From contig NZ_CAIWTY010000086.1 in the NCBI RefSeq assembly GCF_903915725.1, forward strand, positions 62,001 to 126,000: DNA of 64,000 nucleotides. The letters run 5' to 3'. Positions 1 to 64,000 of the stretch are shown one piece after another. Origin of the DNA: an uncultured Rhodopila sp. (GTDB lineage: Bacteria; Pseudomonadota; Alphaproteobacteria; Acetobacterales; Acetobacteraceae). Under the pieces are notes generated by a model, which worked only from the letters and a program-made list of their open reading frames with translations, was not told the DNA's origin and did no database searches. The translations under genes were made by a program, and so were the position numbers. The first letter of the stretch is position 1, and the number at the start of each line of letters is the position of its first letter.

Positions 1-1966
<1,966 letters not shown>

Positions 1967-4900
1967 TCAGGCTGCTCCGGTGAGACGCCATACTGAGAAC
2001 GGCATGTCTCCCGGATCAAGACGGATGCGCTGATATTTTCCATACCAGGTGAAGCTTTGATCCCGCATGAGATCGGTTACGCGCACCGCGGACTGGTCGG
2101 ACAGCGAGAGTTGCCACAGCGGCACCTCGATCGCGGCCTCTTGCGCATTGTGCGGGTCGAGGCTGACAGCCACCAGAATTACGCTGACGCCGGAGGGGTC
2201 GCGCTTGCTGTAGAGGATGACCTGGTCGTTGAAGGCGGGGTGGAATGCCAGCCCAAGGTGGGTCTGCAACGCCGGGTTCAGCCGCCTGATACGGTTCAGC
2301 GCGGCGATTTCCGCGACGATGTTGCCCGGAGCGGCGTAGTTCCTCGGGCGGATCTCGTATTTCTCCGAATCCAGATACTCCTCGCGGCCCGGCAACGGAG
2401 CCGCTTCGCAGATCTCGAAGCCGGAATACACGCCCCACAGGCCGGACAAGGTCGCGGCCAGGGCCGCGCGGATCAGGAAACCCGCGCGGCCGGACGTCTG
2501 CAGGTAGACCGGGTTTATGTCCGGCGTGTTGACGAAAAAATTCGGCCGGTAGAAGTCCGAGACCGGCGGGCTGGTCAGTTCGGTGAGGTACTCGGTCAGC
2601 TCGTATTTCGTCTCGCGCCAGGTGAAGTAGGTGTAGGACTGCGAGAATCCGACCTTTCCCAGCCGGTACATCAGCTTGGGCCGGGTGAACGCCTCGGCCA
2701 GGAACAGCACGTCCGGATGCCTGCTCTGGATGTCGCCGATCATCCATTGCCAGAACGGCAAGGGCTTGGTGTGCGGGTTATCGACGCGGAAGATGCGCAC
2801 GCCCTGGTCGATCCAGAACTGGATCACGTCGCGCAATGCCAGCCACACGTCCGGGAACGATGTCTCACCGTAGAAGTCCGGGTTGACGATGTCCTCATAC
2901 TTTTTCGGCGGGTTCTCGGCGTAGCGCATCGACCCGTCCGGCCGCCAGCGGAACCAGTCCCGGTGTTCGGTGACCCACGGATGGTCGGGAGCGCACTGGA
3001 TGGCGAAATCCAGGGCCAACTCCAGCCCATGGTCGTGCGCCGCCTGCTGGAGCGCGCGAAAATCCTCCAGTGTGCCAAGCTGCGGGTGAACCGCGTCGTG
3101 GCCGCCCTCGGCGCTGCCGATGGCGTAGGGGCTGCCGACATCGCCACGCTCGGCCTTCAAACTGTTGTTGCGTCCCTTCCGGTTGACCCTTCCGATCGGG
3201 TGTATCGGAGGAAAGTACAGCACGTCGAAACCCATGGCGCGGATGTCGGGCAACCTCTCGATGACCGAACGGAAAGTGCCGTGAACAGCCGGGTCATGCG
3301 TCGCCGAGCGTGGAAACAGCTCATACCAACTTGCGAATTCCGCCGCCGGCCGATCGGCGCGGACTGAGTGGACGGTGCTGCGGGCGGCAAAGGGGCGGGC
3401 ATCGGCCTGTTTCATCGCCGCCTTGAGGTCATCCGACAGCAGCGTCTCCACATCAGCCGACACAGAAGCGGCCAGCCGATCGGCCAAGGGACCGGTGGAG
3501 CGAGCGGCGGCAAGCTCGATCAGATGGCGGCCTTCCTCGATCTCCAGGGTAACATCCTGCCCGGCCGCGGCCTTGGCATGCAGATCGTGGGTGAAGCTGC
3601 CCCATTGGTCCCACCAGCCCTCCACGGCGAAATGGTAAAGTCCGACTCGATCCAAGCCGACGGAGGCTTCCCAACGGTCGTTGATCAGCTTGTCCATCGG
3701 GATGCGCTGCCACGCGGCCTGGTCCGCCGGTCGCCAAAGCACATCGGCGGCGAGCACATCGTGCCCGTCGCCGAAAACGTCGGCGCTAACCGTGAAGCGC
3801 CTCCCGACGACCGTCTTGACCGGAAAGTCGCCGCCCGGCACCACCGGCCCCACGGCTTCGACTGCGATTCGGGTCGACTCCGCCCAGGCGCGAGACAGTT
3901 CGGACAGACCGCCGCCGGCAATGTCCGCAGTCCTGCGGCAGCGCAATATCCGCACCTCGCCGGGGCGCAACGCGACATCTGCGGCATCATTCACGGAAAA
4001 CGCCGCCCCTGCGACCGCCGGCAGCGGCGACAGCGAAAACGGCAGTGCTGCGGAATAGACCGTGTCGGGATTGATCAGCAGCAGATCCGCGTCGTCCGCG
4101 TCCCGAATATCCGCCGCATCGCAACGCAACAGAGCCGACACCCGGGACTCCGGCCCGGTCAGCGGACGCAAAATCCTGGCCTCCGGCAGTGTCCGGCTCA
4201 GCCGGATCGCCGCGGCGATGTCGTCCGACAGGTCCAGCGGCGCATCCCGCCGGACCGCCTCCATGTCCTCCTGGCTCGCCCGTGCCGCGTCGAACCGCCG
4301 ATCGGCTGCGTACTCGAAACCCATGGGCAGGAACAGACCCGCACCGGTTGCGACCGCGACACCCAGCGCGAACCGGTAGGCGGCGGCGCGGTCCGCACCG
4401 GGCGGAAGGCGCCGTGCCAACCTCTCCAGGAAAGACGGTTCGGGTCCGGCCAGCGCCGGAGCAACCTCTCGCAGCAAAGCATGTTCATCGAGGAACCAGG
4501 ATCCGCGTCCGTCCCACCAGCCCGCGGACGAGCAGGTCAGGTCAAACCCTGAACCCGCAAGCAAGCGGACCGCGCCGCGATCCACCCCGGGAGTCCATGC
4601 CAAAAACAGCGTGTCCGGATTTGCCGCCCGCATCGAATCCAACAGCCGGCGCCAGAACGACGCCGGGACCCGGTCCAGCGTCAGGCAGCGAAAACCGGCG
4701 ACGCCCGCCCGCACGAACACCGACATGCGTTCGGCCCACCAGCCTGAGACAGCATCCGCAAGGGAAGTGCGCTCGAACCGCGGTTGCGCGACATCGACCC
4801 TTTGCGGAGTCCGTCGCGGATCGGCTCCCCCCGACTGGGCGGGGGAGGCGAACCAGTCGGACTGACGCTGCCGCAACGGAGAGTCGACGGCGATCTGACC

Positions 4901-5248
4901 GGGGGCGATGTCCAACATCAGCCGCAGGCCGGTCCTGTCCGCGAGATCGGCGGCCAGCGCTATTCCCTGCTCTGCAGTACCCTGGAATCCAAGGGCCGGA
5001 TGCAACCGGTCGAACGTTGCGTGAATGAATATATCGCCCCCGCTGCCGGGTTCGAAGGGCGGCGCGATGCACACATGGCTGAAGCCCATTTCGGCAATGC
5101 GCGCGAACATATCAATCCATCCCGCAAGCGGACCGGCCGCGAGCGGGTGCAGATGATACACGTTGACCGGCGAACGTCGCACCCGATGCTTAGATGGGGC
5201 GGACCAGTCGGTTGCGGCCTTCGGAAACCCGGGCTGGGACAGGTTCAT
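1967..5248 (-). CDS. glgE: Alpha-1,4-glucan:maltose-1-phosphate maltosyltransferase, long form with extra N-terminal amylase-like domain
   Basis: Transfers maltosyl units from maltose-1-phosphate to the end of an alpha-glucan (GlgE pathway). The C-terminal ~680 residues are a standard GlgE: motifs FRVDNPHTKPLPFW (nucleophile Asp) and FLAEAFTRPK (acid Glu), plus LALDFAIQCAPDHPW. The N-terminal ~400 residues form a second amylase-like barrel in which the aligned segments read FRCLTLDRVPASFW and FLAWTPG, so nucleophile and acid are both gone. At about 1093 residues it is much longer than the ~660-700 residue GlgE of actinobacteria. I chose the ATG at 5248 (MNLSQPGF); the frame stays open to a TTG at 5359. 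It sits directly upstream of treS-mak, which supplies its substrate. Confidence 0.93.
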   Translation of the reverse strand: MNLSQPGFPKAATDWSAPSKHRVRRSPVNVYHLHPLAAGPLAGWIDMFARIAEMGFSHVCIAPPFEPGSGGDIFIHATFDRLHPALGFQGTAEQGIALAADLADRTGLRLMLDIAPGQIAVDSPLRQRQSDWFASPAQSGGADPRRTPQRVDVAQPRFERTSLADAVSGWWAERMSVFVRAGVAGFRCLTLDRVPASFWRRLLDSMRAANPDTLFLAWTPGVDRGAVRLLAGSGFDLTCSSAGWWDGRGSWFLDEHALLREVAPALAGPEPSFLERLARRLPPGADRAAAYRFALGVAVATGAGLFLPMGFEYAADRRFDAARASQEDMEAVRRDAPLDLSDDIAAAIRLSRTLPEARILRPLTGPESRVSALLRCDAADIRDADDADLLLINPDTVYSAALPFSLSPLPAVAGAAFSVNDAADVALRPGEVRILRCRRTADIAGGGLSELSRAWAESTRIAVEAVGPVVPGGDFPVKTVVGRRFTVSADVFGDGHDVLAADVLWRPADQAAWQRIPMDKLINDRWEASVGLDRVGLYHFAVEGWWDQWGSFTHDLHAKAAAGQDVTLEIEEGRHLIELAAARSTGPLADRLAASVSADVETLLSDDLKAAMKQADARPFAARSTVHSVRADRPAAEFASWYELFPRSATHDPAVHGTFRSVIERLPDIRAMGFDVLYFPPIHPIGRVNRKGRNNSLKAERGDVGSPYAIGSAEGGHDAVHPQLGTLEDFRALQQAAHDHGLELALDFAIQCAPDHPWVTEHRDWFRWRPDGSMRYAENPPKKYEDIVNPDFYGETSFPDVWLALRDVIQFWIDQGVRIFRVDNPHTKPLPFWQWMIGDIQSRHPDVLFLAEAFTRPKLMYRLGKVGFSQSYTYFTWRETKYELTEYLTELTSPPVSDFYRPNFFVNTPDINPVYLQTSGRAGFLIRAALAATLSGLWGVYSGFEICEAAPLPGREEYLDSEKYEIRPRNYAAPGNIVAEIAALNRIRRLNPALQTHLGLAFHPAFNDQVILYSKRDPSGVSVILVAVSLDPHNAQEAAIEVPLWQLSLSDQSAVRVTDLMRDQSFTWYGKYQRIRLDPGDMPFSVWRLTGAA

Positions 5249-5700
5249 CACCTCGAAAGAACGCCCGGATACCAAGGCAGTTCCGGCTGGGGCGAGTCTT
5301 GTGGTGTTCAACTGCGTGTTATCGTCGGAAACCGAAATGATCGCGCACAGGTTGCGCAAGCATTCGAATCTGGCTGGCCTCCGATTTTAAATCGTCATCG
5401 AAAAATATGGACCGGCGCTCACGGACCCGCCCCGGGCAAGCGGGCGCGCCGCCACGCTGGCAGACCTGATCAGCATTTCGGACCATAAACGCAATCGATT
5501 CGAATATCAGCTGATATCCTGTGACTTCAAATCCGTAAACGCACTTGATCCGTGCCTGGTACTTCTTGCCGGGCCTCCGCATTTAATTCCTGGCGACAGA
5601 CGCATACCGGCCTCCGACCGGTAATATCGTTGCGACTGCCCCGCAATGTCCGCAGTCTGGATAAAACAGTCCCTAACCCGCTTTATTTCCGCGAACCGCC
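5249..5700. other. Intergenic region upstream of glgE
   Basis: About 450 bp without a convincing gene, less GC-rich than its surroundings. It must hold the glgE promoter and the end of the TPP-enzyme transcript. The only clear structure is the palindrome listed at 5504-5517. Short frames here have no ribosome binding site or recognisable product. Confidence 0.6.
5504..5517. promoter_or_regulatory. 14-bp perfect palindrome upstream of glgE
   Basis: ATATCAGCTGATAT reads the same on both strands and lies in a less GC-rich stretch about 255 bp before the chosen glgE start. Its size and position would suit an operator for a dimeric regulator of the glgE-treS operon, but no regulator is identified and a chance palindrome cannot be excluded. 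Confidence 0.3.
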
Positions 5701-7416
5701 TTACCGCTTGGCTTTGCCTGCGGTTTTCGGGCGCGCCTTCCCGGCCCGCAGATCGGCGATCGTCGCCCGGGTGGTGATCTGATCCGGGTTCGTCCGCAAC
5801 TCGATCAGTGCCGGTTTGCCGCTCGCCACCGCCCGACGGAAGGCAGGAGTGAACTCCTCCGTCTCGATCACAACTTCGCCATGTCCGCCGAACGCCTCGA
5901 TGTATCTACAGAAATCGGGATTGGTCAGGTTGGTGCCGGACACGCGCCACGGATAGGCACGCTCCTGATGCATCCGGATCGTTCCGTACATCCCGTTATT
6001 GAACACCAGCACGACCGGCGCGACTCCGTGATGAAACGCCGTCGCAATCTCCTGTCCCGTCATCAGGAAGCCGCCATCGCCGACCATGCTGACGACCATG
6101 CGGCCAGGGAAAGCGATCTTGGCGCCGACAGCCGCCGGCACGCTGTACCCCATCGCGCCGTTGGTCGGCCCGATATAGCGCTGGCCTTCGCTGAAATTCA
6201 GGAACCGGCTCGCCCAGCCGGAAAAGTTGCCGGCATCGGTTGTGACGATAGCGTCCGGCGTCAGCATCGTCTCCAACTCGCGCATCACCGTGCCGAGGTT
6301 CAGCGGTCCCTGGTAGTTGGGCACGGCGCGTTGCGCCTCTCGTAACGACCGTAGTTCCCGTGTCCACCGGCTCCAGGCTGGCCTGACCGGATCAAGGCCG
6401 GCGGCGGCAATGGCAAATGTATTGAGGTCGGAGACCATCCCCAGCGCCACCCGGAACACCCGTCCGATCTCCGCGCCATCAGGCAGAATCTGGACGATCG
6501 GCACGCTGCCTGCCATGTCGAGCAGCGTGTAACCCTGCGTCACCGCGTCGCCCAGCCGGCTGCCGATCGCCAGGATTAGATCGGATTCCCTGAATTTCGC
6601 GATCAGACCGGGGTCGGAGCCCACGCCGAGATCTCCGGCAAAATTGTCCTGCGTGCCATCGTAATGACCTTGCCGCCGAAACCCGACCGTCACCGGTATG
6701 TCGTTTGCGACAAGGAACGTCTGCAATGCCGCCCTGCCAGCCGGGGTCCAGCACGATCCACCAACGACCGCGACCGGCCGCTTCGCCTTCGCCAGCATCG
6801 TCCGCATGCGGAGCATGGCCGCCGGATCAGGGAACGCAGGGCTTACGGCACAGCGCGGCAAGTCCGGGACGCTGACAACATCCTTCTGCATCTCCTCCGA
6901 CAGCGCGATCACCACCGGCCCGGGGCGCCCGCTGGTCGCCACGTCGACAGCATGCGCGATCACCTCCGGAATGCGCTTCGCATAGTCGATCTGGGTCACC
7001 CATTTCGCCAACGGAGCAAACATCTGCCGGTAATCGACTTCCTGGAAGGCATCGCGCCCGGTGTCCTGATGCGGGATCTGCCCGATGAACAGCAGCATCG
7101 GCGTGCTGTCCTGGAACGATACATGAACACCGATCGCGCCGTGGCAAGCACCGGGGCCGCGGGTCACCATGGCCGCCGCCGGGCGCCCGGTCAGCTTGCC
7201 ATAAGCCTCGGCCATGTTCACCGCGCCGGCCTCGAACCGGCAGGTCACCAGCTTCAGCTTCTTGCCCTGGTCATACAGGCCGTCCAGCGTGTCGAGGAAA
7301 CTTTCGCCCGGGACTTCGAACACATGGTCGATGCCCTGGGCGACCAGCGCGTCCGCCAGCACTCTTCCGCCGTGGCGGGGTGTCATGCGCGCCTTGCGTG
7401 CCCTGGCCAGTTCCAT
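5701..7416 (-). CDS. Thiamine pyrophosphate-dependent enzyme, acetolactate synthase large-subunit-like
   Basis: A 571-residue member of the acetohydroxyacid synthase / oxalyl-CoA decarboxylase superfamily. The N-terminal PYR domain carries the cofactor-activating Glu in CRFEAGAVNMAEAYGK, the central domain is a nucleotide-binding fold, and the C-terminal PP domain has the TPP/Mg signature GDGGFLMTGQEIATAF with NN about 20 residues on. No regulatory small subunit (ilvH) lies beside it, so it need not be the biosynthetic enzyme; the exact 2-oxoacid substrate is unknown. The ATG at 7416 follows AGGAGAG at good spacing; a second ATG lies ten codons in. The tail is Lys/Arg-rich (KARPKTAGKAKR). It reads toward glgE across a 450-bp gap, so it is probably a separate unit. 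Confidence 0.82.
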   Translation of the reverse strand: MELARARKARMTPRHGGRVLADALVAQGIDHVFEVPGESFLDTLDGLYDQGKKLKLVTCRFEAGAVNMAEAYGKLTGRPAAAMVTRGPGACHGAIGVHVSFQDSTPMLLFIGQIPHQDTGRDAFQEVDYRQMFAPLAKWVTQIDYAKRIPEVIAHAVDVATSGRPGPVVIALSEEMQKDVVSVPDLPRCAVSPAFPDPAAMLRMRTMLAKAKRPVAVVGGSCWTPAGRAALQTFLVANDIPVTVGFRRQGHYDGTQDNFAGDLGVGSDPGLIAKFRESDLILAIGSRLGDAVTQGYTLLDMAGSVPIVQILPDGAEIGRVFRVALGMVSDLNTFAIAAAGLDPVRPAWSRWTRELRSLREAQRAVPNYQGPLNLGTVMRELETMLTPDAIVTTDAGNFSGWASRFLNFSEGQRYIGPTNGAMGYSVPAAVGAKIAFPGRMVVSMVGDGGFLMTGQEIATAFHHGVAPVVLVFNNGMYGTIRMHQERAYPWRVSGTNLTNPDFCRYIEAFGGHGEVVIETEEFTPAFRRAVASGKPALIELRTNPDQITTRATIADLRAGKARPKTAGKAKR

Positions 7417-7600
7417 ATCAGACTCTCCTCCCCCGCGCCTGCGCGCGCGGCATCGGAAGGATAGGTGACCGTATGCCGCCCGTCACGCCCAGGCGGATAA
7501 CGCAGTTGTAATGGATTGCCACGAAACGGCCACCCGCCGCACCGATTCGCGCCTTGCGCCGAATCCATTCTTTGCCCGTTCATGCAATGCGGAGGCTTAG

Positions 7601-7870
7601 ATGGTACCGGCTCTCGATTGGCAGGCGAGCACTGAAGTCGCGCGATCGCAGCTCGATCTGTTTCACGACCTCAGCGACCGCGTCAGCCTGACGCCTGATG
7701 ATCGGCGCCGCGCGCTGAACCTGACCGAGCGCGATTGGCGGGCCTGGCACGCCTTCCTGGCGGATGGCCCGATTCCGGCGCAGCCGCCGTTGCCGGAGAT
7801 GCTGCGGCGCCTCGGCCATGTCGCCTTCAACCTGACAGTCGTAGCTGAAGGCGCGCGCGGGGTCACGTGA
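7601..7870 (+). CDS. Small HTH-like protein, possible Xre/MbcA/ParS-type antitoxin fragment
   Basis: An 89-residue cytoplasmic protein preceded by a good ribosome binding site (GGAGG, 6 bases before ATG). Residues ~25-75 (LTPDDRRRALNLTERDWRAW, then LPEMLRRLGHVAFNL) look like the helix-turn-helix part of Xre/MbcA/ParS antitoxins. The toxin-binding C-terminal domain of those proteins is absent and no RES-type toxin gene is adjacent. It could instead be an orphan DNA-binding protein. The existence of the gene is better supported than the family. Confidence 0.5.
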   Translation: MVPALDWQASTEVARSQLDLFHDLSDRVSLTPDDRRRALNLTERDWRAWHAFLADGPIPAQPPLPEMLRRLGHVAFNLTVVAEGARGVT

Positions 7871-7947
7871 TCGGGCGCGGGGTTCGCAAGCTCTTGCCGA
7901 CTGCCTAAGTCCGCCCGTACAAATAGCCAAACTGTTCGAGGGATATC

Positions 7948-8106
7948 ATGGCCAGCGAAAGCAATGTCCGCCCCACCGAACCCGAGCCGATCAAGGCGCT
8001 TACTGAAGATCGGACCAAGATGTGGACCAGCTTTACGACCGCCATCGCGGGCGTGGTCGTCTTTGTCGTCGTTGTCCTGATCGGTCTCGCGGTATTCCTG
8101 CTTTAG
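7948..8106 (+). CDS. Small single-pass membrane protein, aa3-type cytochrome c oxidase subunit IV-like
   Basis: Fifty-two residues: a charged N-terminus (EPEPIKALTEDRTKMWTSF) followed by one long hydrophobic helix (IAGVVVFVVVVLIGLAVFLL) ending at the stop. This size and the pattern of a Thr/Trp/Phe stretch just before one helix resemble the tiny subunit IV of alphaproteobacterial aa3 oxidases, which packs against the core subunits without being catalytic. GAGGG lies 6 bases before the ATG. Other oxidase genes are not in the window, so the family call is by resemblance only. The stop overlaps the stop of the convergent TPR gene by 3 bp. Confidence 0.55.
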   Translation: MASESNVRPTEPEPIKALTEDRTKMWTSFTTAIAGVVVFVVVVLIGLAVFLL

Positions 8107-9650
8107 CCTGAGGGCGCGTCAACCGGGTGGCTTTGCGCCGCATGAGACGCGTTGCTCACGGCGAGCATCTTCCGGCAAAGCGCCATCCAACCGGTTCTGC
8201 GGCCAAGCGGATCGGGATGATTGGAGAAGTCCGTATACCCGATGAACACTCCGGATCCCGCCGACACGATTTCGCCCTCCGGATGTGCCGGGTCGGCGTT
8301 GCAGACGCACAGCAGTTCCCCCGGCCCGTAACTTTGGATCGCCAGCCCGAGGGCTTCGATCTCCGCGGGACCGATTGATCTCCAGGCCGACTTCAGCACG
8401 AAGATCTTCTCCGGATTCTCAAGATCGGCGATCAGCTTTTCTCGCAGGAAGCGCATACGCCTGCTCGCCCGGGCCAGCATCTCGTCGGCCGAAACATCGA
8501 GACTCGACACGAAGCTGTGCATCTTCGTGCCGTAGATAGTGTCGGTGATCTCCCATTGGCCCTCGTGCGGAGCAACCGAAATGGCATCCGCATCGCCGAT
8601 GCGGGCGAATCGCGCCTTCAGCGCGGCGATCAGGCTCTCGGGTGAAACTGCTGCCCAGCGGAACAAACCCAGCGGTTCAGCGTCGAACGCGCGCTGGAAG
8701 CAACCGAACTCGCAACCGCCATCCGGCCCCGTACCGCCCAGGCTTTCAAAGCGCAACACGATCGCCCGGGCATCGCTTTCGCGAGTTGATCCCAGGTCAG
8801 CGCTTTGTACTGCGGCCTGGTAAGCTGCCGTGTCGTGTTCGGCCAGCCGCAGCAACGCCTCATGGTGCTTGGCCGGGAGATCTTCGTTGGCCGGAAACCG
8901 CCGCCTCGCCTCCGCCAAATAGGCAACCGCCGCCGCCCAGTCCTCGCGTTTCCAGGCCAGCCGCCCCGGAAGGGTATAGAGGGATATTTCTTCAGGCTCA
9001 TCGCACCGGAGCCTGGCTTCCAGCACCACCGCCTCGGCCTCGGACAGCCGGCCTTGATGTTCCAGCGCACCGGCCAGTTCCGTGTAAACCCACCAAGGCC
9101 GGACATCGAACGTCAGGGCGGCGCGCCAGTGCGCCTCCGCCGCGGGCCAATCGGAAACAGCCATCGCGAGATGACCCTGTTCAAGCGGGACCGCGCGCTC
9201 ATGCGGGACCAGCGCCGCTGCTTCGGTCAGCAGTTGTTTCGCCTCGTCGTATCGGCCGAGGCGGCGCAACGCCACGGCGCCCCCCGTATAGGAATACCAA
9301 AGCTGCGGAAGCACCATCCGCACCCCCCGCCATATGCGTTCCGCCTCAACCCAATCGCCTCGTGCAAGGGCTTGTTCAGCTTGGCGAATGAAGGTCTCGC
9401 AGGTGATCGCTTCATCGCGGGGGCCACTCTCAGCCGGGGGGGCGACCGGTGGGGCGGGATCCTCCGTCTCGGCATACGGCGGCGGCGTGTCTTCCGGCAC
9501 ATCTGCGGCAGGCACGACATCCGAGGGCAGATCCAGGCCTGCCCGTGCGCGCAGGTAGTTCATGCCAAACGCCGGCGGAAGTTCGGATTCCGCTTCCGCA
9601 ATCAAATCTTCGGAGCGCCGCGCGCGCGACAGGAAACCGGGCCACTTCAT
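8103..9650 (-). CDS. Tetratricopeptide-repeat protein with conserved C-terminal domain of unknown function
   Basis: A 515-residue protein. Residues 1-85 are an acidic, Pro-rich segment; ~85-270 hold TPR-like helical pairs (ALARGDWVEAERIWRGV, RRLGRYDEAKQLLTEAA, WPAAEAHWRAAL, HQGRLSEAEAVVLEA, REDWAAAVAYLAEA). From ~300 a separate domain begins with FESLGGTGPDGGCEFGC and FDAEPLGLFRWA and continues to the end; this Cys-containing CEFG...EPLGLLRW pattern reminds me of DUF1796-type putative papain-like proteins, but I cannot assign activity. No signal peptide is seen, so it is probably cytoplasmic. It may be a scaffold or glycan-related protein; function unknown. Confidence 0.75.
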   Translation of the reverse strand: MKWPGFLSRARRSEDLIAEAESELPPAFGMNYLRARAGLDLPSDVVPAADVPEDTPPPYAETEDPAPPVAPPAESGPRDEAITCETFIRQAEQALARGDWVEAERIWRGVRMVLPQLWYSYTGGAVALRRLGRYDEAKQLLTEAAALVPHERAVPLEQGHLAMAVSDWPAAEAHWRAALTFDVRPWWVYTELAGALEHQGRLSEAEAVVLEARLRCDEPEEISLYTLPGRLAWKREDWAAAVAYLAEARRRFPANEDLPAKHHEALLRLAEHDTAAYQAAVQSADLGSTRESDARAIVLRFESLGGTGPDGGCEFGCFQRAFDAEPLGLFRWAAVSPESLIAALKARFARIGDADAISVAPHEGQWEITDTIYGTKMHSFVSSLDVSADEMLARASRRMRFLREKLIADLENPEKIFVLKSAWRSIGPAEIEALGLAIQSYGPGELLCVCNADPAHPEGEIVSAGSGVFIGYTDFSNHPDPLGRRTGWMALCRKMLAVSNASHAAQSHPVDAPSG

Positions 9651-9725
9651 GGCGCAAGCACTAGGCTATCGTATGGCGGCCTTGCAATGGTTGCAGTGCG
9701 TGCCGGATACGAAGACAGGCAGCTA

Positions 9726-9989
9726 TCAGCCGCCGCGAGAGGTGCCGCCGCCAAATGCATTGAACGTAATCATCGTATGCGTGTCCTTCACCCCGGCGAG
9801 GGTCTGGATTCTGTCGGTCACGAACAATCCGATGTCCTGGTTCGCTTCCAGATAGAATTTCCCCAGCAGATCATACTGCCCGGATGTCGAGAACAGCTCC
9901 GACATCTCCGGGATGGAATCCGCTGCCTCGCGCGCCACGCGATAAGCCTCACCCATTTCGCATTTGATCTGCACGAATATCGCTCGCAT
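9726..9989 (-). CDS. Stand-alone Lrp/AsnC ligand-binding (RAM) domain protein
   Basis: Eighty-seven residues matching only the effector-binding half of Lrp/AsnC regulators: MRAIFVQIKCEMGEAYRVAR, then GQYDLLGKFYLE and VKDTHTMITFNAF, the usual beta-alpha-beta-beta-alpha-beta order. The helix-turn-helix half is missing, as in the stand-alone RAM proteins of many proteobacteria, which bind amino acids or modulate partner proteins. AGGAGA lies upstream of the ATG. It sits between purN and the TPR gene on the same strand with ~100-bp gaps, so it may be co-transcribed with purMN. Confidence 0.85.
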   Translation of the reverse strand: MRAIFVQIKCEMGEAYRVAREAADSIPEMSELFSTSGQYDLLGKFYLEANQDIGLFVTDRIQTLAGVKDTHTMITFNAFGGGTSRGG

Positions 9990-10087
9990 GACGCGTCTCC
10001 TGGTCGTCTGATTTTCGGCGCGACATTAGGGCGTTGCCAAGGCGGGCGAAACACAAATGCCACGGCGAATTTGGGACCCTGCCTTGG

Positions 10088-10723
10088 TCACGCCACCGGC
10101 CAACCCAGCGGATTGGTCAGCGACGCAGCCGCGGCGGGTGTTGCCGCCCGCCGCCCCGCCGCCAGCGCCGCCAGGGCCGCCGGATAGATCGCATGCTCCT
10201 GGCGCAGCACACGTTCCGCCAGATCGTCCTCGGTATCCCCGTCCAGCACCGGTACCGCCGCCTGCGCCAGGATCGGACCCGAATCCATTTCCGCGGTCAC
10301 CAGATGCACCGTGCAGCCATGCAGCTTCACGCCGGCCTCCAACGCCCGAGCATGGGTGTGCAGTCCGGGGAACGATGGCAGCAGACTGGGATGGATATTC
10401 AGCATCCGGCCCCGCCACGCCCCAACCAGAAACGGAGTCAGCAACCGCATGTAGCCCGCGAGGCAGACAATCTCGACATCGGCGGCGCGCAAAGTGGCGT
10501 CGATCGCCGCCTCATGTGCCGGACGGTCGCGGCCGAAGTCTCGATGATCGATCGCTTCCGCCCCGATGCCGGCGGCGCGGGCGGTTTCCAGGCCGCGGGC
10601 ATCCGGACGGTTCGACAGTACCAATACGATCTCGGCCGGATAGGCCGGGTCGCGAGCCGCCGCGATCAGCGCTTCCATATTTGAGCCGCGCCCGCTGATC
10701 AGGATGGCGGTCCGCCGTTTCAT
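10088..10723 (-). CDS. purN: Phosphoribosylglycinamide formyltransferase (GAR transformylase)
   Basis: Third step of purine biosynthesis: moves a formyl group from 10-formyl-tetrahydrofolate to GAR. The 211 residues show the [10 protein letters not shown] phosphate-binding start, LAGYMRLL folate-site segment and [12 protein letters not shown] with catalytic Asn and His, followed by [17 protein letters not shown] with the catalytic Asp. The length is normal for the family. Its ATG overlaps the purM stop by 4 bp, so the two are translationally coupled. An Ala-rich tail replaces the last ordered residues of E. coli PurN. Confidence 0.96.
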
Positions 10724-11811
10724 GCAAGCCAGCCGGACGGTGTATCGATCCGGATGGAGGCAGGACCGTCAGCCGCCTCGATAACCCCGATGCGGCTGAC
10801 GGTTTCGCCTTCTGCTTGCAGCAATGTGATGGCCGCGTCGGGGTCGGACACCACAAGAGCCATGCCGATGCCGCAATTGAACACCCGCAGCATCTCCTCC
10901 ATCGCGACTCCGCCGGTCCGGGCGAGCCAATGGAACACCGGGGGCACCGGCCATTTAGCGTTCAGCACCGCCACCGTGCCATCGGGCAGCACTCGCGGCA
11001 GGTTGCCCGGCAGGCCGCCGCCGGTGATATGCGCCGCCGCTTTCAGCAGACCGGCCCGGTGCAGCGCCAGCACCGCCTGCACATAGATGCGCGTCGGGGT
11101 CATCAGCGTCTCGCCGACAGTCTCCCGCGGTGAGAACGGAGCGGGATCCGACCACACTAGCCCGCTGGCCTTGACGATCTGGCGCACCAGGGAAAAGCCG
11201 TTGGAGTGCACCCCGGCACTGGCGAGGCCCAGGACATGGTCCCCAACCTTGACCCCCTTTGGCAGGACCGCCCCCCGCTCCGCCGCGCCGACGGCGAAGC
11301 CGGCCAGGTCATAGTCGTTGTCGGCATACATGCCCGGCATTTCCGCCGTTTCTCCGCCGACAAGCGCGCAACCGGCCTCATGGCAGCCGCTGGCGACTCC
11401 GGCGATCACCGCGTGGGCCTGCAGCACAGAAAGCCGGCCGGTCGCAAAATAATCTAGGAAAAACAACGGCTCGGCGCCGTGCACTACGAGGTCGTTGACG
11501 CACATCGCGACCAGGTCGATGCCGACGGTATCGTGCAGGCCGGTCTCGATGGCGACCTTCAGCTTGGTACCAACCCCGTCGGTGGACGACACCAGCACCG
11601 GATCGGCGAAACCGGCGGCCTTCAGGTCGAACAGGGCAGCGAAGCCGCCCAGGCCGCCGAGCACCCCGGGCCGGTGCGTCGCCTTGGTCAGCGGCTTGAT
11701 CATCCCTACCAGCGCATCGCCGGCTCCGATGTCGACACCGGCATCGCGGTAGTTCAGGCCGGCCGCATTCGCGGTCGCGGCAGGTGCGCCTTGGTTATCC
11801 CCACTGGTCAT
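10720..11811 (-). CDS. purM: Phosphoribosylformylglycinamidine cyclo-ligase (AIR synthetase)
   Basis: Fifth step of purine biosynthesis, ATP-dependent closure of FGAM to AIR. About 363 residues with family landmarks: [17 protein letters not shown] near the N-terminus, the glycine-rich [45 protein letters not shown] and [11 protein letters not shown]. The start at 11811 (MTSGDNQG) gives the normal length; an upstream in-frame start at 11889 would add 26 residues that the family lacks. It is divergent from the phosphatidyltransferase gene and coupled to purN. Confidence 0.96.
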
Positions 11812-11930
11812 GACAATCTCTATATGTAGGCGCTGGTGAAAGGAGACCGACAGAACCATGGGCAGCCTGTCCAATGCAATGCGGTACATACTCCGGATGC
11901 GGCGGCAACACCGAATTGGAACGAAACCGA

Positions 11931-12509
11931 ATGCCTGACGGGCCGCCGGCCGATCGCAGCGTTTCCGTCGTCGGGTCGGGTTCGTTGATCAATGCGGCGA
12001 ATATCATCACCTTCGCCCGTCTCTGTGCCGTGCCGCTGGCGTTTTGGATGATGCTGGACCACCGGATCGACCAGGCTTTTTTTCTGTTCGTTGCAGCCGG
12101 ATTGTCTGACGCGCTGGACGGATGGCTCGCCCGCCGCTACGGCGGCAATTCCATCGGCGCGATGATGGACCCGGTGGCGGACAAGGCGCTGCTGGTGACC
12201 ATGTATATTACGCTCGCAGCCGTCGGCGTCCTGCCGGATTGGCTGGCGATTCTCGTCGTGTTCCGTGACGTGGTCATTGTCGGCGGAGTCGTGATATTGT
12301 TCGTCATGGGGCATGCGGTGGCGATCAAGCCACTCTATATCTCCAAGCTGAACACCGTGCTCCAGATCCTGCTGGTCGCGGTCAGCCTGCTGGAGGGCGG
12401 CTTCGGCCTCGGCCTTCCCATCTTGCGAATGCTGTTGATCTGGTTCGTCGCGGCGACGACATTGGCCTCGGGCGCGGCCTATGTCTGGAACACAGCCCGC
12501 GGAGACTGA
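11931..12509 (+). CDS. CDP-alcohol phosphatidyltransferase (PgsA-like)
   Basis: Integral membrane enzyme that replaces CMP of CDP-diacylglycerol with an alcohol, probably glycerol-3-phosphate. The complete signature of the family is present: [13 protein letters not shown] followed by [10 protein letters not shown] (D-x2-D-G-x2-A-R-x8-G-x3-D-x3-D). About 192 residues with five to six hydrophobic helices after the start at 11931; an in-frame ATG at 11874 is possible. It overlaps or abuts the next permease gene, which starts 2 bases after the stop. Phosphatidylglycerophosphate synthase is the likeliest activity, but the substrate cannot be read from the motif. Confidence 0.85.
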
Positions 12510-12510
12510 T

Positions 12511-13662
12511 GTGGCGCCAGCGGATCATGATCAGATGCTCGCGGAGCAAGCCGATCGGCCGGTTGCGGTGCCGCCGCGGCAGCCGCACAGCCAATCGACC
12601 AGAACGCAACGCTTCGCCCTGATTATCGGTTTGCTGGTCGCGTTCTGGCTGGCATTGCAACTCTTCACGTCCGTCCTCGCGCCGTTCGTGGCGGCGGCGG
12701 TGATCGCCTACGCGCTCGATCCGCCGACGACCAGGCTGTGCCGGCTCGGGCTGCCGCGCAGCATGGCGGCGATGATGATGATCCTGGGCTTGCTGCTGGC
12801 GGTCCTGTTGTTCGCGCTGCTGCTCTATCCGCTCGTCGTCGTCCAGGTCGGCCTGCTGGTGAACCGAATACCGCAGTATGCCTTCCTTCTGCAGGGTTGG
12901 GCGCGCACGGTCCTGACCCACTTGCAGGACAATTTCGGCCCGGACGTGGTGAACGACAAGCTGCGCGACGTGGTCAGCGGCCAGGCCGGCTCAATGTTGA
13001 GCATCATATTGTCCACGGTCACCGCCCTGTTCGGCAGCGGCTTCGCCATCTTCAACGTCCTGTCGCTCGCCGTGGTGACCCCCGTCGTCGGCTTCTACCT
13101 GCTGCGCGACTGGCCGACGGTCGTGCGGATGATCGATTCGTGGTTGCCCTACCGCTACCGGGACGTGATCCGGGCCCAGGCGCGGGAGGTGGATCGCATC
13201 CTGTCCGCCTGGGTGCGCGGGCAGGCGATGTGCTGCATGATCCTGGCGCTGTACTATGCTGGCGCTCTGACCGTGGCCGGGCTCGACCTTGGGCTGATCG
13301 TCGGACTGACCGCCGGGATGCTGTCGTTCATTCCCTATGTCGGTTCCATCACCGGGGGCATTACCGCGCTCGGTCTTGCGCTGGCGCAGTTTCCATTGTG
13401 GCGCGGCGTGATCGTCGTCGCCGGCGTGTTGGTGATCGGGCAGGTCCTGGAAGGCTACGTCATCTATCCCCGCTTCCTGGGCGACCGGGTGGAGCTTCCG
13501 GCGGTCTGGGTGATCTTCGCATTGTTCGCCGGCGGCGCGGCGTTCGGCTTCCTCGGCGTGATGCTGGCGGTGCCGGTGGCCGCCACCATCGGCGTGCTGT
13601 GCCGGTTCTGGCTGCGACGCTACCTGAACAGCCCGCTCTACCTCGACCCGCCCGCCGTCTGA
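12511..13662 (+). CDS. AI-2E family (PerM-like) transporter
   Basis: Integral membrane protein of ~383 residues with the hydrophobic layout of the family: two N-terminal helices, an amphipathic loop region (VNDKLRDVVSGQAGSMLSII), then a cluster of helices with the typical GLTAGMLSFIPYVGSITGG and GQVLEGYVIYPRFLGDRVELPAVWVI segments near the C-terminus. I prefer the GTG at 12511, preceded by GGAG and two bases after the previous stop; an ATG at 12481 inside the previous gene is also in frame. Transported substrate is unknown. In alphaproteobacteria this gene commonly precedes hdaA, as here. Confidence 0.88.
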   Translation: MAPADHDQMLAEQADRPVAVPPRQPHSQSTRTQRFALIIGLLVAFWLALQLFTSVLAPFVAAAVIAYALDPPTTRLCRLGLPRSMAAMMMILGLLLAVLLFALLLYPLVVVQVGLLVNRIPQYAFLLQGWARTVLTHLQDNFGPDVVNDKLRDVVSGQAGSMLSIILSTVTALFGSGFAIFNVLSLAVVTPVVGFYLLRDWPTVVRMIDSWLPYRYRDVIRAQAREVDRILSAWVRGQAMCCMILALYYAGALTVAGLDLGLIVGLTAGMLSFIPYVGSITGGITALGLALAQFPLWRGVIVVAGVLVIGQVLEGYVIYPRFLGDRVELPAVWVIFALFAGGAAFGFLGVMLAVPVAATIGVLCRFWLRRYLNSPLYLDPPAV

Positions 13663-14399
13663 TGCCGTATGACCGCCTGCAACTGCCGCTGCCGTTTCCG
13701 CATCAGCCCGGCTACGCGGCGCTCGATTTTTTGCCCGACGACTCCAACCAGGATGCCCTCGCCTGGCTGTCCCGCCCAGCCGACTGGCCCGATCGGCGGC
13801 TGGCTTTGTGGGGGCAGGGTGGCTGCGGTAAGTCGCATCTGTTGAACATCTGGGCAGAGCGGTCCGGGGGCGTGCTTCTGGCCGGACAAACTCTGCGTAA
13901 CCTGGAGGGCGTTCCTGAAGCCGGCGCGCTGGCGTTGGATGACGCAGATACCGTCGCCGATGAGCGGAATCTCCTGCACTTACTGAACACCGCGCGTGAC
14001 CGCGGCCTGTGTGTGCTGCTGTCCGGCCGCACCCCGCCCGCTCGCTGGCCGGTGCGCCTGCCGGACCTGTCCAGCCGGCTGAAAGCCATCACGGCGGTCG
14101 AAATCCAGCCTCCCAGCGACTCGCTTCTCCGCGCCCTTCTCATGCGGATGGCAGCCGATCGGCAACTCCGGATGGGAGAAACTCTGCAAGAATGGTTGCT
14201 CTTGCGGCTGCCCCGTTCGCCGGGCGCGCTGCGAGAGGCGGTGGCCCGGCTGGACCGGGCGAGCATGGCCCGTCAGCAGCCGATAACGCGGGCGCTGGCA
14301 GCGCGGGTGCTGGACATGGCGGAACTTGCGGTTGCCGACGCGGATGAATTTTTCATTTCATCAGAACCCCCCTCGCCCCGGCTCGCCGGGTTCCTGTAA
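13662..14399 (+). CDS. hdaA: HdaA-type DnaA-related replication inhibitor
   Basis: Promotes hydrolysis of DnaA-bound ATP together with the sliding clamp, preventing re-initiation. The 245 residues begin with a clamp-binding motif, QLPLPF, followed by an AAA+ ATPase: Walker A GQGGCGKSHLL, Walker B LALDDAD and a sensor-like segment. The DNA-binding domain IV of DnaA is absent, as expected for Hda. The ATG shares one base with the stop of the permease gene (TGATG), so they are coupled. The gap to ppk is only 33 bp. Confidence 0.85.
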   Translation: MPYDRLQLPLPFPHQPGYAALDFLPDDSNQDALAWLSRPADWPDRRLALWGQGGCGKSHLLNIWAERSGGVLLAGQTLRNLEGVPEAGALALDDADTVADERNLLHLLNTARDRGLCVLLSGRTPPARWPVRLPDLSSRLKAITAVEIQPPSDSLLRALLMRMAADRQLRMGETLQEWLLLRLPRSPGALREAVARLDRASMARQQPITRALAARVLDMAELAVADADEFFISSEPPSPRLAGFL

Positions 14400-14432
14400 G
14401 GTCATGATTCAGAAAGCAGAGGATCGCGACCC

Positions 14433-16775
14433 ATGGCGCTCAAGGGCGAAGTCACGGAACTGAGCGCGCGCACCAGGCACGCCCGGCCGCCATCGGCCAA
14501 GATCCGTTCCGGCAAGACGCCGCTGGCAGCCGGCTTTTCACCCAAGCTGGTCAAGGTGGATACCGACACTGAGCGGGAAGCCACCGCTCGCCACGGCAGC
14601 CCTGACCGGTTCATCAACCGGGAACTCTCCTGGCTCGACTTCAACCACCGCGTCCTGGAGGAGGCAGAGAACATCCGCCACCCTCTGCTGGAGCGGCTGC
14701 GCTTCCTGTCGATCAGTGCCTCCAACCTTGATGAATTCTACTCCGTGCGCGTCGCCGCGCTGATTGGCCAGGTGAAGGCCGGGACGACGCATATCTCGGC
14801 CGACGGCCGCACCGCGGTGCGGCAACTCGCCGATATCAAGGTCCGGGCGGAAAGCCTCCTGGCCGATCAGCAGCGCATCCTGCGCGAGTTGCTGAGCCTG
14901 CTGCGCGCCGCAGGGCTGGAATTGTGCGGCCGGGAGAACCTGTCGGAGGCGGACAAGACCTGGCTTGAAGCGTGGTTCATGGAACGGGTGTTTCCCGTGG
15001 TCACGCCGCTTGCGATCGATCCGGCGCATCCTTTCCCGTTTATCCCGAACATGGGCCTTGTCCTGGCCCTTCTGCTGGTGCGGGAGGAGGACGGCCAGGG
15101 CATGCGCGCCTTGCTGCCGCTGCCGAGCCAGATCGAGCGGTTCGTCCGGCTGCCCGCCTCCGAACCCGGCGGCCCGATCCGGTTCTTCCTGCTGGAAGAT
15201 CTCGCGGTGCTGTTCCTGGATCGCGTCTTCCCCGGGTTCCGGCTCGTCGGCAGCGGGATGTTCCGCCTGATCCGCGACACCGACGTGGAATTCGAGGAAG
15301 AGGCCGAGGACCTGGTCCGCTCCTACGAATCCGCGCTGAAGCGCCGCCGCCGCGGCGTCGCCATCCATGTCGAGATCAGCGAAGCGATGCCGGCGGAGCT
15401 GCAAGCCCTGGTGATCGACGAACTCGACGCCGAACCGGATGAGGTGCACGACGACCAGCGCCTGCTCGGTCTGACCGACCTCAGCCAGTTGATCGTCGAT
15501 GATCGTCATGACCTGCTGTTCGCGCCGTATACGCCGCGGTTCCCGGAGAGAATCCGCGATTTCGGCGGCGACTGCTTCGCGGCGATCCGCGCCAAGGACA
15601 TCATCGTCCATCACCCGTACGAAAGCTTCGATGTCGTCGTGCAGTTCCTGCGCCAGGCGGCGCAGGACCCGGCGGTGATCGCGATCAAGCAGACTCTGTA
15701 CCGCACCAGCCGCGACAGCACGATCGTCAACGCGCTGATCGAGGCGTCGGAAGCCGGCAAGTCGGTCACCGCGATGGTGGAATTACGGGCGCGCTTCGAT
15801 GAGGAAGCCAATATCCGGCTCGCCCGCCGGATGGAGGCGGCCGGAGTGCAGGTGGTGTTCGGCTTCACCGGCCTGAAGACGCACGCGAAACTGTCGCTGG
15901 TGGTGCGGCGCGAGGCCGGCGCGATTCGGTCCTACGCCCATTTCGGCACCGGCAACTACCATCCGATCACCGCGCGTATTTATACGGACCTGAGCTTCTT
16001 TACGACCGACCCGGCGCTGACCCGGGATTCGGCGCGTCTGTTCAACTACATGACCGGCTACGCCAAGCCGGAGCGGATGGAGGAACTCGGCTTCAGCCCG
16101 CTGACCACGCGCAAGATCCTGCTGGAGCTGATCCAGGCGGAAATCGCCTTCGCGCGGGAGGGCAAGGCCGCCGGCATCTGGCTGAAGATGAACAGCCTGA
16201 CGGATGTGGAGCTGATCGACGCGCTGTACGAAGCATCCGGCGCCGGGGTGAAGGTGATGGCGGTGATCCGCGGCATTTGCTGCCTGCGGCCGGGCGTTCC
16301 GGGTCTGTCGGACAACATCCGCGTCAAGTCAATCGTCGGCCGCTTCCTGGAGCATGGCCGGATCATCGTCTTCGGCAACGGCCATCTGCTGCCAAGCCGC
16401 CACGCCCGCGTCTATATCAGCTCGGCCGACTGGATGGAGCGCAACATGGACTGGCGGGTCGAGACCCTGGTGCCGATCCATAATCCGACCGTGCACGCCC
16501 AGGTGCTGGACCAGATCATGGTCATCAACCTGAAGGACTCGCTGCAGTCCTGGGAGCTCAGTCCCGAAGGGGCATGGACGCGCGTCGATCCGGGGCGCAA
16601 GGAGATGTCGGCGCATGATTATTTCATGACCAACCCGTCGCTGTCCGGCCGCGGTTCGGCGCTGCACGGTCCGTCCGTCGGGGCACAGATCGCGGGGGTG
16701 CCGTCGCCGGTTTCCGGCATCAGCGCCGCGGGAGTTCCCGGGCTCCGCAAGCAGGACCGCGTTAACCAGGATTGA
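14433..16775 (+). CDS. ppk: Polyphosphate kinase 1
   Basis: Reversibly polymerises the gamma-phosphate of ATP into polyphosphate. The 780 residues include the N-terminal domain ([19 protein letters not shown]), the phospholipase-D-like core with a His in [15 protein letters not shown] (about residue 484, likely the phosphorylated one), [15 protein letters not shown], and a second conserved His in [14 protein letters not shown] (about residue 640). A ~45-residue basic N-terminal extension and a Ser/Pro-rich tail are unusual but not disruptive. It is followed after 3 bp by the exopolyphosphatase, so synthesis and breakdown are encoded together. Confidence 0.97.
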
Positions 16776-16778
16776 TGC

Positions 16779-18290
16779 ATGCCGTTTGCACCTCCTCCCA
16801 GCCTGCCGCGATGCGGTGTCGTCGATCTCGGGTCGAATTCGGTCCGGCTGGTGGTTTACGAAGGCCACACCCGCAACCCGATGCCGATTTTTAATGAAAA
16901 GGCGGTGCTGCGACTGGGCAGCGGGTTGCAGGCGACCGGACGGCTGAATGAGGAAGGGGTCGCGTTGGCTCTGACCGTGATGCATCGCTACCATGCCGTG
17001 GCCCGCGCCATGGGGTGCGACCCGTTCGAGGTGCTGGCCACCGCCGCGGTGCGCGATGCGGCCAACGGACCGGCTTTCGTCGACGCGCTGCAGCGGCGCA
17101 TGCCGGGCGTGCCGATCCGCATTCTGTCGGGGGTGGAGGAGGCCGGGTTCTCGGCCGATGGCATGGTCTGCGGCATTCCCAGCGCGGACGGCATTCTGGC
17201 GGATATCGGCGGCGGCTCGCTGGAGGTAATCCGGCTGGTCGGTGGCACCCAGGGACCATCGCAGACGCTGCCGCTCGGCGTGATCCGCCTGGCGGAGCGA
17301 TCATCCGGCGATCTGATCCGGGCGCGGGCGCTCGCCGAGACGGATATGCAATCGGTTCCCTGGCTGTCGCACGCGCCGGGCAGCGACCTTTATCTTGTGG
17401 GCGGCGCCTGGCGTGCACTGGCCCGGATCCACATGGCTCAGACCAATTATCCGCTTGCAATGGTGCATCACTACACCATCAGCCGGGAGGAGGCCCGTGA
17501 TCTTGCCGGGTTGCTTTCAACCGCCGGACGCAAGGTGTTGGAACGGCTGCCGGGTGCGCCCCGCCGGCGGGTGGACGATCTGCCGTTCGCCGCTGTCGTC
17601 CTGCGCCGTTTGCTGCGTTTGACGGCGGTGCGCCGGGTCGTGTTCAGCGCCAGCGGCCTGCGCGAAGGCTGGTTCATGCGGCGGATGCCGAAGGATATCC
17701 GTGAGCAGGATCCGCTGCTGAGTGCGGCCTGGGAAATGGCGGCCCGGCATGGCCGCGACCCGTTCTTGCCGCCCGCGCTGGTCGAGTGGACTCAGCCGCT
17801 GTTCCGCGGAGAGCCTGCCAACGCCGCCAGGCTGCGGGAGGCAATGTGCTGGATGTCCGACATCGGCAGCCATGATCATCCGGAGTTCCGCGCCGAGCAG
17901 GCGTTCCAGCGGGTGCTGCGCCAGCCGGGTATCGGTTTGGATCACCATGCGCGGGCGTTCCTGGCCCTCAGCGTTGCGTTGCGGTACGAGGCCGATTCGG
18001 ACGCTGCCTTCCTGCGGCCGGCGCGTCTGCTGCTGGATATCGAGACGGCAAACCACGCCGAGGTCCTGGGGATCGCCCTGCGCCTGGCCTACACGCTCTC
18101 GGCCGGGACCAAGGATCTGCTGGCCGGCACGCAGTTGCAGATCGATGGATCGCGGCTCGTGCTGCACCTCAAGCCGAACAGCGGCGTGTTTGCCGGGGAA
18201 AGCGTGATCCGGCGGCTTGAACGGCTGGCTCAGGCGCTGGGTCTGCAAGCGGACGCCCGGGAAGGGCTCGCGGAGGCGGCGGCTGAATGA
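16779..18290 (+). CDS. ppx: Ppx/GppA family exopolyphosphatase
   Basis: Removes terminal phosphates from polyphosphate (and possibly pppGpp). Residues 1-310 form the actin-like ATPase fold: phosphate loop GVVDLGSNSVRLVVYEG, catalytic-Glu region SGVEEAGFSADG and DIGGGSLEVIRL. The C-terminal ~190 residues are the helical HD-like domain. At 503 residues it matches the long class of the family. Starts 3 bp after ppk in the same transcript and is followed by a strong stem-loop shared with the convergent stress-repeat gene. Confidence 0.95.
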   Translation: MPFAPPPSLPRCGVVDLGSNSVRLVVYEGHTRNPMPIFNEKAVLRLGSGLQATGRLNEEGVALALTVMHRYHAVARAMGCDPFEVLATAAVRDAANGPAFVDALQRRMPGVPIRILSGVEEAGFSADGMVCGIPSADGILADIGGGSLEVIRLVGGTQGPSQTLPLGVIRLAERSSGDLIRARALAETDMQSVPWLSHAPGSDLYLVGGAWRALARIHMAQTNYPLAMVHHYTISREEARDLAGLLSTAGRKVLERLPGAPRRRVDDLPFAAVVLRRLLRLTAVRRVVFSASGLREGWFMRRMPKDIREQDPLLSAAWEMAARHGRDPFLPPALVEWTQPLFRGEPANAARLREAMCWMSDIGSHDHPEFRAEQAFQRVLRQPGIGLDHHARAFLALSVALRYEADSDAAFLRPARLLLDIETANHAEVLGIALRLAYTLSAGTKDLLAGTQLQIDGSRLVLHLKPNSGVFAGESVIRRLERLAQALGLQADAREGLAEAAAE

Positions 18291-18317
18291 CGGGCCGCCG
18301 GCACCCCGACAACTGTC

Positions 18318-18354
18318 CGCCCCGGAGAAACCGGCTTCCTCCGCCTCCGGGGCG
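18318..18354. terminator. GC-rich stem-loop between convergent genes
   Basis: Ten-base arms CGCCCCGGAG (18318-18327) and CTCCGGGGCG (18345-18354) are exactly complementary, with a 17-base loop. It lies between the ends of ppx and the convergent stress-repeat gene, so it could stop transcription from both sides. There is no clear T-run, so Rho-independence is uncertain. Confidence 0.6.
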
Positions 18355-18369
18355 TTCGCACACTCAGTC

Positions 18370-19164
18370 TTAGGCCGCCGGGCGGGTGTCGCTTGACGAG
18401 CCTTCCCCCGATAGCACGGGCAAGCCCAGCGCCGACGACAGCGGCGTGGGATTGTGAATGATAGACGCCTTTGCGGTCTGGTTCTCGGACAGCACCCGCC
18501 AGCCAAACTTCTTCGACAGCGGTGCGGGTTCATCCGCGATGATGCGCCAACCCGCTCGCGAAGACAGCGGCGCTGGATTATCCGAAAGCAGCTTCCAGCC
18601 GAGCAGGTTCGACAGCGGTGCCGGGTCGTGGCTCAAGGTCGTGCGAGACGTCTGGGTGTCCGACAGCAGACGCCAGCCCAGCCAGGATGACAAGGGTGTC
18701 GGATTGTCGAGCAACACCCGCCAGCCGAACTTCGACGATAGCGGCGTGGGATCGTCGGCGAGCACTTTCCAACCGGCTGCCGACGACAAAGGCGCCGCCG
18801 AATCCGTTGCGCTTGCAGAGCCTCGCGGCGCCTTCGGTCCGCGCTCGACGGTGTCCGGAACGTCCGTGATGTGTGTCTCGACCGGGCCAAAGGTATCGAG
18901 GATTTCGGCGGCTTTGCCAGCCTTCCCGAAGGTGGGAAGAACCGTAACGACGGATTTTCCGCCGCTGACCGCTTCGGCATACACTTTCGCACGGGCGGCC
19001 GAGATGCCACCCTTCGTCAGGGCGCTTTCCGTCGCCCCGGTGTCGTGACCGTTCGGGGTGACGACGGTGATGTGCTCGGGCGCGAAGCTGTACTTTTTAA
19101 GCTCGCTGGCGGCGGTCTGCGCCTTTTCCGGGGAGTCGTAGATACGGCTGACAGTCACAGGCAT
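18370..19164 (-). CDS. Stress-protein-like domain plus seven 16-residue repeats (paralogue A)
   Basis: A 264-residue protein. Residues 1-100 (SRIYDSPEKAQTAASELKKY ... HITVV ... AKVYAEAVSGGKSVVTVLP ... GKAGKAAEILDTFGPVE) resemble the domain of YflT/general-stress-17M-like proteins. From residue 123 to about 254 come seven 16-residue units of the form PTPLSSKFGWRVLLDN, with two 10-residue spacers (QTSRTTLSHD, QTAKASIIHN) after units 3 and 6. Conserved positions are Pro1/3, Leu4, Ser5, Gly9, Trp10, Leu13 and Asp/Asn15-16. No signal peptide or membrane helix is evident. GGAGAGG precedes the ATG. First of three tandem paralogues; I do not recognise the repeat. Confidence 0.85.
   Translation of the reverse strand: MPVTVSRIYDSPEKAQTAASELKKYSFAPEHITVVTPNGHDTGATESALTKGGISAARAKVYAEAVSGGKSVVTVLPTFGKAGKAAEILDTFGPVETHITDVPDTVERGPKAPRGSASATDSAAPLSSAAGWKVLADDPTPLSSKFGWRVLLDNPTPLSSWLGWRLLSDTQTSRTTLSHDPAPLSNLLGWKLLSDNPAPLSSRAGWRIIADEPAPLSKKFGWRVLSENQTAKASIIHNPTPLSSALGLPVLSGEGSSSDTRPAA
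18403..18798 (-). repeat. 48-bp coding repeat array, seven units (paralogue A)
   Basis: The C-terminal half of paralogue A is a tandem array with a 48-bp (16-codon) period, interrupted twice by 30-bp spacers. Repetition is visible at nucleotide level as recurring blocks such as ccagccgaacttc on the plus strand. Units differ enough that the array is not a recent slippage product. Confidence 0.85.
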
Positions 19165-19567
19165 TACACCTCTCCGTTCACGTCTTGAATTGCCGACGAG
19201 ATATAAACGCGCCCCACGATCTCGCGCCGGGCAGTGGCGAGAATGTGAAATGCGGCGTATTTTGGTGATATATTAAAACGAAAATGCGCTCTTGAAACGG
19301 CTTACGGCCAGTTCTGCGCCAAGTGATTATGATTTCAGAATTTTGTAAGTGGCCCACGTCCCGCCGAAGGCCAAAAGGCTTCGGGGTACCAGCGGCGGGC
19401 CTTCAGAGGCCTCGTCAAATTGGTCCCGGGCCAGTGGGCCGGAAGCAACTGGAGGCAGTCTATATGCCGCGGCATTTGCGAGCTGAAAACGGCTTCAAGG
19501 CGGAGGGTGATTGCCACCTCTCCGCCTCTTGCCCGGTCCCGATCCGCTTTCAGGCGGAAACGGTCAA
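19165..19567. other. Intergenic region between paralogues A and B
   Basis: About 400 bp with no convincing gene. The part next to paralogue A is AT-rich (around 19255-19345) and presumably carries its promoter; the part next to paralogue B has the stem-loop listed at 19499-19526. Each paralogue therefore seems to have its own transcription signals. Confidence 0.6.
19499..19526 (-). terminator. Possible terminator stem-loop after paralogue B
   Basis: Arms GGCGGAG (19499-19505) and CTCCGCC (19520-19526) are exactly complementary around a 14-base loop, 42 bp past the stop of paralogue B. No T-run follows on the minus strand, so termination is a guess from position and pairing. Confidence 0.4.
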
Positions 19568-20227
19568 CTACTTGGACAGCACCGACCAGCCGAACTTCGA
19601 CGAAAGCCACGTCGGCTCATTGATCAGCAGCTTCCAGTTGTATTTGCTGGACAGCGGCGTCGGATCATCGCTCAGCAGTTTCCAGCCGAACTGCTTGGAG
19701 GCCGGCGTCGCTTCGTCCGACAGCAGCTTCCAGCCGAACAGCTTGGAGGCCGGGAATGAGTCGCCGGAGAGCAGCGACCAGCCGAACTTCTTCGACAGGC
19801 CCAGACGCTCGTCGGACAGCAGCGGCCATTTGAAATAGTTGGAAACCGGGTGCGGATCGTCCAGCAGCTTCGCCTTCGGGCCGCCGCTGACTTCAAACAG
19901 CGAGCCGCCATCTTCGTCCGCAACGACGAGATCGTCGCCATCGGTCGGGCTGAAGCTATTCAGGATCTGGGCGGCTGTGCCGGCCTTCCCGAAGGCAGGG
20001 CGCACTGCGACAAACGATGCGCCGCGGCCTACGGCCTCTGCATACGCCTTGGCATTGCTCTTGGGCACGCCGAACGCCGTGATTGCGGCCACGACGGCAT
20101 CGGGGGCTTTGCCCTCCGCGCTGACGAGGGCGATCTGGTCGTCGGCGAAGTGGCTGCTTTTCAGTTTAGTTACCGCACCCTTCGCATTCTGAGGGGTGTC
20201 GTATATCCGGGTTGTGATGACGCTCAT
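19568..20227 (-). CDS. Stress-protein-like domain plus six 16-residue repeats (paralogue B)
   Basis: A 219-residue protein, same plan as paralogue A. Residues 1-100 are the stress-protein-like domain (TRIYDTPQNAKGAVTKLK ... AKAYAEAVGRGASFVAVRP ... GKAGTAAQILNSFSP). An acidic linker follows, then from residue 125 six uninterrupted 16-residue units such as SFPASKLFGWKLLSDE and PTPLSSKYNWKLLINE, running to the last residue. Trp10 is kept in all six units. The start MSVITTRIY at 20227 matches the other two paralogues; a longer in-frame start exists at 20260. GGAAG precedes the ATG. Function unknown. Confidence 0.85.
   Translation of the reverse strand: MSVITTRIYDTPQNAKGAVTKLKSSHFADDQIALVSAEGKAPDAVVAAITAFGVPKSNAKAYAEAVGRGASFVAVRPAFGKAGTAAQILNSFSPTDGDDLVVADEDGGSLFEVSGGPKAKLLDDPHPVSNYFKWPLLSDERLGLSKKFGWSLLSGDSFPASKLFGWKLLSDEATPASKQFGWKLLSDDPTPLSSKYNWKLLINEPTWLSSKFGWSVLSK
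19571..19855 (-). repeat. 48-bp coding repeat array, six units (paralogue B)
   Basis: Six contiguous 16-codon units with no spacers; the sixth is 15 residues long and ends at the stop codon. Conserved positions are Ser5, Trp10 and Leu13. Confidence 0.85.
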
Positions 20228-20428
20228 TGATCCGCACTTCCGTGAAAGGGGGCAGAACATTGCTAACCCATTAATGGGGCGGCTTCAACCCACTATGTCC
20301 ACTTTGGTTGACGTATTTGATGCCTGACACTCCGCAGCCAAAGTCGGTGCCACGATCCCGGCTCGCAGAAAGCCATGCCGTTCGGGCCGGGCGTTCGAGG
20401 GCGACGAAAAGCAAGCGGACAGCGCCGT

Positions 20429-20453
20429 CCGGTGGCGCGGCCAGCGCCACCGG
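20429..20453 (-). terminator. Strong stem-loop just after paralogue C
   Basis: Ten-base perfectly complementary arms, CCGGTGGCGC and GCGCCACCGG, with a 5-base loop, beginning 6 bp past the stop of paralogue C. Position and pairing suit a terminator; there is no obvious T-run. Confidence 0.6.
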
Positions 20454-20458
20454 CTTCG

Positions 20459-21307
20459 TCACGACCGCAGTAACTTGCTCTTCACCAGCGTCGGAATGCC
20501 GAGCAGCGAGGATACGAGCGTGTTGCGCGCCAGCGTCGGCAGGCCGGTAAGGCCGGAAAGCGAGGTGGTATCCTTCGCCAGGGTCGGGATATGCAACGCC
20601 GAGGAGAGCGGCGTCGCCAGCGGCCGCAGCCAGCCCATGTCGCAGAACGCCGACAACGACGCCTTGTCGCTCAGCAGCAGCTTGATGTGCAGCACGGACG
20701 ACAACCGAGCCTTCGCGTCGGTCAGGATCGGCAAGCCGATCAGGGCGGTGACTGCGGGAGTGTCTCTGATAATGGCGGGGATACCCAGCAGGTTGGACGC
20801 GTTCAGCAGCTCCGGGATGCGCAATGCAGAAAACACAGTCCTGCCACGCTCAAACAGAATAGGTATGCCCAGCACGGCGGACAGCGTCGCGGTGTCGTCC
20901 ACCAACACCGGCATCGCCAGGAAGAACGATGCCGGCGCGGCCTCGTCCCATTGCCGCAGCGGCTTGTATTCCTTAGGAGGAACGCCGGTTTCGACCGGAT
21001 CGTGACTGTCGAGGATGGTGGTGGCCCGGCCGGCGGTGCCGAACGGTGCGCGGACGGTTACCAGTGTCGCACCGCGGGTGATACTCAGCGCATAGATCGC
21101 GGCTTCGGCCCTGGGAATGAACCCGGCCGCCACCGCGCCCACGATCTCGTTGAACTCGGCTACCGCCGCGTTGGCCCCGGTTTTGTACCCGCCCAGATAG
21201 GATACAACCGTGATATCCGTATCCTCGAAGCGATATGTTTTGAGATCGTTAACCGCCGCCACGGCGTTTTCGTGGCTGCCGTAGACCCGCGTGATTATGT
21301 CGGCCAT
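20459..21307 (-). CDS. Stress-protein-like domain plus about ten degenerate 16-residue repeats (paralogue C)
   Basis: A 282-residue protein, third of the tandem family. Residues 1-108 align with paralogues A and B (TRVYGSHENAVAAVNDLKTY ... ITVV ... AIYALSITRGATLVTVRAPF ... TAGRATTILDSHDPVE) but carry an insertion near residue 50-60 (NEIVGAVAAGF). From residue 123 about ten 12-16-residue units follow, e.g. TATLSAVLGIPILFER, KARLSSVLHIKLLLSD, TTSLSGLTGLPTLARN. The Trp of A and B is mostly Ile/Leu followed by Pro, making this array far more hydrophobic. The start at 21307 (MADIITRVY) matches the paralogues and follows AAGGGTG; 21337 is also open. Function unknown. Confidence 0.83.
   Translation of the reverse strand: MADIITRVYGSHENAVAAVNDLKTYRFEDTDITVVSYLGGYKTGANAAVAEFNEIVGAVAAGFIPRAEAAIYALSITRGATLVTVRAPFGTAGRATTILDSHDPVETGVPPKEYKPLRQWDEAAPASFFLAMPVLVDDTATLSAVLGIPILFERGRTVFSALRIPELLNASNLLGIPAIIRDTPAVTALIGLPILTDAKARLSSVLHIKLLLSDKASLSAFCDMGWLRPLATPLSSALHIPTLAKDTTSLSGLTGLPTLARNTLVSSLLGIPTLVKSKLLRS
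20462..20941 (-). repeat. Degenerate 48-bp coding repeat array, about ten units (paralogue C)
   Basis: Most units keep the 16-residue spacing; one is shortened to about 12 residues (SNLLGIPAIIRD) and the last to 15. The consensus is xxxLSxxLGIPxLxxD, related to but distinct from A and B. Confidence 0.75.
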
Positions 21308-21338
21308 GACGTCACCCTTTCTGTTCCACGTGAACACG

Positions 21339-21350
21339 GTGTCATGACAC
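21339..21350. promoter_or_regulatory. 12-bp perfect palindrome upstream of paralogue C
   Basis: GTGTCATGACAC is a perfect palindrome 32 bp upstream of the paralogue C start. A few bases closer to the gene lies GTTCCACGTGAAC with a palindromic CACGTG core. Either could be a regulator site, but no equivalent palindrome is clear upstream of paralogues A and B. Confidence 0.3.
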
Positions 21351-21422
21351 GGGTTTCACGTAGCAGTAACTTTGCAGAATACAACCGATCTGGGAAGATG
21401 GGTGTCACCTTTTGTGGACACC

Positions 21423-22337
21423 TCAGACCGGATCCCAGCCAATAACGTCTCCGGAGCGGTCCAGCGGCATGAACGACGCTTTCATCGCGGGGATGCAATG
21501 CTCGGCGATGGTCTCCGGCGTCCACCCCTCCGACCGGTGCACGATCCGTATCGGCCGCGGTGAGCTGAATAGGATCAGTTCGTTCATGCGGGTGCCGAAG
21601 ACCTGTCCGTTCACGTCCTTCGCCGCGTCCGAGGACAGGTAGACCGCCATGGGCGCGTTCTTGTCCGGCGTCATCTGCTGGATCTTCGCCAGCCGTGCCT
21701 GCTGCTCCGGCGTTGATGCCGGGATGGAGCTGGTCATGCGGCTCCAGGCGAACGGCGCGATGCAGTTCGACCGCACGTTGTAGCGCTGCATGTCCAGTGC
21801 AATCGACTTCGATAGCGCGGTGATGCCCAGCTTGGCGGCCGAGTAGTTCGCCTGGCCGAAATTGCCGATGAGGCCGGATGTGCTGCTCATGTGCACGAAG
21901 GTGCCGCTTTCCTGCTTGCGGTAGTGTTCCGCCGCGGCGCGGGAGACGAAGAACGAGCCGTTCAGGTGCACGGCGATGACGGACAGCCAGTCGTCCTCGG
22001 TCATCTTATGGAAGATCACGTCGCGCAGGATGCCGGCGTTGTTCACCACGGCGTCGATGCGGCCGAAATGGTCGAGCGCGGCCTGGACGATCTTCTGCGC
22101 GGAGCTCCAGGTGGAGACGGATTCGGTGCAGATTTCCGCGGCACCGCCGGCCTGCTCGATCAACTGTTTGGTCTGCTGCGCCGGGCTGGCCGAACCGCCC
22201 TCACCGGTCAATGACGCGCCGATGTCGGCGACGATCACCTTGGCGCCGGCTGCTGCCATCATCAGGGCAATCTCCCGCCCGATACCGCCGCCGGCACCGG
22301 TGACGACCGCTACCTTGCCTTCCATCATGCCTGCCAT
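21423..22337 (-). CDS. Short-chain dehydrogenase/reductase with C-terminal extension
   Basis: NAD(P)-dependent oxidoreductase, ~304 residues. N-terminal dinucleotide site VVTGAGGGIGREIALMM, Asp after the second strand (VIVADIG), NNAGILRD, and the catalytic Ser-Tyr-Lys in HMSSTSGLIGNFGQANYSAAK. After the core (about residue 245) a ~55-residue tail follows (GTRMNELILFSSPRPIRIVH ... GDVIGWDP), like the 3-hydroxyacyl-CoA-dehydrogenase-type SDRs that act in beta-oxidation. The start at 22337 follows GGAGGAAA. Substrate is not predictable. Divergent from the toxin-antitoxin pair. Confidence 0.88.
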   Translation of the reverse strand: MAGMMEGKVAVVTGAGGGIGREIALMMAAAGAKVIVADIGASLTGEGGSASPAQQTKQLIEQAGGAAEICTESVSTWSSAQKIVQAALDHFGRIDAVVNNAGILRDVIFHKMTEDDWLSVIAVHLNGSFFVSRAAAEHYRKQESGTFVHMSSTSGLIGNFGQANYSAAKLGITALSKSIALDMQRYNVRSNCIAPFAWSRMTSSIPASTPEQQARLAKIQQMTPDKNAPMAVYLSSDAAKDVNGQVFGTRMNELILFSSPRPIRIVHRSEGWTPETIAEHCIPAMKASFMPLDRSGDVIGWDPV

Positions 22338-22407
22338 TGTTTCCTCCTGAGCCTGATACCGGCAGGCTAGGCGGGACGATGCGGCTTGTGAACCCGCACG
22401 GTTTTGC

Positions 22408-22436
22408 TTGACGTGCCGATCGGCGTTGAGTACACA
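22408..22436 (+). promoter_or_regulatory. Likely sigma-70 promoter of the first toxin-antitoxin pair
   Basis: TTGACG at 22408-22413 and TACACA at 22431-22436 are separated by 17 bp and lie 30 bp before the antitoxin ATG, in an AT-rich patch. Such antitoxins usually bind over their own promoter; the TACACA...GCACAC direct repeats here could serve that. Confidence 0.45.
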
Positions 22437-22465
22437 ATTTATGCACACAAATAGGGGGTTCACCC

Positions 22466-22732
22466 ATGCCTTACGAAGATTACCCGCTGCCGGAGAAAGT
22501 CGGCGTGCGGGAGTTCCGGGAAAACATGACCGGGTTTCTGCGTCAGGCTCGCCAGGGGTCCTCTTTCTTGATTACCTCGCACAATGAAGTTGTGGCCGAA
22601 ATCCGCCCGCCCAGGGAGTCGCAGCGGTCTCCCCGCCGCCCCGGGGCGTTGCGTGGCAAGATTCGCATGGCGGCGGATTTCGACACCCTGTCGGCTGATG
22701 TTTTGGCCGCGATGGAGGGCGAGGGGGAGTGA
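22466..22732 (+). CDS. Phd/YefM-family antitoxin
   Basis: Eighty-eight residues with the N-terminal DNA-binding fold of the Phd/YefM family: VGVREFRENMTGFLRQARQG, then SFLITSHNEVVAEIRPP. The C-terminal half (ADFDTLSADVLAAMEGEGE) is the acidic, flexible part expected to wrap around the toxin. The stop overlaps the toxin start by 4 bp (GTGA). It would neutralise the PIN toxin next to it and repress the operon. Confidence 0.88.
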   Translation: MPYEDYPLPEKVGVREFRENMTGFLRQARQGSSFLITSHNEVVAEIRPPRESQRSPRRPGALRGKIRMAADFDTLSADVLAAMEGEGE

Positions 22733-23115
22733 AGCTCCTGCTCGACACCCACGCCCTGCTTTGGTGGCTGTCGGACGATGACCGGATTGGCGGGCAGGCG
22801 CGGGCGCTGATCGCCGATCCCGGCAATGACGTTCTGGTCAGCGTGGTGTCGCTGTGGGAAATCGTCGTGAAGGTGCGTGTTGGCCAGCTGGAGGCCGACA
22901 TCCGGGAGATTGAAGGTGCCTGCGACCGCTCGGGGTTCATTTCGATCGCCGTGCGCCCCGATCATCTGCGGCTGCTGGCGACGCTGCCGATGCACCACCG
23001 CGACCCGTTCGATCACCTGTTGATCGCGCAGGCCATCACGGAAGACGCCACATTCGTGACGGATGATCGGCATGTCGCCCTGTATCGCGTGCGAGCGGTC
23101 TCCTGCGCGGCGTAG
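22729..23115 (+). CDS. PIN-domain ribonuclease toxin (VapC-like)
   Basis: A 128-residue PIN-domain RNase. The acidic metal-binding residues are visible: LLLDTHALLWW (Asp), VSLWEIVVKVRVG (Glu), HHRDPFDHLLIAQA (Asp pair) and FVTDD (Asp). This DTHALLWW / RDPFDHLLIAQ subtype is the one usually paired with Phd antitoxins. It starts with GTG overlapping the antitoxin stop, which is preceded by GAGGGGGA. Intact by length and motifs. Confidence 0.9.
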   Translation: MKLLLDTHALLWWLSDDDRIGGQARALIADPGNDVLVSVVSLWEIVVKVRVGQLEADIREIEGACDRSGFISIAVRPDHLRLLATLPMHHRDPFDHLLIAQAITEDATFVTDDRHVALYRVRAVSCAA

Positions 23116-23134
23116 GCCGCGGTTGGGCACTGCG

Positions 23135-23599
23135 CTACGGCCCGTCCCACGGGTTGATCACCGAAAGTCGCGGCCAGTGGACGGCGATCAGGGCGAAGTC
23201 GGCGATGTTTCGTGTCGCGATGGTGGCGCCATGTGCCAAAGCGACAGCCGCAATCATGAGGTCACCGCCAAATCTCGGCCGCCGGGCCCGTGGCGGCGTC
23301 ACGGCAAGGCTTCGAAGGGCAGGATTGGCCAGCATCCGGCCCAGGATCGCGGCGGCTGCGGCATTCAGCGGCAAGACCGGGGTCGCATCGACAAGGGTCT
23401 GCACCCACGCACGCAGCCGGGCGGCAAATGCCGGATCGCGCTCGCCAAGAACGGCGATGCCGTAGTGGATCTCGGCAATGGTAAACGCGGCAATCACGGC
23501 GTGCTCCGGATCGATGCTTTCGAACCAGCGCGTGACGGACGGGTCCGGGGCGGGTAGGCGCAGTTCGCTGATTACATTGGTATCAAGAACGATCTGCAT
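23135..23599 (-). CDS. PIN-domain toxin (FitB/VapC-like)
   Basis: A ~154-residue PIN RNase of the FitB subtype: MQIVLDTNVISELRLPAPDP (first Asp), FTIAEIHYGIAVL (Glu), FGGDLMIAAVALAHGATIATRNIADF (later Asp and Asn). The start at 23599 is chosen because it gives the canonical MxxxLDTNVISE opening; 23614 is five codons longer. It faces the first toxin gene tail to tail with only 19 bp between their ends, and is preceded by its antitoxin gene. Confidence 0.88.
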   Translation of the reverse strand: MQIVLDTNVISELRLPAPDPSVTRWFESIDPEHAVIAAFTIAEIHYGIAVLGERDPAFAARLRAWVQTLVDATPVLPLNAAAAAILGRMLANPALRSLAVTPPRARRPRFGGDLMIAAVALAHGATIATRNIADFALIAVHWPRLSVINPWDGP

Positions 23600-23650
23600 C
23601 CGGCTCGCCGGCAACCGCTACAGCCGCACTCAGAACCTCTCGCGCATCGC

Positions 23651-23866
23651 TTAACGCCTGGTCGAGCAGGTCCCCGCGGCTACCGAAAGGATTGGCGATA
23701 ACGCGGTTCTCAGATTGGGGCGTGTGGCATTGAAATAGGATTTCGAGACGACGACGACCTCGCTGCCATCGCGACGGGCGATGAATTGCGGTTCGCCGTG
23801 GCTCGCAGCGTCGATGACGTCCGCGAAATGGCGCCGGGCTTCGGCTACTTGCCAACTGTTAGCCAT
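23651..23866 (-). CDS. Phd/YefM-family antitoxin, C-terminus possibly frameshifted
   Basis: Seventy-one residues: NSWQVAEARRHFADVIDAA, then PQFIARRDGSEVVVVSKSYF, a typical Phd DNA-binding domain paired with a FitB-type toxin. After KSYFNATRPNLRTALSPIL the frame ends in AAGTCSTRR 51 bp before the toxin. A different frame over the same stretch encodes a helical acidic tail (GSRGDLLDQALSDAREVLSA ... AGEPDADRS) that overlaps the toxin start, as antitoxin tails often do. Either the antitoxin is simply short or a frameshift separates head and tail; codon choice in the second frame looks more natural. Confidence 0.75.
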   Translation of the reverse strand: MANSWQVAEARRHFADVIDAASHGEPQFIARRDGSEVVVVSKSYFNATRPNLRTALSPILSVAAGTCSTRR

Positions 23867-23970
23867 CGATGATCGCTGTCCTTTCGATCAGCCACTTACC
23901 ACAATACGCTTATGACGACAAGTACGCATGAGGTGTACATCCGGTCGCGCTGACATCCGGGTATGCCGCC

Positions 23971-23998
23971 CGACAATCATTCCTCCCCCGGCTATATA
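23971..23998 (+). promoter_or_regulatory. Candidate promoter of the suf operon
   Basis: CGACAA (23971-23976) and TATATA (23993-23998) are 16 bp apart, about 100 bp before the Rrf2 gene. The TATATAA box is unusual in this GC-rich sequence. A competing -35-like TTGACG at 24004 lacks a good -10. Confidence 0.35.
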
Positions 23999-24039
23999 AC
24001 CCCTTGACGGTGCCTGCCCGATGCGCCATTTCTCCAATC

Positions 24040-24056
24040 AGGACTGAACCGGTCCT
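24040..24056. promoter_or_regulatory. Dyad in front of the Rrf2 regulator gene
   Basis: AGGAC (24040-24044) and GTCCT (24052-24056) are inverted around 7 bases, 38 bp before the regulator start. Rrf2/IscR proteins repress their own operons from dyads in this position, so it is a candidate autoregulatory site; no experimental consensus was matched. Confidence 0.3.
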
Positions 24057-24094
24057 ATTACCCGCAACGGGCGGAAAGCGAGAGGTCGTAGGCC

Positions 24095-24559
24095 ATGCTC
24101 AGGCTGTCGAAGTTGACAGACTACGCCGTCGTGGTGCTGGTGCGCCTCTCCGATATGGAGGGCGTGCAGACCTCGCCGGGGCTTGCCGGGGCGACCGGAA
24201 TTCCGGAACCGACGGTTGCCAAGGTGCTGAAGAATCTGGCCGCGAGCGATCTTGTTTCGTCGCAGCGTGGCGCCCGAGGCGGATATCGGCTGACCCGAGA
24301 CCTGTCGTCCATTCCGATTGCCGACGTGATCGCTTCGATCGACGGGCCCATCGCTTTGACCGCTTGCGTCGAGGGTTCCGGGTCCGGCTGTGAGTCGCAG
24401 GGCCTGTGTCCGATGCGCGGCCGGTGGGATCCGGTGAACGAAGCCATTCACAAGGCGTTGTCGTCCATCACCCTGGCCGATATGCAGATGTCATTACTGC
24501 CAGCCTTCCGGGCTCCCGATCTGGCGCATCCGGCCGCGTTCCAAGCGGCCGCCGAATAG
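24095..24559 (+). CDS. Rrf2-family Fe-S cluster-sensing regulator of the suf operon
   Basis: A 154-residue DNA-binding protein. N-terminal winged helix: MLRLSKLTDYAVVVLVRLS, GIPEPTVAKVLKNLAASDLV, SQRGARGGYRL. Three Cys that can ligate a cluster follow in the IscR-like pattern TACVEGSGSGCESQGLCPMR (about residues 92-108). It is the first gene of the suf operon, 9 bp before sufB, where alphaproteobacterial SufR/IscR-type repressors usually sit, and so probably lowers suf expression when clusters are plentiful. The start follows GAGAGG. Confidence 0.9.
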   Translation: MLRLSKLTDYAVVVLVRLSDMEGVQTSPGLAGATGIPEPTVAKVLKNLAASDLVSSQRGARGGYRLTRDLSSIPIADVIASIDGPIALTACVEGSGSGCESQGLCPMRGRWDPVNEAIHKALSSITLADMQMSLLPAFRAPDLAHPAAFQAAAE

Positions 24560-24568
24560 GATTTTGCC

Positions 24569-26053
<1,485 letters not shown>

Positions 26054-26058
26054 TCGCT

Positions 26059-26808
26059 ATGCTGGAAATTCGCGGCCTGGCCGCTTCGATCAATGAAAAG
26101 CCGATCCTTAAGGGTATCGATTTGACGGTGCCGGCGGGGGAGGTGCATGCCATTATGGGGCCGAACGGTTCCGGCAAATCAACGCTCGGCTACGTGCTGT
26201 CGGGGCGGGAGGATTACGTCGTTACCGGCGGGACCGCGACGTTCAACGGGGTTGATCTGCTGACGATGGAGCCGGAACAGCGGGCGGCGGCGGGGTTGTT
26301 CCTGGCGTTTCAGGCGCCGATTGAACTGCCGGGGGTGAACAACGCGAATTTCCTGCGCACGGCGTTGAATGCGATCCGCCGGGCGCATGGCGAGTCCGAA
26401 CTGGATGCGGTGCAGTTCCTCAAGCTGGCGAAGGCGGAAACCAAGCGGCTGGCGATGCCGGACGACATGTTGAAGCGCAACGTCAATGTCGGGTTCTCCG
26501 GCGGCGAGAAGAAGCGCAACGAAGTGCTGCAGATGGCGCTGCTGCGGCCGAGGTTGGCGATTCTCGACGAGACCGACAGCGGCCTCGACATCGACGCCTT
26601 GAAGATCGTTGCGGATGGCGTCAATGCGCTGCGCCGGCCGGAGTTTTCGGCGCTGGTCATCACGCATCATCAGCGGCTGCTGGATTACCTGGTGCCGAAC
26701 AGGGTGCACGTGCTGTTGCACGGGCGCATCGTTCGCAGCGGCGGGCCGGAGCTGGCGAAGGAACTGGAAAAGAGCGGCTACGCGGAACTGATCGCGGAGG
26801 CGGCATGA
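26059..26808 (+). CDS. sufC: SUF system ATPase SufC
   Basis: Cytoplasmic ABC-type ATPase (249 residues) that drives conformational change in SufBCD. Walker A GPNGSGKSTL, Q-loop FLAFQAPIELPGV, signature FSGGEKKRNEVLQMALL, Walker B LAILDETDSGLDIDAL and switch His in VITHHQRLLDYL. No membrane part, as expected. The ATG at 26059 gives the standard MLEIRGLAA opening. Overlaps sufD by 4 bp. Confidence 0.97.
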   Translation: MLEIRGLAASINEKPILKGIDLTVPAGEVHAIMGPNGSGKSTLGYVLSGREDYVVTGGTATFNGVDLLTMEPEQRAAAGLFLAFQAPIELPGVNNANFLRTALNAIRRAHGESELDAVQFLKLAKAETKRLAMPDDMLKRNVNVGFSGGEKKRNEVLQMALLRPRLAILDETDSGLDIDALKIVADGVNALRRPEFSALVITHHQRLLDYLVPNRVHVLLHGRIVRSGGPELAKELEKSGYAELIAEAA

Positions 26809-28055
26809 GTACCGGGGCCTCCGGCTTTCTGGAGCGATTCGAGGGGGTCCTTGGCAAGCTGCCGGGCGATTCCGCCTTGCGTGCCGCTGCCGCTGCCGCG
26901 TTTCGCGCGGCCGGTTTGCCCGGCGACTCCAGGGGGCGCCGGATCGAGGCGTGGAAATACACCAGTCTTCGGGCAGTCGCCGACGCGACATTCCAGCGTG
27001 AAGCCGCGCCTCGGCATGAGGCGGAGACGATCCTGGCCGGGCTGCCGCTTCTGGATGCCCCGCGAATCGTTTTTGTCGATGGCGCTTGGAGGGATGATCT
27101 TTCGGCGATCCCCGCCGCCGGGTTTGCCCGGTTCGCGCAGCAGCCGGACTTCGGCACCCTCACGTGGCCGGACCGGGAGCCGATGGTGGCGCTGAACACC
27201 ATGCTGGCGGAAGACGGTGCGGTGCTGGATGTGCCGGCGGATCATGACGGCGGTGTGGTTCAACTTGTAAGCATCGCCGCGTCGGATGCGGATTTTCATC
27301 CGCGCCACAGTGTCCGTCTCGGCAAAGGCGCACGTCTCACGCTGGTGGAAGTTTCCGTTGGCCAGGGGACGTATCTGCTGAATACCGTGGCGGAAATCCA
27401 TGTCGCGGAGGGCGCCACGCTGACGCATATCCGCTTGCAGGATGAAGCGGCGACCGCGTTCCACGTTTCCACGGCCTATGCCGATGTCGAAGCCGGAGCG
27501 ACTTACGACAGCTTCACGCTGAATCTCGGTGCGCGCCTGTCGCGTACCGAGGTGCATGCCCAGCTTACCGGCAAGGGTGGCGCCGCGCACCTGAACGCAG
27601 CGCAGCTTCTCGCCGGGTCGCAGCATGCCGATTTCACCTCGGTTGTTGGCCATACGGCGCCCGGCTGCCAATCGCGCCAGACTGTGAAGAACGTGCTGGC
27701 CGGCAAGTCCCGCGGCGTATTCCAGGGCAAGATCGAGGTGGCTCGGCAGGCGCAGAAAACCGACGGCTACCAGATGAACCAGGCACTGCTGCTGTCGCCG
27801 TTCGCCGAGGTCGATTCCAAACCCGAACTCGAAATCTTCGCCGACGACGTCAAGTGCAGTCACGGCGCGACCGTCGGCGAACTGGACGCCGAGCAGATGT
27901 TCTATCTGCGCAGCCGCGGCGTGCCGGAAGCCGAAGCCCGCTCGATCCTGGTGCGCGCCTTCCTGGCCGAGGCGCTGGATGCGGTTGCCGATGAAACAAT
28001 CCGCGCGCGTCTGGAAGCCGCCGTCGAGGGCTGGTGGGAAAGGCAGGCAGCATGA
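26805..28055 (+). CDS. sufD: SUF complex subunit SufD
   Basis: Partner of SufB in the SufBC2D scaffold. About 416 residues: a helical N-terminal part ending at RRIEAWKYTSLR, then a right-handed beta-helix with the conserved VVGHTAPGCQSRQTVKNVL, GVFQGKIEVARQAQKTDGYQ and the C-terminal DDVKCSHGATVGELDAEQMF containing the SufD His. ATGA overlap with sufC and again with sufS indicates coupled translation. Confidence 0.96.
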   Translation: MSTGASGFLERFEGVLGKLPGDSALRAAAAAAFRAAGLPGDSRGRRIEAWKYTSLRAVADATFQREAAPRHEAETILAGLPLLDAPRIVFVDGAWRDDLSAIPAAGFARFAQQPDFGTLTWPDREPMVALNTMLAEDGAVLDVPADHDGGVVQLVSIAASDADFHPRHSVRLGKGARLTLVEVSVGQGTYLLNTVAEIHVAEGATLTHIRLQDEAATAFHVSTAYADVEAGATYDSFTLNLGARLSRTEVHAQLTGKGGAAHLNAAQLLAGSQHADFTSVVGHTAPGCQSRQTVKNVLAGKSRGVFQGKIEVARQAQKTDGYQMNQALLLSPFAEVDSKPELEIFADDVKCSHGATVGELDAEQMFYLRSRGVPEAEARSILVRAFLAEALDAVADETIRARLEAAVEGWWERQAA

Positions 28056-29296
28056 ACGTCGCGATCAATCCTGCCACATTGGATATCGAGCGTATCCGCG
28101 CCGATTTCCCGATCCTGACACAGACCGTCCGCGGCAAGCCTCTGGTGTTCCTCGACAGCGCCGCGTCGGCGCAAAAGCCGCGCGTGGTGATCGACGCAAT
28201 GGTCAATGCTATGGAGACGCAATACGCCAACGTTCACCGCGGCCTCCATTGGATGAGCGAGCGGACCACCGAAGCGTATGAAGCTGCCCGCGATGCCGCC
28301 GCCGCGCTGATGAACGCGAATGACCGTTCGGAGATCGTCATCACCGGCAACAGCACCGGATCGATCAATCTGCTGGCGCACAGCTATGGACGCGGCGTGA
28401 TGAAGCCTGGGCAGGCGGTGCTGATCTCCGGCATGGAGCATCATTCCAATATCGTGCCTTGGCAGATGCTGCGCGACGCGCATGGCATCGAACTCCGTGT
28501 CGCTCCGATTACCGATGCCGGCGAACTCGACATGGCGGCCTTCGAGGCGTTGCTGGAAGACGGCAAGGTCGGGCTTGTTGCGATCACGCACATGTCCAAT
28601 GTCCTGGGTACCGTCACGCCGGCGGAACGCATCGTCAGCCTCGCCCACGCATTCGGCGCGAAGGTGATGTTCGACGGGTCGCAGGCGATCGTGCATCGCA
28701 AGATCGACGTGCAGGCGCTGGGCGCCGATTTCTACGCCTGGACCGGCCACAAGCTGTATGGCCCCACCGGCATCGGCATCCTCTGGGGCCGGAAGGAATT
28801 GCTGGAGCAGATGCCGCCGTTCTTCGGCGGCGGCGACATGATTTCATCCGTGACCTATGAAAAATCCACCTGGGCCGCCGTGCCGCACAAGTTCGAGGCC
28901 GGCACTCCGGCGATCCTGGAAGGCATCGGCCTGAAAGCGGCGATCGATTACGTGCAATCCATCGGCTACGATGCGATGGCCGCGCACGAGGCATCGCTGA
29001 CGGAACACGCTTTGGCCCGGCTGTCGAAAGTCCCTGATCTCCGCATCATCGGTCAGGCGCAGGATCGCGGCGGCGTAATCTCCTTCGTTCTCGGCAAGGC
29101 CCACGCCCACGATGTCGCAACCCTGCTCGATCGGCAGGGCATCGCCGTGCGCGCTGGCCATCATTGCGCCGAGCCATTGATGCACCGGCTCGGCCTGGAC
29201 AGCACCGCCCGCGCCAGCTTCGGTGTCTACACGACCCACGGCGAGATCGATGCACTGGCGGACGGATTGGACCGTGTGCGGGAATTCTTCGGATGA
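28052..29296 (+). CDS. sufS: Cysteine desulfurase SufS
   Basis: PLP enzyme that takes sulfur from cysteine for cluster building (group II desulfurase). About 414 residues: FLDSAASAQKPRVVIDAM, ANVHRGLHWMSE, the PLP-binding Lys in FYAWTGHKLYGPTGIGILWG, and the catalytic Cys in RAGHHCAEPLMHRLG near the C-terminus. The start at 28052 (MNVAINPATL) overlaps the sufD stop by 4 bp and gives the normal length. It is followed by the SufU-like gene, again with ATGA. Confidence 0.97.
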   Translation: MNVAINPATLDIERIRADFPILTQTVRGKPLVFLDSAASAQKPRVVIDAMVNAMETQYANVHRGLHWMSERTTEAYEAARDAAAALMNANDRSEIVITGNSTGSINLLAHSYGRGVMKPGQAVLISGMEHHSNIVPWQMLRDAHGIELRVAPITDAGELDMAAFEALLEDGKVGLVAITHMSNVLGTVTPAERIVSLAHAFGAKVMFDGSQAIVHRKIDVQALGADFYAWTGHKLYGPTGIGILWGRKELLEQMPPFFGGGDMISSVTYEKSTWAAVPHKFEAGTPAILEGIGLKAAIDYVQSIGYDAMAAHEASLTEHALARLSKVPDLRIIGQAQDRGGVISFVLGKAHAHDVATLLDRQGIAVRAGHHCAEPLMHRLGLDSTARASFGVYTTHGEIDALADGLDRVREFFG

Positions 29297-29769
29297 CGCA
29301 GACAGAAACTTTCGACGACCTGCGCGACCTGTATCAGGACGTCATCCTGGACCACGGCCGCAATCCGCGCCACGCGCAGCGGCTGGAAGCGTTCGACGCC
29401 ACCGCCAAGGGCGACAACCCGATGTGCGGCGATCGTGTCCAGGTCTGGGTGAAATACGACGCCGATCGGCTTGACCGCGTCGGGTTCGAGGCGCGGGGCT
29501 GCGCCATCAGCGTCGCCTCTGCCGATCTGATGGCGGAAACAGTGTCGGGGCGCGGCAAGGCGGACACCAAGGCGCTGTTCGAGGCGTTCCGCACCCTCGC
29601 CCGCACCGGCGCCTGCCCGGACTGCGGCCAGTCTCTTGCCGAACCGCTCGAACGCCTGGCTCCGCTGGCCGGTGTTCATGAATATCCATCGAGGGTGAAG
29701 TGCGCCACCCTGCCCTGGCACGCCCTGATTGCCGCGCTGGATGGGACGAAGGAGGCTAGCAGTGAATGA
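29293..29769 (+). CDS. sufU: SufU/IscU-like Fe-S scaffold or sulfur-transfer protein
   Basis: A 158-residue U-type protein that accepts sulfur from SufS. The three conserved Cys and the Asp are present: DNPMCGDRVQVW, FEARGCAISVASADLM and a late Cys in RVKCATLPWHALI. A CPDCGQS segment in the 18-20-residue insertion between the second and third Cys is typical of SufU rather than IscU. The ATG overlaps the sufS stop by 4 bp. Confidence 0.92.
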   Translation: MTQTETFDDLRDLYQDVILDHGRNPRHAQRLEAFDATAKGDNPMCGDRVQVWVKYDADRLDRVGFEARGCAISVASADLMAETVSGRGKADTKALFEAFRTLARTGACPDCGQSLAEPLERLAPLAGVHEYPSRVKCATLPWHALIAALDGTKEASSE

Positions 29770-30133
29770 GATAACGCCACCGACCGCGTGGACTCCTGAC
29801 GGCGAAAAGCCCATCGCGGCAGCCTCCACCCTGCCGTCGGAAGATGCCCTGATCGAGGCGATTGCGTCGGTGTATGATCCGGAAATCCCGGTCAATATCT
29901 ACGACCTCGGCCTGATCTACGTGGTCGAGATCGCCGATGATGGCGCGGTGAAGGTGGAGATGACGCTGACCGCGCCGGCCTGTCCGAGCGCTCAGGAACT
30001 GCCGGAGCAGGTGCATCAGGCGATCATGTCGCTGGATGGCGTAACGTCCTGCCATGTCGAGACGGTCTGGGATCCGCCGTGGGATCCGTCCCGCATGACC
30101 GAGGAAGCCCGGCTGCAGTTGAATATGTATTAG
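29762..30133 (+). CDS. sufT: SufT/MIP18-family (DUF59) Fe-S maturation protein
   Basis: A 123-residue protein of the MIP18/DUF59 family that helps deliver clusters to target proteins. Motifs: VYDPEIPVNIYDLGLIYVV, LTAPACPSAQELPEQV with the conserved Cys, and WDPPWDPSRMTEEAR. The start is GTG at 29762, 8 bp inside sufU and after AAGGAGG at good spacing; no ATG lies in frame at the right place. A ~30-residue Pro-rich N-terminal leader precedes the domain. Confidence 0.9.
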   Translation: MNEITPPTAWTPDGEKPIAAASTLPSEDALIEAIASVYDPEIPVNIYDLGLIYVVEIADDGAVKVEMTLTAPACPSAQELPEQVHQAIMSLDGVTSCHVETVWDPPWDPSRMTEEARLQLNMY

Positions 30134-30156
30134 TCCATCGCGAATTAGGCTGGATC

Positions 30157-30525
30157 ATGAGCACCACAACGACTGCCCCTCGCAAGACCCGCGAATTGCC
30201 GCCTTTGATGACGCTGACCGACGCTGCCGCCGCTCGGCTGCGCGGGCTGTATGACAAGGGGGAAAAAGGCAAGCTGCTGCGCATCGACGTGAAGACGAAG
30301 GGCTGCTCGGGCATGTCCTACGACATGACCTGGACGGATGCGCCCGCGCCGAGCGACGAGGTCGTCAAGGACAAGGACCTGACCGTCCTGGTGGACCGTA
30401 AGGCCTCGCTGTTCCTTATCGGCACCGTCATGGATTACGAGGTGAAGAACCTGACGTCAGGCTTCACTTTCAGCAATCCGAACGAAAAAGGCCGCTGCGG
30501 CTGCGGGGAAAGCTTCCACGTCTGA
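30157..30525 (+). CDS. sufA: A-type Fe-S carrier (SufA/IscA-like)
   Basis: Carries assembled clusters to apoproteins. About 122 residues with the three conserved Cys: DVKTKGCSGMSYDM, and the C-terminal KGRCGCGESF. FTFSNPN and LTDAAAARLRGLY are further family landmarks. The start at 30157 gives MSTTTTAPRK after a short 23-bp gap from sufT. Last large gene of the suf operon. Confidence 0.94.
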   Translation: MSTTTTAPRKTRELPPLMTLTDAAAARLRGLYDKGEKGKLLRIDVKTKGCSGMSYDMTWTDAPAPSDEVVKDKDLTVLVDRKASLFLIGTVMDYEVKNLTSGFTFSNPNEKGRCGCGESFHV

Positions 30526-30622
30526 CGGCACGGGCGGCAACACCGCTTCTTGAAGCAACGAAAGCCGCGGCAATTGGTTTTGTCTCCGTTAGATTGGCAA
30601 ATGCCATCGCAGGGAGGCATGG

Positions 30623-30697
30623 ATGAACAATATTATCTATATCGTCGGGCTTGTGGTTGTAGTGATCGCGGTGTTGAGCTTCTTCGGGTTGCGGTAG
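30623..30697 (+). CDS. 24-residue single-helix membrane protein
   Basis: Encodes MNNIIYIVGLVVVVIAVLSF followed by FGLR and a TAG stop: one membrane helix with a short polar start and a basic end. GGGAGG lies 8 bases before the ATG, which is strong for so short a frame. I recall near-identical tiny proteins (NTIIYIVGLVV...LSFFGLR) annotated as hypothetical in other alphaproteobacteria, which supports a real gene. It follows sufA by 97 bp. Role unknown; small single-helix proteins often modulate larger membrane complexes. Confidence 0.7.
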   Translation: MNNIIYIVGLVVVVIAVLSFFGLR

Positions 30698-30774
30698 CAG
30701 CGGTTTCTCGTCACGGCCCGGCTTGTCCACGTGAGCGTTAACATCAGCGCCGGCCGCCCGGATAGCGTGCCCGT

Positions 30775-30861
30775 GTCATGGCCGGGCTTGTCCCGGCCAT
30801 CCACGACTCGCGGTGCCGAACCAACCAAGTCGTGGATGGCCGGACCAAGTCCGGCCATGAC
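30775..30861. repeat. Long imperfect inverted repeat (dispersed alphaproteobacterial-type element)
   Basis: Two 34-bp arms (30775-30808 and 30828-30861) pair with only three mismatches around a 19-bp centre. Each arm contains a smaller ATGGCCGG...CCGGCCAT hairpin. A decayed partial copy of the arm lies at about 30710-30735. I recall GTCATGGCCGGGCTTGTCCC-type elements as common intergenic repeats in alphaproteobacterial genomes; only one full copy is in this window. Confidence 0.75.
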
Positions 30862-30973
30862 AACAGGGCGGCGTCCGTGCCGCCGGACCTTACTTTGACG
30901 CCTATGCGTGCTGTCCGGACCCTTTATAGCATCCCGTGCTGCGAGAGATGACCAGTAAAAGCCGGCACGAATG

Positions 30974-31648
30974 TTATGATCCCGCATCCTCCACCAGCAC
31001 CACATGAAGCCGCCGCGGGCCGTGCGCTCCCAACTCCAGCGTCTGCTCAATGTCAGCCGAACGTGACGGCCCGGTGATCAGCATGACGTTGCGCGGCATC
31101 GCGCCGATCTCCGCCCGCAGCTTGTCCCAGGCTTCTTCGTAAGCCCCGACGATCACCGAACTCCGCAGCACGGCGATTTCCGTGTCCGCCAACAGGTTCA
31201 GCGTCACCGGTCGTTGCGGCGAACTCGGCAGCATCAGCGTGCCGGTTTCCGCGATGGCGGCGAAGGCGTGTTGGATGCTGACCGCGTCGGTCGCCTCCGC
31301 CCGCCCTTCCCGGATCTCCAGCAACGGGCGTGTGGACCAGGGAATGGCGCGCAGCTCCGGATGCGGCGCCATGATCAGCGAGCCCGGCAGGTTCTGCGCC
31401 GCCAGGTAATCCGCCACCGCCCCCGGCACCGAGGCCATATCCGCGACGCGGGCGACGGAGCCGAATTCCTTCTCCACGTTGCGCACGAACAGGTCGACTT
31501 GCTGCGCATGCGGCAGCCGGGACCGGGCGGGGATCAGGTGGCGCGGATGCTCCGCCATTCGCCGTTGCAGCATCACCGCCTGCTGCTCCGGCAGCGGGCC
31601 GCGCTTCAGGCCGCGGCGGATCGCGGTCAGGATCGATTGCTTGCTCAT
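30974..31648 (-). CDS. lutC: Lactate utilization protein LutC
   Basis: Small subunit of the LutABC L-lactate oxidation system (224 residues, LUD domain). The N-terminus is helical and basic (SKQSILTAIRRGLKRG), then the LUD fold: AIAETGTLMLPSS, TLNLLADTEIAVLRSSVIVG, VMLITGPSRSADIEQTLELG and HGPRRLHVVLVED. The ATG at 31648 overlaps the lutB stop by 4 bp. Together with LutB it would pass electrons from lactate oxidation. Confidence 0.9.
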   Translation of the reverse strand: MSKQSILTAIRRGLKRGPLPEQQAVMLQRRMAEHPRHLIPARSRLPHAQQVDLFVRNVEKEFGSVARVADMASVPGAVADYLAAQNLPGSLIMAPHPELRAIPWSTRPLLEIREGRAEATDAVSIQHAFAAIAETGTLMLPSSPQRPVTLNLLADTEIAVLRSSVIVGAYEEAWDKLRAEIGAMPRNVMLITGPSRSADIEQTLELGAHGPRRLHVVLVEDAGS

Positions 31649-33069
31649 CGGCCGCGTCCCGACCGGGCGTAGCGGGCGAAGAACGTATCCCCCTCCGGCG
31701 CCGGCAGATCGCGGCCATCCGTCCAGCCAGTCACCAGCGGCAGGCTGGAGAAGCGGCCTTTCTTGCGTCCGAGCCAGCCCAGCGCGGCCGAGGAGGCTCG
31801 CGTCGCCAGCCGATACAGCCACGGGCGCCGGGCGAGGAACGCCCACAATCCCATGTTGGTCCGCGTTGCACCCGGCGTTAGGTGCCGCTCGAACTCCCGT
31901 TCACGCCAGTGACGCATCAGCCCGGGCAGCGGGATCTTCACCGGACACACGCTCTCGCATTTGCCGCAGAAGGTGGAGGCGTTCGGCAGATGCCCCGCCT
32001 TGTCCACCCCGATCAGCCCGGGAGTCAAAACCGACCCCATCGGTCCCGGATAGACCCAGCCATAGGCGTGGCCGCCGACGGCGCCATAAACCGGACAATG
32101 GTTCATGCAGGCGGCGCAGCGGATGCACCGCAGCATGTCCTGAAAATCCGTCCCCAGCATGGCCGAACGACCGTTGTCGATCAGGACGACGTGGTATTCC
32201 TCGGGGCCGTCCAGGTCGCCCGGCCGCCGCGCGCCGGTGGAGAACGTGGTGTAGACCGAGAAATCCTGGCCGGTGGCGGACCGTGCCAGCAGCCGCAGCA
32301 GGGACGTTGCGTCCTCCAGCGTCGGCACGCATTTCTCGATGCTGGCCAGCACGATGTGGACGCGCGGCAGGGTCTGCGTCAGGTCGCCGTTGCCTTCGTT
32401 GGTGACGATGATGCTGCTGCCGGTCTCGGCGATCAGGAAGTTGGCGCCGGTGATGCCCACGTCGGCGGCGAGGAACTTCGAGCGCAGTTTCGTCCGTGCC
32501 TCGATCAGCACGTCCCTGCGTTCATTGAACGTGCGATCGGCCGGCAGGTCGGTGTGGGCTTTGCGGAAGGCGCTCTCCCAGTCATCCATGTTCAGATGGA
32601 AGGCGGGCGCGATGATGTGGCTGGGCAGTTCGTGCCGAAGCTGGATGATGTATTCGCCCAGGTCGGTTTCTATCGGCTGGATGCCGTTTTCCTCCAGGTG
32701 GTCGTTGATGGCGATTTCCTCGCCGATCATGGATTTGCCCTTGGTGACGGTGCGGGCGTTGGCGGCCTGGCAGATCGCCAGGACGACGGCCCGAGCCTCC
32801 CCGGCATCGGCGCACCAGTGCACCTTGCCGCCGGATTCCAGCACCTTCGCCTCGTAGGCCTCCAGATAGAAGTCCAGGTTCGCCAGCGCGTGGTTCTTGA
32901 TGTCCCGCCCGGTGTTCCGCAGTTCCTCGAACTCCGGCAGGGCCGCGACCGCGGCGGCGCGGCGGGCGATGAAGCTCGGCCCGCTGCGGGCCAGCGCCTT
33001 CTGTAGTCCGGCATTGCCCAGCGCGTCGTGGGCGTTCTTCTTGAAGGCCTGTGAGGTGGCGATATGCAT
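31645..33069 (-). CDS. lutB: Lactate utilization Fe-S protein LutB
   Basis: About 474 residues: an N-terminal LUD domain (VTKGKSMIGEEIAINDHLE, LIAETGSSIIVTNEGNGDL) and a C-terminal ferredoxin-like part with two 4Fe-4S motifs, CIRCAACMNHCPVYG and CGKCESVCPVKIPLPGL. The start at 33069 (MHIATSQAF) gives the family length; in-frame 33096 is also possible. LutA, the third subunit, is not next to it: the upstream neighbour is divergent. lutA must be elsewhere or replaced. Confidence 0.92.
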   Translation of the reverse strand: MHIATSQAFKKNAHDALGNAGLQKALARSGPSFIARRAAAVAALPEFEELRNTGRDIKNHALANLDFYLEAYEAKVLESGGKVHWCADAGEARAVVLAICQAANARTVTKGKSMIGEEIAINDHLEENGIQPIETDLGEYIIQLRHELPSHIIAPAFHLNMDDWESAFRKAHTDLPADRTFNERRDVLIEARTKLRSKFLAADVGITGANFLIAETGSSIIVTNEGNGDLTQTLPRVHIVLASIEKCVPTLEDATSLLRLLARSATGQDFSVYTTFSTGARRPGDLDGPEEYHVVLIDNGRSAMLGTDFQDMLRCIRCAACMNHCPVYGAVGGHAYGWVYPGPMGSVLTPGLIGVDKAGHLPNASTFCGKCESVCPVKIPLPGLMRHWREREFERHLTPGATRTNMGLWAFLARRPWLYRLATRASSAALGWLGRKKGRFSSLPLVTGWTDGRDLPAPEGDTFFARYARSGRGR

Positions 33070-33192
33070 GGCGTTTCCCGGACGAGCGTTTGACATTTGA
33101 TAGCGCCCGCGGCGGCTGTTGGCCATGGGCTTGGCGTGCGAACGATGCTCCGTTATCCCTTCACATAAACCGCTTGCCGAGGGAACAAGACC

Positions 33193-34263
33193 ATGACGCG
33201 CACGCACAGTATCGCGGTCCTGCCCGGCGACGGTATCGGCAAGGAGACGGTGCCGGAATCGCTGAAGGTGCTGGATGCCGCGTCACGGCGCTTCGGCTTC
33301 GACCTGAACCTGACGCATTACGACTGGTCGTGCGAAACCTACAAGGACACCGGCCAGATGATGCCGGCCGACGGGTTGGACCAGTTGGCGAAGTCCGACT
33401 CGATCCTGCTCGGCGCGGTCGGCTGGCCGGGCGTGCCGGATCACGTGTCCTTGTGGGGGCTGCTGATCCCGATCCGCCGTGGCTTCGACCAGTATGCGAA
33501 CGTCCGGCCATGCAAGCTGATGCCGGGCGTGCGGACGCCTCTGGCCGAGCGCACGGAGGCGGATATCGATTTCTACGTGGTGCGGGAAAACACCGAGGGC
33601 GAGTATTCCTCCGTCGGCGGCCGCATGTTCGAGGGCACGGACCGGGAGTTCGTCACGCAGCAGAGCGTGTTCACCCGGATCGGTGTGGACCGCATCCTGA
33701 AATACGCGTTCGAACTGGCGATGACCCGGCCGAAGAAGCATGTGACCTCGGCGACGAAGTCGAACGGCATCATCCACACCATGCCCTACTGGGACGAGCG
33801 GTTCGCCGTGCTGGCGAAGCAGTATCCCGAGGTCCGGACGGACCAGTACCACATCGACATCCTGTGCGCGCAGTTCGTGCAGCATCCCGATTGGTTCGAT
33901 GTGGTGGTCGGGTCCAACCTGTTCGGCGATATCCTGTCCGATCTCGGCCCCGCGGTGGCGGGGTCTATCGGCATCGCGCCGTCGGCCAATATCAATCCCG
34001 AGCGGGTGTTTCCGTCGATGTTCGAGCCGGTGCATGGCTCCGCGCCGGACATCGCCGGCAAGTTCATCTGCAATCCGATCGGACAGATTTGGTCCGCCGC
34101 GCTGATGCTGGAACATCTCGGGGAGGTGGAGGCAGGGGCCGCGATAATCGCGGCAATCGAAACCTTGCTGCGCGACAGCGGCCCGAAGACGCGCGATATG
34201 GGCGGTCAGGCCGGGACGGAGGACGTGGGCACCGCGATTGCGGAACTGGTTGCAGCGAGTTGA
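33193..34263 (+). CDS. Tartrate / D-malate dehydrogenase (isopropylmalate dehydrogenase family)
   Basis: NAD- and metal-dependent oxidative decarboxylase of 356 residues. Motifs: AVLPGDGIGKETVPESL, SILLGAVGWPGVPDHVSLWG, RRGFDQYANVRPCKLMPGV, VVRENTEGEYSSVGG, catalytic Lys/Tyr region TSATKSNGI and the metal Asp in GDILSDLGPAVAGSIGIAPS. The DHVSLWGLLIPIRR segment is typical of the TtuC/DmlA branch rather than LeuB. Divergent from lutB across ~120 bp, suggesting shared control of small-hydroxyacid use. Confidence 0.9.
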   Translation: MTRTHSIAVLPGDGIGKETVPESLKVLDAASRRFGFDLNLTHYDWSCETYKDTGQMMPADGLDQLAKSDSILLGAVGWPGVPDHVSLWGLLIPIRRGFDQYANVRPCKLMPGVRTPLAERTEADIDFYVVRENTEGEYSSVGGRMFEGTDREFVTQQSVFTRIGVDRILKYAFELAMTRPKKHVTSATKSNGIIHTMPYWDERFAVLAKQYPEVRTDQYHIDILCAQFVQHPDWFDVVVGSNLFGDILSDLGPAVAGSIGIAPSANINPERVFPSMFEPVHGSAPDIAGKFICNPIGQIWSAALMLEHLGEVEAGAAIIAAIETLLRDSGPKTRDMGGQAGTEDVGTAIAELVAAS

Positions 34264-34299
34264 GAGCAGCCTGCCGCATCGACAGGCGAACCGTAGCCG

Positions 34300-34334
34300 T
34301 TGGGATTGCGGCGTGCTGATGCCGCCAATCCCAA
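34300..34334. terminator. Stem-loop after the tartrate/D-malate dehydrogenase gene
   Basis: TTGGGATTGCGGC and GCCGCCAATCCCAA pair over 13 bases with one bulged base, around an 8-base loop, 37 bp after the dehydrogenase stop. It also lies just after the small minus-strand frame at 34362-34436, so it could end both. Confidence 0.6.
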
Positions 34335-34361
34335 AGCGGCCTTACAGATTTGCGGTACGGT

Positions 34362-34436
34362 TTACGGCAGCTTGAGAAGGTAAATCGTAGCGCCCGCAGT
34401 TCCGAACAAGATCCAACCCCAAACGAAGAATGACAT
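34362..34436 (-). CDS. Possible 24-residue membrane protein
   Basis: A short frame encoding MSFFVWGWILFGTAGATIYL followed by LKLP and TAA. It is one hydrophobic helix with aromatic residues at the start, preceded by GGGGAAG 6 bases before the ATG, and lies in an otherwise empty 390-bp gap with a stem-loop after its stop. It could be a genuine small membrane protein, but there is no homology I recognise. Confidence 0.42.
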   Translation of the reverse strand: MSFFVWGWILFGTAGATIYLLKLP

Positions 34437-34654
34437 AGCGCTTCCCCTACTTTGAGCACCACTAATTTGACTGGCGTGGCCGCGCCAAAACGCGATCACC
34501 TCGAAACAATGGCACAAACCCGGGCTTGTGGCTATAGCATTGCGGCAACCCCTCCATGCTGTAACACGACGGCGGGAGGGACGCTGGACGTCTCAACCTG
34601 CCGCCCCTACTGGACAGTAAGACTCATAGTTCCAGAGCGGGGGAGACGTTTGGC

Positions 34655-35953
34655 ATGAGGTTCGGTCTGATCTACGAATTGCAATTGCCGCGGCCATGGG
34701 ACGCGGACTCCGAGCATCGGCTGGTCCAGGACGCGCTGGCCGAGGTCGAAGCGGCCGATCGGCTGGGGTTCGACTATGTCTGGGCCAACGAACACCACTT
34801 TCTGGAGGAGTACTCGCACAACTCCGCCCCCGAGGTATTCCTCGCCGCGGCGGCCGGGCGCACCAGGCAGATCCGTGTCGGTCACGCTGTTGTGCTCTCA
34901 CCGCCCGGCTACAACCCGCCTGCGCATGTGGCCGAACGGATCGCCATGCTTGACCTGGTGTCCTCGGGCCGCGCGGAATGGGGCACCGGATCGTCCGCGT
35001 CACGCGCCGAGTTGGAAGGCTTCAACATCGACCCGGCGCTTAAGAAGCTGATGTGGGCCGAGGCGACCGAACAGAGCGCCAACATGATGGCGATGACCCC
35101 CTATCCGGGCTTCAAGGGCGCGTTCTTCTCGATGCCGGCCCGCAATGTCATCCCCAAGCCCTTGCAAAAGCCGCACCCGCCGCTCTGGCTCGCCTGCTCG
35201 AACAAGGAGACGATCCATGTCGCTGCCCGCAACGGTGTCGGCGCGCTCGCCTTTGCCTTCGTCGATCCCGCCGAGGCGGCGAAATGGGCAGGCGAATACT
35301 ACGAGATCATCAAATCCGAGGAGTGCGTGCCGATCGGCCATGCGGTGAACGCCAATATCGCGATGGCGACCGGCTTCTCGGTGCATCACGATGAGGCGGA
35401 GGCGATCCGCCGCGGCGGCGACGGCTTCCGGTTCTTCGGCTTCGCGCTGGGCCATCACTACGTGTATGGCGAGCACGTCCCGGGCGTAACGAATGTGTGG
35501 GAGCGGTTCGAACGCGGGCGGGACGCGATGCCCCCCGCCGTCGGCAACGGCATCGGCACCCCAGCGCAACTCATTGATCGTCTTACGCAATATCAGGATG
35601 CCGGGGTCGATCAGGTGATCTTCGTCCAGCAGGCGGGGCGCAATACGCATGCGGATATCATCGCGTCGCTCGGGTTGTTCGCGGCCGAGGTGATGCCGGT
35701 GATGAAAGCCGATCAGGCGGCGCGCGACGCCCGCAAGCAGGCGGAGCTGGCGCCGTATATCGAAGCGGCGCTGAAGCGGAAGAACTGGATGCGCCCGCTC
35801 GCGCCGGACGCGATCCCGCCGATCCCCGCCTACGGCCGTTCGGTGGTTGCGGGCGAAGGGACACCGAACGCGCTCGCAGCTCGGCGTGGCGGCGGCATCA
35901 ACATCCCGGCCGAGGATCCGTCCGAACGGCGACGTGTGGCCGGGGACGATTAG
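34655..35953 (+). CDS. LLM-class flavin-dependent monooxygenase (luciferase-like)
   Basis: Bacterial-luciferase-type TIM barrel of 432 residues, using reduced flavin. Motifs: MRFGLIYELQLPRPWD, FDYVWANEHHFLEEYSHNSA, IRVGHAVVLSPPGYNPPAHV, RAEWGTGSSASRAELEGF and PLWLACSN. The WANEHHFLEEYS segment is shared with alkanal monooxygenase-like enzymes. A ~60-residue tail after the barrel (PPIPAYGRSVVAGEGTPNAL) is not typical. GGGGGAG precedes the ATG. It is 131 bp before the CoA transferase on the same strand, so both may serve one catabolic route; substrate unknown. Confidence 0.88.
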   Translation: MRFGLIYELQLPRPWDADSEHRLVQDALAEVEAADRLGFDYVWANEHHFLEEYSHNSAPEVFLAAAAGRTRQIRVGHAVVLSPPGYNPPAHVAERIAMLDLVSSGRAEWGTGSSASRAELEGFNIDPALKKLMWAEATEQSANMMAMTPYPGFKGAFFSMPARNVIPKPLQKPHPPLWLACSNKETIHVAARNGVGALAFAFVDPAEAAKWAGEYYEIIKSEECVPIGHAVNANIAMATGFSVHHDEAEAIRRGGDGFRFFGFALGHHYVYGEHVPGVTNVWERFERGRDAMPPAVGNGIGTPAQLIDRLTQYQDAGVDQVIFVQQAGRNTHADIIASLGLFAAEVMPVMKADQAARDARKQAELAPYIEAALKRKNWMRPLAPDAIPPIPAYGRSVVAGEGTPNALAARRGGGINIPAEDPSERRRVAGDD

Positions 35954-36084
35954 CGACACGCCACAGAAGCTGACGGCATGGAATAGTTGTCGAAGGCTTG
36001 GCGCTGGCGGGGTAAGGATACGCCCCGCCGGCCCGGATCTTCTCGATCCCCATCCACCGGAATTCAGCGGAGGAACGAGGATCC

Positions 36085-38034
36085 ATGCGCAGCAAGATCG
36101 TGACGGCCGATGAAGCAATCGCCCTGATCCGCGACGGCGACACCGTCTCCAACACCGGCTTCGTCCAGACGTGCTTCGCCGAGGCCCTGCTGGCGGCGGT
36201 GGAACGCCGCTTCCTGACGACCGGCAGCCCCCGCAACCTCACGCTGTTCGCCGCCGCCGGTCAGGGTGACGGCAAGGAGCTCGGGGTCAATCACCTCGGG
36301 CATGAGGGTTTGCTGCGCCGCGTCGTCGCCGGACATTGGGCACGGATGCCGAAGGTCAGCCGCCTGGCGCTGGACAACAAGATCCAGGCCTACAACCTGC
36401 CGCAGGGCATCATCTGCCAGCTTTTCCGCGACCTTGCCGGTGGCAAACCCGGCACCTTCTCCAAGGTCGGCCTGCACACCTTCGTCGATCCGCGCCACGG
36501 CGGCGGCCGGGTCAATGAGGTCACCACCAAGGACATCGTCAAGCTGGTCGATGTCGATGGCGAGGAGTGGCTGTTCTACAAAGTCGGCAAGGTCGATGTT
36601 GCGCTTATCCGCGGCACCACCGCCGACACCTTCGGCAATATCACCATGGAGCGGGAAGCGCTGACGCTGAACAACCTGTCCATGGCGATGGCCGCCAAGA
36701 ACAGCAACGGCATCGTCATCGCCCAGGTGGAACGCATCGCCGAGCACGGCACCCTGCCGCCGCGGCAGGTCAAAATTCCCGGCATCCTGGTGGACTGCAT
36801 CGTGGTGGCTCAGCCGCATGAGCACCGGCAAACCGTCGCCACGCAATACAATGGCGCGTTTTCCGGCGAATTCCGCGTTCCCCGTGCCAGCGTGCCATCG
36901 ACCGCGATCAACGAACGCAAGATCATCGCCCGCCGCGCCGCGTTCGAGTTGCCGCCGAACGGCATTATCAACCTCGGGGTCGGCATGCCCGAAGGCGTCG
37001 CCGCGGTGGCCAATGAGGAGCACATCTCGCACCTGCTGACCTTCACCGTGGAGTCCGGCCTGATCGGCGGCATTCCAAGCAGCGGCGCCGACTTCGGCAC
37101 CGGCGTGAACATGGATGCGGTGCTCGATGAGAACCAGCAGTTCGACTTCTACGATGGCGGCGGCCTGGATATGGCGTGCCTCGGGATGGCGGAGTGCGAC
37201 GAAGCCGGCAACGTCAACGTCAGCCGCTTCGGCGGAAGGCTGACGGGGGCGGGCGGCTTCATCAACATCAGCCAGAATGCGCGGCTTGTGGTGTTCGTCG
37301 GAACCTTCACCGGCTCCGGCCTGAAAGTGGCGGTGGAAAACGGCGAACTGCGCATTCTGGAGGAAGGCAAGCAGCGAAAATTCCGCAAACAGGTCGAGCA
37401 GATCACCTTCAACGGGCAATACGCTTACGACCGAGGCAAGCCGATCTATTACGTTACCGAACGATGCGTGTTCCGCCGGGTCCGCCGCGGCCTGGCGCTG
37501 ATCGAGGTCGCACCAGGAATAGACGTCGCGCGGGACATCCTGCCGCACATGGACTTCGAGCCGATCATCGGCGAGTACGGCATCATGGACGCGCGCATCT
37601 TCAGTCCGGACGCGATGGACCTGCAGACGGAGTTACTGAATCTGTCGCTGCCGGAACGGGTGATTTACGATGCTGACCGGAACATTCTGTTCCTGAATTT
37701 CGAAGGGATGTATGTGCGGGTTGCGCAGGACGTCAAAGCCATCTGGGACATTTGCGAACAGCGCTGCAAAGCCGCCGGCAAACCGGTCGGCGTCGTTATC
37801 AACTACGATCGATTCCGCATTTCGCAGGACATGCTCGACGCCTACGCCGAGATGGACCGGTATTTCCTGGCGCATTACTTCACCAAAATTACCCGTTATG
37901 CCACCAGCGCGTTCCTGCGGGCGAAGCTCGGCGAGGCGTTCTCGCAACGCAACATCGCGCCGCATGTGTTCGAGCGCAAGGAGGAAGCCCAGGCGTTCCT
38001 TGCGGCGAGCCGGGGAAGCGGGACCGACCCATGA
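36085..38034 (+). CDS. Acyl-CoA:acetate/3-ketoacid CoA transferase (YdiF-like) with C-terminal extra domain
   Basis: Family I CoA transferase with alpha and beta halves fused: the alpha half opens with IVTADEAIALIRDGDTVSNTG and the beta half has GIINLGVGMPEGVAAVANEE and the active-site Glu in LTFTVESGLIGGIPSSG. The enzyme forms a glutamyl-CoA intermediate when swapping CoA between acids. YdiF-type enzymes are ~520-530 residues; this is 649, with residues ~535-645 forming a separate alpha/beta domain (RVIYDADRNILFLNFEGMYV ... GKPVGVVINYDRFRIS) resembling a STAS/SpoIIAA-like fold. GGAGGAACGAGG precedes the ATG. Confidence 0.9.
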   Translation: MRSKIVTADEAIALIRDGDTVSNTGFVQTCFAEALLAAVERRFLTTGSPRNLTLFAAAGQGDGKELGVNHLGHEGLLRRVVAGHWARMPKVSRLALDNKIQAYNLPQGIICQLFRDLAGGKPGTFSKVGLHTFVDPRHGGGRVNEVTTKDIVKLVDVDGEEWLFYKVGKVDVALIRGTTADTFGNITMEREALTLNNLSMAMAAKNSNGIVIAQVERIAEHGTLPPRQVKIPGILVDCIVVAQPHEHRQTVATQYNGAFSGEFRVPRASVPSTAINERKIIARRAAFELPPNGIINLGVGMPEGVAAVANEEHISHLLTFTVESGLIGGIPSSGADFGTGVNMDAVLDENQQFDFYDGGGLDMACLGMAECDEAGNVNVSRFGGRLTGAGGFINISQNARLVVFVGTFTGSGLKVAVENGELRILEEGKQRKFRKQVEQITFNGQYAYDRGKPIYYVTERCVFRRVRRGLALIEVAPGIDVARDILPHMDFEPIIGEYGIMDARIFSPDAMDLQTELLNLSLPERVIYDADRNILFLNFEGMYVRVAQDVKAIWDICEQRCKAAGKPVGVVINYDRFRISQDMLDAYAEMDRYFLAHYFTKITRYATSAFLRAKLGEAFSQRNIAPHVFERKEEAQAFLAASRGSGTDP

Positions 38035-38045
38035 CAGCCGGTGGA

Positions 38046-39455
38046 TCAGAACTGCTTATAAACAATCTCCGGCGACGACACATTCAGCACCAGTCCGGCT
38101 ATCGCAATCACCAGCACCATCGCCGAGGCGAGCGCCGTGCGCGTGTATCTTGATCCCAGCACTCCGCTCAGCCAACGTCCCGATGGTCCGAGAAGATCGG
38201 GGATGGCCAGCACGATGCTGGCGGAACCGACCGTCCCGACAGCAGCGGCAACGCATCCGAGCACGCCAAGCTTGTCCGCCAGGCCGCCAATCTCCGCCCA
38301 GGTTGCCCAGAACCACAGCAGGGTGAACGCGAACCAGGTGAACGTCAGACCGCGCGTGATCGCTCGATAGACCGGGCGCGCGCACAGGCGCTCATACCCG
38401 GCCGGAGTCAGCCGCCGCGTCATCGCAACCTGATACAGCCGGTTCCCCGCCACGCCACCGCCCTGCAGCACACCGAAGAACAGGAACTCCGAGGTCTGGC
38501 CGTGCCACGCACCGACCAGGAAAAACGTCACGAAGAACGCCACTACGCTGGGATATTGTTTCGACCGAGCGGACCGGTGGCGGCGCATCCAGGTCATCAG
38601 CAGCGGATTGAACACGTAGCCGCGCAGCCACTGCGATAGCGAAATGTGCCACCGGCTCCAGAACTCGATGAAGTTGCCGGCGCTGAACGGCCGATCGAAA
38701 TTCTCCGGCAGGCGCAGCCGGTAAAGACGGGCCGCACCGATGACGAAATCGGTGTAGCCGGAGAAATTCGCATACAGAAACAGCGGATACAGCACGAGGA
38801 TCAGCGTTCCGGTCAGCGCCCGCTGACCTGCCGGCAAATTCCCTGTCAGCGCCGCGATCTGATCCGACTGCCACGCATGCAGCGCCGTGGATAGAATCAG
38901 CACCTTGAATGCACCCAGCACCATCCGCCACGCGGCGACACCAATGTCGGCCATACCGAGGGGCAGCGAGTCATTCGCCTCGTAGTCTTCCAGCCGTTGG
39001 ATTGGACCCGAAACAAACGCCGGAAAATTCAGCGTGAAGTTCAGGTATCGCAGCACACCGACCCGCCGGCCGGGTTCCTGGCCGGCGTCGATCACGAGAT
39101 GCATGACGCGGAAGAAGATATACGAAAGTCCCACGGTCATCGCGCCGGGCGGCAGAAGCAACGACTCAGGAATGAAGCTGTAGCGCTTCAGCCAAACGAA
39201 CACCGCAAGCACCAGAACGATCGAGGCTGGTGCCGCCCATTTCCGCCCCGACCCGGCGGCCGCGAGGCAGCCATAGCCAATAGCCAGGAACCCGGCCAGC
39301 GGGGCCAGCGGCAGGACCGCCTGCGAAAAACTCCAGACGAAAGCCAGGTTCAGCACCAGCCAGACCGCGCTTCGCCATGTCCGCGCCGAACCGGCGTTGA
39401 ATACGGCGGCGCCCACCAGAACGAAGGCCAGAAACTGCCAGGAGGGAACGTTCAT
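38046..39455 (-). CDS. MBOAT-family membrane O-acyltransferase (AlgI-like)
   Basis: A 469-residue polytopic membrane protein that would transfer acyl (often acetyl) groups to an exported polysaccharide. MBOAT landmarks: FVSGPIQRLEDYE, NFSGYTDFVIGAARLYRL, FDRPFSAGNFIEFWSRWHIS, SLSQWLRGYVFNPL and the active-site His in FLVGAWHGQTSEFLFFG. Ten or more hydrophobic helices. The ATG overlaps the stop of the SGNH partner gene by 4 bp, the usual pairing of AlgI-type with AlgJ/AlgX-type proteins. Confidence 0.92.
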   Translation of the reverse strand: MNVPSWQFLAFVLVGAAVFNAGSARTWRSAVWLVLNLAFVWSFSQAVLPLAPLAGFLAIGYGCLAAAGSGRKWAAPASIVLVLAVFVWLKRYSFIPESLLLPPGAMTVGLSYIFFRVMHLVIDAGQEPGRRVGVLRYLNFTLNFPAFVSGPIQRLEDYEANDSLPLGMADIGVAAWRMVLGAFKVLILSTALHAWQSDQIAALTGNLPAGQRALTGTLILVLYPLFLYANFSGYTDFVIGAARLYRLRLPENFDRPFSAGNFIEFWSRWHISLSQWLRGYVFNPLLMTWMRRHRSARSKQYPSVVAFFVTFFLVGAWHGQTSEFLFFGVLQGGGVAGNRLYQVAMTRRLTPAGYERLCARPVYRAITRGLTFTWFAFTLLWFWATWAEIGGLADKLGVLGCVAAAVGTVGSASIVLAIPDLLGPSGRWLSGVLGSRYTRTALASAMVLVIAIAGLVLNVSSPEIVYKQF

Positions 39456-40600
39456 TTCGCTGCGGCCTGAGCATATGCCCGGCAGCGCGAGAACGACGGT
39501 TCCGCCAGCAGTCCCTGCTCCACCACTCCGGCCAGAGCGGCATGGCCACCATCTCGAGGGTGTCCGTCCGTCAAATAGAACAGGCTTTGAAAATCCGGTG
39601 CCGCCGCAAAGTCCCGGGTCGCATCGAAGAACTGGACACCAGCCTTGCTCGCGGCAACCTGCAGCGACGATCCCAGAACGAACGGATCAACCCCGGACGG
39701 CTTTGATTTCAATGTGGCCAGCGCCGCCTGTGCTCGCTCCGGAATGTAGACCAGCAGCACGGGCACCCCTGCCGGGGCTGTTTCGGAACTGATCCGGTGC
39801 AGGAGCTCGCCCGCATCGTTTACCCGATGCTGCCAGACGGAACTCAGCGGTTCGCGGACATAATCGGCCGGATCGCCGTTCAGCAGGAAAGCCCTGATCT
39901 GAAACGCCGGATCGCGATACAAGTAATACTGCATCAGCAGGAACAGCCGGCTGTCCCGCAGCAGATATACAGCCGACCGAAGGTTCAGCCGTTCCGGTGC
40001 CGGCCTGACGGCTGCCGGCGGCGGGTCTTTAAGATGGATCAGGTCATACGGTCCGATCGTCATCACGATCGCAGACGGTTTCAACGCCAGCGCCTCGGGT
40101 ATCCGCCGGTCGATTTGATTGACGTCCGTCGGTTCAGTGCCCAGGTTTTGGAAATCCACCAATTCTCCGCACCGCGCCGACAGGTACGCCGATGCCCGGG
40201 CGGCGAAAGAATCGGAATAGTTCACCAACGCACCGCGCGCGGTGGAGGATCCCATCACCACGACACGCAGCGCGCCCGGCGGCCGGACGGCGCAGGACTC
40301 CGCGGTACGATAACCGCATTCATTAAATCGCTGAGTGATCCAGGGTCCTTCCCACACCTTGGTATGGGAAACGCAGGACGGATGATACCGCGCACCCGAT
40401 CCCGTGACATACTCGCAAGGTTCGGCCGCGTCGTCCTGCACGTAGATCAACCGGACCGTGATCTCCCCGGCGGCAAGCAGCAGCAGCATCGTTCCCAGAA
40501 AAATCAGCGGCAGCAAAACGTAGTCCCGGCGAGGCAACCGCCAGGGTTGCGCTGCGCCCGAGGTCCGTTCAGCCGGCAGGGTGGTTTGCTGGTCGATCAT
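39452..40600 (-). CDS. Membrane-anchored SGNH/AlgJ-like protein
   Basis: About 382 residues. A basic N-terminus (PWRLPRRDYVLLP) leads into one membrane helix (LIFLGTMLLLLAAGEITVRL), placing the rest in the periplasm. The domain has SGNH-like blocks: VVVMGSSTARGALVNYSDSF (nucleophile Ser), FQNLGTEPTDVNQ, and TDGHPRDGGHAALAG with Asp/His near the C-terminus. It likely cooperates with the MBOAT protein encoded directly downstream to acylate a surface glycan. Two adjacent ATGs (40603 and 40600) are possible starts; no clear ribosome binding site. Confidence 0.82.
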   Translation of the reverse strand: MIDQQTTLPAERTSGAAQPWRLPRRDYVLLPLIFLGTMLLLLAAGEITVRLIYVQDDAAEPCEYVTGSGARYHPSCVSHTKVWEGPWITQRFNECGYRTAESCAVRPPGALRVVVMGSSTARGALVNYSDSFAARASAYLSARCGELVDFQNLGTEPTDVNQIDRRIPEALALKPSAIVMTIGPYDLIHLKDPPPAAVRPAPERLNLRSAVYLLRDSRLFLLMQYYLYRDPAFQIRAFLLNGDPADYVREPLSSVWQHRVNDAGELLHRISSETAPAGVPVLLVYIPERAQAALATLKSKPSGVDPFVLGSSLQVAASKAGVQFFDATRDFAAAPDFQSLFYLTDGHPRDGGHAALAGVVEQGLLAEPSFSRCRAYAQAAAK

Positions 40601-40732
40601 CATGAACGGCGCAGATATATTGCGGCCAGACGGGCGGCGGGCGGCAAAACCTCGCGATTACCAGGACTGTCATACAGCCTCCGGATCGGCTATCAACTGA
40701 TCAGGATCAGGGAACAAAGGACCCAGCCGCCG

Positions 40733-41476
40733 ATGGCCAAACCCGCTCATACGTCTCGCGCCCCGACCGAGTGGGATCGCGATGCCGCGCTGACCGCCGC
40801 GCGCATCCTGCTCGAGATCAAGGCCGTCAACTTCCGGCCGGAGGAGCCATACACCTTCACCTCCGGTTGGAAGTCGCCGGTCTATATCGACTGCCGGCGG
40901 ATCATCTACTTCCCGCATGCCCGGGCGAAAATCTGCGACCTGGCTGTGGGCAAGATCCAACGGCATGTCGGCTACGAGGCGATCGAGGTGCTGGCCGGGG
41001 GCGAAACCGCGGGCATTCCGTTCGCCGCCTGGATGGCCGATCGGATGTCGGCGCCGATGTCGTATGTGCGGAAGAAGCCGAAGGGGTTCGGCCAGAATGC
41101 TCTGATCGAGGGCGACGTGCCCGTCGGCAAGCGCACCTTGCTGGTGGAAGACCTGACAACGGACGGCCAGTCAAAGGTTCGTTTTGCTAACGCGCTCCGC
41201 GATGCCGGGGCGATCGTCAACCACGCCTTCGTGATTTTCTTCTACGGCGTATTCCCCGGCGCGTTCGAAACGCTCTCGAAAATGGACATCACCCTGCACA
41301 GCCTGTGCACCTGGTGGGATGTCCTGGATGCCTGCAAGGACCGTCCGTATTTCTCCGAAGCCGCCATGTCGGACGTGCGGAAATTCCTCGAAAATCCGGT
41401 CGCATGGTCCGCAGCGCACGGCGGTATTTCCTCGGCCGAGGAAGCCCTCGCGCGAAAGGCGTCGGCGGAGGAATAA
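40733..41476 (+). CDS. pyrE: Orotate phosphoribosyltransferase
   Basis: Joins orotate and PRPP to OMP in pyrimidine biosynthesis. About 247 residues: TFTSGWKSPVYIDCRRIIYF (orotate/PRPP loop), VLAGGETAGIPFAAWMADRM, MSYVRKKPKGFGQNALIEG (flexible Lys loop) and the PRPP signature TLLVEDLTTDGQSK. The C-terminal ~45 residues extend beyond the core. The start at 40733 follows GGAACAAAGGACC-like purine-rich sequence. Divergent from the SGNH gene. Confidence 0.95.
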   Translation: MAKPAHTSRAPTEWDRDAALTAARILLEIKAVNFRPEEPYTFTSGWKSPVYIDCRRIIYFPHARAKICDLAVGKIQRHVGYEAIEVLAGGETAGIPFAAWMADRMSAPMSYVRKKPKGFGQNALIEGDVPVGKRTLLVEDLTTDGQSKVRFANALRDAGAIVNHAFVIFFYGVFPGAFETLSKMDITLHSLCTWWDVLDACKDRPYFSEAAMSDVRKFLENPVAWSAAHGGISSAEEALARKASAEE

Positions 41477-41829
41477 TGCCCCGCCGCATTGCGTCGGGCG
41501 GCCTTCGCCTGGCAGCTGAGCGTCACGCCGTTCCGGCCGTCGACGCCGCCGGCGGACACCGGACCGGCAACGACGACACGCCGGACCACCCGCGGTGCGT
41601 CGCCCGGTAGCGGAGTTCTGTTGTAGCTGCGCTGACGGTTCTCGGCGCAGCGAGGCCGCCAACCGCGATTGCCGGGCAGGGTGTGTGTCAGAAGCCGTCT
41701 GCGGCGCATAGGAGCCTTTAATCGCCCCGCCAAAGGACAATATGTTTCACCGGGGTGGGACCGGCCCGTAGCTTGACGCCGCGCCGGAAGATCGCGAACG
41801 ATGCGACCTCATGCTTAAGGAGAGTGCTC
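41477..41829. other. Intergenic region after pyrE
   Basis: About 350 bp with no gene I can support. It has several short GCCGG/CCGGAC repeats but no perfect stem-loop, and ends with the AAGGAG site of the next gene. Confidence 0.5.
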
Positions 41830-42276
41830 GTGGGTCAACAGCCGATCGGCCTGTTAACGCGGGATTTGCCGAAGCCTTATGGGATAGGCGTTCGCCTGAC
41901 GCCGGCATGGCTGCGCTCGATGCTGATAGCCGCCGTTGCCGCCTCGGCGCTTCTGGCATGGTTCGTGACGCGGGGAGATCCGGCAAACCCGGACGCCGAG
42001 TTGGTGCGGGTGCTGCAATTCATGACTGTGGCCAAGGGCCTTATCGGGTTCGGCGTGCTATGGCTGGTGTCGATACGGTTCCGTTACCTGGTCGCGCCGC
42101 GGCTGGCCTTTGGCTACATCGCGGGCAGCGCTATCATGGCGTCAGGGCCGGGTGCGATGTGGACCACGGCGCATATCGTCCTTGGATCGTTGCTGTTCTA
42201 CGCCGGCATCGGGGTATTGTTGACCCTGGGCTGGGCCGACGGGCGCGCCTTATCGCGGTTTGCCCGACGCACCTGA
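41830..42276 (+). CDS. Small hypothetical integral membrane protein
   Basis: About 148 residues with four hydrophobic helices: LRSMLIAAVAASALLAWFV, TVAKGLIGFGVLWLVSI, RLAFGYIAGSAIMASG and MWTTAHIVLGSLLFYAGIGV. I prefer the GTG at 41830 (VGQQPIGLL), 8 bases after AAGGAG; GTG 41824 and longer starts are open. I do not recognise a family. It stands alone between pyrE and the convergent giant glycosyltransferase gene. Confidence 0.7.
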   Translation: MGQQPIGLLTRDLPKPYGIGVRLTPAWLRSMLIAAVAASALLAWFVTRGDPANPDAELVRVLQFMTVAKGLIGFGVLWLVSIRFRYLVAPRLAFGYIAGSAIMASGPGAMWTTAHIVLGSLLFYAGIGVLLTLGWADGRALSRFARRT

Positions 42277-42338
42277 CCCATTCGTTCAATAAAGAAAAGC
42301 ACGGGCCCGTGGCGGATCGGTTCGACATGCCGCACCTA

Positions 42339-45300
42339 TCAGACGATCTGTCGTAGCATTGACCGCAGCGGATTGCGGTAGCGCATGATCAACCGCCGCA
42401 ATATCGGCAGGCGTAGCGGAGGCAGCATCAGGATCTGCAGTGGCAGGCGGGACCGCCTAGGTAAATGCGCGGTTATATAACGAAGATTGCGATAAGCCTC
42501 ACTCTGTTCTGACGTCGTTCCGGTCTTGACAGCCTTGCGCAGTTCAACGGCCGTGGAACGGAAGAACCGCGGGGCGATCAGGTCGCGGATATAAAACCGC
42601 GTCATGTCGGGATCGTCAGGGAACTGCGCGATCAGCTTGCGGGCATAGGCCGCACGGCTGACTCCCATGCGCGATGAATAGGAGCTGCTGGTGTTGTGAA
42701 TTCGCCAGGCCGATAAGGGCTTGGTCAGATAAACGTTGTCATAGCCGGCAAGAAACAGCCGCAGGAACAGGTCGTCGTCCTCATAGCCGGATAGCTGCTC
42801 ATCGAAGCCATCGACAGCGAGGAATGCCTTGCGAGACATCACGCAGGCGGACGGCAGGACGTACATGTCGTTGGCGAGACATGCGAAAACGTCGCGCTTG
42901 GGATGCTGCGTGTGGAGGGTTTCAAGGAAGCTGCGGCAGACGATGCGCCCATCGTAGTTGATCTCGTCAAGGTTGCTGTATGCCCAGCCAAGTTCGAGCG
43001 ATCGCTTTTCCAGGAACGGCTTTACAAGTTCCGCCAGATGATCGGGGTACCAGACGTCATCCTGGTCCAGAAAAGCGATCAGGTCGCCATGGGCTAGCTC
43101 AACACCGAGATTGCGCGCGGCGGACTGCCCGGCGTTTTCCTGCCGGATCAGTCTGATCGGGTGACTTCGGGCGAGGCGCTCGACAATCGCTCCGCCACCA
43201 TCCGTTGAACCGTCGTCCACGACGATGATTTCGTCCGGCGGCAGGGTCTGCGCCAGCATGCTGCGCAGCGCCTGTTCGATGAAAGGTGCGCCGTTATAGA
43301 GCGGAACGATCGCGCTGATCACCGGTTCGCGGCGATGCAGGCCGGTTCCCTCGTCCTTTTTCAACAGTTCGTCGAGAAAGTGCAAATTCTCGAAGCAGGT
43401 TTCGATCCATGCGTCATCCGCCGTCATCAGCGCCTTGCGCGCCTCGGCCAGGGCATCGCGGACGAATCGCGGCGCGATCAGATCCCGCACGGAATAGCGC
43501 TTGATGTCGTCTTCGTCCGGGAACGCCTCGATCAGCTTGCGCGCATACGCCATCCTGCTGGCGGCGGCGCGATACGCGACCGCGCCGACCTCGTGATTCA
43601 CCCGCCAACGCGCCAGTGCCTTGTCTATGTAAAGGTTGTCGTAGCCGGCATGCAGCAGCCGCAAGAAGAAATCATCGTCCTCGTAACGGGACAGGCCCTC
43701 GTCAAACCCGCCGATAGCCTCGAATGCCTTACGCGCGAACAGCGAGGCCGAAGGCCGCACCAGCATGTCGTGGCGAAGGCAGTCCGCAACGCTCGTTTTC
43801 GGATGCGGTGCCTGCGATCCGCGAAGCAACGATTGCGTCCGAAGCTCACCGGTCTGATCGATTTCATCCAGGTCGCTGTATACCCAGCCGAGCGGTCGTG
43901 CCCGCTGTTCGTGGAACGGCGGCTTCATGTCGGCCAGATGGGACGGATACCAGGCATCATCCTGGTCAAGCAGCGCGATCAGGTCGCCATGTGCATGCCG
44001 GATGCCGAGATTCCGCGCCGCCGCCACACCGCTCTGCGGTTGCGACAGCAGTGTGATGGGATGAGTTTCGCCGATACGGCGAACGATCTCCGGGCCGTTG
44101 TCGGTCGAGCCGTCATCGACAACGATGATTTCGTCAGGGCGCTGGGTCTGCTCCAGCACGCTGCGCAGTGCTTCCTCGATAAACCACGCACCGTTGTGCA
44201 GCGGGATGACGACCGTGACCAGAAGGTTACTGCGGAACGGCTCCGGCTTGCCCATGGCCCCCAGATACCCTTCGAGGGTAGCGAGATTGTCCATGAACCT
44301 GTCGGCCAGCACACGGTCTCCGGCGCGCAGGGCGCGCCGCATCATCTCGGCCACATGGTGCAGGAAGCGCGGCACGATCAGGTCGCGGGCGTAGAACAGA
44401 TACCGGTCAGGCTCGTCCGGAAAGGCATCGATCAGCTTGCGCGCATACAGCATGGCGCTGGCCGTCATCCGCGGCGAAAACGACGCGCTGTCGGGGAAGA
44501 TGCGCCACCGCGACAGCGCCTTGTCGATGTAGACGTTATCGAAGCCGCCATGCAGCAGGCGGATGAACAGGTCATCGTCTTCGTAGCCCGACAGGCGTTC
44601 GTCGAACCCGCCGACGCTTTCGAACGCCCGGCGCGAGATCACCGTTGCCGACGGCAGCACGAACATGTCGCGCCTCAGGCAGTCGAGGATATTGGTCTTT
44701 GGATGTTCGCCGTTGTCGCGATTCAACGCTGATTGGGCGACCAGCTCGCCGTTGCGGTCGACCTCGTCGAGGTTGCTGTAGACCCAGCCGAGCGGCCGCG
44801 GCCGCGATTCCTGGAACGGCTTGGTCAGCTCGGCCAAGTGGGACGGATACCAGGTGTCGTCCTGATCCAACAGGGCGATCAGGTCGCCGTGCGCATGCTG
44901 AACGCCCAGGTTGCGCGCCGAGGACTGGCCGCCGTTCGGCTTGGTCAGCAGCGTGATCGGATAGGCCTTGGCCATCTGCTGCACAATCGCCGGACCGCCG
45001 TCGGTCGAGCCGTCATCGACAACGATGATTTCGTCCGGCGGCAGCGTCTGTTCCAGCACGCTGCGCAATGCCTCATCGATGGTGCGTTCGCCGTTGTACA
45101 GCGGGATCACAACCGTCGTCAGCAGGTTGGTGCGCAGCACACGCTGGCGGTCTTGCTCCGGTATGGACGTTTCCAGGATGCCGATGTCGCGAACACACGC
45201 ATCGGACAACGCGGCATCCCCGGTGCGCAATGCCCGCCGCAGCGTTTCGGCGACATGATGCAGAAACCGTGGAACGATCAGGTCGCGCGCATAGAACAGG

Positions 45301-48300
45301 TTCTTCGCCGGCTCGTCGGGAAATGCGGCAATCAGCTTGTGCGCGAAGGTCATGCGGCTGACGGCCATGCGCGGTGAAAAAGACGTGCTTTCCGGGTAGA
45401 TGCGCCAGCGCGACAGCGCCTTGTCGATATAGACATTGTCGTAGCCGGCCTGCAGCAGCCGGATAAACAGATCGTCGTCCTCATAACCGGACAGGCGTTC
45501 ATCGAACCCGCCCACTGCCTCGAACGCTTTACGGGAGATCACCGTAGCAGAAGGCAGCACGAACATGTCCTGCCGCAGGCAATCCAGCACATTGGTCTTC
45601 GGATGCTGCACAGGGGTGCGGGCCAGAATCGACTGCGCCACCAGGACGCCGTGATTGTCGACCTCGTCGAGGTTGCTGTAGGTCCAACCGAGCTCGCGAG
45701 AGCGCGGTTCGCAAAACGGCCTGGTCAGCTCCGCCAGGTGCGACGGATACCAGGCGTCGTCCTGATCGAGCAACGCGATCAGGTCGCCATGTGCATATTG
45801 CACGCCGAGATTGCGTGCCGAGGACTGGCCGCCATTCGGCTTGCTCAGCAAGGTGATCGGATGCGAGATGGCCATCCGCTGCACGATCGCCGGGCCCCGA
45901 TCGGTCGAGCCGTCATCGACGACGATGATTTCGTCCGGCGGCAGCGATTGCTCCAGAACGCTGTGCAGCGCTTCCTCGATGGTGCGTTCGCCGTTGTACA
46001 GCGGGATCACAACCGTGGTCAGCAGGTTGGTGCGCAGCACACGCTGGCGGTCCTGCTCCGGTATGGACGTTTCCAGGATGCCGATATCGCGAACACACGC
46101 ATCGGACAACGCGGCATCGCCCGTGCGCAATGCCCGCCGCAGCGTTTCGGCGACATGATGCAGAAACCGTGGAACGATCAGGTCGCGCGCATAGAACAGG
46201 TTCTTCGCCGGCTCGTCGGGAAATGCGGCAATCAGCTTGTGCGCGAAGGTCATCCGGCTGACGGCCATGCGCGGCGAGAAAGACGTGCTTTCCGGGTAGA
46301 TGCGCCAGCGCGACAGCGCCTTGTCGATATAGATATTCTCATAGCCGGCCTGCAGCAGCCGGATGAACAGATCGTCGTCCTCATAACCGGACAGGCGTTC
46401 ATCGAACCCGCCCACTGCCTCGAACGCTTTACGGGAGATCACCGTAGCGGAAGGCAGCACGAACATGTCCTGGCGCAGGCATTCCAGCACATTGGTCTTC
46501 GGATGCTGTGCCGGTGTGCGCGTCAGAACCGACTGCGCCACCAGAGTGCCGCGGCCGTCAACCTCGTCCAGGTTGCTATAGGTCCAGCCAAGCGCGCGTG
46601 AGCGCGGCTCGCAAAACGGCTTCGTCATTTCCGCCAGATGCGACGGATACCAGGTGTCGTCCTGATCGAGCAACGCGATCAGGTCGCCATGGGCGTGCCG
46701 AATCCCGAGATTGCGCGCAGACGATTGGCCGCCATTCGGCTTTGTCAGGATGGTGATGCGATGGCGCGCCGCCATCCGCGCCACGATCGCCGGGCCTTCA
46801 TCCTGCGACCCGTCATCAACGACGATAATCTCGTCCGGTGGCAGCGTCTGTTCCAGCACGCTGCGCAACGCTTCCTCGATTGTGCGTCCGCCGTTGTACA
46901 GCGGGATCACAACGGTCGTCAGCAGGTTGGTGCGCGCCAGCGGGCAGAGGTCCGTCTCGCCCGCCAGAAGCTGCAGAGCTTCGATGTCGGCCTTGCTCAC
47001 GCCCGCGAGGGCAGCGTCGCCGATTCGTAAGGCCTTGCGCAATGTTTCGGCAACGTGATGCAGAAACCGCGGGATGATCAGGTCCCGGGCATAGGATATG
47101 CCACGGGCATTATCGGCCGGATAGGCCGTCACCAGCTTGCGGACGAAGTTCATGCGCCCGGCCGCCATGTCCGGCAGCAGCATGTTTCGGTGCGGATCGA
47201 GCCGCCAGCGCGAAACCGGCTTGTCGATGAAGACATTGTCGTAGCCGCTGTCGAGCAGCCGCATGAACAGGTCATCGCCGGCGTATTCCGACAGGGTCTC
47301 ATCGAAGCAGCCGGTATCGGCAAGCGCTCTGCGGGCAATCAAGGCCGCCGAAACCGGCACGTGCATGTCATGCTTCAGGCAGTCGGCGATACTTGTCTTC
47401 GGGTGCGGGACGCCCAGCGTCGTCAGGAAGGAGCGTGTGACGCACTCGCCGGATCCGTCGATCTCGTCGACATTGCCGTAGGCCCAGCCAAGCGGCCGCG
47501 TTCGCGGCTGCCTGAACGGTTCCGAAAGCTCGGCCAGGTGGCACGGGTACCAGGCATCGTCCTGGTCGAGCAGCGCTATGAGGTCGCCGTGGGCCTGGCG
47601 AATGCCGAGATTGCGGGCGGCCGGTTGGCTGACGCCGGATGCGCCGAGCAACGTCACCTGAACACGATCGGCGAGCCGGTCGAGTATATCAGAAACGCCT
47701 TCATCCGAGCCGGCATTGACGACGATGATCTCATCCGGCTGCAGCGTCTGCGCCAGCACCCCGCGCAACGCGCCCTCAAGGTGGCGGCCGCTGTCATGAA
47801 GCGTGATGACCACCGTAACAACCAGGCCGGACCGGGCAAACTCCGCCCCCCCCGTCATGTCGCGCAGCAGTGCGATGTCGTCCCCGCACGCGTCCGCCAG
47901 GTCGGCATCGCCGCTGCGTAGCGCATGCCGCATCGTCTCTGTCGCGGTATGCAGGAAACGGGGGAGAATCAAATCCCGGGTGAAATTCGTCGCGTCGGCG
48001 TTGTCGCCGGGATGCAGCTCCGTAAGCTTGCGCATATAGGTCATGCGGCCGCTGGCCACAGTCGATGACCAGCCGGCCTTGTTCTCATAGACACGCCAGC
48101 AGCTCAGCGGCTGGTCGATGAAGACGTTGGCGTAACCGGCCTGGATAAGCCGGCGGAACAGATCATCGTCCTCGTAACCCGACAGCCCGGTGTCAAACCC
48201 GCCGACGGCCTCCAGCGCCGGGCGCGAGATCAGTGCCGCGGAGGGGCGCACCAGGACGTCATGACGCAGGCAGTCCATAACCGTCCCGGGGTGCGTTCCC

Positions 48301-50543
48301 TTCTGGAACGCATTCAGGACGGACGATGCCACCAGTTCGCCATCAGGATCGATCTGATCGACATTCCCGTATGTCCAGCCCGGCATGGTGCCGCGCGCTT
48401 CCTTGAACGGCCTGATCAGTTCCTCAAGGTGAGACGGATACCAGACATCGTCCGGATCGAGGAATGCGATCAACTGGCCCCGGGCGCGGCTGATGCCCAG
48501 GTTGCGGGCCGACGAAACCCCGCTGTTGGCCTGCGTAATCAAGGTGATCGGGTGACGTTGCGCCAGATCCCGGACGATTGCCGGCCCGCCATCGCGAGAT
48601 CCGTCATCCACGACGATGATCTCGTCCGGCACATGCGTCTGCCGCAAGACACTTTGTATCGCTTCCGCTATATACCGGCCGCCGTTGTACAGCGGGATCA
48701 CTACGGTCGTCGTCAGCGACGCCCGCGCCAAACGGCGCCGGGACGGTTCGTCCACATGCGAGCGCAGTGTCTCGATGTCCGCCACGCAGATATCGGCGAG
48801 GGGACCGTTCCCCGACCGCAATGCGGAACGCAGGGTTTCGGTCGCATGGTGCAGGAATCGCGGAACGATAAGGTCCCGCAAGTAGTACAGCCGCTTCGCC
48901 GGTTCGTCGGGATACAGGCTGGCCAGCTTGCGCACATAGGTCATGCGGCTGCGCGCCATCGTCATGGTGAACGACGTGCTATCTTTATAAGTACGCCAGC
49001 GCGCCAATGGCTTATCGATATAGAGGTTGTCGAAGCCGGCATGGTACAGGCGGACGAACAGGTCGTCGTCCTCATAGCCTGACAGCCGTTCGTCAAAGCC
49101 GCCGATGGCCTCCAGGGCCTTGCGCGAAACCAGCGACGCGGACAGGCGAACCATCATGTCGTGCCGCAGGCAGTCGGAGATGCTTGTCTTCGGATGCGGT
49201 ATCCCAAGCGTGGCCAGCAGCGATTTCGTTGTCAGGGTGCCGGCCGCATCGATTTCGTCGATATCGCCGTATGCCCATCCGAGCTGCCGGGGCCGCTGTT
49301 CAAGAAAGGGCTTGATCAACTCGGCCAGATGCGACGGCAACCAGGCGTCGTCCTGGTCGAGGAAGGCTATGAGGTCGCCATGCGCATGCCGGATGGCAAC
49401 GTTCCGGGCAGCGGACGGGCCGCCATTGGGTTTCGCAATCAGGGTGATGGGGTATTTCTGCGCCATCCGCTCAACGATTGCCGGACCGTCGTCAACCGAC
49501 CCGTCATCCACGACGATGATCTCATCGGGTGCCAGGCTTTGCACCAGGACGCTGGTGAGAGCCTCTTCGATATAGCGGGCGCCGTTGCAGAGCGGAATCG
49601 CCACGGTGATCAGAAGGTTGGTGCGGAACAGCCGATGCCGCTGCGTCGCCTCGACGAGACCTTCGAGGGCTTCGATATCGGCCTTGCACGCATCGGCCAC
49701 GGACAGTTTTCCGGCGCGCAGCGCACGGCGCATCGCCTCCGCGACCTGATGCAGGAACCGCGGGATTATCAGATCGCGGGCATAATAGGTGTTTCGCAGC
49801 GCATCGTCCGGATAGCCGGCGACGAGCTTTCTCGCGAACGTCATGCGGCTTTGGTTCATCCGCGGCGAAAACGAGGTGCTGTCGGAATAGATGCGCCACT
49901 TGGAAAGCGGCCGATCGACGTAGGTGTTCTGATATCCGGCGGCGAACAGGCGAACGAAGAGGTCGTCGTCCTCGTACCCGGAGAGGCGTTCGTCGAACCC
50001 GCCGACGGCCAGGAACGCGTCGCGGGAAATCAATGATGCCGACGGCAGAATGAACAGATCCTGGCGCAGGCACTCAAGGAGCTCCCTCTTGGGATGCGAG
50101 GAGGCGGTTTTATGGAGTACGCCGCGCGAAACGAGATTGCCGGACTCGTCGATCTCGTCCAGATCGCTGTAGCTCCAGCCCAACGGGACTTGGCGTTTGA
50201 CCTGGAACGGTTCGGCCAGGGCATCGAGATGATCCGGATACCAAATGTCATCCTGGTCCAGAAAGGCGATCAGCTCCGCGGAGGCCCGCGCGACGCCGAA
50301 GTTGCGTGCCGAGGATTGTCCGCCGTTCGGCTTGTTCAGCACCGTAACGGACAGCTGCCCGGCAAATTGGCTCGCGATAGCCGCGCCATTGTCGGTCGAT
50401 CCGTCGTTGACGACGATCACCTCCAGCGGCCGGATCGTCTGCGCGGCGATACTCTCCAGCGCCTGCCGGATGAAGCGCTCACCGTTATACAGCGGAATTA
50501 TCGCGCAAATGGTCGGCGTGGTTTTTGCGGCAGGCGGCTTCAT
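42339..50543 (-). CDS. Giant protein of nine tandem GT2 glycosyltransferase modules
   Basis: A 2734-residue cytoplasmic protein with no membrane helix or signal peptide. It consists of nine consecutive family-2 GT-A modules of ~300 residues. Each starts with a strand such as VVIPLYNGERTIEEAL, then EIIVVDDGS (nucleotide site), HGDLIALLDQDD (DxD-type metal site), GGFDERLSGYEDDDLF (ED catalytic base region) and KALSRWRIY, and ends in a ~70-residue helical linker beginning RDLIVPRFLHHVAE. The VDDGS sites fall at residues near 46, 346, 646, 943, 1243 and so on. Module 4 is degenerate (VNAGS; EYAGDDLF). Modules 5-6 are almost identical over ~190 residues. It probably builds a multi-sugar glycan in one polypeptide; sugars and acceptor unknown. 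Confidence 0.93.
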   Translation of the reverse strand: MKPPAAKTTPTICAIIPLYNGERFIRQALESIAAQTIRPLEVIVVNDGSTDNGAAIASQFAGQLSVTVLNKPNGGQSSARNFGVARASAELIAFLDQDDIWYPDHLDALAEPFQVKRQVPLGWSYSDLDEIDESGNLVSRGVLHKTASSHPKRELLECLRQDLFILPSASLISRDAFLAVGGFDERLSGYEDDDLFVRLFAAGYQNTYVDRPLSKWRIYSDSTSFSPRMNQSRMTFARKLVAGYPDDALRNTYYARDLIIPRFLHQVAEAMRRALRAGKLSVADACKADIEALEGLVEATQRHRLFRTNLLITVAIPLCNGARYIEEALTSVLVQSLAPDEIIVVDDGSVDDGPAIVERMAQKYPITLIAKPNGGPSAARNVAIRHAHGDLIAFLDQDDAWLPSHLAELIKPFLEQRPRQLGWAYGDIDEIDAAGTLTTKSLLATLGIPHPKTSISDCLRHDMMVRLSASLVSRKALEAIGGFDERLSGYEDDDLFVRLYHAGFDNLYIDKPLARWRTYKDSTSFTMTMARSRMTYVRKLASLYPDEPAKRLYYLRDLIVPRFLHHATETLRSALRSGNGPLADICVADIETLRSHVDEPSRRRLARASLTTTVVIPLYNGGRYIAEAIQSVLRQTHVPDEIIVVDDGSRDGGPAIVRDLAQRHPITLITQANSGVSSARNLGISRARGQLIAFLDPDDVWYPSHLEELIRPFKEARGTMPGWTYGNVDQIDPDGELVASSVLNAFQKGTHPGTVMDCLRHDVLVRPSAALISRPALEAVGGFDTGLSGYEDDDLFRRLIQAGYANVFIDQPLSCWRVYENKAGWSSTVASGRMTYMRKLTELHPGDNADATNFTRDLILPRFLHTATETMRHALRSGDADLADACGDDIALLRDMTGGAEFARSGLVVTVVITLHDSGRHLEGALRGVLAQTLQPDEIIVVNAGSDEGVSDILDRLADRVQVTLLGASGVSQPAARNLGIRQAHGDLIALLDQDDAWYPCHLAELSEPFRQPRTRPLGWAYGNVDEIDGSGECVTRSFLTTLGVPHPKTSIADCLKHDMHVPVSAALIARRALADTGCFDETLSEYAGDDLFMRLLDSGYDNVFIDKPVSRWRLDPHRNMLLPDMAAGRMNFVRKLVTAYPADNARGISYARDLIIPRFLHHVAETLRKALRIGDAALAGVSKADIEALQLLAGETDLCPLARTNLLTTVVIPLYNGGRTIEEALRSVLEQTLPPDEIIVVDDGSQDEGPAIVARMAARHRITILTKPNGGQSSARNLGIRHAHGDLIALLDQDDTWYPSHLAEMTKPFCEPRSRALGWTYSNLDEVDGRGTLVAQSVLTRTPAQHPKTNVLECLRQDMFVLPSATVISRKAFEAVGGFDERLSGYEDDDLFIRLLQAGYENIYIDKALSRWRIYPESTSFSPRMAVSRMTFAHKLIAAFPDEPAKNLFYARDLIVPRFLHHVAETLRRALRTGDAALSDACVRDIGILETSIPEQDRQRVLRTNLLTTVVIPLYNGERTIEEALHSVLEQSLPPDEIIVVDDGSTDRGPAIVQRMAISHPITLLSKPNGGQSSARNLGVQYAHGDLIALLDQDDAWYPSHLAELTRPFCEPRSRELGWTYSNLDEVDNHGVLVAQSILARTPVQHPKTNVLDCLRQDMFVLPSATVISRKAFEAVGGFDERLSGYEDDDLFIRLLQAGYDNVYIDKALSRWRIYPESTSFSPRMAVSRMTFAHKLIAAFPDEPAKNLFYARDLIVPRFLHHVAETLRRALRTGDAALSDACVRDIGILETSIPEQDRQRVLRTNLLTTVVIPLYNGERTIDEALRSVLEQTLPPDEIIVVDDGSTDGGPAIVQQMAKAYPITLLTKPNGGQSSARNLGVQHAHGDLIALLDQDDTWYPSHLAELTKPFQESRPRPLGWVYSNLDEVDRNGELVAQSALNRDNGEHPKTNILDCLRRDMFVLPSATVISRRAFESVGGFDERLSGYEDDDLFIRLLHGGFDNVYIDKALSRWRIFPDSASFSPRMTASAMLYARKLIDAFPDEPDRYLFYARDLIVPRFLHHVAEMMRRALRAGDRVLADRFMDNLATLEGYLGAMGKPEPFRSNLLVTVVIPLHNGAWFIEEALRSVLEQTQRPDEIIVVDDGSTDNGPEIVRRIGETHPITLLSQPQSGVAAARNLGIRHAHGDLIALLDQDDAWYPSHLADMKPPFHEQRARPLGWVYSDLDEIDQTGELRTQSLLRGSQAPHPKTSVADCLRHDMLVRPSASLFARKAFEAIGGFDEGLSRYEDDDFFLRLLHAGYDNLYIDKALARWRVNHEVGAVAYRAAASRMAYARKLIEAFPDEDDIKRYSVRDLIAPRFVRDALAEARKALMTADDAWIETCFENLHFLDELLKKDEGTGLHRREPVISAIVPLYNGAPFIEQALRSMLAQTLPPDEIIVVDDGSTDGGGAIVERLARSHPIRLIRQENAGQSAARNLGVELAHGDLIAFLDQDDVWYPDHLAELVKPFLEKRSLELGWAYSNLDEINYDGRIVCRSFLETLHTQHPKRDVFACLANDMYVLPSACVMSRKAFLAVDGFDEQLSGYEDDDLFLRLFLAGYDNVYLTKPLSAWRIHNTSSSYSSRMGVSRAAYARKLIAQFPDDPDMTRFYIRDLIAPRFFRSTAVELRKAVKTGTTSEQSEAYRNLRYITAHLPRRSRLPLQILMLPPLRLPILRRLIMRYRNPLRSMLRQIV
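45121..45600 (-). repeat. Near-identical direct repeat inside the GT gene, copy 1 (module 6 C-terminal half and linker)
   Basis: Aligned at an offset of exactly 900 bp with 46021-46500, I count 14 differences in 480 bases (about 97% identity), much closer than any other pair of modules. It marks a recent duplication or gene conversion within the gene. Confidence 0.9.
46021..46500 (-). repeat. Near-identical direct repeat inside the GT gene, copy 2 (module 5 C-terminal half and linker)
   Basis: Partner of 45121-45600. Similarity falls to roughly 75-85% on both sides, so the boundaries of the recent event are fairly sharp and do not coincide with the domain boundary. Confidence 0.9.
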
Positions 50544-50851
50544 AGCATCCTATGCGCCGTTTTTTTCGGCGATGTGGTAAGACCAGGGTGTGACGAGCAT
50601 CACGTTGCAGCATAGCATCAGCCGCACCGAAGTCGAAGATTTAGAATGTTCCAGGCGCATGATTCTTATGATTAAGCGACGATTTCGAGTTTATGAAGAT
50701 ATTGCCTCAGCGGGTTACATCTGTCACGCGCGCTCGATGAACGTCCGCAACCAAATTATCAGTATCCCACTGCTCATGGTTAGTAACAATGCGGTATGCA
50801 CACCTTAGAGTTGTGCTATAAAGTGTGCTCAACCTGCAAGGAGTTCCCGCG
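50544..50851. other. AT-rich divergent promoter region upstream of the giant GT gene
   Basis: About 300 bp between the giant glycosyltransferase gene and a divergent methyltransferase gene, clearly richer in A/T than the coding sequence around it (for example 50655-50705). Promoters for both genes must lie here. I see no confident -10/-35 pair or long palindrome. Confidence 0.55.
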
Positions 50852-51856
50852 TTGAACCGCACGGACAAACTTCTCGGAACCGCAACCCGATCCCTCCAGA
50901 TCATCGAGATCGGCGCCGGATATTGCCCAGCCGCCCCAAAGTCTCAAGGCTGGAACACACACGTCGTGGATCACGCGGCGCAGGATGCGCTGCGTCAAAA
51001 ATATTCGGCCGCCGCAGTCGATACCCGGTCAATCGAAGCGGTCGATACCGTCTGGCAGGCGGGTGCGCTGCACGAAGCCGTGCCCGCCGCACTGCTCGGC
51101 CGGGTCGATCTGATCATCGCCAGCCATGTCCTGGAACATCTCCCGGACCTGATCGGGTTCTTCGCCTCGGCCGCCCGGCTCGCCGCACCGGACGGAGTCC
51201 TGTCCGTCGCGCTGCCCGACCGGCGCTATTGTTTCGACTGCTTCAAGCCCTGGACGACCACCGGTGGCCTGCTCGAGGCGCATCATCGCGGCGCCAGCCG
51301 GCACAGCCTGAAGACCGCGTTCGATCATATGGCCTACTCGGCGGTCGTTGACGGACAGCTAGGCTGGGGCGCCAAGCCGATCGGCCGGCCGGCTTTGCTG
51401 GACCCGTTCGCCGCCGCCGCGGCGACCGCCGCGTCGTTCAGCGACGCAACAACCGGCCCGTACCAGGACTACCATGCCTGGCAGTTCACGCCGGCCGGCT
51501 TCGAGCTGACCGTCCTGGAACTGACCGAGCTGGGCCTGCTGGACTGGCACCTGGAATCGCTCGACGGGCCGGACAATTTTGAGTTCTTCGCATCGTTGCG
51601 GCATGGCTCGCGCGGGCGGATGCAGCCCGAGGCGCTACAGTCGGCACGGCAGAACCTGTTGGTCCGCCAGCTTGCCGAGGCGCGTGAGCAGATCGATCTG
51701 ATGCTGGGGAGACCCGAAAACGCATCTGCGCTGCCTGGCCGCAACCAGGTGGAGTGCCGCGCCCTCGCCGACCAACTGGCGAAGCAGGACATTCGTCTGC
51801 GCGAGATGACCGACACGCTGGCTGCGATCCAGGCGAGTTTAAAACCGGCGACGTAG
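50852..51856 (+). CDS. Class I SAM-dependent methyltransferase with C-terminal coiled segment
   Basis: About 334 residues. SAM site IIEIGAGYCPAAPKSQGW, then VDLIIASHVLEHLPDLIGFF and LAAPDGVLSVALPDRRYCFD, typical of glycan-associated class I methyltransferases. The last ~70 residues are predicted helical (LLVRQLAEAREQIDLML, ALADQLAKQDIRLREMTDTL), possibly a coiled coil for assembly. The TTG at 50852 is preceded by AAGGAG at good spacing; a GTG at 50825 is in frame but has no ribosome site. Divergent from the giant GT, so it likely methylates the same glycan. Confidence 0.82.
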   Translation: MNRTDKLLGTATRSLQIIEIGAGYCPAAPKSQGWNTHVVDHAAQDALRQKYSAAAVDTRSIEAVDTVWQAGALHEAVPAALLGRVDLIIASHVLEHLPDLIGFFASAARLAAPDGVLSVALPDRRYCFDCFKPWTTTGGLLEAHHRGASRHSLKTAFDHMAYSAVVDGQLGWGAKPIGRPALLDPFAAAAATAASFSDATTGPYQDYHAWQFTPAGFELTVLELTELGLLDWHLESLDGPDNFEFFASLRHGSRGRMQPEALQSARQNLLVRQLAEAREQIDLMLGRPENASALPGRNQVECRALADQLAKQDIRLREMTDTLAAIQASLKPAT

Positions 51857-51962
51857 TTGCGACAGCGGAGGTCCAGCAATCGCGCGCCGCCATCGTGCGG
51901 CCCATACGAGAAACGCCCGGACGATCCGGGGCCTCTCAGGCCGGGTGTTGGACCGGAAGGCG

Positions 51963-53369
51963 CTAGCCGTTGAGGATACTACCTTTCAACGGATCCGTGC
52001 TGGTCATGTTGGTGAAGGATATCTTGGTGTTGTCGGACAGCGCCAGCGTCACCGTGGACCCGCTGACCGTGGCGCTGTTCAGGAGGCCCGCCGCCGACTG
52101 CGTCGAGGCGTAGCCGATCAGGGCCAGGGCGTCGCCGGCATGGAAGTCGGTGATGATGTCCGTCGCACCGGCGGTATGGGAGGCGTAGAAGACAAACCAA
52201 TCACTGCCGGAACCTCCCGAGATCGTCTCTGCCCCGGCTCCCACATAGAAGTTGTTGTTGGTATGGGAGCCGCCGGCGTTCAGCGTCTCGTTGCCGGCTC
52301 CCGCGTTGAAGACCGCTCCACCGGCTCCGACGGTGCTGGTATCGTAGACCACGTTGCTGCCGGCACCGCCGAAGATCGTGCTGCCGCCGCTGCCGGCGTT
52401 CGCGGTGATCGTACTGTTATTGGTGGTTCCGGCCGAGAACACGACGCCGCCGGCACCCACGGTCACCGCTTCGGACCCGTTCGTCGTGCCGACAATAGTT
52501 GCCATGCCGGCGCCGCCGACGAAGTTCAGCGGGCCTGTGCCGGCGAACATGACCGCCCCCCCACTCGAGGACGTGCCACCGGACGCGTCAACCGTCTCCG
52601 CCCCCGAGCCGCCGGCCAGGGTCGCATTGGAGCCGGTGAGATCCAGGCTGGTCGTGCCCGAGCCGCCGAACACCACCCCGTTGTTGCCGGACACCGTCGC
52701 GGTCAGGTCGGTGCCGGCCGCCGATACCGTCACGGCGTTGGCGGTCACGCCAGCGGTGATCGATCCGGACGACCCGCCGAGGATGCCCGTACCGGCGCCG
52801 AACGCATTGATCGACGAAGAGCCGCTGTTGGCGACAATCAGATCGGTGCCGTAGGAGTTGACAGTGTCGCCGCCGCCCGTCGCATTGAGGTCCAGGATGC
52901 TGGTGCCAATGCCGGTCGAAACCGTGCCCGCGCCATTCGCCAGAACAACGGCGTCTCCCTGGCCGGTCGAAATATTAAAACCACCCGTCGCGGCGACGGT
53001 GTTGTTGCCCGTCGTCCCCGCAACCGTGCTGTTGTTCACGATGAAGACGCCGCCATCGCCGGTCAGGACGGAGACGTTGCTCCCGCTGATGGTCGTGTTT
53101 TCGGTGCCGGTGTCGTAGACCACTTGATACCCGGTCGGGACGGTGATCGCGGCCGAGGCTAGGAGCTGGAGGATCTGGACGGCCGAGCCCGACGGTGCCG
53201 GGGCAACCGACCCTGTGGTCGTGGTGACATTGGTCCCCGCGCCCGGGGTTGTCGAGATTTGTTGCAGCAACACGCCGATCTGCTGCGCGAGCTGTGACGA
53301 CGACTGTGCCGAGGAGTTCAGCGTGATAGGCGGATCGTTCGTGGTGCCGGGTACGGTTACTACAGTCAT
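51963..53369 (-). CDS. RTX-like, Gly/Ser/Thr/Asn-rich repetitive secreted protein
   Basis: A 468-residue acidic, Cys-free protein with low-complexity repeats: short beta-strand units such as VGAGGAVFNAGAGNETLNAG and GGSTIFGGAGSNVVYDTS, consistent with a beta-solenoid. The end, ETISGGSGSDWFVFYASH then ATDIITDFHAGDALALIGY, matches the C-terminal part of hemolysin-type/serralysin-like Ca-binding proteins exported by type I secretion. No N-terminal signal peptide, which fits that route. No ABC exporter or membrane-fusion gene is in the window. Abundant Ser/Thr/Asn make it a possible glycosylation target. Convergent with the methyltransferase gene. Confidence 0.82.
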   Translation of the reverse strand: MTVVTVPGTTNDPPITLNSSAQSSSQLAQQIGVLLQQISTTPGAGTNVTTTTGSVAPAPSGSAVQILQLLASAAITVPTGYQVVYDTGTENTTISGSNVSVLTGDGGVFIVNNSTVAGTTGNNTVAATGGFNISTGQGDAVVLANGAGTVSTGIGTSILDLNATGGGDTVNSYGTDLIVANSGSSSINAFGAGTGILGGSSGSITAGVTANAVTVSAAGTDLTATVSGNNGVVFGGSGTTSLDLTGSNATLAGGSGAETVDASGGTSSSGGAVMFAGTGPLNFVGGAGMATIVGTTNGSEAVTVGAGGVVFSAGTTNNSTITANAGSGGSTIFGGAGSNVVYDTSTVGAGGAVFNAGAGNETLNAGGSHTNNNFYVGAGAETISGGSGSDWFVFYASHTAGATDIITDFHAGDALALIGYASTQSAAGLLNSATVSGSTVTLALSDNTKISFTNMTSTDPLKGSILNG

Positions 53370-53884
53370 CGTCCACTCCGTCTAGCGCTCCGGCGGCGAG
53401 CCAAAGGCTGATCAATCCTCGGTCATACGGCTGGCACACGATCGCCTCCAGCACAGAGGTCCTCGCGGCGCCGGTCTGTGCAATTAGCTGCCGAAATGCA
53501 CTGAGTGAGCTCAACATACGGAATTTTGAACGATTAGCAAGCTAAAATATTCCGTAATCAGGGTTGTTACCAAAGCTCATATGACCGCCCATAGCTGCTG
53601 AAAATAGCGCCGTTTTGCTCGCTCTTTGATCGCCGCGCGCGTCGCGCAGACCGAGAGTCGGCGCCCGCAATGGAGTCTAACGATGAGATGTCATGAAAAG
53701 TACGCAACTTTTGGTTGTATATCATACAGTAAAGAAATACCTTGTGGAATAGATGAATGAAAGGCTGCAATTCTGCCATTCTCTATGCGGTTTCGCATCA
53801 TATGCGGGCATGTGCCCAGCCCCGGGTTGAATTCGTGCCCATCCCGGCTACCACCCGAATTGCCCGGGGCAACGCCCCCGGGAC
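53370..53884. other. AT-rich intergenic region upstream of the RTX-like gene
   Basis: About 515 bp, noticeably AT-rich between 53520 and 53780, with no supportable gene. It holds an inverted repeat at 53519-53554 (CGGAATTTT against AAAATATTCCG) within 190 bp of the RTX-like start, which may be regulatory, and the 3' end of the enoyl-CoA-hydratase-like unit. Confidence 0.55.
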
Positions 53885-54682
53885 TCAGACCCCGCGAAAC
53901 ACCGGCACCCGCTTCTCCAGGAAGGCGCGCCGCCCTTCAACATAGTCCTCGCTGTCGAAGCAAGCCGTCACCAACCGCTCGCAGGCCTCCAGATCGGCCT
54001 GCTCACCCCGCACCAGTTCCGCAACGGTCCGTTTCAGGGCAAGCAGGGTCATCGGAGCATTGTTGCTGATTGTTTCACAATACTGCTGTGTATACGCCTC
54101 CAGCGAGTCGCCGGGCACAACACGGTTCACCAGGCCCATGGCGGATGCCTCCGCCGCCGAAAAATGACGCGCGGTGAAAAAAATCTCCTTGGTGAAGGAA
54201 GGGCCAACGAGTTCCATCAGCTTTTTCACTCCCGCCGCGCCATAGCCCAAACCCAGACGGGCAGCCGGGATGCCGAACCGGGATGCTTCCGTAGCGATGC
54301 GAATGTCGCAACCGACCGCGATCGCCAGGCCGCCGCCGATGCAGAAACCGCGAATCATCGCGATCGTCGGCTTGGGGCAGCCGATCAAACGCTCGCTCGC
54401 GGTGTCGATCGCCGCTTCGTAGGACGCGTTGGCCTCCGCCGAGGATCGCGCCGCCTCGAACTGCGAGATATCCGCGCCCGAGACAAAAGCCTGATCCCCC
54501 GCCCCCTTCAGGACGATCACCCGGATCGCCGGATCCTGCTCGAATCGATCGAGTATCCCGGGGATCGCTTGCCACATGTCAAGCGACACCGCGTTGCGGC
54601 GGGCCGGCTTGTTGAAGGTCATCCAGCCGATGGGGCCGTCGGTCTCGGCCAGCATGTTTTCAGTCGGCAGCGGGATTTTCAC
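53885..54682 (-). CDS. Crotonase-fold protein (enoyl-CoA hydratase-like) lacking both catalytic Glu
   Basis: A 265-residue member of the enoyl-CoA hydratase/isomerase superfamily. CoA- and oxyanion-hole segments are present: AFVSGADISQFEAAR and IRGFCIGGGLAIAVGCDIRIA. The two Glu of true hydratases are replaced: GGGLAIA where hydratases have GGGxELA, and FGIPAARLGLGYG where they have FGxPE. It may be an isomerase, hydrolase or other crotonase reaction, or inactive. The start is GTG at 54682 after AAGGAG at good spacing. Confidence 0.85.
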   Translation of the reverse strand: MKIPLPTENMLAETDGPIGWMTFNKPARRNAVSLDMWQAIPGILDRFEQDPAIRVIVLKGAGDQAFVSGADISQFEAARSSAEANASYEAAIDTASERLIGCPKPTIAMIRGFCIGGGLAIAVGCDIRIATEASRFGIPAARLGLGYGAAGVKKLMELVGPSFTKEIFFTARHFSAAEASAMGLVNRVVPGDSLEAYTQQYCETISNNAPMTLLALKRTVAELVRGEQADLEACERLVTACFDSEDYVEGRRAFLEKRVPVFRGV

Positions 54683-55181
54683 TGAATGTCTCCTTCAGGG
54701 TCCAGAGTCGAAACGCCGGGAGCCCGGTTCCGCTGCGAGGCACGAACTGCGAACCCAGGCCGTTCGGTCTCGCAGGGTTTCCGGCTCGCCCGGCAGGCGG
54801 CATCAATGCACACCGGCCGCCCAAAGTCCGTACCAGGAAGCAAGCCCCGGCGCTTACGGGCCACCCGATGCCGGCATCCGGGCATTTGGTGTACCTATAT
54901 ATAAGGAAGCAGTACTGCCGAACCCGCGACAACAGGTTTTCTCCCGCGGTCCGGCCTCACCGCTCGCTGTTCGACCGCAATCGTCTCAGGCCGTTCCACC
55001 CCGGGCGACGGAGCGGTGAAGGTCGCTTTGCCCGGCAAATCCCGCTTCCCGGCGCACCCCTTTCCTGGTGGCTTTGAGGCTCAAATTCGGCCGGAAGCTC
55101 GCCGATCGGCCTTGGCGTCGCTTTGATGTGGACGGCGGCGCTCCATAATGTCATGACGTTGCCAATACGGAGACCGCCCGA
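54683..55181. other. Intergenic region between divergent crotonase and methyltransferase genes
   Basis: About 500 bp with no supportable gene. It includes a TATATATAAGG patch near 54896-54906 and the promoter candidate listed at 55122-55149; the remaining sequence shows nothing I can interpret. Confidence 0.5.
55122..55149 (+). promoter_or_regulatory. Candidate promoter of the methyltransferase gene
   Basis: TTTGAT (55122-55127) and CATAAT (55144-55149) are 16 bp apart and 32 bp before the start codon. The fit to sigma-70 boxes is only moderate. Confidence 0.3.
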
Positions 55182-55934
55182 ATGTCCACCACAGTTGACG
55201 AAACGACTGTCCCTCTTTTGACCGGTCCGAGGCACGAGCTTGTCCTGACCGCGCTCCATCGCATCCTCAAGCCGCGCACCTACCTGGAAATCGGGATCGA
55301 GCGGGGCGATACCTTGCGGGCCGCGCAATGTGCGACGATCGCCATCGATCCTGTCTTTACGGTGGATCAGTCCATCATCGGAAGCAAGCCCGAGTGCCTG
55401 CTTTATCGGATGCCGAGCGACCGCTTTTTTGAATTGCACGACCCCGTCACGTTGCTCGGCGACCGGATTGATATGGCGTTTCTGGACGGATTGCATCTCT
55501 ACGAATTTTTGTTGCGTGATTTTATCAATGTCGAGCGGTCCTGCCGCAAGAATTCATTGATTTTGCTGCATGATTGCGTACCAACCGATTTCTACCTCGC
55601 CCGCCGGCTACGGCAGGACGAGTCGCTGCGGCCGAACACGCGCATTCCCGGCGGCTGGTGCGGCGATGTGTGGAAAACCCTGCTTATCCTCCGCCAGTAT
55701 CGTCCGGATCTGAGGATCGAATGCTTCGATGCAGCGTTGACCGGGCTCGTGGTCGTGACCAACCTCGATCCCAAATCCGAGGTGCTATCGGCAAAATACG
55801 TCGAGGCGGTGGAATCGTTCGCGAAGCTCGACCTGCGGGACTATGGGCTGCGTCGTTACCATGACGAGCTGAACATGCTGGATGCCCGGACTTTGATCGA
55901 CCCGACACAACTGGCGCGTTACGCCTGGTTATGA
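55182..55934 (+). CDS. Class I SAM-dependent methyltransferase (Methyltransf_24-like)
   Basis: A 250-residue protein with the compact class I fold: KPRTYLEIGIERGDTLRAAQ (SAM site), AIDPVFTVDQ, DMAFLDGLHLYEFLLRDFIN and SLILLHDCVPTDFYLARRL. The FLDGLHxYExxLxDF ... LLHDC pattern is typical of the Methyltransf_24 group found in glycan and macrolide gene clusters. It stands alone on the plus strand in the surface-glycan region. Acceptor unknown. Confidence 0.85.
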   Translation: MSTTVDETTVPLLTGPRHELVLTALHRILKPRTYLEIGIERGDTLRAAQCATIAIDPVFTVDQSIIGSKPECLLYRMPSDRFFELHDPVTLLGDRIDMAFLDGLHLYEFLLRDFINVERSCRKNSLILLHDCVPTDFYLARRLRQDESLRPNTRIPGGWCGDVWKTLLILRQYRPDLRIECFDAALTGLVVVTNLDPKSEVLSAKYVEAVESFAKLDLRDYGLRRYHDELNMLDARTLIDPTQLARYAWL

Positions 55935-56110
55935 GGAGGCTTTGGCCTCAGGCTTACATCGGCCGCCGGGGCTTCGTTCCGGCCAGCTTAAACGCAACGG
56001 CTTGATCGCACCCGAAGAGCGGGCTGCGCCGGAATAGGATCGCATATCCCGTTCCGGAACGGACGATTCCGCACCGAAGCAGTCCATGCCGTCGGCTTGA
56101 AACCATTTTC

Positions 56111-57115
56111 ATGGACTCTTTGTTTGGAGAACGATATCGCGTATGGGTTGTGGCCCGGCCTGCTCGGGACACCAATCGTTCGATCACGGCAAACCAACAC
56201 CTCATGTCGCTTTCGCTCCCCGCGCTGTCTGCATCGATCTCCCGCCTGGTTATGCAGGCGGCGCCGCTATTGTCCGCGATCCGTATCGGACCCGGCCGCC
56301 ATGTCACGGGATTGGTGTGCCCGACCGGCATGATTGTCACGACCGATCAGGCGCTGCCGGCTCTGGATACCTACACTGTCGTGCTATCCAACCGCTCCAT
56401 CGCACAGGCTCGCCCGGTCGCTCGTCATCCAGCCTTGAACCTGGCTTTTATGCAACTCGACTCACCCGTCCCGGTTCGTTTGCCGGTGGTCGGAGAAGCC
56501 ATACTGGGGGCCCTGGTTCTGGTCCTGGGTGCAGATGCCGACGCATTGCCGACCGTGCGCTTGACGGTGATCCATCGGTTCCTGCGAACTGCTGGCGGCG
56601 ACGTTGCCGTGCTGGACCTGGCTGCCGGCGCTCTCGACTCGGGGAGCCCCGTGCTCGACGTGGACGGGCAGTTGCTCGGCTTGGCCGCATACGGAGCCAA
56701 TGGCGAATGGAACATCGTCCCGGGGGCCAATATCGTCACCATGTTCCAGCCCGTCGAGACGGACCCAGCGACGCAACCGCCAGCCAGGGAGCCGGACTGG
56801 CCAAGCCGATCATACAGCCGCAGAGCTTGGCTTGGCGTAGCCTTGCAGCCCATAGTTGTACCTCCGCAGTTGGCTACGCGTGCTGGCCAGACCTCCGGCC
56901 GATTGGTCGTCAACATTACCACCGGCGGGCCGGCAGACCGCGCCGGCATGCGCGTCGGCGATGTGCTGTTGTGTCTGAACGGAAGCAGCCTGAGCGGACA
57001 ACACGGCCTGAGAACCTTTCTCGCGGAAGAATCCATTGGCAGCGAGGTGGATATCAAGCTGTTACGGGACGGTCACCTGGTGACCACCCGGCTGACCGTC
57101 GCGGCCCATCCCTAG
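56111..57115 (+). CDS. HtrA-like protein with PDZ domain and degenerate protease triad
   Basis: A 334-residue protein. Residues ~55-220 resemble the trypsin-like fold of HtrA/DegP, and ~240-330 are a PDZ domain (RAWLGVALQPI, GRLVVNITTGGPADRAGMRVG, DVLLCLNGSSLSG). The triad looks broken: GMIVTTDQAL where HtrA has IVTNxHVV (His to Gln), HPALNLAFMQL where it has DLAVL (Asp to Asn), with Ser kept in LDSGSPVLDVDGQLLG. No clear signal peptide; an ATG at 56204 would shorten the N-terminus. More likely a binding or chaperone-type protein than a protease. Confidence 0.78.
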   Translation: MDSLFGERYRVWVVARPARDTNRSITANQHLMSLSLPALSASISRLVMQAAPLLSAIRIGPGRHVTGLVCPTGMIVTTDQALPALDTYTVVLSNRSIAQARPVARHPALNLAFMQLDSPVPVRLPVVGEAILGALVLVLGADADALPTVRLTVIHRFLRTAGGDVAVLDLAAGALDSGSPVLDVDGQLLGLAAYGANGEWNIVPGANIVTMFQPVETDPATQPPAREPDWPSRSYSRRAWLGVALQPIVVPPQLATRAGQTSGRLVVNITTGGPADRAGMRVGDVLLCLNGSSLSGQHGLRTFLAEESIGSEVDIKLLRDGHLVTTRLTVAAHP

Positions 57116-57131
57116 CGCAGGCGTGCGATTG

Positions 57132-58631
57132 TCAGTCCGTCAGTTCGCGCACTTTTTGCCGAAAGCGCCGGCGAAGAGCGGTCCGCACCAGCGATCGGAC
57201 GTCTCCGACATCCAGCGCCAGGGCGCTGACGGCATACAGCGCCGCTCCAAGTCCGATCGCAGCGGCGAGGCCGAACCAGCCGAGCGGAAAGCGGATCAGC
57301 GTCAGCCCGGCGATCATCGGGAGAACCGCCAGACCGCAACGGATTGTCTGCCGCCATGGCAGCCACACCGGGAACAGCGATGTTCCGATGAACCAGCCGG
57401 TGATCACCGTCATCCACTGGCAGCCAAGCGCGGTCCAGGCGGCGCCGAACATGCCATAACGCGGCACGACGTAGAGGTTGATGGCTATGTTCAACAACGT
57501 CGCTGGCACGTAAGTCCAGAGCATCATCAAAGGCCGCCCGGACAGATGGAAGGCATGATCGATGAAATGCGCCCGCAGACCGCGGGCCAGGGCGGTGTAA
57601 CACATGATCGGCAGCAGCCCGGCGACACCGGCGCGAAAGGCTGGCCCGACCAGCGAAGCGGCGACATAATCCGACGTCAGCGCCAGGCCCAGGCATGTCG
57701 GCAGCGTCATTGCCAGCAGGGCGATGCCGTTGCGCCCTGCCTGGAGCCGGGCCGCTTCCCTGCCCTGGTTTTCCAGTACGTGCACGACCAGGGGGAAGGT
57801 GGCCGTGGTGATCGACGAGCAGATCAAGGTCGTTGGCCGCTCTACAAGGCTGTAGGCAACGGCGAATATCCCCAACGCTTCGGCGCCCGCGATCGACCCG
57901 ATCATGAAACGGTCGCTGGTCTGCAAAATGGTTCCCGTCGCAGCGACGGCGACGAGTGGCCAGGCATACCCGACCAAATTTACCAGTTCGGTCTTGTCCA
58001 GCACCCCGGAGGATGTCCGCAATGGCGCCGCGAGCAGCCGGACGTCGAAGAGCGAGCAGAGAATGGCGGCGATCAGCAAACCCAGTATGATTGCCTCCGC
58101 CCCCGGGCCGAGCAGGTAAATCGCCACCAGCCCGAGACCGAACCCCAGGACCGCGTGCACACACTCGATCGTATTGTAGCGCCCCATTTTATTGGCCGAT
58201 CGGCTGATCGACTGGTTGAGTTGCACGAGCGAGCGGAACATCAGCATCGGAAGCGCCAGCAAGGCCGGTAGCCGGTATTCGGCCGGCATATGCAGCAGCA
58301 GCATTGTGGCGAGCGAAATCACGGTGACCGCGCCGGTCAGGCCATAGAAGACGGTATAGGCTTCCTTCAGCAGGCCGTCTTTTCGCCCGGTGAGCGCGGC
58401 GCCCGGGTAGAACCGCATCACGGCTATAGGCAAGGCCTGGAACAGAGACGTCTGCAGCACGAGCACCGCTGAAAACACGTAGCTGTATACACCGAACGCG
58501 CCAGGCGAGAGCAGCCGGGTGTAGGCGAATACCATCAGTATCGAAACAACGGCCGGCACCACGTTGGATGGCACGTAGCCAAGAATTTGCCTGTACAAGG
58601 GTGCGCTGCCTCGCTGAGATATGACGGCCAT
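57132..58631 (-). CDS. Wzx-type polysaccharide flippase (MOP superfamily)
   Basis: About 499 residues with 12-14 hydrophobic helices, starting YVPSNVVPAVVSILMVFAYT and RLLSPGAFGVYSYVFS, the typical opening of O-antigen/exopolysaccharide flippases. It would turn lipid-linked repeat units across the inner membrane. Inner landmarks include TSDRFMIGSIAGAEALGIFA and INLYVVPRYGMFGAAWTALG. The start at 58631 is chosen because it places the first helix ~12 residues in; the frame is open further up but that part is not hydrophobic. It supplies the export step for glycans made in this region. Confidence 0.88.
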   Translation of the reverse strand: MAVISQRGSAPLYRQILGYVPSNVVPAVVSILMVFAYTRLLSPGAFGVYSYVFSAVLVLQTSLFQALPIAVMRFYPGAALTGRKDGLLKEAYTVFYGLTGAVTVISLATMLLLHMPAEYRLPALLALPMLMFRSLVQLNQSISRSANKMGRYNTIECVHAVLGFGLGLVAIYLLGPGAEAIILGLLIAAILCSLFDVRLLAAPLRTSSGVLDKTELVNLVGYAWPLVAVAATGTILQTSDRFMIGSIAGAEALGIFAVAYSLVERPTTLICSSITTATFPLVVHVLENQGREAARLQAGRNGIALLAMTLPTCLGLALTSDYVAASLVGPAFRAGVAGLLPIMCYTALARGLRAHFIDHAFHLSGRPLMMLWTYVPATLLNIAINLYVVPRYGMFGAAWTALGCQWMTVITGWFIGTSLFPVWLPWRQTIRCGLAVLPMIAGLTLIRFPLGWFGLAAAIGLGAALYAVSALALDVGDVRSLVRTALRRRFRQKVRELTD

Positions 58632-58866
58632 CCCCCGATCCGCGTCGGGCGCAACGGTATAGATTTGGAAGATCCGACCGGACCCTCTGCGCAGAATTGC
58701 CTTTGCGCTTAACTGCCTCTGCCCCGAATTGGGCGTGCTGCGCGCCACGATTTCAACCGCGTGATCATGGCCGGTGGATACATCCCGTATCAAATCACGT
58801 TGGTATGACGATCCTTGTCGGAAGATGCATCATGCCGAGCCGCCAAGGCCGGTGGGGGACCGGAAC

Positions 58867-59841
58867 ATGATGCCTTCCTATGTCGCGCTGACGACGTTGA
58901 CGGACCGCATCCGAATGGACGAACTGGCCTGCGTGGCCGCCGCCCTGCAGACCCAGGTGCTGCGGGACTTCGCGCCGCACTGGGCCGCGAGCGCGGTCAT
59001 CGCAGCGGTGCCGTTCGAAGCCATCCCGGCCGGTTATTGCCCGGTCATTGTGCAGGACCCGTTGGAAACCGAAGGCGCCAGCGGCTTCCACCGCACCGAA
59101 GATGAGGAAGCGCCCTATATCCTGGTGCCACACGGTCCGGTCTGGTCGTTGGCAGCCAGCCATACCATCCTGAGGATGCTGGCTGACCCGGCGGGATCAG
59201 GCCGCTGCGCGGGCGTGTCCCACATGCCGGGACAGGGCACCGTGGAGTATTTTATCGACGTGGTCGCTCCATGTCAGGACATTGCCTCGGCCTATGCGAT
59301 AGACGGGATCGTGGTTTCGGATTTTTGCATACCGGCTTTTTTCGGCTGTCCCGCCGCCCGCTGCGGGTCTTATAGCTTTAACGGAACGGTCAGCGAGGCG
59401 CTCAGCCCCGCTGCCGGCGGGCTGGTTACATGGACGGCCGACGATCGATTGCTGTATCAGGCGTCCGCGGATCAGTCTGGCCGGATCAGTCTCCACGGTG
59501 GCTTCTCGCTCGCCAATCGCGGGCAACTGACGGTGCGCGAACTGGTGGAATTGTTGACGCCCGATCGTCTGGAGCGCCTGTCGCACGCGCGCCCGACTGC
59601 GGCCCTTATAACCGCCCAACAGAACGCCCGGCGGGCGCATGTGGCGAACAAGGCCCGCTATCGCGACGAGATCGGATGGCGTTTTGGCAACGCAACGAGG
59701 CCGCGGCGCGAACTGGCGTTTGGCTTCAACGCTGCCAACCCGCTGAATGTCAGCCTGGCCGGCTACGCCACGGACATGGCAAGGTCTGGCCAGAAGCGGG
59801 CTAACGGAGATCTGCACACAACTGCCCGCACCGACTCCTGA
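58867..59841 (+). CDS. Metallopeptidase-like protein with altered zinc motif
   Basis: About 324 residues. It resembles a family of uncharacterised proteins I recall with a SHExLExLxDP zinc-type motif followed by a conserved C-terminal half; here the motif reads ASHTILRMLADP, so the catalytic Glu is missing. Matching family segments follow: GQGTVEYFIDVVAPCQD, YAIDGIVVSDFCIPAFFG and GGLVTWTADDRLLYQ. The ATG at 58867 after GGGGGACCGG is preferred over GTG 58774. Its last 79 bp overlap the end of the convergent sulfotransferase gene. Function unknown, probably non-proteolytic. Confidence 0.65.
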   Translation: MMPSYVALTTLTDRIRMDELACVAAALQTQVLRDFAPHWAASAVIAAVPFEAIPAGYCPVIVQDPLETEGASGFHRTEDEEAPYILVPHGPVWSLAASHTILRMLADPAGSGRCAGVSHMPGQGTVEYFIDVVAPCQDIASAYAIDGIVVSDFCIPAFFGCPAARCGSYSFNGTVSEALSPAAGGLVTWTADDRLLYQASADQSGRISLHGGFSLANRGQLTVRELVELLTPDRLERLSHARPTAALITAQQNARRAHVANKARYRDEIGWRFGNATRPRRELAFGFNAANPLNVSLAGYATDMARSGQKRANGDLHTTARTDS

Positions 59842-60791
59842 TCCACCCGGTCCATCACCTGCCGCCAGCGTTCGGCTGCGATTTCGGTTGCGCGGTAGAC
59901 GTCGAAATAGCCGGCCGGGCGGTCGCCACGCGTGCTGACGCTCAGGAAGGCGCTGGTTTGCGGGTGCCAATCCAGACCGGCAAAGACGAACAGGTCTTTG
60001 GACAGACGTTCCGGGTCACGACACAAATTCTCGTAGACCACGATTCGCGCGTTGGGCAGCTTGCCGAGGCTGTCCACGACCGGTTCGTTGAAGGCCAGCC
60101 AGCTCCACGCAAGCTTCGCCGGGTCGGGTAGGCCGTTGAAGGCGGTCGCGCCGATGCCGCGCCGGGCGGCGAGGCTCCGGGCGGCCGCAAAATCAAACTG
60201 TAGCCCGCCGAAGCGCCTGGCCGCTATTCCGGCCATGACGGAGGCGATCTGGCCGCACGGATGCCGCAGGATGAAAACGCTGCGCGTGCCCGGCATCAAT
60301 TCGGCCGTCAGGGCGCCGTCCCAATTGACCAGCTTGATGGCAGCCCGAACCCGCGACCAGCCTTGGTGTGTCACGAAATCCGGAATATCGAAATGAGTGC
60401 TCAGCCGGGCAGTCACCTGCACCCGCTCCGACGCGGTCAACGCGGTTCCGATGGCGGATCGGACGCGGTCGAGCGCCGGGGGCCGCCAGGACTTCGGGAA
60501 ACTCGGGCGCTTGACGGCGGAGCGAAGCCCGCGCTGGCGCAGCCAGGCGCGGATCTGAGCGTCCGGCGCCAGGAGTGGTTGCGCCGGTGTCAACTCATCC
60601 GGTTCGTGCCGATAAAGGACGTCGGGATGGCTGTCGAAGATCTTGGCCAACCAGGTCGTACCCGAACGAGGATAGCCCAGCACGATGATAGCGTTCGCCG
60701 CCAGGGCGGCCCATCTGTCGGCACTGCCGGCATGCACGGCCCATCCTCGACCGTAAAATTTTTCTGTGTCAAAGCGGCGTGTATCGAGCAT
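59763..60791 (-). CDS. PAPS-dependent sulfotransferase
   Basis: About 342 residues, cytoplasmic. The 5'-phosphosulfate loop is IIVLGYPRSGTTWLAKIFDS and the 3'-phosphate site is SVFILRHPCGQIASVMAG, with RIVVYENLCRDPE later, as in bacterial carbohydrate sulfotransferases. It would move sulfate from PAPS to a sugar or lipid hydroxyl, a decoration expected for the glycan of this region. The ATG at 60791 (MLDTRRFDTEKF) is preferred; a TTG at 60839 is upstream. Its 3' end runs 79 bp into the convergent neighbouring gene. Confidence 0.85.
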   Translation of the reverse strand: MLDTRRFDTEKFYGRGWAVHAGSADRWAALAANAIIVLGYPRSGTTWLAKIFDSHPDVLYRHEPDELTPAQPLLAPDAQIRAWLRQRGLRSAVKRPSFPKSWRPPALDRVRSAIGTALTASERVQVTARLSTHFDIPDFVTHQGWSRVRAAIKLVNWDGALTAELMPGTRSVFILRHPCGQIASVMAGIAARRFGGLQFDFAAARSLAARRGIGATAFNGLPDPAKLAWSWLAFNEPVVDSLGKLPNARIVVYENLCRDPERLSKDLFVFAGLDWHPQTSAFLSVSTRGDRPAGYFDVYRATEIAAERWRQVMDRVDQESVRAVVCRSPLARFWPDLAMSVA

Positions 60792-60919
60792 CAAAATCTC
60801 GCATCCAGGACTTCCAAGGCATATTTTAGTCTGCCTCAATCACAGGCAATGCGCCTGGAAGACTGCTTCCCCGGTTTGTGTTATGCTGAATCGAAACGAG
60901 GTCGCCGCCGCGGGGACTG

Positions 60920-62104
60920 CTATGTCCGGGTAATCGCCGCGATCTGCTCCTCGGAGCAACCTGCTTCCTTCAGAACCTCGCTCGTATGTTCCCCCAACAC
61001 CGGCCAAAGGCGGTGCACATTCGGCGGAGACGCCGAAAACCGGGCGGGGATCGCCGGGACCACCACGCTTCCCTCAACAGGGTGATCGTAAGGCTCGAAA
61101 TAATTCGTCTCGATCAAATAAGGGTCGTCAAACAGTTCATCGAGCGCATTTGCCTTCCCGCAAGGAATATCGGCCTGGCGCAACAGCGCCAGCCATTCAA
61201 CCGTAGTGCGCTGCGTCATACCCGAGGTCAGCGTTGCATATACAGCGTCGATGTTCGCCGAACGTGCCTGAACCGAATTGAACCGCGGGTCGTCGATCAG
61301 ACCCGGCACGCCCATCGCCTCGAACAGCTTGCCCCACTGCGCATTACTGTGCGCGATCACGCTGATAAAGCCGTCTTTGGTCTGGTACGGCCGGCGATGC
61401 GGGGTCAGCATGCGCGGGTAGCCGAGACCCTTCTCCGGCTCGCCCAGGGTGCCATGCCACAAATGCTCCACCAGGGCGAACGACAGGATCGTCTCCATCA
61501 TCGGCAGATGGATTTCCTGACCCTCGCCGGTGCGTTCGCGGTGGAACAGCGCCATGCCGATCATCGACGCCAAGGTCGCGCCGGTGAGCTTGTCGACCAG
61601 TACGGTGGAGACATAGCGGGGCGCCCCATCGGGGCCGGCATTCAGCGACGCGATGCCCGATACACCCTGGATCAGGTCGTCGTAGGCCGGAAACTCCTGC
61701 ATCGAGCTGCCTTTCCGGAAGCCGCTTGCGCAGGCATGGATCAGCCGCGGATTGCGTGCCGACAGCGTCTCGTAGTCCAGCCCCAGGCGCTGCGCCGCGT
61801 TGATACGCATGTTGTGCACGAACACGTCGGCGGTCTCGACCATGCGCAACAGCGCCTCTCGTGCCGCCGGCTGCTTCAGATCCAGCACCACGCTGCGCTT
61901 GTTGCGGTTGAGGTTGGCGAAATAACTGCCCATGCCAGGCGTGCGGCATGGCCCGACCAGCCGCAGGTCGTCACCCTGCGGCGGCTCTACCTTGATCACG
62001 TCGGCGCCCATGTCGCCAAGCGTCTGCGAACAGAACGGACCGAGCACGACAGTGGTGACGTCGATGACCCGAATGCCGGCGAGCGGGCCGGTGGCTGCTG
62101 TCAC
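60920..62104 (-). CDS. CaiB/BaiF-family (family III) CoA transferase
   Basis: Transfers CoA between acids through an aspartyl-CoA intermediate, ~394 residues. Motifs: GIRVIDVTTVVLGPFCSQTLG, ADVIKVEPPQGDD, YFANLNRNKRSVVLDLKQP and DVFVHNMRINAAQRLGLDYE; the catalytic Asp of the family lies in the VDLK/ADVFVHN region. C-terminal RRPYQTKDGFISVIAHSNAQ is also typical. I chose the GTG at 62104, preceded by GGAGA at good spacing, because it gives the family length; in-frame 62224 lies inside the MFS promoter region. Substrate unknown. Confidence 0.9.
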   Translation of the reverse strand: MTAATGPLAGIRVIDVTTVVLGPFCSQTLGDMGADVIKVEPPQGDDLRLVGPCRTPGMGSYFANLNRNKRSVVLDLKQPAAREALLRMVETADVFVHNMRINAAQRLGLDYETLSARNPRLIHACASGFRKGSSMQEFPAYDDLIQGVSGIASLNAGPDGAPRYVSTVLVDKLTGATLASMIGMALFHRERTGEGQEIHLPMMETILSFALVEHLWHGTLGEPEKGLGYPRMLTPHRRPYQTKDGFISVIAHSNAQWGKLFEAMGVPGLIDDPRFNSVQARSANIDAVYATLTSGMTQRTTVEWLALLRQADIPCGKANALDELFDDPYLIETNYFEPYDHPVEGSVVVPAIPARFSASPPNVHRLWPVLGEHTSEVLKEAGCSEEQIAAITRT

Positions 62105-62211
62105 GGATGTCTCCTTATCGTTGGGGCGCGGCGAAGCATCACCGCGCGCCGGGCGCTTGGCAACAAGCGCCGCCATAGGCATGCGGGCAGACCCGGGGTT
62201 AGTGTGAGCGA

Positions 62212-63681
62212 ATGTCCGCGCCACAGCCCGTTGTCGAGCCTTCCGGTCGCGCCATCGAAAGGCGCGCCAACCCGCACACCGTGCTGATGATTGTCGCCAG
62301 CGCCATGTTCATGGAGCAGCTCGACGGCACCGTCCTGGCCACCGCCCTGCCGACAATGGCGCACAGCTTCGACGTCGATCCGCTGCGGATGAACGTCGCG
62401 CTGACGTCATATTTGCTGACCCTGGCGATGTTCATCCCGGCCAGCGGGCGCATTGCGGATCGGTTCGGATCAAGATCTGTGTTCCGCGCCGCGATCGGGC
62501 TGTTTACGCTTGGCTCCATACTGTGCGCGCAGGCGCCGACGCTATGGACGCTGGTGGGGGCGCGGATGCTGCAAGGTGCCGGCGGGGCGATGATGTCGCC
62601 GGTCGGACGGCTGGTGATGCTGCGCGTGGTGTCGAAATCGGAACTGGTCAGTTCCATGGCCTGGCTGATGGTTCCCGCCACCATCGGTCCGATCGTCGGT
62701 CCGCCGATCGGCGGGTTCATCGTGACGTATTTGTCGTGGCACTGGATTTTCTACATCAACGTTCCCATCGGGGTCGCCGGGATCGTTCTGGTAACTCTGT
62801 TCATCGACGAGATGAAGGAACCCACGCGGACCAAGTTCGATCTCCGCGGCCTGATCCTGTCGGGCATCGCGCTCGCCTGCCTGATGTTCGGCATCGAAGT
62901 CGGTAGCCGCGGCGCCGGTTCCGCCTGGATCGTCGCCGCGCTTCTGGGCACCGGGGCGGTCTCCGGCGGACTGTACGTCGTTCACGCGCGCCGAACGCCG
63001 CGGCCGATGCTGGATTTCCGCCTGCTGCGCATAGCGACCTTCCGCATGTCGGTGTTTTGCGGCTCGTTGTCGCGCATCGCCGTCGGCGCGCTGCCTTTCC
63101 TGATGCCGATGATGTTTCAGCTTGGCTTCGGACTGTCGGCGGTATCGAGCGGCTTGATAACCTTCGTCACCTCCATCGGCTCGCTGGCGATGCGGGCCTG
63201 CGCGCCCTACTTCCTCAGGCGCCTCGGATTTCGCAACGTACTGACGTGGATCGGCGCGCTGGCAAACGGCTTGTTGGCCCTGAGCGCCGCGTTCCGGCCA
63301 GGCTGGCCGCTGCCGCTGATCTACGCGGTGTTGTTGGCTAACGGTTTTTTTCAGTCGTTACAATTCATGGCCTACAACACTATTGCTTATGCCGACGTCC
63401 CGCGCCAAGACATGAGTTCGGCAACGAGTTTTTATACCACATTCCAGCAGATGTCCCTCACTCTCGGTATTGCGGTTTCAGCTGCGGCGCTGGCTGCTTC
63501 AATTGCGGTCACCCGGCATACGCAGCCGATGCTGCCGGATTTCTCGGCGGCCTTTCTGTTCGTCGCGGCGGTATCGTTCATGGCGCCGCTGCTGGCGACG
63601 CGGTTGGACAAAGGCGCGGGCGCGGAATTGTCTGGGCATCGTGATCGCCCCGTGTCAACGAAGGTGGTACAGGATGTGTAA
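62212..63681 (+). CDS. DHA2-type MFS drug/solute exporter
   Basis: A 489-residue proton-driven exporter with 12-14 membrane helices. Motif D1-like start MFMEQLDGTVLATALPTMA, motif A PASGRIADRFGSRSVFRAAI, motif C-like MVPATIGPIVGPPIGGFIV and HWIFYINVPIGVAGI identify the EmrB/QacA (DHA2) branch. No membrane-fusion partner gene is adjacent, so it may act alone. It diverges from the CoA transferase gene; the intergenic space is ~107 bp. Substrate cannot be predicted. Confidence 0.9.
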   Translation: MSAPQPVVEPSGRAIERRANPHTVLMIVASAMFMEQLDGTVLATALPTMAHSFDVDPLRMNVALTSYLLTLAMFIPASGRIADRFGSRSVFRAAIGLFTLGSILCAQAPTLWTLVGARMLQGAGGAMMSPVGRLVMLRVVSKSELVSSMAWLMVPATIGPIVGPPIGGFIVTYLSWHWIFYINVPIGVAGIVLVTLFIDEMKEPTRTKFDLRGLILSGIALACLMFGIEVGSRGAGSAWIVAALLGTGAVSGGLYVVHARRTPRPMLDFRLLRIATFRMSVFCGSLSRIAVGALPFLMPMMFQLGFGLSAVSSGLITFVTSIGSLAMRACAPYFLRRLGFRNVLTWIGALANGLLALSAAFRPGWPLPLIYAVLLANGFFQSLQFMAYNTIAYADVPRQDMSSATSFYTTFQQMSLTLGIAVSAAALAASIAVTRHTQPMLPDFSAAFLFVAAVSFMAPLLATRLDKGAGAELSGHRDRPVSTKVVQDV

Positions 63682-63711
63682 GCGGCAGCTTAGGTCGGAA
63701 GGAGTACTGGC

Positions 63712-64000
63712 ATGAACAGGACGGTTGCGATTGCCGGTCTCGGCGCGATCGGACTGCCGGTGGCACGTGCGCTTGATGAGGGTATCGTCGGCCTGCGGCT
63801 GATCGGCGTGGCCAGCCGCGATCCTGCAAAGGCGCGGGCCAAGCTGGCCGACTTCCAGTCGGAGCCGCCGCTGATGGATTTCGACGAACTGGCCGATGCG
63901 GACATTGTCGTTGAAGCCGCGCCGGCCTCAATGTTCGAAAAAATCGCGCTGCCGGCGCTGCAGGCCGGACGAATTTTCGTACCGGCCTCGGTCGGGGCCC
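63712..64000 (+). CDS. L-aspartate dehydrogenase-like protein (partial, cut by right edge)
   Basis: The first 96 codons of a gene running out of the window, starting after GGAAGGAG. It opens with a Rossmann dinucleotide site, VAIAGLGAIGLPVARAL, followed by LRLIGVASRDPAKARAKL and DELADADIVVEAAPASMFEK, the arrangement of NadX-type aspartate dehydrogenases (first step of a variant NAD pathway or amino acid catabolism). Related homoserine-dehydrogenase-like oxidoreductases are possible since the C-terminal part is missing. Confidence 0.7.
   Translation, partial: MNRTVAIAGLGAIGLPVARALDEGIVGLRLIGVASRDPAKARAKLADFQSEPPLMDFDELADADIVVEAAPASMFEKIALPALQAGRIFVPASVGA

Follow-up and report, generated by a model that had tools for sequence, protein, structure and literature searches.

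A nine-module GT2 glycosyltransferase of Rhodopila, encoded beside an RTX-like repeat protein, as a candidate builder of O-glycans

What might a bacterium assemble with one polypeptide that carries nine glycosyltransferase (GT) modules? The question is posed by a gene in a 64,000-nucleotide stretch of DNA (the window) from an uncultured Rhodopila sp. of the Acetobacteraceae, whose genome comprises 6.71 Mb in 111 contigs and is 99% complete, with the window at C86:62001-126000 and the array inside a 212-kb contig. A preliminary description of the window reported nine GT2 modules in a single 8.2-kb frame, and this is borne out, with the gene lying on the minus strand. The frame (42339..50543) runs from an ATG to a stop codon with no internal stops and encodes 2734 aa; PF00535 (Glycos_transf_2) matches nine separate stretches of the protein (898 bits against a cut-off of 23.3, E = 1e-273), passing the gathering score of this GT2/GT-A domain family; and a profile built from the modules themselves gives nine matches, each covering 296–299 positions. 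The repeat pitch is ~300 aa, and the modules as cut, numbered M1–M9 from the N-terminus, comprise 297–331 residues (297 in M3). Pairwise, they are 44–76% identical in amino acid sequence, except for M5 and M6, which share 91% of amino acids and 90% of DNA positions. The dN/dS ratio between module pairs is 0.16–0.43 (Nei-Gojobori estimates, with synonymous change high and near saturation for several pairs), indicating that the frame is coding and constrained; together with protein identities of 44–91%, this excludes a chance origin of the modules. Two or three GT modules per chain have been described before (dGT1, K4CP, WbdA, WbbB, A111/114R), and no chain with more than three was found in the accessible text of the literature covered, subscription papers and preprints being outside its scope.

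A repeat of this kind may be collapsed or inflated during assembly, and such arrays do trouble assemblers, as those of three relatives (G009, G011 and G031) break at contig ends and the frame of a fourth (G002) runs to the end of its contig. Against an erroneous module number in the window, the contig continues on both sides of the array, the modules differ from each other at 24–45% of DNA positions (M5/M6 apart), and the longest exact internal repeat of the coding sequence is 131 bp, with none of 150 bp or more, so that paired short reads could resolve it. Moreover, two members of the host's genus group, Rhodopila globiformis DSM 161 (G029) and the Rhodopila metagenome bin B12 (G024), independently carry arrays of three and four modules, with matching module order (the group also includes Acidisphaera sp. 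S103, G025). An assembly artefact is unlikely, and we regard a false module number as very improbable indeed; assembled counts, the window's included, may be minima.

All nine modules had been described as complete, with VDDGS, LDQDD and YEDDD sites. Counted strictly, VDDGS is present in seven of the nine (M1 has VNDGS and M4 VNAGS), LDQDD in eight (M3 has LDPDD) and YEDDD likewise in eight (M4 has YAGDD). We scored seven required residues per module, in M6 numbering D41 of DDGS, D90, D92 and D93 of the DxD region, and E185, D186 and D187 of YEDDD; we take DDGS to be the nucleotide site, DxD the metal site and E-D the catalytic pair of GT2/GT-A enzymes. All seven are kept in eight modules, among them M1 (49626..50543), M2 (48726..49625) and M3 (47835..48725), all modules being on the minus strand. 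The completeness claim does not extend to M4 (46935..47834), which is degenerate (VVNAGS, YAGDD, ITLHDS) and fails at positions 41, 185 and 186, having lost the second Asp of DDGS and the E-D pair of YEDDD. It is followed by M5 (46035..46934), M6 (45135..46034), M7 (44235..45134), M8 (43335..44234) and M9 (42342..43334), the last including a C-terminal tail of ~35 aa, basic/hydrophobic and modelled as helical, which also follows the last modules of relatives.

To place the modules among known folds, M6 was modeled with AlphaFold2 from 70 aligned modules (mean pLDDT 95.1, pTM 0.92). The model has a GT-A fold to about residue 211, followed by a C-terminal domain of helices at 221–237, 248–271, 274–289 and 293–299, and it gave 433 PDB matches at E ≤ 0.001, with GTs on top. 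The first Foldseek match is 5hea, 'CgT structure in hexamer' (E = 3.6e-17, TM 0.67/0.72, rmsd 5.4 Å; the title is that of the PDB record, and the accessible text of PMC5063993 prints the code 5HEC), followed by 6p61, K4CP (2z86/2z87) and WrtF. By sequence profile, K4CP ranks first (1.3e-34) and 5hea next (4.5e-23); identity of the module to CgT is 21%. A model of three modules, M7–M9, reached a pLDDT of 88 and a pTM of 0.71, and differs from K4CP by an rmsd of 17–19 Å over two modules. Thus, structure prediction, a check that the preliminary description suggested for the whole chain, yielded a confident GT-A fold for the single module and, although the modules are alike, no firm placing of one relative to another.

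How did such an array arise, and do relatives have it? The module profile at E ≤ 1e-40, with five candidates scored per genome, found a match in 28 of 397 genomes of the family and in 9 of 102 genera, so the GT family is patchy. Within the genus, it is present in 27 of 33 genomes (best E < 1e-90) and missing from the other six (G006, G008, G021, G022, G023 and G027); four of the 27 have it solely as a fusion to a methyltransferase (G005, G017, G019 and G020). Open-frame length was discarded as a measure of module number since it misleads: frames of 683–724 aa (G005, the second gene of G014, G017 and G020) and, judged by coordinates, that of 601 aa in G019 consist of a methyltransferase plus one GT module. 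Module counts therefore rest on profile matches, which give nine modules in the window, five in L027 (G244, an uncultured member of the Acetobacteraceae from another genus), four in B12, three in R. globiformis and G004, two in G012, G013, G014, G016, G025, G032 and G310 (the last from another genus), at least two in G002, and one in G001, G003, G007, G010, G015, G018, G026, G030 and others.

A phylogeny of the nine modules had also been suggested. In a tree of 61 modules from 34 loci (three partial matches were skipped; support is given as bootstrap/SH-aLRT), we found orthology between arrays with order preserved, along with separate internal expansions. M1 clusters with the first modules of R. 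globiformis and B12 (100/97), M4 with B12 module 2 (100/100), M5–M7 with B12 module 3 (98/88), M8 with R. globiformis module 2, which is degenerate, and a long-branched module of G002 (98/99), and M9 with B12 module 4 (100/99), inside a clade of last modules from several species (100/99). The arrangement is thus M1–M4–M5/6/7–M9 in B12 and M1–M8–M9 in R. globiformis: among the three closest long arrays, order is shared and the first and last modules match, whereas the middle varies. Modules 2–5 of L027 form a clade of their own (100/99), pointing to an independent expansion, and the single-module genes also fall into one clade. In that five-module array (L027:3654-8699), modules 3 and 4 are very close to each other.

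Because B12 module 3 lies inside the M5/M6 group (95/81), the duplication that produced M5 and M6 may be older than the species split, or its age may be blurred by conversion. Indeed, in 90-base blocks the DNA identity of M5 and M6 is 96–100% in the second half and 76–89% in the first, a pattern that looks like conversion or crossing-over between neighbours. Farther afield, seven cyanobacterial loci (L050, L052–L054, L069, L079 and L099) have frames of ~870–1200 aa with two GT2 profile matches each, distant from the array family. A search of 299 genomes across the phylum, which lists the strongest single matches and so gives no frequency for nine-module GT2 frames, has as its longest frame among the matches listed one of 2066 aa; it lies in a 0.9-Mb genome (G648:C5:39303-39710) and has one of the strongest GT2 matches of that sample. 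In a plasmid collection, 1333 records had a match, and the three regions inspected carry single GT genes of 286–350 aa.

Duplication raises the possibility that most modules are redundant, i.e. that the gene grew by copying and that only the last module, perhaps also the first, is essential, with the others serving avidity, dosage or scaffolding, or simply decaying. The near identity of M5 and M6 and the many single-module relatives would fit, as would the distribution of decay: in the 13 proteins with a complete last module, a required residue is lost in 7 of 27 non-last modules (M4 included) and in none of the 13 last ones. The excess is not significant by itself (Fisher p = 0.07), and a restriction of decay to non-last modules is no more than suggestive; of 21 further modules, taken from outgroups and from proteins that are incomplete or have a single module, 1 is degenerate. 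Redundancy is further at odds with the eight intact modules and with the constraint seen between modules. Even M4 is constrained: its orthologue, B12 module 2, fails at positions 41, 92, 185 and 186, and the two are 70% identical with a dN/dS of 0.21, against 0.22 for the intact M1 and module 1 of R. globiformis. The two degenerate modules are under purifying selection, which, if they are dead, would suggest that they serve in structure or in binding. We consider it unlikely that the modules are mostly redundant; such redundancy can be combined with either of the two products weighed below, a glycoprotein or a lipid-linked polysaccharide.

The surroundings of the array bear on the nature of that product. 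As had been described, flippase, methyltransferase, sulfotransferase and MBOAT genes are present in the window according to Pfam. The flippase (Polysacc_synt, 57132-58793) is the only export gene seen, as no ABC exporter was detected with Pfam among 35 proteins of the window; the gene adjoining the MBOAT gene is GDSL-like, under the Pfam cut-off, and that at about 40.7–41.5 kb is presumably PyrE-like. Elsewhere in the window, three ORFs on the minus strand (18370-19164, 19568-20260 and 20459-21337, together 18370-21337) are neighbours with similar beginnings; the first two end in repeat units such as PTPLSSKFGWRLLSD and the third in repeats that look related by eye, and the first and third have no Pfam match at 1e-5.

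These genes suggest an alternative in which the array, like WbdA, WbbB and K4CP, polymerises or assembles a surface polysaccharide that is lipid-linked, of the EPS or O-antigen type, and exported by the nearby flippase, the RTX-like protein described below merely binding the polysaccharide or being embedded in it. The flippase, MBOAT and sulfotransferase genes would suit such a pathway, as would the rank of the two-module chondroitin polymerase K4CP as best PDB sequence match and the description of bacterial polymerases that have two or three GT modules, in some cases with methyl-terminated chains (accessible text of PMC11231755). However, a search of 14 loci of relatives (7–21 kb, a span in which more distant copies would be missed) gave no homologue of the flippase, sulfotransferase or MBOAT gene, and we dropped the three as conserved partners. 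Furthermore, no initiating sugar-phosphate transferase, Wzy or Wzm/Wzt family was detected by Pfam among the 35 window proteins, and the neighbour that is conserved is the RTX-like repeat protein. On balance, a lipid-linked polysaccharide is the main alternative product, if a rather improbable one.

What is conserved beside the array gene is this RTX-like gene and, less often, a methyltransferase. The SAM methyltransferase (PF13489, 50825..51856, plus strand; METHYLTRANSFERASE) lies between the array and the RTX-like gene. Among the 23 genomes of the genus whose GT gene is unfused, a homologue of this methyltransferase gene adjoins the GT gene in seven (G000, G011, G013, G014, G024, G026 and G031). 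In five genomes the homologue and a GT module are fused: G005, G014 (at its second locus), G017, G020 and, by coordinates, G019. The linkage and the fusions suggest that the sugar product is probably methylated. The fused ORFs of G017, G005, G020 and G014 are L170, L171, L172 and L185, respectively. A different PF13489 protein is encoded directly upstream of the GT gene in G032, with a relative at the same place in G016, and on two rhizobial plasmids methyltransferase genes adjoin the single GT gene. For some O-antigens, the accessible text of PMC11231755 describes methyl or other terminators linked to the polymerase.

The RTX-like repeat protein (51963..53369, minus strand, 468 aa) is proposed as the acceptor on the grounds of its composition and linkage. 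It contains 27% Ser+Thr and 0.4% Lys+Arg, lacks Cys and has no Pfam match at 0.001; across seven RTX-like proteins the values are 26–28% and 0.4–1.8%, again with Cys absent. The C-termini resemble the NCBIfam families PueAB (the window protein, at 30 bits against a cut-off of 670, and that of L033) and serralysin (L026 and L032), all far under the cut-offs. Within the genus, the RTX-like gene lies within 2.5 kb of the GT gene in 21 of these 23 genomes: in 20 the two matches are 0.15–2.45 kb apart on the same contig, and in the 21st (G001) the gene was seen at the locus, under the threshold of the genome search. It was not found in the stretches covered for G007 and G016, where the GT gene is 1.3–1.4 kb from a contig end. 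The RTX-like gene is downstream and convergent in the eight readable single-module loci (G001, G003, G010, G015, G018, G026, G028 and G030). Of 13 multi-module loci, 11 have it upstream and on the strand of the GT gene (G000, G002, G004, G011, G012, G013, G014, G024, G029, G031 and G032, the exceptions being G009 and G025).

The association is not absolute. Four of the six genus genomes without the GT family have an RTX-like match as well (best in G023, 7.7e-21; weaker in G021, G022 and G006) and two have none, while several GT-carrying genomes have second copies away from the GT gene. The window genome has one full-length copy, its four other matches being partial (E of 2.6e-10 or worse, 33–41% identity). 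No RTX-like neighbour was found beside the five-module L027 or the two-module G310, both of another genus (~15 kb covered), nor around the four fused genes (one stretch being only 5.9 kb); several loci of relatives are short or cut off by the end of a contig, which makes an absent neighbour there weak evidence. We also considered whether module number rises with the length of the repeat protein and rejected this, since it falls instead (Spearman −0.70, p = 0.004, n = 15 of the 21 linked genomes, without G002, G009, G011, G028, G029 and G031), in a comparison that ignores kinship, is confounded by the single clade of single-module genes and mixes ATG-based with stop-to-stop lengths.

Our preferred reading, to which we give a probability of about 50%, is that the array builds an O-glycan on the co-encoded RTX-like protein. 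The multi-module GT, probably cytosolic or peripherally membrane-bound, would assemble the glycan sugar by sugar, with different modules adding successive sugars and the chain linked to Ser/Thr of the RTX-like protein; the neighbouring methyltransferase would modify or cap the sugar chain, and the glycosylated protein would then leave the cell, probably through a type I system whose genes lie elsewhere. The acceptor role is suggested by linkage, which by itself does not prove that the protein is a substrate, and all 23 genomes belong to one genus and are not independent. As for export, two genes of the window genome score above the curated HlyD-family cut-off, and each has for a neighbour an LssB-like ABC gene that falls short of its own; the LssB- and PrtD-like ABC genes are all under curated cut-offs and do not adjoin the array. 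Both type-I-secretion-like loci of the genome, with LssB-like ABC and HlyD genes (G000:C43, about 27–40 kb, and G000:C1, about 76–82 kb), have a GT2 domain within ~10 kb.

The O-glycan reading gains support from the module's top fold match, CgT, together with the action of CgT on Fap1. According to the accessible text of PMC5063993, CgT adds GlcNAc to the Fap1 O-glycan and consists of a GT-A domain and a three-helix C-terminal domain that matters for oligomerisation and activity; the corresponding text of PMC5207161 describes a stepwise pathway, with sugars added to this Ser-rich adhesin one after another by single and dual GTs. The dual enzyme dGT1 (DUF1792 + CgT) of the Streptococcus Fap1/SRRP cluster resembles the array in having more than one GT domain per chain and in acting on a Ser-rich repeat surface protein with clustered glycosylation genes (accessible text of PMC5063993 and PMC5207161), and the M6 model shares the CgT-like GT-A fold with a helical C-terminal domain (5hea on top, TMt 0.72, rmsd 5.4 Å). 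In contrast to the two unlike domains of dGT1, the array has nine homologous modules, with no Pfam match to DUF1792 in its protein at 0.001. Its partner, a conserved adjacent repeat protein rich in Ser/Thr, is RTX-like, not an SRRP, and the sequence of the window protein has no LPXTG end. A Pfam scan of 35 window proteins showed no Gtf1/Gtf2 initiating pair or accessory Sec component.

Other multi-module enzymes share the architecture in part. K4CP and heparosan synthase 2 (8vh7, 8vh8) have tandem GT2 modules in one chain, and K4CP is also among the best fold matches; both enzymes have two modules, and the placing of those of K4CP is unlike that in the M7–M9 model, itself not firm. WbdA (2–3 modules), WbbM, WbbB and ORF6-O7 carry several GT modules per chain, with one module per linkage in WbdA (accessible text of PMC11231755). 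As described there, O-antigen polymerases of the WbdA type have at most three GT modules and an ABC transporter partner; among the window proteins scanned, neither the initiation nor the ABC-export genes of such clusters were found, the flippase standing alone. The chlorovirus protein A111/114R has three GT domains of ~300 aa with different proposed activities, each proposed to add one sugar to the N-glycans of the viral capsid protein (accessible text of PMC7826918). Relative to these systems, what appears to be new is the number of nine modules, the series of one to nine modules whose order is conserved, and the association with an RTX-like protein.

Does module order then store the glycan sequence? 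The preliminary description proposed an assembly line with one sugar per module. The conserved order of M1, M4, M5–7, M8 and M9 and the precedents for one module per linkage (accessible text of PMC11231755 and PMC7826918) favour an assembly line as such; a count of nine sugars fares worse, as M4 and its orthologue are both degenerate and the 91% identity of M5 and M6 speaks against as many as nine different sugars. That each module adds one sugar is unproven, and it would hardly hold for literally nine. In its strongest form, module identity and order in an enzyme of ~300 kDa would act like a template for a glycan bound to protein and capped with methyl, determining its sequence and its length, and species would rewrite this glycan by recombining middle modules while keeping the first and last; we regard this as doubtful, if conceivable. 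On the preferred reading, the array itself would have been altered by unequal crossing-over and gene conversion, and with variable middle modules between constant first and last ones, glycan length or composition would differ between species.

Normally, the sequence of a glycan depends on many separate enzymes. Should the modules prove separable, the array would offer a single-gene tool for building glycans on proteins, and a three-module member is present in a type-collection strain, R. globiformis DSM 161. For the family, the natural series of 1, 2, 3, 4, 5 and 9 modules, most with a candidate acceptor gene adjoining, allows one to ask whether the number and order of modules set the length and composition of a glycan, as they do for the products of polyketide or peptide synthetases.
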